Assembly (NCBI RefSeq): GCF_009389715.1
Contig: NC_052394.1
Span: 22,136,899 to 22,200,898 of the forward strand
DNA length: 64,000 nt
DNA from: Phoenix dactylifera
Lineage: Eukaryota > Streptophyta > Magnoliopsida > Arecales > Arecaceae
Direction: 5' to 3'
Part shown: piece after piece, positions 1 through 64,000 of the stretch
Position numbering within the stretch: position 1 is the first letter of the stretch
Layout of the letters: each line of letters opens with the position of its first letter
Notes under the pieces: model-generated
The model's database searches: none
Told to the model about the DNA's origin: nothing
The model's input: the letters and a program-made list of their open reading frames with translations, nothing else
Made by a program: the position numbers and the translations under genes

Positions 1-116
1 AATGACTTTTGATGCTATTCCTGTTTAACTCACATGATTTTCTTTTAAATTCAAAATGTGTAATATTTAGTGGTTATAGTTGTTGTCACATTAAAACTTA
101 CTGGTATGAGCTGCAG

Positions 117-5655
<5,539 letters not shown>

Positions 5656-6410
5656 TTGACAAGCTATCTGCTAGGTTCTTTGTTGAAGTGAGTTGGATTA
5701 GCAGACTCTCGCAGCATTCTGGGGAATTGAAAACGATCGAGGCATATTCGATTAATGCCACTTCTATTCCTTGATGGAGTCTTCTTCTTTTTTTATTTAT
5801 GCAGATCCAAGGCCTGTATGTGACTCTTCTTTTCTTATTGGTAATTGTGGGAACCATGAGGTTGGTTGTCATACAGGAATTACAAACGTCGGTTGATGGA
5901 GAGTTTGTTAAGGGATATTGGTAGATTTTGAAGATGTAATGATGTGATTAAATTTTGATTTTCTTCTATCTGACTAGAATTGAATTTGCTGTCTGATTTA
6001 TTGCAGTCATTCTGAGATGGTTAGTTATTGTGTCGACCATCTGTAAGGGATGTTAATGGGACAGATTTAGCATGATTAGTGAAAAAATTGAAGTCAAACC
6101 TACCATCACTAGTCTCTGAAGTTGAAATCGAAATCCAATAGTTTTTAAAATATAAATTATAACCGTAAAAAAAATCGTAAAGTTGGAATTGAAAAATCAA
6201 AAATTATTCAACTTTTTTTTTATTTCAAAATTTTTGTATATAGATATCAAAATTAAAATATCATCTATGATTTTCATATAATTTATACTAACTCAATTAA
6301 TAAATAAAATTATTAATTAAAGATAAGAATACAATCATTTAACAAATATAATAATTTAAGTTAAAAATAAGTTCAACTACATCAAATAAAACAAGTTCGG
6401 CAAATATGAT

Positions 6411-6478
6411 AATCACGAAGAAGAAGTGAAGTGAAGGAAAAAAATAATCACGAAGAAGAAGTGAAGTGAAGGAAAAAA
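6411..6478. repeat. 35-bp tandem duplication
   Basis: The unit beginning AATCACGAAGAAGAAGTGAA occurs at 6411 and again at 6446, nearly identical, so the copy is recent compared with the surrounding AT-rich sequence. Confidence 0.85.
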
Positions 6479-7367
6479 TTCTCTTGTCTCTAAGATTTGT
6501 CCATTTAGTTATTTATCCATTAACAATTTAAATTAGATAGGATAGGGAGTTAGGACTTATTCTAAATAAAGAGGTTACTAAAAAGTATTGGGTATATTTG
6601 ATTTTGGGTTGGGTTCGAGTTCACCGAAACCAAAATCGAATAATTTTTAATTTTTAAAATTATTACTAAAACTATTTTTATTTAATTTCAGTTAAAATCG
6701 TCTTCTGGAGGGGGGTAAAATATTCGGATATCCATCTTTGTTGGCATCCTTAAGTGGGAAATCTATACATGGGTTTCTGAAGGCTACAAAGCCTATTTTG
6801 ATTTTTAGGTGCATAGATGAATGATGCCTTCTTGATATAACAGAACGTTACCTCCATGCAATTCGTTGAATGCTAGATTCAAATTCTTCTCAGCGGTTTT
6901 CTCCAGATGGGAAGAAGAATCATAGCAGATCGGTAGTGAAATGCCACGAGTTCCTTTTCGTTCCAGGTCTAATCTCAGAAATGGCCTATTTTGGGTCCGC
7001 TCTGTTTGTTTCTTCTCAACAGGGCCCAGTTAGGAAATTGGATCAAGGCTTTGTATGGACTCTAGCTTCCATTAAATTTGACAGAAATCCAGCTCAATGC
7101 TCAACTTCGCGTGTGGATCAGGCGAGTGTAGACCCTATCAAATTTCAAAGAAATCCAGCTAAACTGAACTTCACTTGGGGACAGGGTTAGGGTTAGGTCG
7201 GTGGTTTTTTTTTTTCCTTTCTAAAATGAATGATTCATATAATTCTAGCACTTATACATCTAAAAAAAATCAAAAATACAGTACAGCAGCTCCCTCTGCT
7301 CGATCTATAAGGCATCTCTAAAGTAATTGGCCACATACGAAGCCATCTAGTCCATAATTCTATTAGC

Positions 7368-7370
<3 letters not shown>

Positions 7371-7401
<31 letters not shown>
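7371..7401. repeat. (TA)n microsatellite
   Basis: About fifteen TA units upstream of ELP5. Confidence 0.9.
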
Positions 7402-7404
<3 letters not shown>

Positions 7405-7649
7405 GCTTAGACGATCATGCTCGAAGCAGGAGGTAACACCACCGTCTATATATTTTTGGACCAGCCGATTATCCAAAGTCACCCGGTCGCTGCTCTTTCG
7501 AGCAAGAAATGAGTCCGCCCTAGTCACCGCTCGCTCTTTTTCTCTTTTTGTACTCAAATTAAAAAAGAAAATAAAAAACTGCTGAGCCCGGTCGAGACAA
7601 CTAGGGTTTAGTCCCCTCCTCCTCCTCCTCTCTCTCGCTAGGATTTCCG

Positions 7650-10600
7650 ATGGCGGAAACCATCTGCAGGTCCCTGAGGGACGGATCTCTCGAGGGAGAG
7701 CAGGCCCCAGCCCTCACCATCAAAGACTCCCTCCAAAGCCCTCTCGGTTCCCACGTCTTCGATCACTTCCTCTCTACCCTCGTTTCCCACATCTCCGCTG
7801 GAAGATCTCAAGCCAGGTTATCTTCAAATGAAACCCCTGTTTAATTTCTCGAGACTTAACTGAGTTATGATGAACTACCCAACGCAGCGGTCTGGTTCTC
7901 GTTGCGTTTAATCGGAGCCCGTCTTTCTACTTGGATTTGTTCAAGAGAAAAGGATTAGATGCCTCTCCGGTCGATAAATCGTAAGAAATTTGGGATATGG
8001 AATGCTTCATTTAGCTTGTCCGGTTGTTGCTAGTTACTCGTTTGGTTCTGATTTGGAACTCTGCTCTCGTGCATGTTAGGTTTCGGATCTTGGATTGCTT
8101 TTCGGATCCACTCGGGTGGAAGGACCGGCTTGTGGACTCAGCGAGTGCGGAGAAGTCCATTTTGAAGGACTCTGCTACTGTTTTCAAGAATGTGAGGGAT
8201 GTCAATAAGTTGTCGTCTTCGATTCTTGATCTTGGAAATGGTATGCTGTGTGAATAGGTTCTCTCTCTCTTTTTTTTTTCGATTACTGGAAAAGTAGCCG
8301 GCTACTTCCTCATGTTCTCTTCTTGGCTGGTTCCATTGGAGTTCATGAGCTCTCACGCCATGTTTGTGCGGTCTCAGGGTTTATTGGGGAAGGCAAGGTT
8401 CGGTTTGCTGTCGCCATTGACTTGGTATGCCCATTATTTCCCAGAGTAATATGTTCTGTACGTGAGAATTAAAAATAAAAATAATGCAGCCATAAAGCTC
8501 AAATTTTGTAAGGGCATGCTGGGAAAATGCATCTATACACTACATTTCAATCTTGATACTTGCCATTAAATCATTGACTTGTTCTTTCTTACTCTGCAAA
8601 ATGCGTTAATTGGCGTGAGTTGCATTCACATTATGCGATGATTGAGATTTTGGATGGCTTTCTTTTGTCAGAGTTACTTTGCAACCTGTCCTTGGAGGCC
8701 TTTAGGATCAGTTTGTTTAAGAGCTTTTCTAAGTGCTCTGATCATACTGATCAGACCAAACCATTCCGAGAGGGTTTCGATCTAGCGTGATCTGATAATT
8801 GTATTTAAAGGATTTCCATATCAAGCTCCAGAAATTTGGATCTGATCTAAAATGAACTGCATGGGGATTTGTGTACCATCAACATCACCAGCAGCAATCA
8901 CCAAACCACATGTATGCTAACCTTGTATCATCAATATTGTTGCCTAGGTGGTTGCTTGACGTTCACATGTTCTACAAGTTATGGGGCATTGTACTGTTTT
9001 TTGTCTTAGTTTCATGTATCATGCACTCAAAATTCTTTTATATATTTGATTCTTTCTTGATGCTGCCTTTAACTACTTATTCTGTTTCCATTTTTATTCA
9101 GGATAGAGTCAGTCTTCAAACATGGTTTTAATTGACTTTTTTTTATTTCACTACCCATATTATTGAAATCTGATTTTTCTACACTTTTCAGGTTAGTAAT
9201 ATGCTGAGGCATGTTTCATTACCATCTGTTGCAGGCTTACTTAATAACCTTCGCAGCAATGGTATGCTTGTTCTTCTAAATTCTATTTTGACATTCTTTT
9301 CTTTGAAGAAAATTAAGATAGGGAGAGATATCGAGTTAATGTTAGCATCCTGTTCATCACTCATCTGGCCATTCAGTTAACTTGCTAATTCTTCTAAACT
9401 AGAGCTGCACATTTCTTTTTCTGGTGCTTCTGTTTCAATTGAATGACTTATGGACAATACTAGACTTCAATATAGCCTGGTGTTGATGGAACAACACTTA
9501 ATCATCATTTAACTGTGATTATGATATTTAAATTATCTGTTAAAATTTAGTTGCTGCTAAATTGTTTTCTAATGTTACATGCACGTTCTATCAGTTCATG
9601 GAATCAAATCATAGTTACCAGAGAAACATAAAGTTGAGATGGATGTTTGAGAATGTAGACAATCGACCCACTTTAATTTGCCTTCTCTACTTGCAGATCG
9701 AATTTCATGTATCTTTTGGTTAATACACTCAGACCTTCATGAACCCAGGGCCTCTGCAGCTCTTGAATATATTTCCACTATGGTTGCCAGTTTAGAACCA
9801 ATGATGCAATCTAGTGATGGGCAAAAAACTTCAGGAAGCTTGCTTTGGCTTGAAGAAAATTCTCGTAAAGCAAAGTTTCATGTGCGTCTGAAGCGTCGTA
9901 ATGGACGAGTTAAACTGCTTGTAAGCTCTGTCCTTCTTCATTCAATCTCTCCTCTCCTTTTTGGTATTTATTCAATTGTTGTTATTGGTTTTAAAATTGC
10001 AATCTGATTATGCTTTCCAGTATGAAGAACTACATATGGAACAAGCTGAGATTAGATTTGAAGCAGCATCTTCTGTAAAGACAATAGTCGATCAAAACCT
10101 CCTGCCAAGGGTCAGTGCCATGAAGTCATCAGTATATTCTTAACTTTGGGAGTCTAGAAGCTCCCATCATTCTCACTTTTTAGGATGCAGCAGTACATAA
10201 GCAGACGTGCATGGTTGTATTACACGTTACATGTAACTCCCTTCTTCAACAGGTTCAATTCAATCTCCAGCTATCAGATAAGGAACGAGCTGACAGGTCA
10301 AACGTTGTCCTTCCATTTGAACATCAAGGTATGAGTTTAGACTTTTGCAAAATTGAAAATTAGCATTTTCCTTGGTTGATATAGTTTAGGGGGCACTGCT
10401 TGTTGCAATGGTAAAAGGCTTAGGGTGACAGGCGCAATGGTGCAGGTTTTAGTCCTAGGGCAGCCATTTTGTTGAAAATATGCCAAAGGTTAGATTTGTT
10501 CGCATTCTGCCCTCTCAGGACCCTGGATTACTGCGGACCATAACTGGGTAATGGCCCTTTTAATTTATAATTGTCCTCACATTATGTAGGTTTCGTGTGT

Positions 10601-11381
10601 TTGTTTTCATTATGACCTTAAAAGATAATAAAGTTATTTTCCCATTTTTAGTTTATTTTGATGTTTTGTATATATAGAAACACACACACATATGTATGTC
10701 TTTGTGTGCCTGTGGGTGTTTTTTCTTTTTGTTTTTTTTTTTGGGGGGGGGGGGGAGGGGGTGGGGTTGTGAGGGAGGCACAAAGATAATGCTCGCTAAA
10801 GTTTTCAATGATGGCCATTGCTATGAATACTCGAAGATTTGACTTCTGAAGGTGGGTTGCAAAGGAAGTGATTTTAATGCAGACATGTTGTAGCCACTAA
10901 CTTAATGACAATTTAATTAAATTTTAGGCATGCACAAGGTAAATAGGTACTACTACTGCTTAGTAGCTATGACACAAACTTCTGGTGATGTTATGATATT
11001 ATATCAGATTTGTTGAGCAGAAGCATAAGCTTTAAAAATGTAACTGAACAGCATCTGAAGCACTGCACAAGCATTAAATTTATGATATATGGCAACATTG
11101 TTGCAGGCATTTTGTTATTTGCCTTTTACTTTTTCCAAATTGTCAAAATATACTGACCATGTTGAATTATGTCAGGAAATGGTGAGGCTATACAGATATA
11201 TGATGGGCGGCGATCCCTTTCTGAGGGCCAGAAAGATCCCCATTTGATGCAGCCTTCTGCGTTTTCTCATAAAATGGACGCTCAGTCCAATAATGATAAG
11301 GGTGAAATACATTATATTCGTGATTCAGATGATGAGCGACCCGATTCGGATGAGGACCCAGATGATGATTTGGATATATAA
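7650..11381 (+). CDS. ELP5: Elongator complex protein 5
   Basis: Nine exons keep one frame: 7650-7816, 7888-7980, 8080-8240, 8378-8424, 9192-9261, 9697-9920, 10021-10110, 10253-10328, 11176-11381, giving 377 aa. The start is the first ATG after a CT-rich leader and opens [17 protein letters not shown], as in plant ELP5. Other conserved stretches are [46 protein letters not shown] and [12 protein letters not shown], and the protein ends in an acidic tail ([16 protein letters not shown]). ELP5 has a RecA-like fold without ATPase motifs and forms, with ELP4 and ELP6, the ring of the Elongator complex. Elongator makes the cm5-type modification of wobble uridine in tRNA; in Arabidopsis loss alters leaf shape and stress response (recalled). 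The gene sits head-to-tail about 2 kb after RuvB-like 1. Intron 8 carries a SINE. No break seen. Confidence 0.93.
10395..10562 (+). mobile_element. Au-like tRNA-derived SINE relic in ELP5 intron 8
   Basis: The stretch starts near TTGTTGCAATGGTAAAAGGC (tRNA-like head), continues with a decayed B box (GGTTTTAGTCCTA), then the body landmarks CAGCC, CATTCTGCCC, GGACCCTGG and ends ATGGCCCTTTT. That order of landmarks is the one I know from the Au family of plant SINEs. It is well diverged, so old. A short, clear target duplication was not found. Confidence 0.65.
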
Positions 11382-14300
11382 AACCCTTATCATTCAGTGG
11401 CTTACTATGAAAATTAAATACGAAACAACTTAATGTTGCCGTGTGGTGCCATTCTTCATATATCTAAAAAAGGTCCTTAAGGTGTCATGAACAAGCAACT
11501 TGGTGCTGAGGGATTCTTGTTTACCTCTGATTCTGGAACCCAGTTTTGTGAATATGCAAGTTATGAAGAGGATGTAAAAACGAATTGTTATATAGCATAG
11601 CTGAGTTCTGTTTGTAGGACTAGTAGAATTCTTGGACCTTTTTAATGAAAAAAATTGATAATAGAGTTAGGTGTTTAGATCAAGCAAAATTCTTTGTGCT
11701 GATATAAATCTCTTGGTTTTTGTATCGCTTATGATTTCATTATCTGGCTGCTTTTACGAGATGGCAATGTGGTTAAACAGATTGCGATTATGGTCCTCAT
11801 TGACTAGTCTCGGCTCGAGCATCGGTAGGTTAACTTTTTGCATGCCATGCGTCCGATTAACAAGTCCAGATTCAAGTTTTACCTGTCTTTCTATATGATG
11901 TGTATGAAATATAGTTAGTCGGCAGGAGGTAGTTTTGTCTTGCAAGATTTGTTACTGTGGTTTGCTTTGCTTGGTTAATGGGGCTCTTCGAGGCTAGTTT
12001 AGACTCTGTGCCTTGCACAGTTTACTGTTTTATTTTAGAAGTGCGTGTATCCTTTTTTTTTTTAAAAAAGTTTGATTTAGAATGATAAGTTTGCTCCTTA
12101 TAGGCTTCCTTCCAAAGGTGTGAACAAGTTTGCAGCGAACGGTCCTGTATAGTATGTATCGAAGACCTCTGGCGTGATTCTTGCAGTTTACTGGCAGAAT
12201 AATCTTGACGTTGATAAGCTTCGTTGTCAAAAGCCTGGTACTAGGCTGCTATCAACCATGACCTGGACTTGCAGCTGCCTGTGGCTTCTGTTATGCAGTA
12301 CACTGCCAACGACATCAAGCATGACTCTATGCGTCTCATAATGAAGATGCTGCCAGAAATATTCCATACCTGCATTTAGTGGTTTTGATTGGATGAAAAA
12401 CGATTGCATTCAATCGTTGGGAATTATTCGTCACTTTTGATATCTATATAATTAGTTTCAACCATAAGTCGATGCCAGAGGACAAATAAACAAACAAATA
12501 TCTGTTCCACCCATCTATCAGTCCATGAATAGGTAGCTGCAAGTCTCTCAAGATAAACAAGGTAAAAAAGAACGTAGTAATGTAAGGCTAATTGCCTAAC
12601 GTGATAGGTCAGAAATTACAACACTGGCAACATCCTTTGAAACTAGCATGGCATATGACATGATGTAGATATATCAAGACTCTCATATTGTTCGGTACTT
12701 TTGCCCGGAATAATGATGGAAAAGGCTGCTGAAATGCACCCCATAAACTCGTTATTGTGATTGCAGAGTTCAAGCATCAGTAGCTTGTTATAAGAAAGTA
12801 TGATGTACGAAGAAATAAGAAAGCTGACTGTCATAGAAGAGCAGATGTCAGCATAAGTCCATTTACTCTAAAATATGTTACTTGAGGCTGTCAAGGATTT
12901 GGATAAAAAGGTTTCAATTTTTCAGAGCTGCAAGCCATGTCCGGGGGGAAGCCTTCGTCTGTGATTTTTTGTGGCATTATTTTTTGCTTTTATTTATTTA
13001 ATTTTTTAATCATTTATTTTTGAAAATGGGGGGAAGCCTTCGTCTGTGAACGCCCTTTTTCCTTCAATGTGAATAAGCAAGAAGATCCTTTGAATTAACC
13101 GTGGCTGTCCATGATCTATGCCAAGTTTATCAGATATGTAACTGATTTCGCTATCTAATGTCTGACCTAAAGGTTCGGCCTTGATTAAAACATGAGCCTA
13201 TTTGCATCCAACTCCACCATGGGCAACATTATCATTTAATTGGTCAATCTTTGATTAGTGTGCTGAAACCTATTAAGGTTCGACTAAGGGACATGATCAT
13301 GTCACATTGGTTGCAATGGATGTTTTAGTGGCACAAGCATTAGGTGTATTCAATGTTTGAGGAACAAACACAAATATAATTAGGGGCGGGACCAGGATTT
13401 TTTTCCCTTTCAGAGAGCATGATTATTAAGAATGAATAAAATCTCTTTATATAATTAGAAAATATAAATATCTTTTAAGATCTATTTTAGATTGACAAAA
13501 TGAATTATTGAAAATGACAAATTTCACTTGTGGAATGAGAAAATTTAGAAATGTTGTTTCAAGACATATTTTGATCAACAAACCAAATGAGTAAATTGTT
13601 AATAATGGAACTACAATTTTTGTTCTTAGAAAAATATATTTACTTTATCTTCCATTTGTGTTATTAATATTTTATCATTGTTTAACTGCTGCAAAATTTT
13701 ATGGTCATATTGATAATATATAAAATTAATAAAAAACTTATTTTAAATATGGATTGCTGTAGAATAATGAGATAAAGTATTGAAAGTTCATGATTCATAT
13801 CTAAGAGAACATCTAATAACATTGATGTAACTAGATATTGATTTTTATTTTCTTCACTAAAAATATCAATCTAGGAATTGATAAATTTTACCAGAATAGA
13901 AAAAATGTCTATCAGTGTTACAATTAACATAGGGGATTATCAGAAGTATTGTGCCTCAACTTTCTCCTTTTGGACCGTAGATTTTGTGGGCTTTGAATGT
14001 TTCTATTTGGATCGGAATAGTAAGGAAAAATATTAGTTATAACAGAAATTATTTTGAAAAGATCAGGGTTATACTAGGAATCAAATAATGGATATGAAAA
14101 GATTTTTGGAAATGCGTATTGTCTAAAATTTATGATATGATAGAGGAGTGGAAATCGAGCTTTTGTTTCGATTTCTCTAATTTTCAATTACTTTTCCTTT
14201 TTCTTCTTTTATGAAGGGACCGACATAGTTGGAAAACACAAATAGCTTGCTTTTCAGCTCTGTGCTATATCTCCATGCATCGATCTATTTACTACAATTT

Positions 14301-16475
14301 GAAAGATTAGGAGTACGTGGAACGGTGGAAGAAAGCTACAACCTGTTTCAGTAATCTATTACCAATACATATCTATTTATTAAAAAAGAAAAATAATATC
14401 TCCTTTTGGACCTCTTGATTATTTTTTTGGTCATCAACTGACACTCAATGTGGATATTAAATAAAGGGAGTATCTAGTAAAAATTTTTGCAAAGATTCCA
14501 GAAATAACGACCATAGCATCTGGGAGCAATCTGTTGAGCTCACGTTCTCAGCGCTACTCTGCTTATTGGAAAAAAAAATAAAAGTAAAAAATAAAACAAC
14601 TCCCAGCTCTTTCCAACCTCGCTCTCCAATATCCATACCCTGAAACAGAGCTTATGTTCCAAGAAATATTGCAACATAAAGATCATTTGGAAACAAGAAA
14701 CTTGTCTTTTGCCTGTTCAGTGGGGAGACAAAATCGAACACCAATTAAATAGAGACCAAAAGGATGGCCTTCGAGAACAAAGGCATCAGTATCGCCAGCC
14801 CTATATCATTAACATCTCAACGTCTTGCAAGTAAAACATAATGTGATATAAGCGCAAAAATTTGAGCAAGGAAGTCCCATACACTATGAAAGTTTCTAAT
14901 TGGTTTACCAGAGGGGGAAAAAAAAAGCTCATACAAGTTTGATTGCTCTGCTTAGTTGGAGGGCGAATGCCTTGAAATAAGACCAAAGAATTTAGTGTTA
15001 TATGTGGGCAACTCTGCATGAGTTCCATAGAATAATATAATACATTCAGACGTTTGAATAAAACGTTAATAGGCTACTGTCATGACGAGATTTCGCATAA
15101 GCATTGGGTAAAGTCAAAGAGTTGAAAAAATTTGGAAAGAAGCTAACCATATGTGATGGTTGAACCTCATATCCACTCAACTTTAGCTTTTGTTCTTATT
15201 GTAAATAATTCATAAACAATAATTACTTTGTTGAAATTAAGTTTATACCCTAATCTATCTTGTATATTATATTGCAGCCTATAGTCTGCCTCATGTATTT
15301 CCATGCGCTATATGAAACAATATGAAATAAATGCACTCTCCATTCTCCCTTCTTCAATTCCAATGGGACTATGGTTGTATCTTCAGCGCAAAAGAATGAT
15401 TCACTTTCCTTCAAGAGAATCCACCGATCGATCCCCACCACACGGATCTCAAAGCACTCCGGTGTTGTCATTAATCTGTCTGCACAGATATCAAAGTGAT
15501 CAGTTGATGATCCAATAATGGATTTGCACTAAGAAAGGTGAAGGTGAATCTTTCTTTGGTGCAAAAGATACAATCAGAGTCGGCTTCAAAGGTAACCCTA
15601 CCCTTTCTTCAAATTTACCTCCACATGTTTTGCATTCTAGTTGGTTAATTTGCAGAAAGTTATGGATTGATTTTTTTTTTTTGTTTTGCCAATTCTCTGG
15701 CTCAAATTAAGAGAAAAAATCCCCTTGTTATCATGATTTGCCACCACTTCAAACCGTTATTTATTCCATCTCCCATCAATCTTAACAGTACTAGCTGGTC
15801 TACCAAATAAATGAACAAATTATCCATAAAATTCTTCTTTCTTAAGAAAATTAACATATTTATTTTCTTCTCTCAAATCTCATCCATCATCAAACACCTC
15901 TCCATGCATCTCCACGTGTTAAAAGGATTGCTGAGCTACCACCAAACGACTCTTCCGTCAACTTCTATCTTTTTTTTTTTGTTATTTATGGTTTTACAGA
16001 AAGAAACAGTCTCCCCTCATCAACTCAAGCAAGGGAAAGAGAAGACACCGTTCGCGTCCAGCTCAATCCAAAGCAAACAAAAAGTGAGAGGAAGAAAGGT
16101 GATCGCGATCTAACACGAGCACCAGAGCCCACCACGTGTCGACACAAAGAGACAAAACACCAGCAAATTCCAGAAAAATTACACGTAATAATGGACCACT
16201 TGTTCCGTGCTGCCACCTGTACATTAAATTAAGAACACTAGCAACCGGCCGTCCCGATCGGCACATTCCCACCCAGGTGCTCCCTCTCCATAAACTGGAA
16301 CAGTTTAATTTGGAGCTTATTTAACTGCTTTTCCACCCTAGGCTTGGGGTGGAATTTACAACGTGCTGCCACTAGCTTCAGCACGAGTAGGTGCAATAAA
16401 TTAATAGACTTTTTTTTTTTTCCAGAAGACTTTGGAGGTTGATCATGACGGCAATGGAACGAAGGGATGGATCTG
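11382..16475. other. Intergenic region without a recognised gene
   Basis: The first few hundred bases are the 3' flank of ELP5. Around 12100-12390 there are short codon-like stretches in two frames (for example DLDLQLPVASVMQYTAN read from 12261 onward) interrupted by stops; I do not recognise the source. From 13400 to 14500 the DNA is AT-rich and featureless. At 16100-16350 it becomes GC-richer with a G-box-like CCACGTGTCG near 16132; this lies just downstream of the small gene's stop. Nothing else can be supported. Confidence 0.4.
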
Positions 16476-17032
16476 TTAGTCTTCGTCGTCAGGATCTATG
16501 GCAGCCGTCTCAGCCAGCATCTTTTGGATCATTTGCATTGTCTCCATCTCCAACACCCGCTCCTCCCTCTCCCGCCTGTATGCCTCGAAGAACTCCTTGT
16601 TCTCCTTCTCCAGCTCCGTCCATACTAACACAGCACACAAAAGTTGAACACAGAACCTTCTCCACAATAACCTTTGTGTTAGCTAGGTACTAAACCTTAT
16701 GTGTTTGTTTTCCTTTAAATAAGCTCTAAAATACAGCATGAAGATGAAGTGGGGAGGCAGGAGTAGTAGTAGAAGAAAGGTTACCAGTAGACGTGATGAC
16801 AGGATTAATGTTAGCATGCTTGGAGAGGGCTTCCACGCACTCGTCCTTGTTCATGTGGAAGAGAAGGCACTTCTCTATCAGATGTTGCACCTATGATCAA
16901 GGCACATATATAGATCCCATGAATGAAGTAACAAGAAAAAGTTAGCGATCAGAAGAAAAAAAAAAAGGGTTTTCAGGTTTTCATTTCTCATATTACCATT
17001 CGGATGTAGGAAGCTGATGAAGAGTCAGCCAT
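16476..17032 (-). CDS. Small plant-specific protein, TIGR01589 (A_thal_3526) type
   Basis: Three exons on the minus strand: 16997-17032 (MADSSSASYIRM), 16785-16890, 16476-16624 (stop), giving 96 aa. The core, VQHLIEKCLLFHMNKDECVE followed by ALSKHANINPVITSTVW and ELEKENKEFFEAY, matches what I know of the plant-only domain called protein 1589 of unknown function, which is normally 80-100 aa with this exon split. The C-terminal half is charged and probably helical (EAYRREREERVLEMET), ending in acidic DPDDED. No signal peptide or membrane segment. A TATA-like TATTTATA lies near 17130 on the same strand. Function is not established; an Arabidopsis relative has been linked to etiolation-like growth when overexpressed (from memory). 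No defect seen. Confidence 0.85.
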
Positions 17033-20000
17033 GATCAGATTAAGCCACCTGTGATCACTTAACAAACAATAGCTACTAAGATTAGGAGAGAAATGAGGAG
17101 TGAAAGCTCAAGTCAGGAGTAGGAATATAAATAGGAGGGGGGTACGGTGGGGCAATGGAAAGGAGAAACACGAGGAGATGAGGGGTCAGAGTGTTCACGT
17201 GGGAGATGGGAGATGATTGGAGGAGACGAGATGAGGGAAATTTTATGCCGCCTATCGCAATCGCCCAGCGTGGGATACGTCCCTCAAGCCTTCACGTGAC
17301 GGTGGGCCCCAATTTTGGCTGGCGGGCCAACCACGCTGCCGCCCGATCGAGCAACGACACGCCAGCCGACGGCCCCACGCGCCGCCATCCCGCTTGCTCC
17401 TCCCTCCACCCACCTAATTCTTTTTTTCTTTTTTTACTTTCGTTTCCTTGCTTCCTTTCAAATTAAGATTGGCATGTTTAGCACGTCTCCTTGCATTAGG
17501 AGACTGATGTGGCCCACTTGATCAATTTATCCTATATCAAAATAAATTTTATTTAAAATAATAATTTAAATTTAATTAAATAAAAAATTATTTTATCAAG
17601 TAATTTTCGTGATGGATGAAAATTATTAGAGATAAATCTTATGGATAAGAATATGGGTTCCTAATCTAGCAGTATAAATAAGCTTGCCATCACCTAAGGA
17701 ACTCAAGTCCTGCATAAGTTAGATGATCCGGATCTTCTCTCTTCCTCGTGGGATCTCTTCTCTTCTCTTTTTTTACTGATGTGATAACTTCGTGCTTGAA
17801 CAACAAGGACGGAGGCGGTAAAAATTTTATTTATTTATTATTCTGCAGCTTATACTTTGTCCAACATGGCATTGTTAGGTATTATTATACAATCTTAGCG
17901 TGAACAGAAATATTAGCAACCAAGTACAAAAGAGCACTATTTGCTTCTCTAAAAATATAAGCAGCTTCAGATGATTCCAACATAAACAACAACCTCTTCA
18001 AATTCACCAAAATAGGTTGTAGGGCATCAGATGATATCCTCCGACCAGTTACTTACAATGAGTTGCTTAACATCTATTTACTAAAAATTAAAAGATTCTC
18101 ACCACGGAAAGTGTGTTATTGGCGGGGCCTGAATCTGAACGTCATGTATCCACCATCGATGGAGTAGATATGTGTTGGTATTAAACTTGTAATTGCGGAC
18201 ATGTATGTATGTCTCTGCTAAAATTTAGAGAGATCAAATCTGACAGTTGAAAATTCAAAAGGGACGTGTTACAAATTAGAGGATTTCTCGTCCTTTGTAG
18301 TAAGCGATAGCATCCAGATGGGAGTAAACCCCAGCTATCGTTCTCAAGTCCAACTCCAAACGGGTTAAAGAAAGCAAGCAGTTCTCCCCATGTCGTTTCC
18401 TTCAACCCTGTTCGGATGGCCCCACGGTGGTTGTCTTTGTCCTTGCATTATTCAGCGTCAAGGCCCACTTCTCCACCGTTCTCGACGTCACGCGGCAGGG
18501 CCCCACGGCCACCAATAGGAAACGAAAGGTTCCTCGTCCGAGAACGCCACAGGTCCTTCTCCGGCCTGTCGCTGTTGAAATCTTAATCTGACGGTGGCCA
18601 TTTATATGCTCGTAGGGTGTCATTCTCCACCTCTTTCTCACGACTGATACGGAGTTGCTGTACCACAAGGACTAGCCAATAGCTTTTGAAATAATTGATG
18701 ATTTCAACATGTTATCAGATCCTAAGCTCGAACCCTACCTTCACACTCTTTTAACCTCATCAATAAAAATTTCATATATTAAGCTCATCTATTAAAGAAA
18801 ATGTCCATCATTTGGTGTAGCAAATTTATCATTTGCTACACCGCTACCAAGCTGTCCCTTCTGGATTACACAGCCTGATCTCTCAGGCTATGAGTGGCAG
18901 AGCATCGTCAAACACTTCATCATGCATGTCACTGGAGGTGGTGCTCATCTCAATTAATTAAAAAGTGAGAACATAAGCCCTGAGAAGCGAATCTAGTTTA
19001 GCTTTCATCTATTTTGAATGTGTTCGTACAAGAGCTATATGAATCATCCATTTTAGAAAGAAAAAAAAAATAGTTCTCATGAATTATGCCACTTCCAGCA
19101 GAATGCTAATGGAGGGAATGTGTTACAGGGGCCGTTCAACCCACATCACGAAGCGACCAGGATACACAACCTCAACTGTTTTAAATAAGTGCAACCCAAA
19201 CTGTCAGTCTTTGTAGACCTAAATCTGATTGCCAGTTGGAAGGCATATGTCTGTAACCGTAGCTGCTTACCCCTTGATAAAAATAAAACCGTAACAGCAA
19301 ACTCCTCGTGTGAATATCATTTGTCTGGTTCTTCAGCAGCAGGAGGGCTGCCTAAATCTGTGCATATGTTTTACAGCTGCAATTGCTTACAAACCTGATG
19401 CAAATACAGCTCTAACAGCAACGCCTTATGGGAACTTTATTTGTCTGGTTCTTCAGCAGCGTCTGAAAGACCATGGCTCAAAAATAAATTCATGCGGATT
19501 TCACTGCGAGGTCACCTTTACATGTTTCTTAGCTGGGAATACCACCCAATTTTTCCATAGGAGAAAGGAATAGAAATACGGCAATTGGAGTAAATATTCT
19601 GTCTTTAACGTTTCCCTGGGTACGCACCGCTGCAAATGCCCTTTTATCGACCTGATTGGTGCAGTGTCCCCCAGGGTTTGATAAAATGACGACAGTATTT
19701 AACGTTTAAAGGACAATGCAAGAGGACAGCGATTGAGCGGATTCGATCATCCTTTCTCAATCAATTCTTATCAGTTTGCAAGCCTTCCCTTCTAAGAGAG
19801 CCCAGGTATTCTGGGCCCTCGCCCCATATAAAAAAAAAGCCAAAACTAGAGAAGAAAAAGAGCTGCGCTTCCAAACAGCCGAGCACTTCATGCAAGATAT
19901 TTCCCCCTGGTCTGAATCAGGAAGAAGCCCTGTGCTACCTCACAGTCGCAGCCTCTTCTTTTACCTCCCCCATCCTATCCAGAGCAGCTCTTAGCCAGCT
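17033..20000. other. Intergenic region, promoter-like island at 18400-18670
   Basis: The left end is the promoter of the small minus-strand gene. At 18400-18670 GC content jumps (GGGCCCCACGG, ACGTCACGCGG) and the minus strand has a TATA-like CATATAAATGG near 18605, followed by a 74-codon open frame from 18405 down to 18181 (starts MKETTWGELLAFFNPFGVG) that I cannot assign. At 19250-19460 there is a diverged 120-bp tandem duplication. The rest is AT-rich without recognisable coding. Confidence 0.4.
19250..19460. repeat. 120-bp diverged tandem duplication
   Basis: The string TTGTCTGGTTCTTCAGCAGC occurs at 19321-19340 and 19441-19460, exactly 120 bases apart. The ~70 bases before each copy also align (AGCTGCTTAC / AATTGCTTAC, GTAACAGCAA / CTAACAGCAA), with many changes. 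Confidence 0.8.
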
Positions 20001-23000
20001 TCAACCGTGGATCACAAATTTTGTAGTACGACCAGAAGCCTGCGATCAAGATAACATTCAAAAAAGGGTCTGAGAAAGCTACAAACACAACAACTGGAAT
20101 GCAATAATCTTTCAACCTTAACATGATCATAAGTTACCGACTGTGTTTGGAGTAATGAACAACTACCGTGGCATGCTTTCACCAGAAGCGGCTAGTGGAC
20201 AGGACTAGCACACACCTTATGGGGATTAGCCTAGGTTGGACCACAATTGATAAAATCGGCTTACCATCCTCCAGATGGGCTGATGTTGTCCGTCGAAATT
20301 GGAATTGATGAATTCTGGATAACTTCAACTCCTACCTAATTTTGGATTATTGATGGTTCTGGTTTGCAAAGACATCTATCAGACATGGGCTAATAGCATA
20401 GAAAGATAGCAACACTCAGATCAACTGCCATGAACATGGAATGTCTTGGAGAGAAGTATATTTCAACTTGAGTGAGGTTACAGCCAAGCATAAGAATGCT
20501 GTAACAAAATAAGCAGGGGATCTGGAATGAGCATGTCAAAGACAAAAGACATTACCATTGATCTTGTGAAATGTGTGACTAACAGAAACTGTGAGCAGAC
20601 AAGTAATAGGCACTCAGAATTACCAAATTTGCTCACATGAATGAATAAGTGGATCAAGAGTGACAAGTAGGTGCATATATATAAACAAGATCACTCACTA
20701 CCATTTCTACTTCATAGATGGCAGTAAAATTTTAATATGCAAGTACAACATGTTCCCAGTGCATGTTATGATAGATATTCATCTCTGATGTTATGACTAA
20801 TAGTGGAATATTTTATTTAACCATGCCTCATTATGTGAAAGCAGTTTATGCTGCGAATCAATATATTATACATAAATACTTAAAAAGGAAGTGGGCCAAA
20901 TGACTAAAAAATGCTTACCATGAATGTGTGCTTTAATATTGAAACATTACAGATGTTGCTCCCTTGATCATGGGTAAGCTGTAGCCGTACATGTGGAATG
21001 CTCTTCCAACTTTCACCCAATGCAGGCTTCAAGATTCCTCCCTCTCCACCGACCATATGATTTGTCACCTAGTTGACATCATAAAACAAATTTAGTACAA
21101 CATTAGTGCCTGCTCTGAGATACATGAAATTCTAACACTTCTCATGTTAAGCAAGTGATATGAGGCCCTATTTCAGCAGTTCAAGGAGAAAAGCAAGTTC
21201 TTACATAACGTTTTCAACTTATCTGTTGAATAGAATTTGCACCATTAAGAAATGAAGTCATTCGTAAAAAGGCGGACATAACGCCAATTGAGGATAAATT
21301 ATGAGAAGGATGTCTCAGATAATTTGGACATGCATAATATGGAATGAGGAATGTATCAGTACAAAAAAGTGATTTAATACATGTAGAAGAAACCAAGAGG
21401 AGTAGAGGTAGACTGAAAATCACATGGGATGAAGTATTAAGGACTTGATATCTCAACATCATGTAGCCGACCCCAACTAATTTGGGATTAAGGCTTATCT
21501 GAGTTGAGTTTCTTTCCAGATGACCCAATTGGTCCCCTGTAATATTAGTTTTCAAAGGAAAACTCATACCCCCATGTAGTAATACACAGAAACAGTACCT
21601 AGAAAGTGAACCTTTTGCTTCAAGCAATAAAAAATAGTATAAGGGTACAAAGACAACATGGATGAAGTTCTTGCCTGACGTTTTCAGTTTATCCATTCAA
21701 CAGAATTTGCACCAATATTCTCTGGAATTTATTGGTCCCCTTTATATAAGTTTTCAAAAGAAAAGGCATATCCCCACCTGATAATACGTTTGAACAGTAC
21801 CTAGAAACTAAAGCTGTTGCTTTAGGCAATAAAAATAGTGCAAGCGAACAAAGGCAACATGGATGAAGGCCTGCTTATGCAGAGCGAGCATACTGCCAGC
21901 CAAAAAAACCCAGAAATTTCAATGAACTTCGATGTAGAGGTGTAGGCATGAAATTATCATTCAGCAAAACCCATTTACCACATAGACTGCAGAGTGTCTA
22001 ACATGCAATTTTCCAAAGTTCTAAGATTCCAAATAAACAGTTTTGCACCACATAAACAAATAAAAAACACCAGAATTTTAAATATATCTGTGCTTACCAA
22101 AACAGAGACATTGTGCTCATTTGCTAGTTTCTTCAAAATAATTCCAGCAGACACCATCAAAAGTCGTCCTGCATTTCCAATATCCATCAAACATTTAAGC
22201 ATGGAGGAACTTTGCACATAATGCATCCTGTGCATCTTGTACGGAGACATCAAAGGCCATTACAGCAATGTATTGCAGCTAATACTGTATGTGCATGAGT
22301 GTATGCTTCCACTATGATACACCTTGGCAATCAGCCATTTTTTCACCATTTCTTTTCTATTTCATCTTCATTTTCTAGATAAATCAAGAGGAGACAGATG
22401 GAGTTACTTAAGGCTTTAGGCCTCATGAATCTCTATATTGCACTAAATTGTGGGAACAACATGAATCCTCTTCCATTATGACACACCTTGGCAATCAACC
22501 ATTTCTCGACATTTTTTTTCTATTTCATCTTCATGGAGATAGATGGAGTTGCTTAAGGCTTTTTAGGCCCCATGAATCTCTATAATGCAGTGAATTGCGA
22601 GAACAACATAAATCATCGCAACCAAGTGCTTAAATTTTCTATAAATTGCATAAAATTCTCGGTCTTAACTTTCAATTTAAATCAGTGTTTTATGAGGTCC
22701 TTCAGGGCCTAATCCAACCCATTGATTCTCAACCAACCTAATCTAAATAAACCTTAACCATAACAACCTGATATATAGGTCAAACAATATGGTGTTGAAT
22801 TTGCTTCAGAATAAGTCGGCTGTTGCAGGGAAGATTAGGCTTGCATTGTATTAAGCCTGGATTGGGCCATAACATCACTTACCCACTGAAGTTGTACAAC
22901 ACTACGAACTGGGCAAATTCTAGTTTCTGTTACTTGGAATCCTAGATACCTTTCACAATAAATTACAGCCCTTAAGCCTCTTATATAGTTTTTCTTGCAT

Positions 23001-26000
23001 TGATCTGTAGAAATCCATGAAGGTTAGCTTTTCAGATCAGAACTTCCTGATGTACTAAATTTGACTCTTATGCTTGTTCCAACACAAAGTCATTCACCTT
23101 AAAGTTTGTCAATATTGCACAAAATAAATCCTGTACTGACATAATTGTGAAGTGTATAAAGGGATTGCCCTCATGGCACAATTAGAAAATGCCAGCTCAC
23201 AGCCTCACAATAGCTGTAATTTGGAGCTAACATGATGCAGACACATTAAATTGGAATAGGAGATTTCAGATGAAAAATCTACTTCCAAAATGCCTGATTT
23301 TACAATCGAGCATCAGGGATATACCTTCCGAACCTTTGCCTCCAAGGACAGGGGTTAGGAGAGAGGAGATTGAATCGATAATTAGCAAGCATATCTTCGT
23401 ATGTCCACTTGTTACCTGAACCATTCATCACAAAAACTCAAGGCAATAAATAATAGATATATAGTTTTAGCAATATTATCATTCAAATTTTTTTTGTTGG
23501 ATAAAGACCTGATGCTTTAAATTGAATTCTAGTTGATGCAGTACATCCAAAAGTGCAAAGATGTCAAAAATTGAGTGACAAAATATGTTGCTCATAATCC
23601 TTTTAAGTCTTCTTTCTTTGGCCTAAAATCAAAAGAATTCATCAAACAAAATGAGCGGTTAAACACAAGAGTAGGCTCTATTTATTTCTCAAACAACTTA
23701 ATATTCTAGAATTATGACATGGACAATTCTTGATATTCACTAAATGAACAAACACTGTTAAGTCTACGAAGAATTTTGACGAAGAATAGAAATTGACCTC
23801 TCCGGAAAAAGAGCTAGAAAGTTGATCAACCATACATGCAATACGCTTCGGAGAAAAGGAATTACATGTGTCCAAGAACATAACAACACCAAAATGCTTG
23901 TCCGCAACATGTGCAGCAGAATATAGACAAACCTGCATGGGCACAATGGTGAATTAGAAGACACAATGGCTCAAGACTGTCTTGACTGCCTATTTAAAGT
24001 TTGAGAGCATGTAGGCCAAAACAAGCATCTTGGGATAAGAAAACTACATGGACAGATGATGAAGCATTTCCCATTAAAAAAACTGATCCCTGAGTTTAAA
24101 AATATTTAGTGCTTGGGAGTTCTAATAGAGTCAAAACATTGAGCATTCTTACTTGTGTTTTACCAGAAGATGATGACCCAACTATTTCTGTCAACTGGCC
24201 TTCACACAAGCCTCCTCCAAGAAGCACATCAATCCTAGCAATTCATGCAGCTAAAAAGATCACATCAATTTTAAGAATAATGCATCTCAACTGGAACTTA
24301 GTGAATCAAAATTTTATTAAGGTCCACAAAATTACATTCAAGATACCCTTCATATCCAGTGGGGAGAAAATGCTTATTACGATTAGAATCCTCAAGCAAC
24401 TCCACTCCATTCAACCATGGCTGATGCCAATCCTCCATCATCGGTTGAACTTGAGCGAACCCCTATTTTCATTCTATAAGATTATCTTAACATATTTTGG
24501 TGTAAAATACCAAATTATAGTAGGCAAAATAAGGAAGCCTTTCAACCCCCTTCAAGCTTCAGTAAAGAGAATGAAGATACCATAAAAGGATAAGCATGAA
24601 TGCAGCTTTATGAAGATTCAATGCAAATGCCACAAGAAGATTGTAGAAGCTAGCTCACCAAAACTTCACTAAAGAATATGCATCTATAAGAAGTTAACGC
24701 TATTTCCTTGCGTGCCATGGATTTGGTTAAATATATAATTGTTAACATATCAACTACAATATCTGGCAACATATTGAAATAACTTTGTTGGAGTGAGACA
24801 CAGGAACAACTTAATTAGATCCAATCATAGCTTTTAAACACAGAATAGATTGGCCTGTCTGACCAGAAAACCAGTGAAGAGGACCACAAGCTGGTACGAT
24901 TTTACCAGACGACCGGAAATGCACTTGACCAGCAAAAGCCAGTGATCTGACCAGTTTTTTCGAGAAAACTGATGACCAGGCCAGTCCCGAACGAATCACT
25001 AGTTTTTTTTTTTCACTTGACCCAAGGACCATGGTACTCCTGATTTAAACAGGGGTCTGTTTAAAATTCAGAGACAATTTAGACATTTAATTATAATAAA
25101 ATATTTTTTAAAAAGAAAGCCCTAATTGCCTGTCACGTCTGCCACCGCCATTGTTATCAGACACCAGAGTCAGAGAGGACCATCAAAATTAGTGGATCGC
25201 CAGATAGAGAATTGAAAATAGTAGATCACCAGAACGAGAATCAGAGAAGGGATGGAAAGGGGATGACGGAGATGGGCAATTAGGGCTTTCTTTTTCTAAA
25301 ATATTCTTTTATTATAATTAAATGTCTAAAATGTCACTAAATATTAAACAGCACCTGATTAAATCAGGAGTACTTTGTAAAACAGGCTGGGTCACTGGTT
25401 TTTGGCCAGCTCAAGTGCATTTCTAGTCCTTTGGTAAAATTGGACCAGGCCGGGGTCTGGTTCAGGAACCTAGTGACCTTGTTACAAGTATTTAAAGTTA
25501 TGGTTTCAATGGTAAGTCAAGGCTAGAAGCGCTTAACCCTTGAATTCAATCTTTGGCATACTCGAGGAGCTGTATAATGTATGCCCATAAATAAAGCCTA
25601 TGTTGAATTTATAAGCTTCTCATGCCAAAAGTTCCCATTCTTGATACGGTTTTCTTCGTTCCTCGTAACCATACATAAAAGTACCCATAAATTTCTGTCA
25701 AGAGACAATCACAGCCCCCAGTTGTAGTTTACAACATCATAGTCATTCATCTTAAACCCTTTTAACATCATGGCCCTTAACTCCAGATGTGTGAGTTTTC
25801 TGGTCGGACCAATCCGTGGTATATCAAAATCACAGAAAGTGGAAGCAAGGAGGTGTTTCTACTTAAAAGGTACATTTATCATGGAAAAAAATTGAAGAAT
25901 TGATCCATCCACAGAGGAATTTAATAAATAAGCAGGACATTCGAACAAAACATGCAAGCACAGAAATTATACTGCTGAAAAATACAAGCACCGCTGCATA

Positions 26001-26450
26001 AGCTTTCATTGAAAAAATCCAAATTAGAGACGGAGAGAGCATTAGATGAAAACAATTGGGGCATTTTGTTGTTTTCTTCTCATAAAGATCACCTGATGGA
26101 TAACATAGGGCAAATGGGGCGTATCCAAGAAAGACGATTGCAAGATGAGGCAACCAACGAACGAATACAGTACATACAAATCCGAGACAGAATAACACAA
26201 GATTCATATAAAAAAAGAGAAACAGACACTAATTTCCTTTTTAGCAATAATTTCAGCGGAACAAATCGGCTAGTAAGTGATAGAAAGTAGAAGAGAAAGT
26301 CGAAAGAGGTACCGCGTCGTCGGACAAGGAGCGGTTTCCCTCCTCTAGGGTTTTGGCGCACTTGGAAGCACGCGAAAGAAAGGACGTAGGGTTTCCAGAC
26401 GAGGACACAGAGGCGGTGGCTTTGGACCGTGGCTCGTTGAACTCTGCCAT
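20001..26450 (-). CDS. RAD51D: RAD51D-type RecA-like recombination protein
   Basis: Nine minus-strand exons join in frame: 26313-26450, 24347-24462, 24153-24234, 23798-23932, 23509-23622, 23325-23415, 22098-22168, 20919-21068, 20001-20039 (stop), 311 aa against about 322 in Arabidopsis. Walker A is GSSSSGKT (residues 104-111), Walker B LLIID (205-209). Family matches: [86 protein letters not shown], and ending [15 protein letters not shown]51D works in the RAD51 paralog complex in homologous recombination; in plants it also affects defence gene expression (recalled). Odd point: residues 1-46 do not resemble the usual plant N-terminus, so exon 1 is the least certain part, and the acceptor before 24462 is A-rich. 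The 1.85 kb first intron holds a foldback element; other introns hold a LINE tail and tandem duplications. The start codon is divergent from the U12 gene. Confidence 0.88.
21190..21880. repeat. ~200-bp tandem duplication in RAD51D intron
   Basis: TTGGTCCCC, a TTTTCAAA(A/G)GAAAA stretch, ACAGTACCTAGAAA, GCAATAAAAA and GGCAACATGGATGAAG-like blocks recur at about 21529-21690 and 21732-21870, offset about 203. A piece also sits at 21200-21245, separated from the rest by the inserted LINE tail. Confidence 0.75.
21245..21515 (+). mobile_element. RTE-type LINE 3' fragment in RAD51D intron
   Basis: The fragment ends with GCCGACCCCAACTAATTTGG, then GGGATTAAGGCTTATCTGAG and TTGAGTTT, the 3' tail I know from plant RTE LINEs; upstream are remnants of the C-terminal coding region (AGAAGGATGTCTCAG, TTTGGACATGCATAATATGG, CACATGGGATGAAGT). 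It is 5'-truncated and decayed. It splits one copy of a local tandem duplication: the sequence before it (GAATTTGCACCA) and after it (TTGGTCCCCT) are contiguous in the neighbouring copy. Confidence 0.75.
22306..22612. repeat. ~164-bp tandem duplication in RAD51D intron
   Basis: CTTCCACTATGATACACCTT at 22306 recurs as CTTCCATTATGACACACCTT at 22470, and blocks such as TTCTATTTCATCTTCAT, GATGGAGTT and CATGAATCTCTATA follow in both in the same order. About 10-15% different by eye. Confidence 0.85.
24875..25465. mobile_element. Foldback (long inverted repeat) element in RAD51D intron 1
   Basis: The left arm runs to GCCCTAATTGCC (25130) and the right arm starts at GGCAATTAGGGC (25275). Moving outwards the arms pair for more than 180 bases: AATTATAATAAAAT with its complement, TACTCCTGATTTAA with TTAAATCAGGAGTA, AAATGCACTTGA with TCAAGTGCATTT, and GATTTTACCA with TGGTAAAAT. 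The left arm has an extra ~65-base segment (about 24955-25020). The 145-base loop is GC-richer. The layout fits a foldback or MULE-derived MITE; the family is not assigned. Confidence 0.75.
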
Positions 26451-26496
26451 GGCCGTCCTCCTCCTCCTCGGAGCCGGTGGAAGGGAAGTTATATGC

Positions 26497-26511
26497 TCTC
26501 CCGCTTGCGGG
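26497..26511. promoter_or_regulatory. E2F-like back-to-back motif between RAD51D and U12
   Basis: TCTCCCGC (26497-26504) is followed after two bases by GCGGG, giving CCCGC and GCGGG in mirror orientation. E2F sites are TTT(C/G)(C/G)CGC, so this is a 7 of 8 match. Its place ~50 bp upstream of the RAD51D start would suit S-phase control of a repair gene. This is inference from a short motif. Confidence 0.35.
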
Positions 26512-26582
26512 CGAAGGCCGGAAATGAAACTCTAAAAGAAGCCGACAAGTTGAATCAGCAAGGCGGAAGCGTCCCTTTACTT

Positions 26583-26594
26583 AGTCCCATATCG
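26583..26594 (+). promoter_or_regulatory. Upstream sequence element (USE) of U12 gene
   Basis: AGTCCCATATCG matches the plant snRNA gene USE (RTCCCACATCG) with one difference. It starts 77 bases before the predicted RNA start and its end is 35 bases from the TATA box, close to the 33-34 spacing known for RNA polymerase II snRNA genes rather than the 23-24 of polymerase III genes. Confidence 0.85.
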
Positions 26595-26629
26595 GAAAGA
26601 CTGAAATGGGTGAAACGCTCTCGGGTCAA

Positions 26630-26635
26630 TATAAA
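26630..26635 (+). promoter_or_regulatory. TATA box of U12 gene
   Basis: TATAAA, 30 bases upstream of the predicted first RNA base at 26660, as expected for plant snRNA genes. Confidence 0.85.
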
Positions 26636-26659
26636 CCAGGCTTGTTGCAGCGTTTCAAC

Positions 26660-26810
26660 TTGCCTTAAACTAATGAGTAAGGAAAACAAAGCGGGTGGTG
26701 AGAGCTGCCCGCCGCGCTAATCTCTTTGCGCAAGTATTTTTGGAGGGTTTATAGGCTGGCCGAGCGAGGACGCTGCTTACTTCGCAGAACCCGCTCGTGC
26801 GGGCCTCCCC
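26660..26810 (+). ncRNA. U12 spliceosomal snRNA (minor spliceosome)
   Basis: The RNA opens TTGCCTTAAACTAATGAGTA followed by AGGAAAACAAAG, which matches the start of human and Arabidopsis U12 almost base for base; the GTAAGGAAA segment (26677-26685) pairs with the U12-type intron branch site. Next come a GC stem (GCGGGTGG...CTGCCCGC, 26691-26712), an Sm protein site TATTTTTGGA (26735-26744) and a terminal hairpin CCCGCTCGTGCGGG (26790-26803). About 151 nt, as in human U12. U12 binds the branch point of the rare U12-type introns, where U2 acts in ordinary ones. The gene has its own USE/TATA promoter and a 3'-box-like signal. The first base is T where A is usual; everything else looks functional. 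Confidence 0.93.
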
Positions 26811-26825
26811 ACCCCAACAATTACC

Positions 26826-26832
26826 AATCTAA
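26826..26832 (+). terminator. 3' box-like end signal of U12 gene
   Basis: AATCTAA, preceded by CA ten or so bases earlier, resembles the plant snRNA 3' box (CA, 3-10 bases, AGTNNAA) with one difference, and lies shortly after the terminal hairpin. Confidence 0.5.
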
Positions 26833-27915
26833 GCCATATTTGTTTTTTGCTTAATGCTTCCACTGTTCTTATTTGATTGGATTTGCAAAATCAAGTGGAG
26901 CGCTTTATCGGGAATCAGTGTGCAGGGTCTTGAAGTTGCGTTTCACCATGTCGCTATCATCCATAATTTTATAATCAATCAACTCCTTTTTGATGCGATA
27001 AACGTGGAAGCATTGCAAGAAAGCTTTGGCCACCTACCTCTTTGTCGAACCTGATCAGATGCTGTATTAATATTGCTCGACGAATGTCGCCAACTGCCCA
27101 GCCGATGGGTTAACCTCCTTCTTTGGGCCGGATGACTAGACTTGTTCCATTTAAAATGTTAAAAGGCGTGTGATGTATTTTAGATTATCCTTATGACTAT
27201 ATTGTCTTTTTTATTGCTCATCATTCTGAAAAAATTTTATGGACTCACTGTGTACATGTTCTACCAGAGTATTTTGGCTTACAGCTCTGTTAGCAATGCT
27301 CACGCGAAGTTAGTGTGGGCGGCCGGTTTATTAAAAAAATATATATTACAGATAGGTTTCGAGTGGCCCATCTGCTTTCCTACTCTCTTTTTTTTTTTTT
27401 TTTATGTTCAGCCCCTTTTCTTCTAATTTTTGGGTAACTTATCTTTTTCTTCTGTTTTTTTTTTTTTTGTTGAAAATCTTTTTCTTCTGTTCAGAAATCA
27501 AAAGGCCATCTTGCGGCCAGAGAATCTGGAGAGATGCAGACCACAATTCTAACAGCTGACGCGTGTCCCGTCCTATTTCCGAATATGATTCGGTGACCCC
27601 AACGGCAGCGGAACACCCTCCCCCATCATCGACGCTACCTCTCTCTCCAAGCGTCCCTACAGAAACCCCTATGCGGGCTCCAGGGTCCAGATCATCTCCT
27701 ATCCTGGCACAATCAACGGCAGATCCTATGTTCCTTATACAATCTATTATGCGGAACTCGCGCACGTCTCCTCGTCTTGGATCGTGAGCGCGCATCTCTT
27801 GGCTGGTCATTTGAAACAAGCTATTTTTATTTTTTATTTTTTGCTGCTGATAAAGTGAAGAGAAAAACGGACTAATTTTCTGGTCTCTCTTTGGTCTTCG
27901 CCTTTCCGCCTGTAG
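26833..27915. other. Region between U12 and actin, including actin promoter
   Basis: It is mostly AT-rich up to 27480, with T-runs at 27389-27403 and 27457-27468, then a GC-richer block from 27540 to 27790 that belongs to the actin promoter. A 162-codon frame on the minus strand (27439-27927) and a 74-codon frame on the plus strand cross this block, but neither shows a known domain. Confidence 0.5.
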
Positions 27916-27923
27916 TATAAAAG
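27916..27923 (+). promoter_or_regulatory. TATA box of actin gene
   Basis: TATAAAAG stands about 30 bases before a pyrimidine-rich region (27945-28000) where transcription probably starts; the first leader exon then runs to the splice donor at 28051. Confidence 0.8.
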
Positions 27924-28050
27924 GCAAATGCTCCCATCTATTTCCTTCGTCGTTTCTTGGAGCGCTTCTATTTTCCTACACTTGATCTCTCGCTCCTCTC
28001 TGTCGCCTCGGAGGAAGGGAGAAAGAACCCTAATCGCTTTCTTCGACGAG

Positions 28051-30067
28051 GTTGGCTTAAGATTTCCCCCATCTTGACTGCTTTCCCCTACTAGATCTAG
28101 TCATGCCTCTTCGGATCTGCTTGATCTTGCGTTCTTTATCGGATTTTATATGCAAAGATAAATTAGACGCAGTAATCTTATCTTTGCTTGCGGAAATCTA
28201 AAGAACGATGGGTTTTTCGGATGTTTCTGTGGTTCGATCTTGAGGATCCTTAGTTTTTAGGGCCGATCGGGGCGGTTGAAACACTGGAGTGGGGTTTGTT
28301 CTGGTGGATCGTCGAACTTGGCAATTTTTTTTTGATCTGGTATTTGTCTGGTGCTCCGATCGTGCAGGTAGGAGGTGATATGTGAGGGATTTTCCGGTTG
28401 ATATTTACATGTTTGATGATCTGTAGATTTATTGCGTCACTGGCATTCTTAGTTCTTTCTTCTGAGATTGGTGTATGGTGTGCTATGTAGGTCAGTTTGT
28501 TTTTCTTTGTTTGCTATATTTTGCTTTTTTTTCAAAAAAAAAAACCTAGTGTTACATTTCTTCTAAGCATATATCAGCCTGTATTGTCCATTGAAAGGGT
28601 GGTTTTGTTGGGGGATCGGGGGGTGGAGTTAATAAACCCGAAGGCCTAAGTTCTCTTACGGAAAAATAAATTGACAATTCTCAATTTTTTATCAGTAGCT
28701 GATTTCTTGATATTTTATGTCCTAATTTAAAATCTTGTTTTTATGAATTTATGGTGACTTTAATGAATAATTCATGAATTTTCTTACTAGGTATGATTAT
28801 CTTAAGACTCTTGGTATTTCTTCTATTCATTGAGGTATTTTTTGATATTTTCGATCTGTTTCTCTATTCATGATGACATATAAATTGTGAAATTTTGTCC
28901 TTGAAGAAGTAACCTCAGAGCTCAATTTGTGATTACCAGAAAGTTTAAATAAGAATTTATTTCTTATATTCTGACCATGCTATGTCTTTTAACAAGTAGA
29001 GCGGTTTAAAATTGATATGACCTGGCAAGTTTAACAACCAATATCTTTATCATTCTTTCTGGCTAAGCATGTCTATTGCGATGGAAATCAGCCAGTAGAC
29101 TGGCTGGCTTCCAATGATTTCTGTAGGAATGTTGTTGTTGCTGGACTGCAGTCTCTTCTTTTTACCTTTGACTAACCTTGTTTTTACTGCTCGTTTTGGT
29201 TGTAGTTTTGCTAGATTATCGAGGGTAGGCCTCTCAGCAAAGATAAAATAAACATAAAAAGAAAACAGTATCTTTATCTCAGATATGATATCACAGGTCA
29301 AATAACTAAAAGAAGTCCAACATAAAGCTTTATCAAGTCGTATCTTATTGTCCTTTTTAGCCAGATAGCTATCAACTTGACCTTTGATCTATGATCAAAT
29401 CAATGCACCAACGGTTGATAAATAAGTCCTCACATGAGAATTTTTCTAACATTTCTTTTCTTAAAATTATGTTAAGCACTTTTTCAATATATTATTGTGG
29501 TGAAACCCTTAGATTCTTTTATCTTGTTCTTCTAAGAGTTGTTTAAAACTTATAAATTTTCCTATTTAATTTTCCTGGTGGGTGTATTAGCAGTTGTTGC
29601 ATGGCTCTGCTACACTGATTATTGATGTGGTTTCATGATAGTTTCTATATCTTGTTTTGTTTAAATAACATAATGACACCTTAGCGAATGCCTGATAACT
29701 TTCCCATTCTTATACATGATTAATTATGCGAATCTTTTAAAAACAGAATTCTGATTCTGAAATAGTTTTGAGAAGTCAACAAGTTTTTTCCTTATGAATT
29801 AGATTTTTACTTTTTAATCTGCTACACATTGTTCTCTTCTTAACATCCTTGTTATATTATCATTTGTTTAAAATAATGTTAGCATTACAGGGTTTTCTTC
29901 ATGGGTTTCTTTCACTTTTAAAATGTCTGGAGATCTCTAAATACATTTTGGTTAGGGATGTTTAATAATTTGAAAAGCTATTGAATTCAAGGGTACAGAA
30001 TAGTTCTCAGAAAAAAAAACCTTTGCCAGTTAAAAGGTACATTGTCTTGTGTGTAATGCTTCTGCAG
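28051..30067 (+). other. Leader intron of actin gene
   Basis: The donor GTTGGC at 28051 follows a CT-rich leader with AACCCTAATCGC; the acceptor TTCTGCAG ends at 30067, 11 bases before the start codon. The intron is T-rich, about 2.0 kb, and has no coding frame. Plant actin genes usually carry such a 5'-UTR intron at this place, and it often raises expression (intron-mediated enhancement). The donor position is my choice among few options. Confidence 0.7.
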
Positions 30068-30078
30068 ATATATAGAAA

Positions 30079-31510
<1,432 letters not shown>

Positions 31511-33364
31511 GCTTGGTTATGGTATGTTCTCTGAATATTTCTAGGCATTTTTTGTGTCTGTGCAATATCCGGTCTTTTTGAAATTGTGGTTTTGCTGAAG
31601 AGTATGTGACACTTCGCTTCTGAGGTGGTTTGAAGTAGCTTTCCTGGTTTGATATTTAAGACCGAGGTGCCATTAGTATTTGTGATGGCTTCCGTAAACA
31701 GACTAAATCACCTTTTCTTTTCCCCATCATATTATAATCCTATTTGTTGAGTCTGTGGTTGTACTGGGATGCTCATACGTTGCTCAGCATGTCCTTTTCA
31801 GAGACCACAACTGGTAGGATATTAATGCCTTCCTCTGTTAAAGGTATTGTATGAGAAACCGGTGTAAGCAAGAGGGTTGTTATTATTCTACTCTAATGGT
31901 GATGTATGCTTTCACCTGGGATGCATGCGTGAATATTTGCACCTTGGGATGCATGCTTAAACACTGATATCTGATTATTAGGTATAAGAAATTTACACCA
32001 AGCAATGAGGATTTCACTTGTCTACTTGTCTGCAAATGGACCTATTACATTGCTAGATCAGGATCTGTGACTGGCTGCAAGCATAACATTACACTGCTAG
32101 CTTTTCTTCTGTAAATCCATTAATAGTTGACATTTTATCTCATAATGCTATATTCTTTTCTTTTTTTTTACTTTCAGGATCAAATCATAGATTCCCAAAT
32201 CATTTTCCCACTTCATAAAGTGGGAAACTATACTTTATTGGATAATAGTCACTAGGGACTTGTTTGACCTGATATACAGGTTATATGTGCAATCCTCTTG
32301 GCTTAGTTTTGGCACATGCATCGTATTCCCGTCTCAAGTAGTTGTATTCTAGCAGGCAAGCATGACTATCCTACAGAATTTTGAAATACTTTTGAACTGT
32401 TTAGTGCTAAAATACAATTTGCGGTGATGGTAGCTTGTTGGCCTGGGACTCTTGCACAGCCCGTATCTGTATCGCAAGCTCTACATGGCATCATTGTTCT
32501 CCCGCCTTTTATGATCAAAACTGAATGCCAATGTTAATTGTCAGCCACCTCTGGCAGCAAGAGTAGTATTTGTACTGTCAACAATCATGATAAACTATGG
32601 ATACTATGTAGTTGTTAATTATAAATTGATCATGCCTACTCTTAGGTGGTGTTTTGTTGGACAGAATAAGTAAGGGATATCCCGCCCCCATTTCCTGTCA
32701 AACACCAAGGAATTGGGACTTGAACCATGCTGAGGGATGACTTCCCGCACGGTATAAGTCTGTTTCATCAGAATTGTTTATAGACTTAGTACCATGCAAG
32801 TAGTTGTCTTTGTACCTTTCAATTATCAATTAACATTCGAAAGAGTGAGTAGTAGTTTGATTTTTGCGATAAAATTTAAATATCATGAAGTTCCATGTTT
32901 AGTAAGAAGGGAATAGTGTCCATCAGCTGTGGTTTTCTGTTATCAGAGAACATTTCCTGCATCATTTCCTGTCTCGAAGTCAAGGAAGGGTGTGCTGAAG
33001 AATGCTTACTTGGAATGCAAATAAGTCAAGTAGCTTGCAAATTGCTCGAGTCCAATTTAAATCCAAGCACGGCTCGATTTGATTCGACTCAGCTGTCATC
33101 GAGCTCGAGTAGCTAAAATAGTTTTTTGAGTTGAGCTCGAAAACCAAAATATAGTTAATAATATTTTATAATATATTATTAATTTAATATTTTATAATAT
33201 AGTGCTTATATTTTTTAATTTGATCTAATTTTTAACTATATTTTTTAATTATAATCTAGGCTCGAATTCACTACACTCGGCCGTGAGAGAGTCCAGAGCT
33301 ATCACAAGACAAAACACAATTTAATGCCAGCGGCATTCGATCGGAAACATCCTATACTATAAAC

Positions 33365-33700
33365 CCAGAGTGGTGGGCTGCAAAGGAAGCAATACAGTCC
33401 GCAGTACTGTTCACCTCGTGAAACACATGAGATCCGAAATGAATCTAGCTCCTCCGCCAAGCGCCAAATATCCCGTAGTAGTAGATGCGAATCTAACCTG
33501 GCTTGCTAGCCTCGAATTCAGCCGACCACTGTGGTGGAGTCATCCTCTAGGGACCGCTGAGCACTCAGGTATACTCTAGCATGAACAAGACTCTTCCACG
33601 CCGCATGCAACTCTGCTACAAGAACGGAGCTACCAAATGTGCGCTAACCTCTGGCGCAATCAATCTGGAGTATTGGTCTCTGATCACAAAGCCTACGTCA
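33365..33700 (-). mobile_element. LINE RNase H domain fragment
   Basis: Reading the minus strand gives pieces such as VAELHAAWKSLVHA, DDSTTVV, LRDIWRLAEELDSF and HEVNSTADCIASFAAHHSG in order but in changing frames. This is the pattern of the RNase H domain (RVT_3) that follows reverse transcriptase in plant L1-type LINEs. Only the 3' domain is left, so the copy is dead. Confidence 0.75.
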
Positions 33701-33701
33701 T

Positions 33702-33850
33702 TTCTGCTGATGCCCTTCGATACACTGCCATCGAAATTCATCAACCTTGGATGGCTCTAGAATGTGTTAAAAGACACCACTTCTGCTGATGCCCTTCGAT
33801 ACACTGCCATCAAAATTCATGGTTGGCTCTAGAATGTGTTAAAAGACACC
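33702..33850. repeat. ~78-bp tandem duplication
   Basis: TTCTGCTGATGCCCTTCGAT starts copies at 33702 and 33781; both end in AGAATGTGTTAAAAGACACC. The second copy is a few bases shorter. Confidence 0.9.
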
Positions 33851-34209
33851 AGAGGTTTGGTATAAAGATTGCTTTTAAGCATCTCCAAAATTTTGGTGGC
33901 AATCGAGTTAGGCATGGCTAAGATGTCTATCTGCCTAAGCTTGATTTGTTTACTGAAACGACCAAAAATACCAAGGCCTGATTTTTTTTTTATCAAATAA
34001 GTAAACCCGTATAACTTGTTATTCTAATCCAACTAGTAGAAGAAATTATTCAATAAATGAACTAGTAAAAGGGTCAAATAAATTGAGATTCTAAACCTAT
34101 ATCCAACCTAGTCAATAAATTGGTTAAGATGGATTAAATTATTTATGATTATGACCTATTTAGGTTAAATCAAAGCCTACTTAAATTAGGTTTGTTATGA
34201 TTGGATCCT

Positions 34210-34326
34210 AGATTGCTACCCTTATTTCCAATCATTTTATTGCCCCCACCCGCCCCGCAGCCACCCACCGCCACCAAGATTGCTGCCCTTATTTCCAATC
34301 ATTCTATGCCCCCACCCGCACCACCA
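34210..34326. repeat. 68-bp tandem duplication
   Basis: GATTGCTACCCTTATTTCCA at 34210 recurs as GATTGCTGCCCTTATTTCCA at 34278, followed in both by ATCATT and a CCCCCACCCGC run. Confidence 0.85.
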
Positions 34327-35159
34327 CCACCACCACCACAAAAAAAAAAGAAAATAGAGGGAAGAAATTGTCTTATAAATTCTTCTCAAAATTTCCTCTG
34401 ATCTTTCTCTTCTCTAATTAAAATACACAGACTAATGAAACCTTGAAGGCTAAATACAAAAAGAACTCCAAAGGTACCTACCTGTACGTAAATTCATGAG
34501 CTTGTACGCTGTTTGCACTGTCTTGTAAATGTCTCCTCCAACAGGAGTGCAGCTCCTCAACAAGATTATCTATGACCTCCAAATATAGGAGAGATGTGAA
34601 CACCTTTGTATAAGTCTTAGCTGCTCCAGTCTATGTTTGATACCCGGTCAAACTGGACGCCATTTTTGCCCTAGTCCTAATGTACCTAGAAAACAAAATC
34701 CACATGGGTGGAAAAAGCCTTATACTGTGTTTATTGCCCTGTCTGCTGGTACACGGAATCAACATTAAATAGCCATTTCATCAAACTATCAAATTCCACG
34801 AGTAATTTGGCACCTTCTCTTCTACAATATCTCCATGTAAAACCATCTCATATGGTACGACTACAAATTGAAGTGAGGCTTTCAGTGTTCTGGCTCCTTA
34901 CAAACTGATCCACGACCAGACAGCAAATTAACAGTCCTAAGATCCTGAGGGCATGGAGAGGTATGGTTCTAAAGTGATTGCACATGGAAATGAGAAAGAG
35001 ATATCCAACGAATATATCAAGAATGAAACAAATATATGTGATTTCAAGGAAACAATTGTGATAGAAATCAGAGTCATGCTTGGGTGAAATATTTGAATTG
35101 GAGTGCCTGCATTTACAATTCACAGCTCCAAAAATAACCAGCTATGAGAATAAACACTT

Positions 35160-35428
35160 TCAAACTCTCTCTTGTGGCAAGAGCGGCTCCACTACGGAGT
35201 TACCTCCACCTTCATGCTGCCGTAGGCTCTGCAGGAAATTCTGCTGCCTCCTAGGAGTCCTGTCTACCGCTGTTGGAGTTATCCCATCCAAGTTCTGCAC
35301 ATGTTGTAGACAAACTTGTACGGCATCATGGACCCTCACAAAACACCATTCCTTGCCAATCAGGTCTATGAGACCAGATCTTGAAAGTAACCGATGAACT
35401 TCCGGGTTTGGGTTTGCAACTGCAATCT

Positions 35429-35473
<45 letters not shown>

Positions 35474-38400
35474 AAAGTCACTGAGATTCCATGTCATGGT
35501 CCATAAAGTTGTGGCATTTAAGGACATGATTTTAAATTTCAAGAAGATAATAACCTGGATACCACGTGAATTGTACTCCTGATGAAGGTCTTTGAGAGCT
35601 TGAACAGCACTGGCGTCTATATATGTAACAGCTGCAACAAGTTAATAGGTCTTTGTGACTTATTGCTTTGCCTTGTACATAATCATGGAGCTTTCATAAT
35701 GCCAACAGAGGTACAACTTGGAGTGTAACAGCAAGTTTTAAACATAAATAAATGGTTAGCATAACAAAATTTGAAAAATGTGGATAAAGAAGATAAATAA
35801 GTACATGCTAAAACAACTGATATGCAGTTCTAAGCTATGAAATTCGAACATTCATCAAACTTCTTTTCTGTCACAGAGTAAGCCTGATCGATCTCGAAAC
35901 TGCAGGCTCCAGGCCACTTAATAGCTCTAGTATGAGAACATATGTACCAAGTATCAGACTAGAGGCAGAAGAACGTGAAAAGAAAAATATCCATTGTGAA
36001 GGACATGAAAACTTCATGCCAAAACGACTCAAAATCAAAGGCTACATGACATGACAGAAGCTTTCCTTGTCGCTGTCACACAAAGTGATACATAAAAGAT
36101 GCTCTCACTAGTGTCATAAGGATTGATTTATTTGTCAGATAGATTGCCTAACCAGACAGCTGCACTAGGATTGATCTTAATGAAGTGCAAGATTCTAATG
36201 ATTCGATGGCAATCCCTGGGAATCAGCCTCAGGTGACTCCTCCCTGCTCAGAGAGACTTCTTACGAGGTCTCTAAAACAAACGAGAAGAGTAATTTTTCA
36301 GATGTAATTGTGAGAAATCATCAAAGAATTATACGTATGGTAGGACCTGTTGTTGTCTTAACTGCATCATGCAAATGGTTGAGCTCTGAGAAGCCTAGGG
36401 AGGAAATATTGCTGCTACTAGGAAAATGGGCATGTCAAAAATTGGATGGAAGGAGATTCCAACTCTCTGAAAACTAGATTTTGTGTTAATAGCAGGGTTA
36501 ATTAATGATTGAGAATATCCAGGACCTCTTCTAAAGAACAATGACGAAGAGAATCTCTTGACAGACATTCATTCTAAAGAGAGAGCCTCACAGCTTGGAT
36601 GGCTAAAAGAGATGAAAGGTAACCTTTGCTTTGAATTGGGATGGAATTTTCATGTGAAATTGCTGAACTGGGTTGGTTGGATCCCATGTCCTGCAGATGG
36701 CACTAGTTTCCCCCGCTAACAATTGATTAAAGCCCTGCAAAGCAGATCATGTCAATTTGACCATGGGCCGAAGCATGGCATGACTGGAATCTTTCATCTC
36801 ATGCACCAATCTCTGTAGCATGGATTTAGATATCCGCATCATGCAAAATGACTGAAATTGTATATTTCACACACGCATATGGAGACTGTGTGCCCCCATG
36901 TATGTCTTCAGCACTTTATTCAAATACATAGAAACTGAATCTATGCTAGGACACCATTAGAAATTTATGGAACGTGATAATTTATTGGATGACTTGGTCA
37001 GTTTTTATGTATTTCAAAAAATTAAAAGTTCACATATAAAATTATTTTCAAGACAACATATGCAAGAAACAACATACTTTTTTGCTCAATTCATCCATTT
37101 TCTTACAATCTAAGATAAAGTTCATTTTCTAAGTTGCACCTTGTAATTAATGAAAATATTAATTATCATGTTACTGCATAGAAATTCCGAGCTAGATGGT
37201 AAGTACTTTGTGTGGACTGAGATATGACAGCAAAGATCAAAGACCTACGTGACATCTCAAGAATTACGAAATATATTCTCCCGACATCCGGTCCACGGTT
37301 TGCAGTTCCTGAAAGATTGCGTTCATATTCCCGTAGCCTGACAATACAGGTTGGCGTAACAATATTAAAATGCATTCAAAAACTTAAAAAGCAAGTAAGG
37401 TTCTGGCTTGAATTTTCTCAGCATGTCAGTTTGCTTAATCTTATGCAATCTAAAAAATCTTAACATTCACCTGTCTTTGATATAGCTGATGTTTGCAAAA
37501 TAGATAGGTGCATCAATTCGAACAACAACTATTCCATTATATGTATATCCTTCAGGATATTGTAGAATATTTCTGTAAACAGTTGTTCCAGGAAGACGCC
37601 CCAATAAAGCTGCAACAAAAGACCTATACGAGTTAGCAACAATGAGTCTCCAGGTAGCAATAACTTCTAACTGCTTATGTAAAACCATTGATATGAAGAT
37701 CGAGCAACTCAGATCACATATTTGTAAGAAAATGAATGTCTAATGTCTACATATTGATGGATAGTAATTAAACGACCAGATCAACTGATTAATTTTTTTT
37801 AAAAGAAGCTCACTACCATCTAGTTGGCACCAGCATCAAAATTAATGAACTTAACGAACTTATGGTTTAACAATTATTATCTAGAAGAAACAAATGTTTT
37901 TGCTGAAACTTAAAAAAATGATAAAATTGAATTATCTGAGACTGTAAAAGCTGTACCCCTAGAAACAGGTATGCGTGAATGCCAAAACTGTTTTGAATGA
38001 GACTGCATGATTCTTAAGTTAGTCTCATGAAAAAATGAAGCTGTATCCGTCAAACACATTCAATATATTCTATTAGATAAATGATGTGTTGAAGAATAAA
38101 ATTATGGCACACAGAATATGACCAATAAGAATTACATTCAAAATGATATGGGGATGCCAGATGCGCACTGGTACTACCATACACAGACTACAGATGCCAG
38201 ATAGATTCCAACGGCACTCACCTATGTGTGGATTTGCTGATTCATGGATGACGAATGCAAGTGAGAAGCCAACCTACAAAGCAAAAAGTCTCATGCCTTT
38301 AACAAGAATTACTTATCACCAAATCCAGTGGTAATAGGAATATTTACTTATAATTAACAGAAGACAATCATACAAAATTCAATCCCTCAAGGGCATCATC

Positions 38401-41400
38401 ATGCTCAAAAATAAATATGCACATCTAAATTTTAAATGAAAAATAAATATGCACATAAGATGGTTTCACGTTTCCAAATAAAAAGCATTGAGATAATATC
38501 AGTGTTAAGAGATGAAACATTCCTGCGCAGTAAGTTTTAAGACCATGGAGAGGCATTAGCATGCATTGGTTAGTCTTGAGATGAACCAGCAAACTGCAGT
38601 AGAGTATATTTGTAAAGTTTCACTATGATCAGTTCAAGTTTTGTTGCAAGCCAGCCTCTCAACTATTATACCAAAGTATTTGTGACTTTGGATGATACAA
38701 ACTGAAAATACATCTGATATAATGAACAAAACAGAAGATCTGCAAAACCTGTAATCATGAACATAACAAAATGATCCCATTCCCATATATGAGATAACAC
38801 ATATACAAAAAGGTGAAGCAGACTTAATAAATTGAAACAATAAATGTGTTAATGAAGATATGGATAAGTTGAAGTTATAAAATATAAGCTAGAAACAAAT
38901 TCAAATACTTACCCCAACAATAACACCAATCTCAATACCAAAGATTAGTGTTGTAATAAAAGTGATTGTCCAGAGAAGAAAATCTTTTTTATCTATACGC
39001 CACAAGAATAAGGCTTCTTCGTAATCCACCTGCAACAATAAATATTCACTTCACAAGTCAACAACAGCTAGAAACTTATAAAGAATGCCATACTCGTCTT
39101 CCAGTCAAATATATGCAATCATATATCATAGGACCAATATATATGATCATACACTGGTTGTCCAATTATGTTTCCCTTTTTTAACTTGTGATTGATATAG
39201 TCTCTGATTGGCTGCTCTGGCAGTAAGACAACACGCTTCGTATAAAAAGGTCATTGTTCCAACATCAGCAAGATGCCACTTGTGCACGAGTATGCACTCT
39301 GATGGGCAGAACCGCATTTGAAAGTGCACTTCAGTTAGCATGTGTATTTGGAATATAGATGGTACATGGTGATAATGCCTTTAAATAAGGGTGTCAACAG
39401 GCTCAAACAGGGCCTCTCTAAGTATTTGCATCCGAATTAAAAAAGGTTCAGGATCCAAATCCAAGTGTGGTAACATTCAGACATACTTCAATCTCCAAGG
39501 ACTTGATAATCGTATAGGCTAGGGCTAAAAACGGATCGGATATTGATATATCAATATTTTTCAATAAATACGAATACAGATATTAAACAGATATCAAAAT
39601 TAATATCCATATTTGTTCTAAACGGATACGAATACGAATCGGATATTAAGCTATCAATATTTGTTATAAACGGATATGGATACGAATCAGATATTAAACA
39701 TATCCATTTTTTTATCTGAATACAAATATAAATTAGATAATTTTTCGAAAATTAATCAAATTTGAGCAAAATTCAATGATGAAAACTAGCAATGAAGACA
39801 TGATCATAAAAGAAAGATTCAATTTAAAAAATGTATATAATTTTGACAAATAATTATCAATAATAAAAGCTAACAATTTCATAAAAGATATACCGCTCAA
39901 AATTGTTCATCACCGAAGTAGACGGGATCTATGGTGCCTCGAAGGCGTCTTACGGCTGTCACTGGTTTGCAATTGTTGGGTGGAAACTAGAAAGTGGATG
40001 GGATTTTCGAAACCCTAGCCGCTTGAAGACGGCGAAGAGGAAAAAAGGATAAAACAGACAAACAATAGATTTAAGCCTTTCAGGTGTGCAGGGTGATTTG
40101 AAAGATTTTATTCAAATCAGGTATTCTGTATTCGGGTTACTGTCTTAAGTGACGGTCATCTGATATCTAGGTTCCTTTTAGTTTAGGTTTGATTAATCAC
40201 CTAATTGGTTCCCTGATTTAACTTCAACTTCTTCTTTTCACTTACCTTGTTATACAGATATCCGAATCCAGTTCCGAATTCGGAAAAATCAGGTGTATCC
40301 GCACATGTATCGATATTCGAGAGATTATTGAACTGACTATCTGAATCTGAATCCAAATCCAATCGAACCAAAAAAATAGTATCCAAATCCGACCCAAATC
40401 GGATACAGAAATGGATACGGTCGGATATAATCCAACCCATTTTCAGTCCTAGTATAGGCTGATGCTTGATAAAAGACCACAGAATGGTAAAAGTAAAATA
40501 GGTAGTAGCAATAGACTGTTGCAGGACTTCTAGAATTGTAATGTTCTCAGTTTCATCTTTATACAACGGGTAATCCAATCACATGGACTTGCAACAATTA
40601 CCTAGTAATTGCTATTTTTTGGAAGTTTAATGCAAAAAAAAAATGTTGAATTGTTAGGATCTTGATTGCTGGAAAGAATTTCTCCTCACCGAAATATTTT
40701 TTCTAGAAAGCTGATTTCTGAAAATATGATGCATGAGAATGGTTTTGGCATGTTTGGTTGACCATGAGAAAGTGGTACATTCCAGAGTAGCTTATGATTG
40801 GTTGAGCATCTACTTTTCTAAAAAAGTTGTATGAAATATCTATTACACCCTTAATAAAAGGAAAGAACTTATCCATAGATTTTGATGGCTTCAAGGGTAT
40901 TTTTGAAAAAAAAGAATCCTAATTTCCAACCGGCGGGAAAGTAGTTTTCCTATATCCCTTATGGGCAAGGTTTGTCGAACCAGTACCGAGACCTACCGGT
41001 CGGCGGACGAGTCAGTACGATACCAGTTCGGTACCATACTGATACACGGTAAGCTTAGGAGTGCCAGTTCCATACCGGTACGCCGAATTTTATTTTTGTG
41101 AAGTTTTTCAAGTTGATTTAATTGGTAATCAATTTTTTAAACTTTTTCAATAATTTTAAGTCTTATTTATTTTTTTTGATATTTTTTATTTTGTTAATGT
41201 TTCTATGATTTCGGTTTAACCTAAATGATGCATCTTATTGTTTTAAAATGATACAAATCATAAAATAATTAGTGAAATGTTGCACGCTACAAGAAGCAAC
41301 ATAAAATATCCTCAAATTAAGTAGTGAGGTAAAAAATATAAAATAATACAATCAATTACATATATTTAAAGTACAACATACATACCAATATCTAAAATCT

Positions 41401-44400
41401 CGTCGAGTGGCGATGCCTCTTGTAGATATCCAAATTATTAACATAGTCAGAAAGCACATCAGCCTACCCCTCTAACCAAACGACGTTGTAGTATTGTATG
41501 TTCATCTTATAAAGAACGTGCTCCAGGTTATAAGCACCCTCGAATCTTTTGCTAAAGCTTTGGCACTAAGAGGCAAGGATTGCCGAACCGGTACCAGGTG
41601 CCGTACCAGTCGGCACCCGATACCAAATCGATACTGGTTACTGAACCGATCACCAAAATGCCATAACACCGCGTTGTGGCCAAAAATGCCACAGCACGAG
41701 CACGCGCGTTGTGGCAAATCTAACCGGACTCGGTGCGAACCAACCGGTTTGCACCAAATCCTGGCTGAACCAGACAGAACCGGTCTAGTTCCGTCCAGTT
41801 TGCTCTCTTACCAGTCAGTTCCGGTCCCTACGGGCCCAGAATCATTTTATATGCCCGAATTGAACCCGGTTAGAGACCGGGTTGGCTCGGTTCGGCCTGA
41901 ACCGGGTGCTATGGCCCGGTTCGGCTTGAAGTGGGTGATACGGCCCAGCTCGGCATTCCTTGCTGAGAGGTGTCTTCTGGCTGATAAACTAATTGATAAA
42001 ACAACTACTTATTTCTTTATTTTTTTTCAAATTGAGGCCTAGATCATTGTGCGCATGATCGTATCAAAACTTGAATATTTTGGACACCAAATTTTGCTAG
42101 AGAGTAGCTTACATGCCCCTAAATGCGCTTCTAATTTTAATATTTTTTAATATTTTTTTTATTTTTTAATCCAAAAATATATTTTTATTTTTTAAAAATT
42201 ATATATAATCCAAAAATTAAAAATTTTTATGTCATCATGTAGATCATCCATAGATCTACAATATATAATAAAATCAAGCCCAAATCTAAAATTTTAGCAT
42301 GATCTCTTCTTATTTTGCAAATTTCGAGCTATTTTTTTAAGTCTAAAAGAAATGAGGGAATTAGATAGGAAAGAGAAAGCACACTTTATTTAAACTTCAA
42401 TCTTCCTTCAATCATGCCCAATCGGTGTGATATTCACCGTGAAGGAAAGGGAGAAAGCCAGAGAGCTTAGAAACGATGTTGGGAAGGCTTCTTTTAATCA
42501 GCAAACAAAGAAAAGAGGAGGGAGCCCGGTTCAGAAGCAAGTCGACTCGGTGTTAACCAGACAGTTTGCACCAAATTTGAACGAAACCGGCTGGTTCTGA
42601 ATGGTTTCGAACAGTTCCATGCCGGTTTCAGTTGGTTCGGTCTAATTCGGGCCTTTATTGGCCGGTTTCGGAATCGGTTCCAGCCGGTTCAAAGCCAAAA
42701 CTGACTCTACTAGGCGAACCAACCCGATTTCCCACCGAGTCGGCTCGGTACAGGCCGAATCGGACAGTTCAGTCCGATTCGGCCTTCTTTGCTCATGGGT
42801 TTTTCTTTTCCATGAAACATGAGATTCTTATTCTCATATAAATGCTACTTTTCTATCTCTCTCCTTTGAAAACTCCAACCAAACAAGAGGTCTTTCTTCT
42901 TTTGCCAGTTGACCGCACTTTTTTTCTTTTTTTTCTGCGAACCAAACGAGTCCTAATAGTGGGTTGCAAACTGACTAACAAGGATGAATGTGTTCTATTT
43001 TATGCAATAATTTGTAGAGGATATCAAGCAATGCATCAAGATTGCACAATCTACTTGATAATGGCAAACTAACTCAGGTCATATATTGTCCAGTTAGATT
43101 AGTGATTGTATAACTGAAACTTTTGTCGCTGCTAGCACTTCACAAGTAAAACTTTACAGTAACAGAAATACAAGACATCAACTAAAACAGTTGGCATCTG
43201 ATGTTTGCTAGTGGAGATATCAAATATAAAGTCATCCTGTATTGAATTGCTAAAATAAATCAGTAGAACATAACCAAACCTCCGTACAAACCTAGAAATG
43301 ACTAGAGTTTCGAAAAGTCATGATGTAACATATAAAGTAGAACTTTGAAATGTCATATAATTTTCATATTGGTTACTGCCAAAGAGATTATAAGATAGAT
43401 ATTAGTAACACCATCATCAAGTATTTTCAAATTCTTACCAGGCCCATTACAGCAGATATCACAATTGCAGCCAGGGCACACTGAAATAAATACAAGAAAA
43501 GCATGCTAAGCATGTATATTCATGATCATTGAGTAGCAGCTAGACAAAATCTGAGAAGCAACATTGAAAAGTTCTGATAATATAAATTGAATCATATGAT
43601 ACAAAATCACACCATCCATTTAGGGAGGGTTATATGGATCCTTTCTCTGAGGCCAAGTCTTCAAAAATAATAATAACATAAGATGGAACCCATTAAAAAC
43701 CAAAAAAAAAACAAAACAAATTTGCAAAAATTTCGCTGATGAAGTAAATTAAATTGCCCTTTGTTTCAAATGCAATATGCACTTAGGGAGACTACACCAA
43801 CCCGCCTGTACCCACACACATACACACACAAAAAGGGAGAGAAAAAAAGAAAGGAAAGAAATAAAAGAAATATGATGTGTTGACTGGTGTGGGTCAGCAG
43901 AAAAAAAATTCCCATTCAAAAGAACACCACTGAAATGTAGTATGCACTATCCAATGTTTTCGAGAAATGTTGTTGGCTAACCAATGATTCAAAAGCTTAA
44001 GATGTTAGGGAATGAGTTAACAATGTATATCAAGCTTAACATCCCCCCTCAAATGCAGCCGGGACCATGCACATGGAGGGGCAGCCGAGTGAAGAGAGAG
44101 ATAAGATGATATACAAGAAATAGGATCAAAGTTAACTAGGAAAAATGACAAAAATAACTGAACTAGAGGGAATTCAAACTCATGCAATCCAACAACCTGA
44201 GCTCTGACTCTAACAGTAGATACTCTGATAATTTTCAATCCAGTACTGAAGGAATCAGGTTAATTCTGACATGATCAATCTGGCAAGAGTTGGTGTTCAT
44301 TTCTTTCAGAAGTACAATAACCCTATGCTTATAACTGCATATGTTGTATGAGAGTATTTTTCCATCTTTATATACTTCGTACTATCATAGAGCCTCCAAA

Positions 44401-47400
44401 AGTCCAACCTCCTTAGGTTTATATGCTTTTTATCATAGAAAGAAAAATTTATATCTGTAGTATCTGCAGGCATTCTTGATTCTGCGTGTTTGTCACTATG
44501 GAGTTCTGTACTATATTGTGCTTGAACTATTCTTATGTATTTAACTTCCAGGCCAGTGCTAAACATACTTTCATCGTTGTGAGCACTCAGCATTTTCAGT
44601 TTGTTGGTTTAAATTGCATGAATAAACTAACTCCTGGTATCTTAGTAAGCCAAGATTATCGGTAGTTGAATGGCCAAAAAACTTTTCAAGGCAAAGTCAT
44701 ACCTGAGGTATTTCACTAAACAGTGGTGTCATAAACAAAAGAGCACATCCCATAATAATTCCCATTACGATTCCAGACAATCCAGTTTTGGCCCCACTCT
44801 CATGATTTACAGCTGATCTAGAAAAAGATCCTGCACATAAATACTCAAATGTCATCTCATGGAAACATGCAAGTTTAGTTTAAGCTTAAATGTTTCTCTC
44901 TGACTATGCAAAGAAGAACAAATTGCAAATCTCAGACCATGTTTGCGGGAAAAGAAAAGTCAGTATCTCACCAGTTATAGGGTATGCAGAGAAGAATGAC
45001 CCACAAATATTTGCCACGCCTAGCCCAAACAACTGTAAATGAATGAGCATGAGATATCTCTTAGTATACAATGAAATAAGAAAAAACAACCATTAGCTCT
45101 GTCAACTATGTAAGTAACTGACTGATGTGCCATCAAGCACTTGGCATTTCAAATTATGCAATCTTCAACCTAATCATTCGTCACAAAATTATCCTATATA
45201 AAAGAGATCTATATTCAGAACATGTAAATTATATATTTTGAGATTTGCAAGTGTACTCAAAAGAAAAAATATTTGAAGCCCACATTTGGAGACTCTGTTA
45301 TTCATATTACATCTGGAAGCTAGAATTTCTAGCTTACAATACCTTTAAATTGATAGATATCCATTCCAGTTTCCAAAAAAGACAGTGCAGATGTCTTCAA
45401 AACAAGACTGATGGCAGAATTCTGTTGAGAATCACATGTGAGGTTTAGTGCCACATAGAATAATAATGGAAGTTACGTTGATTGATATAATAGTGGGCCC
45501 AAAAAACTAATGGTCTAAGCTTTTGGGTCAACTTGGGTTCCAACGTGCATATCAAGTTCCTTGATACCAACTCCTTGACACCCCAACAAGTGGTACCAAG
45601 CTAATGGTGGTGTTCCTGGGCAAGACTCTCAAAGCAGTGAAATGTTCTCCAATGTTGGTGGTTCTTCGAACAGTAGCATGTCGGTAAGTAGAGTCTATTC
45701 ATGGTGGTCACAATATGCCGAGTTGAATAAGTGGACTTGATGGAGCAAGCATAGGATTTGAGCACAAGCTTAATGCAGCAAGTCGATGACTCGATGGAGC
45801 CAGATGTGGAGTCAGAGCATGCTTAGGCATGATTCTTGACGAGGACTCTTATAAAGGTATGGTGAAACATGGCTCTTGAAAAGCGAGTAACTCTTGGTTT
45901 TGAGCCGAACGTTTTGTGGTAAGTGTGGCTCACGGTAGTCTTGTCAATGGTATAGATTGGGACCTTACCCGACTTGAACTTTGACCTAAGCCAAGCCTAT
46001 CCAGGAGCCCAACCTAATCTGGAAACCTATAATATTTCATGAAGAGAGAGAAAGATAGATAGCAAACTATGCTCTCCTCGACTCCCCTCTTCGTCGCCCT
46101 CCTCTTCACCACCTCCTCACTGCTCCCTCTCTACACTGCCTCGTCAACCATTCCTCTCCACAGCTGCCACCGATGCCCTCTCTAGCCTTGCTACAAGCTC
46201 TTCATCACCCTCTTCTTCACCACCTCCCACTGCACCACCATATCCTCATTCCTTCCTCTCCATTGATGCCTTTTGACACCCTCCTTGCCACCTCACGTCA
46301 AAGCTCGAGATGAATCAAAGTGGGGGTTTTCTTCTTTTTTTTCGGGAGGGGGGGGGGGGGGGGGGGAGATTAGAGCACTCACGACTCCAATTCATAAGAC
46401 GAGAGTCATTCAAGAAATTGAGATTGAATCACTGATGAAGCAATTTCAACAACTCCAGTCAAGCTCCTTTTCTTCCATTTTTTGGGTATAAAGATTTTTT
46501 TTCTTTGGTCTCTAGAGAGAAGAGGAGAGGAGATGTGGGTTGCACCGAATCAGGTTGAACTCGGGTACTCGTGTCCGAATATCAGGTAGGATCGGATTGG
46601 ACCTGACCCATTGGCAGGTCTCGGATTGGACCTGACCCATTGGCAGGTCTAGCTCATGGAGACTAGGCTCTTGGGCTAGAGCGGTAACACATGGTGCACT
46701 TAGAAGAATAATTGGGCATAGAGGATTGGATTCGAGGGAAGTTAAAATCAGTTCGCACATGAAGGGGGAGAATGTTGAGAATCACAAGGTTTAGTCCCTC
46801 ATGAAACAATTAAATAAGGCACATGGATTATATAGATGAATGGGTCAAAAAAATAGCAGTTTAAGCTTTTGGGTCAACTTGGGTTCCAACGTGCATGTCA
46901 ATTCCCTTGGTTACAACTCCCCATCTCCCTAACAAGAGCCAGGGCCACAATACATGATAAAAGGCATTTAGGAAAATATTCAGAACACTACATGTCAGAT
47001 TGTAACGAAGTCTCTCTCCTCTATAGTGAGATTATTCTGCCTAGGCTTCTACTCGGCATATGGAAGCTGATTTACTAAGCAAGCTTGTTATGCAACAATT
47101 ATCAGAATAAGACAATTTTAAGTGGTCTCATCTAAAGTAGAACTTTGACTACTAGTTTCCTCTTACTCTAGGATTGTATTTGGAAGTTTTAGACCTGCTT
47201 TATTTGACTTTAGCAGACAAGACATACAAAAATATTGTTAGAAGGAAAATAAATTACGATTTCTCAAAGTTTTAGGTTGGCTCTATGAATCCCACATCAT
47301 CAATAATCCCAACTGGAATAAATTTTCGTTATTTCTCATTACAACAATTTAAGATTTCAAAGTATTGTAAGTAGGGATTCTTTAAGAAAATCCCAGAAGC

Positions 47401-48776
47401 ATTGTAATGAATAACTTTGATCTTTTGAAATGAATTCTGAAGGAGAGTAGGTAATTTGGCCTTTTTCTCAACTTCTCCTTGGTTATGCATGAATGAGATC
47501 ATTATTAGGATTTTCGTTTGTTGTTAAACCGACTTTTCTTGTCTTGTACCGCCTTCCAAGTGGTCTCCATCCTTTAAATTCCAATTATGGAGGGAGGAAT
47601 AATGTACCATCTCATTCTCGAAAGTTGTTCCTCCTTTTTTTTTTTCTCTATTAGTGTACTTCATGATTCTTATATTTCTCTAGAGCAAGGTCCGCCAAAC
47701 TGATACCGAGACCCGTACCAGTCGGCGGCCGCTACAGGTCGATATCGGTTCGGTACCGTATCGTGTGTCAGTACGGGTAAGGTGTGCCGATTCCCAACTG
47801 ACATGCCCATTTTTTTGGAGTTTTCAAAAAAATTTAATTGGTAATCACTCTTTTTGAACTTTTTCAATGATTTTAAGTCTAATTTGATATTTTTAAATTT
47901 TTTTGATATTTCTATAACCCCGATTTAACCTAATCGTATTGTTTTAAAATAATATAAATCATAAAATGATTAGTGAGATATTGCATGCTACAAGAAACAA
48001 CATAAAATATATAATCCAAAAATTAAAAATATTTATATCATCGTGTAGATCTCCATAGATCTACAACATATAATAAAATCAAGCTTAAATCAAAAATTTT
48101 GGCATAATTTTTTCTTATTTTGCAATTTTTGAGCTATTTTTTCAAGCCACCCCAAAAAAATTGAGGGAATGAGATAGGGGAGAGGAAGCACACCTTATTT
48201 AGGCTTGGATCTTCCTTCTGAACTGCTGAATCGGTGTGATTTTTGAGTTGTTGGGAAGGAAAGCAGAGGAAAGCTCTCTGTCGCTTTTAATTGTTGTTGG
48301 GAAGGCATTCTCAGGCCTTTCCAACAATAAATAGTGCCTCAGACAAGTCAAAAAAGGGGCCTAGTTCAGAACCGGATCGACCCAGTGTGAATCGGCTGGT
48401 TTCGGATGATTCCGGCAAGTTTAGACCCTTTCTGGCTGGTCCCGATCAATTCGATATCGGTTTTAATTGGTTCGGTACAGGTTCCGGCCCGGCCAGAACC
48501 AAAAAAATAGTGAACTGACCCAGTTTCGCACCGGGCCGAACGGTTCGGCTCGATTCTACCGTTCGGGCCCGGTTCGATAGACCATGCTCTAAAGATCTTT
48601 GCTATTTTATCTTCTCTAATTATGTTATTCATCAAGCACAGCTTCGCAACCTAGGAACATTTTCGAATCTTAAAAAACTCTAGTTATGTCCCACTGGTAC
48701 ATGAGTGACAATATGCTCTAAACACTTTCACATTATCCCCTCTGCATTTTTTGGGTACTTTGTTTTTCCAAGGAGG

Positions 48777-48833
<57 letters not shown>

Positions 48834-51800
48834 CTTCATGAAATTGGAGATATGAAGCTTTAGGATAAAACCTTTTTTATTTTAATGAAAGAACTGGATG
48901 GAGAACCCCCAGCCTAATATATTTAAACTATCTCTTGACTTTCAATTATGAGCAAAGCTTTATAATTTATATTTGTTCGTGCTATCTGCATAAGTATGTG
49001 TCAGAAGCAAGTTATTATAACAAGTTTCATTAGGAAGAAAAGCATGCTCAGAATCATATTTCAATATATGATGAGCATTTAGAAAACTGGTGCTTACGAC
49101 ATAATGACCATCACTAGTATATATTTCAACGTTCAGTTAATATTATTAACTTGTACAAGCATCTGCATGTTGATGTACTAGTTTTAAGAGTTCTCATGCA
49201 TTTCACATCGAAGATGTTATATTGATCACTTATCTTCAATCTTGGTACATCATTATCATAAAAAACTAAGCACAAATAGTAATGCCTAAATACGAAAAAC
49301 AATTATAACTGGAATACATTAGGAAATATAACTCAAGAAAATGGATCTAAGTATGACAGTGAAATAAGTTTGTTATAAAAGATTTTTGAAAACAGGAAGT
49401 CTCTATGATATGTATTTTTTAAAATGATTACCTCTTGATTTGAGTCTAACTCATAACCATTCTTTGCAGCCAAAGCTTTAGCAATCCCCACAGATTCCTA
49501 AAATCCAGAAAAGGTAGGAAGCAAAAAGAGTGCTGATGACAGTGATACATAAAGGAAAGGGTTCCATGATCAAGAAAATATTAGCAAAATGAACTTATAC
49601 CAGAATGGCCACACCAGTAATGAGAACCGCAGTTGAAAGTAGAGACTTCACATGCTGAAATCCTCTAGGTATTGAGAACTTTGGAAGGCCCTGGGGTATT
49701 TCACCAACCTAAAATAATGAAAAAGTGCAGATTGCATTTATGAAATATTAGATTGAGTGTCCCAAATAACTGGTGTCGCACAATATGATCCTTTTAGCAC
49801 CGCCGAAAAAAGACATGGAAAACACGCAATGTTTGTAAATGATTTTGCTTCATTGGTGATCTTCCAATGATTTTGTATTCTGATTTCTAAAGGAGGACCA
49901 CGTCAATACAGGACTATCCATCATTTCAGAATTTGCACTAAATGAAGCTAATAATCTCTCGAAAAGTTCTTATTGCACTAGAACTCATCAATCAGTAATG
50001 AAACTAATCAGAACTCAAGATTCATAAGTAGTCATAGTTCTAGTGGACAAATTTATGAAACTACTGCTATAAAAATTATATTCCCCATCTAGATATCCAA
50101 TTGTTCTGCCACATATCGAAGCCTTCTATCTGATCTAAAATTAAAATCAAGTCATCCAGATTTTTAGCAGCTTTTGCAATATCATCTCATTACCAAATAT
50201 GTACCAATATGATTCAATACACTAAACATTAGGGCTTGTTTGGCTGCCTATAAGTGGGCATGCTAACTCAATTCAGACGAGGGGAGCCCACTTGGCCTGA
50301 AGTGGAGCTGAACTGAGTTCCCACCTGGGCCAATTTAAGGGAGAAAAAGACCTGAAGTGGCTTCTGCCCAGGGGGAGATGAAGCTATTTTGGTTAAGTGC
50401 GCTCCCATTCGGCCCATTTGCACCAAACCAAACATCAAATGAGCCCTTGGCTTATTCCAGTTCCATTGCTTAGACTTTTCCATTCTCCTTTTTCCACTTT
50501 AATTGTTTAGCTTTTTTCAGGATTAGACTTTCCTTTGGGGTGCAAACAAGACATATAGAAAATCACAATGAATACCTCCATGCTATGGTTGGACACATTA
50601 GACTGAGCATAAAAAATTGTAATTCGTAATCATATAATTAGGTTTCAATCTTAACAACTCAGACTCTATAAATCAAATGGAGCATATCTCACCACTGAAA
50701 TTGAATACGGATGAAATAATTTCACAAAAATTATGCCCAGTACAACCGCTGTAAGGGGGCCAGCTGCTCTTAGCCATCGCAAACACTTCTTGGATTTACC
50801 CTGCAACAAGCATGATAACAATTGTCATGGTTGATTTTGTCGAATATAATATCCTAAGGATGGAGAGAATGGAATTAAACTTCATTAGAAGTTGAAAGAA
50901 CAGTTCCAACCAAGTGCTTCATCAGGAGAAGACCTGCAAGAAAAATTGACCCCATCACGAAGGGCGGCCATGAGAACTACAAAAAAGAAACTGCCAGATA
51001 AGGTTAGTAGAAATAATTATGATTTTAAGTATCTTAAACAAGATTAACAGAAATGAATATCTGAACTTATAAAATGTAAACAAATATGAACCTCAAGAAA
51101 CAAGCTTTTAAATAAGAAAGATCAATTCTGGACAATAACTAAGAGAGAAAAAAAAAAAGGCGAGCACACACACACCAACACTCAAATATATAAGTATAAA
51201 TATAGAATGAACAAGAACAAAACAGAAAACTCATAAAATCATGAGGGCATGAGGAGCATACTTCGCCAAAACCAGCAATTATGCTTCTAATTATTGGTAT
51301 AATTTCGCTGCTTCGTGCTATATTGTACCCCAAGAAGTATTTGGCTTGAGACAAGGCGATTGAAATGGCGGAAGCAGTAGTGAAGCCAGATATTACAGAA
51401 TGACTAATAAAACGAATAAGCCACCCAAGCCTGTAGAGAATTGTGAACATGAAAAAGATTATGCAAGTCCAGATCTACTATAAGGAAATAAACTCATATT
51501 AGTTTAGCACATGCAATAGTCTTACAAATGATAAAAGCATGTCAGTTAGGTAAGATACTAAGGTCCTGTTTGGGATTGTTGGTAGAGCTTTATTAGTAGA
51601 ACTTTTGGAAGTAGAGCTTTATTAATAGAACTTTTGGAAGTAGAGCTTTTTTTAGTACAACTTTTAACAAAAAGTTGTTTGTTATTTAGTAACTATATTT
51701 TTAAAGTGCTATGAAACTTTAACATCTCTTTGGTAACCAAACTGAGAAAGTATTTTTAGTAGTGCTTTCAATTTTTTCACTCCCTGCACTATCAATAACT

Positions 51801-53990
51801 ATTATTATAAAGCATTCTTAATTTACAAATTATTTATTTTGAATAATGCATTCTACTATTTCTACTACTAAAACGTATATCTACTATTTCTATTGCAACT
51901 TTGTACGGTAAAAATTATTAGGCTTAAATCTCCAAAAGATGGTCTTAGATACAGTCATACTGCATAGATAGTGATAAGACGTTACCCGCTATTGGTCTGG
52001 TTTTCATCGTGAAATGCTTGACTTTCCATTAATAAGTATCCTTACTAAATCAGCCTGTGAGATTGTGATTTGTACATTGTAATTGAAACAGTACTTCACA
52101 CCAGGAAGCAAACCGCAGTTTGGATCATCGAATAAAAAAAGGAAAATAAAAGAAAGAAAAATAAGACGACTGCAGAAGTAATTAGACATTACGTGTAAGA
52201 GGTCAATAGTTGATGTGGGTAGGGCACCTGCCCTTTCCAGCAATCACTGCCGGGATCTTTAAAACTATGATAGACAATAAATATATTGCTATCAAACTTC
52301 AAGCATCAGGACAGCAACATAATTTTAATTGTTGCAGGAAAGAAACAGAGGGTTAATGGTTGAATACCTTAGCAAAGCCATGAGACATTCCAATATGCCA
52401 ACCATCAGCGCCAACAATATTGCAAGCTCAGTGTACAGCTCATTAGAAGGTTCAACTATGTGGCTCAAGACATTAGACACCAAGAGCGATACTAATGCCA
52501 CCGGACCAACTGCCAGTTGACGTGATGATCCAAATATAGCATATATGAATATTGGAACGAACCCTGAATCTGTACAAAAAATGTTGGCCTTGAGGAACAC
52601 AGCATACTATACTTGAGAAAAAAATCTTTAAAATATTGAAAAAAGAAACACACAAATTAAAGTAATACTCACAAAGCCCATATATTGGATGAAGCCCTGC
52701 CAGCTTTGCATATGACATTGCCTAACATTTGTGTATATTAAAAAAATAATAATCAGGTATTCTATAATCACATCAGTTCCAACAATTTCATACATATTAT
52801 TGAAATTTCTATCAAAATGGACCCCAAATCACTAATGTAGGAGTGACTTATATAACAAATTTTGACCTCCACAACGCAAGGCCATAGTCCACAGTTATAA
52901 AAAAGCATCTGTTCGTGTTGAAATTGAATTCCAAAATTCTATGCCTGGACTGTTATTCCAATGAATTATATGTTTTGGTAACTATGTGTAAAACTTCTGG
53001 TTTATAGTTTTACCCAGTGAACTTAGGATAAGTCTACTTTTATAAATAAACTCATTCGATTAATTTCTTTTTTATGATGCATAAAGAAATTCAAAATACT
53101 GAAGAAGGAAGAAAGAATCTTTAAAGAAAACAAAGAAGTTAGCATAAACCAATCTTATTATACAACAATTTCAAGAAATTGCTACCATGATGCTAGGAAG
53201 AAACCGTGTACTGCAACTCATTCCAAGAAATAACTGAAAGAGTGATTTTTTAGGGGGAAAAAAAGAAGCCAAGATTGTTCAACCAGTCTTGGACCGAATC
53301 AAGAATCCCAAAACAGAAGTGTGGTACACAAGATTCATAGAAGCCAAGAATATGACGGAACATAGCATCAACACAACAAGAAATGGGAGCAAAAAATCTT
53401 GGAAAAATACAGAGAAAAAAAGACGAGATCAACCAGTCATTCTCCGAGAACATTGAAGAAATTGCTACCCTATACACTTGCAAGAAACCCCGCATCACAT
53501 TAAACTATCATAAACCAATCATTAAACGAAAATTTTCAAAAAAATTTCATCCGGGCAACTTCCAAGAAACCTTGCGTCCTATTCAATTACGTGAAGAAAA
53601 AGAAAAGGACTAATCAAAACTTTCTTTCTAAGGAGGAAAAATTTCAAGATAATGCTTCCAGGAACCAAGAATCCGTAAAAGAAAATGAGTAGAGAGAGAG
53701 GAGGAGGATTGGTTAACCTGAGGGACGAGCATGACACCGACGGTGAGGCCGGACATGAGGTCGACCTTGAGGTATTCCCGCCAGCGGTATGTCCGGATCC
53801 AGCTGGAGCACGGGAGGAAGAGCTCCATCCACTCCACGGCCGTCATCGCCCGGAGCTTCGCCCCCCATCTGGCCACCAGCGTCGCCGACGGCTGCTGCGG
53901 GGGCGGCGACGACGTCGACGCGTGCTGGAACGGGATCACCTTCACCGTCCGGCCGCCGAAGGCGACCGCGGCGTCGGTGTCCGTCTCCAT
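35160..53990 (-). CDS. SULTR4: SULTR4-type sulfate transporter (SLC26/SulP)
   Basis: Seventeen minus-strand exons, all in phase: 53718-53990, 52673-52721, 52368-52569, 51262-51430, 50911-50976, 50693-50800, 49601-49708, 49432-49497, 44972-45032, 44703-44830, 43439-43480, 38913-39029, 38222-38273, 37471-37609, 37249-37337, 35555-35631, 35160-35426; 670 aa (Arabidopsis SULTR4;1 is 685). Membrane part: [95 protein letters not shown]-terminal STAS domain from about residue 490 ([50 protein letters not shown]), ending EPLLPQERV. Group 4 SULTRs release sulfate from the vacuole. The 18.8 kb span comes from two 4.4 kb introns (39030-43438 and 45033-49431) filled with mobile elements. No break seen. 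Whether it is the 4;1 or 4;2 counterpart cannot be told. Confidence 0.95.
35433..35470. repeat. (GA)n microsatellite serving as pyrimidine tract
   Basis: About 19 GA units. Read on the minus strand they are (TC)n ending AAGTAG just before the last SULTR4 exon, so the microsatellite forms the polypyrimidine tract of that acceptor. Confidence 0.9.
39520..40451. mobile_element. Non-autonomous hAT element in SULTR4 intron
   Basis: The element starts TAGGGCTAAAAACGGATCGG and its far end reads, as complement, TAGGACTGAAAATGGGTTGG, giving imperfect terminal inverted repeats of over 20 bases. It is flanked by a perfect 8-bp duplication GTATAGGC (39512-39519 and 40452-40459), the size typical of hAT. 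It is 932 bp and has no transposase frame. The subterminal parts repeat motifs like GATATCAA and GGATACGAAT; the middle (39900-40090) is GC-richer with GAAACCCTAGCCG, possibly a captured host fragment. Confidence 0.85.
40965..42792. mobile_element. GCAAGG-ended inverted-repeat element, copy 1
   Basis: Left end GCAAGGTTTGTCGAACCAGT, right end as complement GCAAAGAAGGCCGAATCGGA. Subterminal parts are full of GGTTCGG and ACCGGT words in both orientations. Flanks TTATGG and TCATGG match at 5 of 6 positions and may be the target duplication. It contains a second, smaller member (41573-41963) and a longer middle than copy 2. No transposase frame seen. Superfamily not assigned. Confidence 0.65.
41573..41963. 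mobile_element. GCAAGG-ended element nested inside copy 1
   Basis: 391 bp; left end GCAAGGATTGCCGAACCGGT, right end as complement GCAAGGAATGCCGAGCTGGG. Flanks TAAGAG and TGAGAG match at 5 of 6. Almost all of it consists of GGTTCGG/CCGAACC-type words, so it is the two subterminal regions with hardly any middle. Confidence 0.65.
45423..46934 (+). mobile_element. Small non-coding LTR retrotransposon (TRIM/LARD-like) relic
   Basis: Two direct terminal repeats, about 45423-45588 and 46773-46934, both start TGTTGAGAATCACA and share TTTGGGTCAACTTGGGTTCC. Two bases after the left one is TGGTACCAAGC, like the initiator-Met tRNA primer site; right before the second one is the purine tract GAAGGGGGAG. 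The 1.2 kb interior has no gag or pol and includes CT-rich stretches and a G-run at 46343-46366. The repeats differ by perhaps 15%, so the insertion is old. A 5-bp target duplication was not evident. Confidence 0.7.
46592..46649. repeat. Perfect 29-bp tandem duplication
   Basis: The unit TCGGATTGGACCTGACCCAT plus TGGCAGGTC occurs twice in a row without a difference, inside the LTR relic. Confidence 0.95.
47685..48597. mobile_element. GCAAGG-ended inverted-repeat element, copy 2
   Basis: 913 bp; left end GCAAGGTCCGCCAAACTGAT, right end as complement GCATGGTCTATCGAACCGGG. Inner blocks shared with copy 1 include TTTAATTGGTAATCA, TTTTCAATGATTTTAAGTCT, GCTACAAGAAACAACATAAA and TCCATAGATCTACAA, but the middle found in copy 1 is absent. 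Flanks TCTAGA and TCTAAA match at 5 of 6. Confidence 0.7.
48780..48829. repeat. (TA)n microsatellite
   Basis: About 25 TA units in a SULTR4 intron. Confidence 0.95.
50231..50447. mobile_element. MITE of 217 bp in SULTR4 intron
   Basis: It starts AGGGCTTGTTTGGCTGCC and the far end, as complement, is AGGGCTCATTTGATGTTTGG, so there are terminal inverted repeats around GGGCT..TTTGG. The inside contains paired CCACTTGGCCTGAAGTGG-like words. Family not assigned. Confidence 0.65.
51561..51930. mobile_element. MITE remnant in SULTR4 intron
   Basis: It begins AGGTCCTGTTTGGGATTGTT, a common MITE opening, followed by direct repeats of TAGAACTTTTGGAAGTAGAG (twice between 51596 and 51650). A matching right end was not found, so it is truncated or decayed. 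Confidence 0.5.
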
Positions 53991-56900
53991 TATCGCCGCC
54001 CTCCCACCCGTCTACTCCTCGCTCTCCTCCCTCCAATCCGGCGACGACGATCAAAGAAACGATTAAAGAAAGAAGGAATCCTACGTCAACGTGCTTAATT
54101 CTTGATTGCACGGGGGCGCGGGGGCGTGCGCGGTCTAAAGGATGTATGTGGACCGCACCGCCGGCTAGTTTCATTTACTCGTGGCGGAAAATAAATAGCT
54201 GGCGATTTTGTCTGCTTGCTCCTTGGTTGAGTTGAATTCTTTTGCAATTACGGTCCTCCATGGCTATGTGCTTATTTTTTAACTAAATGGGGCCGCTCTC
54301 AAATCACTGCCGTCCATGCATCACGTGATAGCCTGCGATCCCGATCACAAGCCATCGCAATCGCCAAAAAAGGCCCTCTCTGCGCTGAAAGGGCATTCAA
54401 TTTAATTATATATTAATTATTTAAATCATAAATCTATTTTACATCAGCCCAGTTGACGACAGGTGTTATAAGTATACGTAAAATATTTCGTTGCATGTCG
54501 CGAACTCCAAGTCGGGTGCGGGGCCGGGTCCCGATGGCACGAGTGGAAATGTAAGACCACACGTCTTCTCCATCTCCGGCGAGCGCTGGTGGGGCTCTTG
54601 GAAAAGGATGCGCGTGGACTGTCTTAGTGCAGTGTTCATAGCATCGATTGAGTGTGCCTATTGGTTCTTAAATTTGATTAGGTTTCTCATCTAATCTTGC
54701 CTAGGTTCAGGGACTGTAAGAAAAGGATGTTCGTGGACTGTGCATAACCGGCTAGGTTGATTTATGATAAAATCATTTTGTCCACTTCCCACCTATTCAA
54801 AACTATCAAAATTTCTTTGGGGGTGCGTGGCATATGCCGTACTCGAGAAGGGATAACATCAAATATTCACTTCAATTTTTTTTCTAGCCAATTATATGAC
54901 AATGTTTGAAAAAAAAAAAAAAAAAAGATTAGGCGGAGATGATCCTCGGCTTTGATATTAGGGTTGCATTTCGCATTGGCACGTGCATATACAAGTGATG
55001 CAAGTAAAAGCACAAAAAAATGATGATGGGTCGGAAGTTTTTCATGTAGGGCCGCCAAGGCTGTGCATATTTCATTGTCTCCTTGTCATCTTGATGTTGC
55101 GGTTGCAACTTTGACAAATTAGGTCAAGGATTTGGGTCACGGTAAACCCTAACCCAACCTAATGAGGTCTCTGGTTAAGAGTTTTTTTACCAAATCATTC
55201 CCTACTTGAGTTATACCTGGATTAGGTTGAGCCGGATTACGTAAATCGAGCTAGCTTAGGCTGAAAAAAAAAAGATTTGGAATGCATTTGTTGGTTTGAG
55301 GTCTCAAATCTTTTTTTTTTTGGTACATCAGCGGCTCACACACGACGGCAGTAAATACGGTCAACAAAATTTTAAATGAACCCTTACAAAGCTAAAAAAT
55401 CATGTAGCCCTACGTAACATAAATAAGAATTACACACACGGTCAGAGATACAAAGAATTACACACACATTATAAAACTTTAACCCAATCTTATCTAATAG
55501 GCAAGTTGGGCACGTCGGTTCGTTAAACCAACCCAAATTGCATACTTACTAAATGCCACTAGTTGCGTTAGACCATTTGTGGACAGCATTTTGTATGTAG
55601 GGTGCAGATCAAGCTCGATGACACGTATGGAGGGCGACATTGTGATGCAGCCCACTCGCAAGAAACCCTCTTTAAGTTGGCGGATTTAATGGGACTCCAA
55701 ATTATTGCTCTTTCATTATTCTGTTGACACATCTTAGCAATAATTGGGTTCTTTAGGTTTTTAATGATTTGTGATTCAGTATGTGTAAAATCTTAGTCAT
55801 CAAACAAATGATTATGTTACTTTATTCATATATAGATGTGTATGTAGATAGTAGAGCTTAGTTAGAACGAGCCATGTTTCATTATCGTAAACAATATAGA
55901 TAAATATGGTATTCCAGTTGACTGAAGTGAAAAGTGCATCTCTTCCAAGAGGTAGTGCTAATGAATGGTATCTTTTATTATTATGTAGAAATTTAACATG
56001 GCCTAAAAATAACGTCCTCTCTTCCACATTTACTTGATCTTACTTGGTTGACATCCAAAAGGTAGATCCAAAAGTACGGTCTACACCCTCTAGAAGCACA
56101 ACCTATGACCCTTAAGTAACATTTTGATATAATAAAATGTTTTATACTTTGTTGACGACTTGTTATCATCTAAAAGTAAAATTTACATTTTTGAAGATGT
56201 TTGTTTTTTTGAAATTTGGAGGCATTAACGATATCATTTTGATGGGAGAACACATTGGATCTTTCGGCCGAATGTCATGTTTATCAAGAGCTTGATTCTA
56301 ACATAAAAATATTAGCTCAATAATAAATTAATATAAAATATATAATTTAATAATTAAAATAATACTATAAAAAAATTTATTGGATGCCATTGTAAGATAT
56401 ATACATGTAGACACATGCATGTCAGCATGTAGATTATGATTTAGACATCTAAAATTCTAAAAATATAGCATATAAGCCCAACTTAAGCTCACATTAGATC
56501 AATCAACTGGTGGCATTCGAATCCGACTCCTAAATACGTATGTCATGGACGATCTAACCAATGCAGACCAACTTATTTGTCCTACATTGTGCGAGCGGGT
56601 GCCTGAGACATCATTTATATGAGCCAATGCATTCATTTGCCTAGCAACATTTTAGGCCTCGCATATCTTATCAGGTACTAAATCATTTTTCTTTTATGCA
56701 CGGTAAATCATCAATAGCGAATGGTATCCATAATTTTACTCACAATTAAGTCTATAAATTATCATATATAGACTGGGATTATGAAAGGGGAGGCTTTGTA
56801 TTGGGCAACCTTTTATTGAGGAGGACAATTAGATCATTAAATCTTTCAAGTCGCCATGCTTTAAATGGTGAGAAATCTTTTATGACACAACTCCTTTCCA

Positions 56901-57275
56901 AAAATAATATATATATATATTACTAACGCAAGACCCATTCCTCGTTTTAATTTGAATTTGAATTTGCCGTCAGGCCAGAAACTCCATGCTGCGCTCCAGA
57001 ATTCAACGTGGTCCATCTGCTTCGCAAGTGGAACATAATACACGTTTCACGAATCTGAAAGTCATTCGTGTACTGCGCCTGCTCACTTGGCGGAGTGAAA
57101 GGTTCCACTGGGACAAGGACCTAAACCTTGGTCCTTTTAAAACCCTGGGGTTTAAACGGTCACCAGGGCCATTGAGAACAGCCCCCATTTCTCCATGTCT
57201 TCCTCCTCTCTCCCCTCGGTTTAAGATACTCCTCTCTGTCTCTCTCTCCTCTCTCTTTCTCTATCTCTCTGTGAG
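53991..57275. other. Divergent intergenic region between SULTR4 and B3 gene
   Basis: The first 200 bases are the GC-rich promoter and leader of the sulfate transporter. Between 54250 and 56950 the DNA is AT-rich without a gene; a poly-A/T stretch lies at 54908-54926, and AACCCTAACCCAACCTAATG near 55145 looks like a decayed repeat. From 57000 to 57275 comes the CT-rich promoter and leader of the B3 gene. Confidence 0.45.
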
Positions 57276-59123
57276 ATGGGGGCGCGCAAGGCCTTATCCT
57301 ATGAGGAGCTGCGCCAGAAGAAGCTGGAGGAGAACAAGAGGAAGCTGGACGAGCTCAACCTCAGCCATCTCTCTTCGGTCCTGCGAGAGTCCACCAGCCC
57401 CAAGACCCCCCCGGTTTCAACCATTTCTTTCTTCCTCCTTTGCTCCTCCTTCAACTATTTGTTTCATTCATGTCTTATTGCCCTTTGTTTTGGCCTCCCA
57501 TGTGTTTGATCAGGCTAAGCAGACAAAGCGAAAGGTCCCGCAAGAAGGGGGCTTGGTGGTTTTAAGGAGATCGGATCGTCTTGCCAACCTTCCACAGCAG
57601 CCGCGCTATCGGGAAGTATATTGCCTACCTTGTATCTTGGATTCAGCATTTTTTTTTTAAAGCGATCACTTTTTTTGAACTTTTCCTGGTTTTCTTCTTC
57701 TTGTTGTTGTTTTTTTGATAGTGATGATGCTTTTTGGGTTTTCGGCATGACACAATAGAAAACTTCTGTTCTCTCTTGATTTGGAATTTTTCCATGATGA
57801 AAGGGAGAATATTTCTTGTTTCTGTGGCCTATTTTTGTACATTGCTTCTATTGCCTTTAGTTCTTCTTCTATTGTTAGTGGTTTGCACCCTAAATGAATA
57901 ATAAAGTCGATGTATAGGGACTTGAATAAATTGAATTATTACGAGGTTTAATACGTCAAACATTCACGCTTTCGAGGTTGGGTTTTGGTGACCGAACTAA
58001 TTACAGATATTAAGCTATGATGGCTAAGTGCTGAGTGAGTCAGCGTAAAGTTGATCAGCCCGTAAACCATAAAGGAATGTGTGCACTGTTTTCTTTTCTC
58101 ATGATTATATTGTTTCTACCACTTCTTAGTGCGATAATCTTAGTCCTGTTAGGTTTTAAATGTTCTGGTTTATGAGCCTGACACCCTTTCCAGTTGTAGT
58201 GCTCCATCCTTTGCGAAAGGTTTTGGTATGCATATTTACTGAGATCGCTTGCATTAATTTTTAGTCCATTAGAAAGTAACCTGTAGGCCTTTCAGTATGA
58301 ATACTGATTCCTTTTGAAACATTTGGTGCTTCAATAGGTTGCTTCAGATATCGCGGAGAGGCCTAGAAGGTCTGGAATATGTTTCTCTCTTAACTCTAAT
58401 CTTTCATAATGACATTCGAATATCAAACTTTTTTTCTAATTATTATTATTGTGGCTTTTAGAAGTTTCAAGAGTAGACATTTAGCAGATCGAGTGTACGC
58501 CTCAGATGAAGCAAGGTTGTACGCTCAGACAAAAGCAGAAGAAGTTGAATCACAACTTGATCCAAAATTTCCTACCTTTGTCAAGCCTATGCTCCAATCC
58601 CATGTTACCGGGGGATTTTGGCTGGTAAATATGATTAACGATGATATGAGGCAATATAGACACATTATTTTTCTTTCCTTCTACATTTCATACGGTTATG
58701 TAAAAATGTAAGCATTGGGAGCTCATATTGAATTTATTAATATATTATCAATGTTGCTAACAGGGTCTTCCTAGGCATTTCTGTACCAAGCATTTGCCAA
58801 GAAAAGATACAATGATGACTCTGGTTGATGAAAATGGCGATGAATTCAAATCTCTTTACCTTGCCCCCAAGAATGGATTGAGTGGTGGGTGGAGGGGTTT
58901 TTCAATTTATCATGAGTTAGTTGATGGTGATGCACTTGTTTTCCAGTTGGTCAAGCCTACAACATTCAAGGTGATTGATTGGTTAATATATGAACAAATG
59001 ATCAAATACTGATTCATATTTTTAACTATTATGAATTATAGAAATGTCTGTTGTCTACTCAATCTATCAGCACAATTTCTTTACCTGATCTATGAACTAT
59101 ATATATACATACATACCATATAA

Positions 59124-59167
<44 letters not shown>

Positions 59168-59441
59168 TACATCCATACATACATATATAATATATGTATG
59201 TATTATATATGCATACATTTTAATGCTGCTTCACACCTCTCCATCCACTTGTCTGCTTATTTTTGTGAAGTTTATGCCAAAACTTCATCAATTTTTTTAC
59301 CATAAGAAAAGGAAGGCTGTGTTTTTTGCATTAACTTATAGAAACTGATTCCATTGTTTGATTTTCCTTTGTTTTGATTTTCTTTTCTAATGTACTGTAC
59401 AGGTTTACATAATCAGAGCAAGTGGCTACAATCAGATTTGA
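57276..59441 (+). CDS. B3-domain DNA-binding protein (Os06g0194400-like)
   Basis: Six exons in phase: 57276-57413, 57514-57615, 58338-58369, 58462-58624, 58764-58970, 59403-59441, 226 aa. The N-terminus (MGARKALSYEELRQKKLEEN, then KRKLDELNLSHLSSVLRE) is a charged, probably coiled-coil stretch with basic patches (KQTKRK, RRSDRLANLPQQPRYRE) that suit nuclear entry. The B3 fold starts at YPxFVKPMLxSHVTGGFWL-like FPTFVKPMLQSHVTGGFWL (residues about 127-145) and goes on with LPRHFCTKHLP, MTLVDENGDEFKSLYLA, GLSGGWRGFSIYHELVDGDA and LVFQLVKPTTFKVYIIRA. It belongs to the small single-B3 group of rice Os06g0194400 and Arabidopsis At5g42700/At3g19184, whose targets are largely unknown. Start ATG lies after a CT-rich leader. 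No defect seen. Confidence 0.92.
59125..59167. repeat. (CA)n-(TA)n compound microsatellite
   Basis: About fifteen CA units run into six TA units in the last intron of the B3 gene. Confidence 0.9.
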
Positions 59442-61405
59442 TGCCGACAAGTTTCATTCATGCCTAGAGATAATGGCGCGTAATTCATTCCTACCCTAAT
59501 CCTCAATCTTGTAGGGTGTAATTCTGTTGAATTATACTTCAGTAAAAGTGACATTTACATCTTCTCATTGCAGCACTTCTTGATGTTTATGTACTGCAAG
59601 TATCAAAAAATTGTTTGACATGAAACCACTATGTATAGCAGGAGGCATAAGTGAAATGATAATCCAATTGACATTGAGTTTTTGCTTGCAAATTCTCCTC
59701 AAAAAGAAGCTTTTGCCTTCACTTGAAACTGGCATAATTCCTGCACCTTTTCACTTGTTTTGTGATATAAAATTATCAATGAAGTGGAACTCCTGGACTA
59801 TTACTCTTTGACTAAGCTATCGTCATGACAATTTACTAGTACAAATGGATGTTTGATGAACTCCCCAATCAGTTTAATCTGATTCATAACAATTCCTAAT
59901 TTTGGTTTCTACATCTACCACAAAAGGATTGTAGTAGAACTATCCACAAGGTTTTACCATTTAAAGTTTCAATCATTATAGTTACATGAAGTATATATGT
60001 ATATAATCATCTCACAGTGTAATGAGAATATTAATTCTGAAGAAAATGAAGAGCACGAGACTTTATTTGTGCTTATGCTATTTGTTAATCTATGCTGCAT
60101 TTTGGTGCTTATTATGTTACTACCATATACTGGATTATTGCCTTTGGATCAAGAGCAAACACTTTGTAATTCCTGTAAGAAGACATTCCTAGGTGTGTCT
60201 GTCATTTTCTGTCATGCCTGGTATCAGATTTGTCTCTATTGCAGGTTTCTTTTTTTTTTCCTTACAACTTGGGTTATTTTCAATATTTATAAACAAGATA
60301 CACTGATTTTTTTTCCAATATAATTTCTTTTCTTTTTTTTGGGTGTCATTCTACATTTCGTAGTCATTTAACCTGAACGTTTCGTTGGACATAATATGAT
60401 ACTCATATAGTGAGCACATGTTATATGGCAATGTAGGCAAAAGATGATACCAAGATGGTGGTAACACGAAAGCAGTTCATGGTTTCCATCCAGCAAGCAC
60501 ATTGAATCGTTACTGCAAGACGGCCATTGCTTGCTCATGTTTTTTTTTACTTTTCTTTTGGGGGAACCGGGGAAGTCTGTTGCTTGCTCATGTAACTTCC
60601 TTTCCAGTGATGCTGGGAGCTTCTAAAACTTTCTCCTGTATCGAGAGATCTAAAGTCATTAGATGTATTACGATCTTTTGTGTAATCATGTCTAATGAGT
60701 AGGTATGTCGTTTAAATTACGTTTAGCTTCATTAAGTGGACCCTTGTTGTTCTGATAGACCAAGACCAAGTTTCTCTTATCGCAGAAGTAAAGGATAGAC
60801 CGAGTTTCTCAGCTATATTTATCCGAGAGGATATTTTCTTGGCTCAGTTCTGGTTATTTTGTCCAATTGTTATATTCTATTACTTAACCACGTAGGGTCG
60901 TATTTCCTTATTTTTTTTTTACCTTTTCTGAGACAAGTTGACTCGATGCAAGTTATCATGCAATTTCATCTTGAGAGTTAAGAAAAACAAGCAGACTAAG
61001 AGTATACACTGAATAGATCTTAGATGTTTATGTCTGATAAGTATTTTTGCATCATGAAAGATTGTAGTAGAATCACGACATCATGATCTCTTAACTTATC
61101 CACTCCACCAATGAATTTACCAAGAAAGTTTACGTTCCATATTCAGGACCCTTCCCTAACATCTTTTATTCCATTTTTCTCTCCTTTTAATTGTGCATAG
61201 ATAACTGTCACCAGGCAGAACTGTAAACCAGCAGTTATATAATTTTCAGCATGTCTAGATGAAACGCGCTCAGAATACTTCCATTTCAACAAAGTTTCAG
61301 ATTGAACCCTGGTGATTGGGGTATATAAAAGCTATTAAAGATGAATCCTTTCACAGTCAAACATTTTTCCATGATCGGTTTCATAAGATAAACAACTTCA
61401 GTAGG
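59442..61405. other. Intergenic region between two convergent genes
   Basis: This is the 3' flank of the B3 gene and of the metal transporter. It is AT-rich with several T-runs (60250, 60310, 60540, 60910). I see no gene or element in it. Confidence 0.5.
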
Positions 61406-62819
61406 CTATAAATCATGGGCTCGGGCATGCTCAGGGCGATGGGTGAACTCATAGTCAAGGTGGACAAATGCACGCTCTATCTCAGGCAATCGCTCGAGTT
61501 TCTCTTGCAAGGCCTCCCCAATGTCATGTGCTTCTCTCAGGGGCATATCTGATGGCAATACAATGTCCACCTCCACAAAGTAGTGGGAACCAAATGTGTA
61601 AGCCCTCACAGTGTCGATGTGTCTGATGGCCTTGTGGTGGTTCCAGCAGAGGTATGTCAGCTTTTGTAAATATTCCGGTGCTGCCGATCGGCCTACCAAG
61701 GAGTTCACATTTTCCAGCACGGTCATTGACCATGTTCTGATGGTGTAGAGTGCCAACTGCAGTCATAGGCATTGTGTGAGAATTAGAGGCAATACTGATA
61801 ACAAAAGGACATATTAACAAATGAAGGTATTTTGATGGAAATTAACTTCTGCAAATTAATCCCTTTGTTTAACAGACTAATCATGCCCTTCAACCATCTT
61901 GCAAACACATGGCCTGCATGTTGTAATGGTTATGATGGTAAAGAAAAATGATGCAATTTGAATGACTAATCATCAAAGAACTCATGACATGCAGGTTGTA
62001 CGCCCGAGCCAGTTCTGAAGTACGCCTGCAGAAAAGATATGATGGTTAATATACTTACGATAATAGCTCCAACAGGGTCAATCCAGTCTTTTACATAGTT
62101 GGCAAGGAGTGCAGCCACGAGGCCAATGACATTGGTGATGACATCAAAGATGTGGTCTTGTGCATAAGCTTTGACAATTTCATTAGTGAATGAACGGCAG
62201 TAGACAGCCAGAACAAGCTTCACAAGTGTCACTGCTAGCATGATGCCTACCACCCATGCTTCTTGCTCCTTGGTCAAGCTGAATTCATCCTCCTGCATTT
62301 GTGCAATCATATTTATGTCAAGAAACATGGAACTTTGATGCCAGAAAAAGTAGCCTTGAATATTCAATCAGCAACTTTGCTGTAGGAAAGTGATACTAAA
62401 TTGCTAATGCACCATTACTTAAGACAAAAGAATGGTTTGAGATTATATTTTGTTGGGAGCTAGACTATCATAATAAATTGGTACCAATAAATGGTCCGCT
62501 AGCTTCAGCATTCCTGGTCAATCTCAACTTATACTGTTTGTGAATGGCCTACTAACCATCTTTGCAAGAGAGGGAGGGGGGAAGATAATGACCATCCAAG
62601 AATAAATGCCAAATTAATAGGTGAACAAACATGGAACATAGACTACCACTAAATGTCACTAAATTGCTGGAAGGAATAAACACAAAGAAACAGTGAAGAA
62701 TATGCTCGTAAAGGAGTCGAGAAAAGATATCTACTTACATCAGATATCAACGAGCGCACTGACTCTAAAATAATCTGGAGACCTAATGTTGCCATAACAG
62801 ATGCAAACACGAGAATTCC
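61406..62819 (-). CDS. Metal tolerance protein (Mn-type cation diffusion facilitator), C-terminal part
   Basis: Three minus-strand exons are inside the window: 62739-62819 ([20 protein letters not shown] and on), 62059-62292, 61406-61756 (stop); 221 residues in frame. The rest, with the first metal site, lies past the right edge. Visible: a membrane helix [20 protein letters not shown], the second metal-site helix with DHIFD (DxxxD, the mark of the Mn group, against HxxxD in Zn transporters), a helix [16 protein letters not shown], and the cytosolic ferredoxin-like domain [20 protein letters not shown] with [11 protein letters not shown]-like [11 protein letters not shown]. Members (AtMTP8-11 type) carry Mn2+ out of the cytosol into vacuole or Golgi vesicles. 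It is convergent with the B3 gene. No defect in the visible part. Confidence 0.93.
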
Positions 62820-64000
62820 CTGCACATGATATTTGCTTTGAGTATTTAGGAAGTATATAGGACACAGAAGAAATGAATAATTGAGAAGTTAAAATGCTCA
62901 TATGACTAAGCATAAGCTCCAACAAATAAACCTGTCATGTGCTATAGGGAAGATGATCAGGGTTATACTTTAGTCAATGAAGCCTTAGCTTCACTCCTTA
63001 ATTCTGTTTCATCAGCTTGGCGCATGAACTTTTTCATTTTAAATCCCACAAAAAAGAAGAATACCAGGTTGTAGTTAGGGGTGTCAAACAAATTGAGCAG
63101 CTTGAGCTTGGTTCGAGAAAAACTGGAATCAAGCTCAATATAAAGCTAAACAAACCAAGTTTGAATCAGCAAAACAAGCTCGAAATTAATTGCAAGCCGA
63201 GCCAAAATTTGACCCAGCTTGATCGAGCTCAGCTCGATCAGGCTCGAATATATTTAAATTATATATACCTTTTTTTTCATATACAATGGATCATTGGATT
63301 AAAGTTTTAATTGGTATATATACGTATGTGTGTGTATGTATTTTGGGGATCAACTAAATGTTAATTTAGACCCGAACGAAACTTTGAACCAAAGCTTGAA
63401 ATCAAGAATCATGCTTTCATTTGAACTTGAACCAAGCTTGATTTAATCTGGAGTTGCGTTATAGGATTATCAAGCTGAACAAGTAGGCTCATGTTCAGCT
63501 TGATCTGGAATTAAGCTTGAAATAATGGTAAATAAATAAAGATTGTTCTTGGAATTCAAGCTTAAGTTCAAAGCAAGCTTGACTGGACTCGAGCTTGATC
63601 AAGCTCGGCTCAGTTACAGCCCTAGTTGTAGCATTTTATTCTCAGTGAAGGGGTCATATAATGTTAATACTAGAGTGATTCAGTGTAGTTACAAAACTTT
63701 CAGGTAATTTTTTTTTTTACAGAAACAAATAGAATAAATATATACTCTTCAATACTCCTAACATTTACAACCTGAATACCCCATTTTAACGTGATTACTC
63801 TAATTCTTTACTTGACATGGCACTTAACGATGACTATAATTTGCCCATTTTACTCTCAAGTGACATTACACCATTGGCGAATAACAAAATCAAGAAAAAC
63901 ATCATGAATGATACATCAATGGATAATAATGGATCTAGTCGAGGATGACCTTAGTTAGTCTTTGCTCTTGTATTTCCCTATCAGTTTTTGGAATACGATA
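62820..64000 (-). other. Intron of the metal tolerance gene, window edge
   Basis: The exon at 62739-62819 is preceded by a normal acceptor (TGCAG), and I found no further exon up to 64000. So an intron of more than 1.1 kb reaches the edge. It holds a hAT-type element at 63076-63624. Confidence 0.6.
63076..63624. mobile_element. Non-autonomous hAT element in metal tolerance gene intron
   Basis: 549 bp; starts TAGGGGTGTCAAACAAATTG and the other end, as complement, is TAGGGCTGTAACTGAGCCGA. Flanks GTTGTAGT (63068-63075) and GTTGTAGC (63625-63632) match at 7 of 8, fitting an 8-bp hAT target duplication. Both arms are dense in GAGCTTGA/AAGCTCGA words. No transposase frame. Confidence 0.8.

Follow-up and report, generated by a model that had tools for sequence, protein, structure and literature searches.

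The window analysed here, a continuous stretch of 64,000 bases (37.7% GC, no N), contains on its + strand a predicted U12 snRNA gene, a promoter-like module upstream of it, a weak 3'-box-like sequence immediately downstream and, further downstream, an actin gene. U12 is a small RNA that acts in the removal of a rare class of introns. The features of the U12 locus are as follows:

26584..26594, + strand, USE GTCCCATATCG (pattern scan, one mismatch to RTCCCACATCG)
26630..26635, + strand, TATA box TATAAA (sequence and module scan; first base 30 nt before 26660)
26660..26809, + strand, U12 snRNA (end-to-end match to RF00007; predicted 5' end at 26660, alternatively at A26658; predicted 3' end at about 26809-26812)
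26663..26682, + strand, stem-loop I, CCUUA...UAAGG (predicted fold; 5 of 5 model pairs unchanged)
26677..26684, + strand, putative branch-site-pairing segment GUAAGGAA (sequence, inside the conserved 5' block)
26691..26712, + strand, stem-loop IIa, nine predicted pairs, loop GAGA (predicted fold; 8 of 8 model pairs kept)
26714..26731, + strand, stem-loop IIb, GCGC/GCGC with a 10-nt loop (predicted fold; register differs from the cmscan alignment)
26736..26742, + strand, Sm site AUUUUUG (sequence; aligned to AUUUUUG of the model consensus)
26745..26809, + strand, stem-loop III (predicted fold; 19 of 24 model helix pairs kept, 3 broken, 2 gapped)
26773-26787, + strand, apical hairpin of stem-loop III (predicted C-G closing pair, 7-nt loop UUACUUC at 26777-26783)
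26818..26832, + strand, 3'-box-like sequence CAATTACCAATCTAA (scan, one mismatch to CAN3-10AGTNNAA; weak)

The assignment to U12 is based primarily on the covariance model. In the cmscan search of the window against Rfam, RF00007 (U12) matches 26660-26809 on the + strand over the entire model (positions 1-151 of 151), with a score of 94.6 bits against a gathering threshold of 53 and an E-value of 2e-17, and U12 is the only family that reaches its gathering threshold in the window. The first-pass annotation had described a complete-looking U12 gene and had named the Rfam model as the appropriate check; the locus passes this check clearly, and the elements of the U12 architecture are present, stem-loop IIb in the predicted fold only. 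A permissive scan (E-values up to 5) yielded nine matches in the window, of which the eight other than U12 fall below their own gathering scores and include no snRNA. That scan omitted an overlapping match of lower score, whose family (name not given) belongs to the same clan. Given this omitted match and the description of U12 as an analog of U2 in PMC545797, a chance resemblance, or confusion with another snRNA such as U2, is conceivable in principle. However, U12 is the top-scoring family at the locus and is matched along its full length at the above E-value, so that this reading is judged refuted and is hardly credible. No second copy of 26580-26840 besides itself was detected in the window by blastn (E-values up to 1), and no tRNA was found there by ARAGORN. 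A 26-letter U12 pattern (25 specified bases) occurs in no stretch of the viral or the bacterial and archaeal contigs, and its 20-letter core (19 specified) occurs in no viral contigs. The core matches two genome contigs (L001 and L002), and these matches were dismissed as chance occurrences, neither of the two 8000-base loci containing an Rfam match at the gathering threshold.

The 5' block is nearly identical to the Rfam consensus, with 28 of the first 31 aligned positions the same and differences only at position 1 (T for A), 28 (C for U) and 31 (A for C). This block includes the segment GUAAGGAA, which we take to pair with branch sites of the UUCCUUAAC type. Counting from 26660 as +1, positions 26682 and 26683 are equivalent to G23 and A24, the two nucleotides replaced in GA23/24CU, a branch-site suppressor version of human U12 (PMC4980772). 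The unusual first base pointed out in the first-pass annotation is indeed there: T at 26660 is aligned with model position 1, a lower-case 'a' in the Rfam consensus. An A is present at 26658, so that an RNA start at this position is conceivable, and the transcript might begin there with two additional nucleotides. Apart from these two, 26658-26810 is predicted to fold in the same way.

Stem-loops I, IIa, IIb and III all form in the minimum-free-energy structure predicted for 26660-26815 (-62.8 kcal/mol, z -2.86; none of 200 shuffled sequences as stable), and the Sm site, located between stem-loops II and III, is left unpaired. The fold depends to some extent on the 3' end: among the seven ends tried, 26809, 26810, 26812 and 26815 retain stem-loop I and 26803, 26805 and 26807 lose it. 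The stability of the fold by itself is not distinctive in this window, where 3 of the 426 tiled 150-nt stretches are as stable as, or more stable than, 26660-26809. These stretches are 53851-54000, 41851-42000 and 46501-46650.

The individual stems were compared with the model consensus. In the cmscan alignment, 32 of the 42 model pairs are kept: 21 have both bases as in the consensus, 3 differ from it at one base, and 8 differ at both bases without losing the pairing. The other 10 are lost (8 broken, 5 of these in stem-loop IIb and 3 in stem-loop III, and 2 gapped); this count compares a single sequence with a model consensus, has no chance level and leans towards pairing because the alignment itself is fitted to the structure. 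The eight two-sided changes appear to fit maintained stems better than decay. Among the kept pairs of stem-loop IIa, two are changed on both sides and two on one side. Stem-loop IIb retains none of its five pairs in the cmscan register and forms a four-pair GCGC hairpin in the predicted fold. A shifted or altered 5' end (A26658, or U at position 1) combined with a lineage-specific stem-loop IIb could make this RNA a small structural variant of U12 in a plant lineage, a possibility that we consider rather doubtful. In stem-loop III, the predicted apical loop UUACUUC is closed by a C-G pair. Binding of the 65K protein by human U12 depends on U115, A116 and C117 of the loop and on the closing pair C113-G121 (PMC4980772). 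In the predicted fold, both U-A-C and the closing pair are retained at the equivalent positions, so that stem-loop III is predicted to have kept the 65K-binding loop. In human cells, the stability of U12 requires an intact stem-loop III, according to PMC7968993.

The upstream region is organized like a plant snRNA promoter. The USE consensus, which we take to be spelled RTCCCACATCG, is matched with a single mismatch in the pattern scan, which bears out the previously reported departure from the consensus. Overall, the placement of the USE, TATA box, Sm site and hairpins proposed in the first-pass annotation is upheld by the sequence, the pattern scans and the predicted fold. The USE and the TATA box are separated by 35 nt. 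In plant snRNA genes, this spacing is approximately 33-34 nt for Pol II as opposed to approximately 23-24 nt for Pol III, so that the arrangement here would suit Pol II and not Pol III. USE-like sites alone, with up to two mismatches, are not found above chance in the window (13 versus 15.54 expected). The combination of a USE (at most one mismatch) and TATA[AT]A separated by 32-36 nt is found once in the window versus 0 occurrences in 60 simulations (first-order Markov sequences of the window length, both strands); with at most two mismatches, the same module occurs four times over the 60 simulations. The site at 26584-26594 is the only USE-like site (at most two mismatches) on either strand of the window that is followed by TATA[AT]A within 20-40 nt. 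The USE is printed as RTCCACATCG in PMC545797. The presence of a USE with a TATA box is also what points to a plant as the source of the DNA. The plant snRNA 3' box, CAN3-10AGTNNAA, is located downstream of the gene according to PMC545797 and PMC5079582. The 3'-box-like match here is not significant alone because the one-mismatch pattern is so frequent: the + strand of the window has 802 start positions for it, roughly one per 80 nt (about 0.5 per 40 nt).

Altogether, 26660-26809 is most likely a functional plant U12 snRNA gene transcribed by Pol II (probability of about 0.88). The basis of this reading is the sequence, the covariance-model match, the predicted fold and the promoter layout; transcription, processing, protein binding and a function in splicing are what we infer from the known biology of U12 and of plant snRNAs. 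Under this scenario, RNA polymerase II would be recruited by the USE and the TATA box, transcription would begin at 26660 or at most 2 nt away, and the end of the transcript would be cut near 26809-26812. The U12 transcript would then be capped and its AUUUUUG bound by Sm proteins, stem-loop III would bind U11/U12-65K and thereby join U12 to the U11 snRNP, and GUAAGGAA would base-pair with U12-type introns at their branch site. The RF00007 match, the promoter module, the fold, the 32 of 42 pairs kept and the loop U-A-C with its C-G pair all speak for a functional gene. Against it are the 0 of 5 pairs in stem-loop IIb, the three broken and two gapped pairs of stem-loop III, the T at the first base, the single change in the USE, the weak 3' box, the loss of stem-loop I with some 3' ends and the undistinctive stability.

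Several of these deviations, namely the changed USE, the T at position 1 and stem-loop IIb being off the model, would also be compatible with a duplicated copy, silent or weakly expressed (a young pseudogene or a spare), that has kept its promoter while most of the U12 is supplied by another locus; furthermore, the U12 copy count covers the 64-kb window only. Such a copy appears unlikely, however, considering the intact 5' block, Sm site and 65K loop, the eight model pairs that still pair despite two-sided changes and the retained USE-TATA module. In addition, a single U12 snRNA gene is given in the yerba mate genome paper, and minor snRNA genes are treated as low copy in the ASRG paper (PMC545797). 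A functional U12 gene thus remains the preferred reading. The locus is the likely site of production of the U12 RNA of this plant, which is of use in annotation and when minor splicing is to be tested in the species.

On the upstream side, a minus-strand reading frame at 26256-26450 (ATG at 26450) is divergent from the U12 gene, with 133 bases between the ATG and the USE, and the two may share their upstream region. This frame shows no Pfam match at an E-value of 0.01, and neither do the three minus-strand frames of 17500-26530. The only PDB sequence match obtained for the divergent neighbour is weak (E-value 0.035) and is not believed. The neighbour of U12 in Arabidopsis is presumably the PIG-P gene; no PIG-P match was detected in the minus-strand frames of 17500-26530, and synteny is not claimed. 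A minus-strand open reading frame at 21978-22259 was considered as RAD51-like and rejected, with no PDB sequence match (E-values up to 1) and no Pfam family.

Among the 60 stop-to-stop frames of at least 90 amino acids that were listed, 10 were run against Pfam, with two matching actin, one a sulfate transporter, one a cation efflux protein and six without a match. The actin matches (PF00022) belong to the gene downstream of U12 and span 30258-31507 on the + strand. A sub-threshold match to mir-3533 at 31093-31176 (43 bits versus a gathering threshold of 104) lies within an actin coding exon and probably reflects nothing more than the actin coding sequence. The sulfate transporter frame (PF00916; 51142-51474) and the cation efflux frame (PF01545; 61969-62367), both on the minus strand, are probably exons. 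A loose pattern for U12-type introns yields 36 candidate pairings of 93 to 3825 bases in the window, unfiltered by exons or chance level. A scan for bacterial promoters and terminators gave 0 promoter-like sites and one terminator-like site and is uninformative for a plant gene.

U12 genes are already known in plants, as indicated by PMC545797 and the yerba mate genome paper. The gene described here is an ordinary, expected member of the family that a routine Rfam scan suffices to detect; it is new as a locus only and leaves the general knowledge of U12 unchanged. It shares with the Rfam U12 family (RF00007) the full-length match, stem-loops I and IIa, the Sm site and most of stem-loop III, and differs in the T in place of the consensus A at position 1, in the sequence and register of stem-loop IIb and in the apical loop, which is UUACUUC here versus CUACUUU in the consensus. 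The Arabidopsis atU12 gene (ASRG) likewise has a promoter with a USE and a TATA box, according to PMC545797. The same upstream elements characterize the plant Pol II snRNA genes for U1, U2, U4 and U5 in PMC545797 and PMC5079582, whereas the present locus differs from these in that the RNA is U12, the USE deviates at one position and the 3' box is weakly matched.
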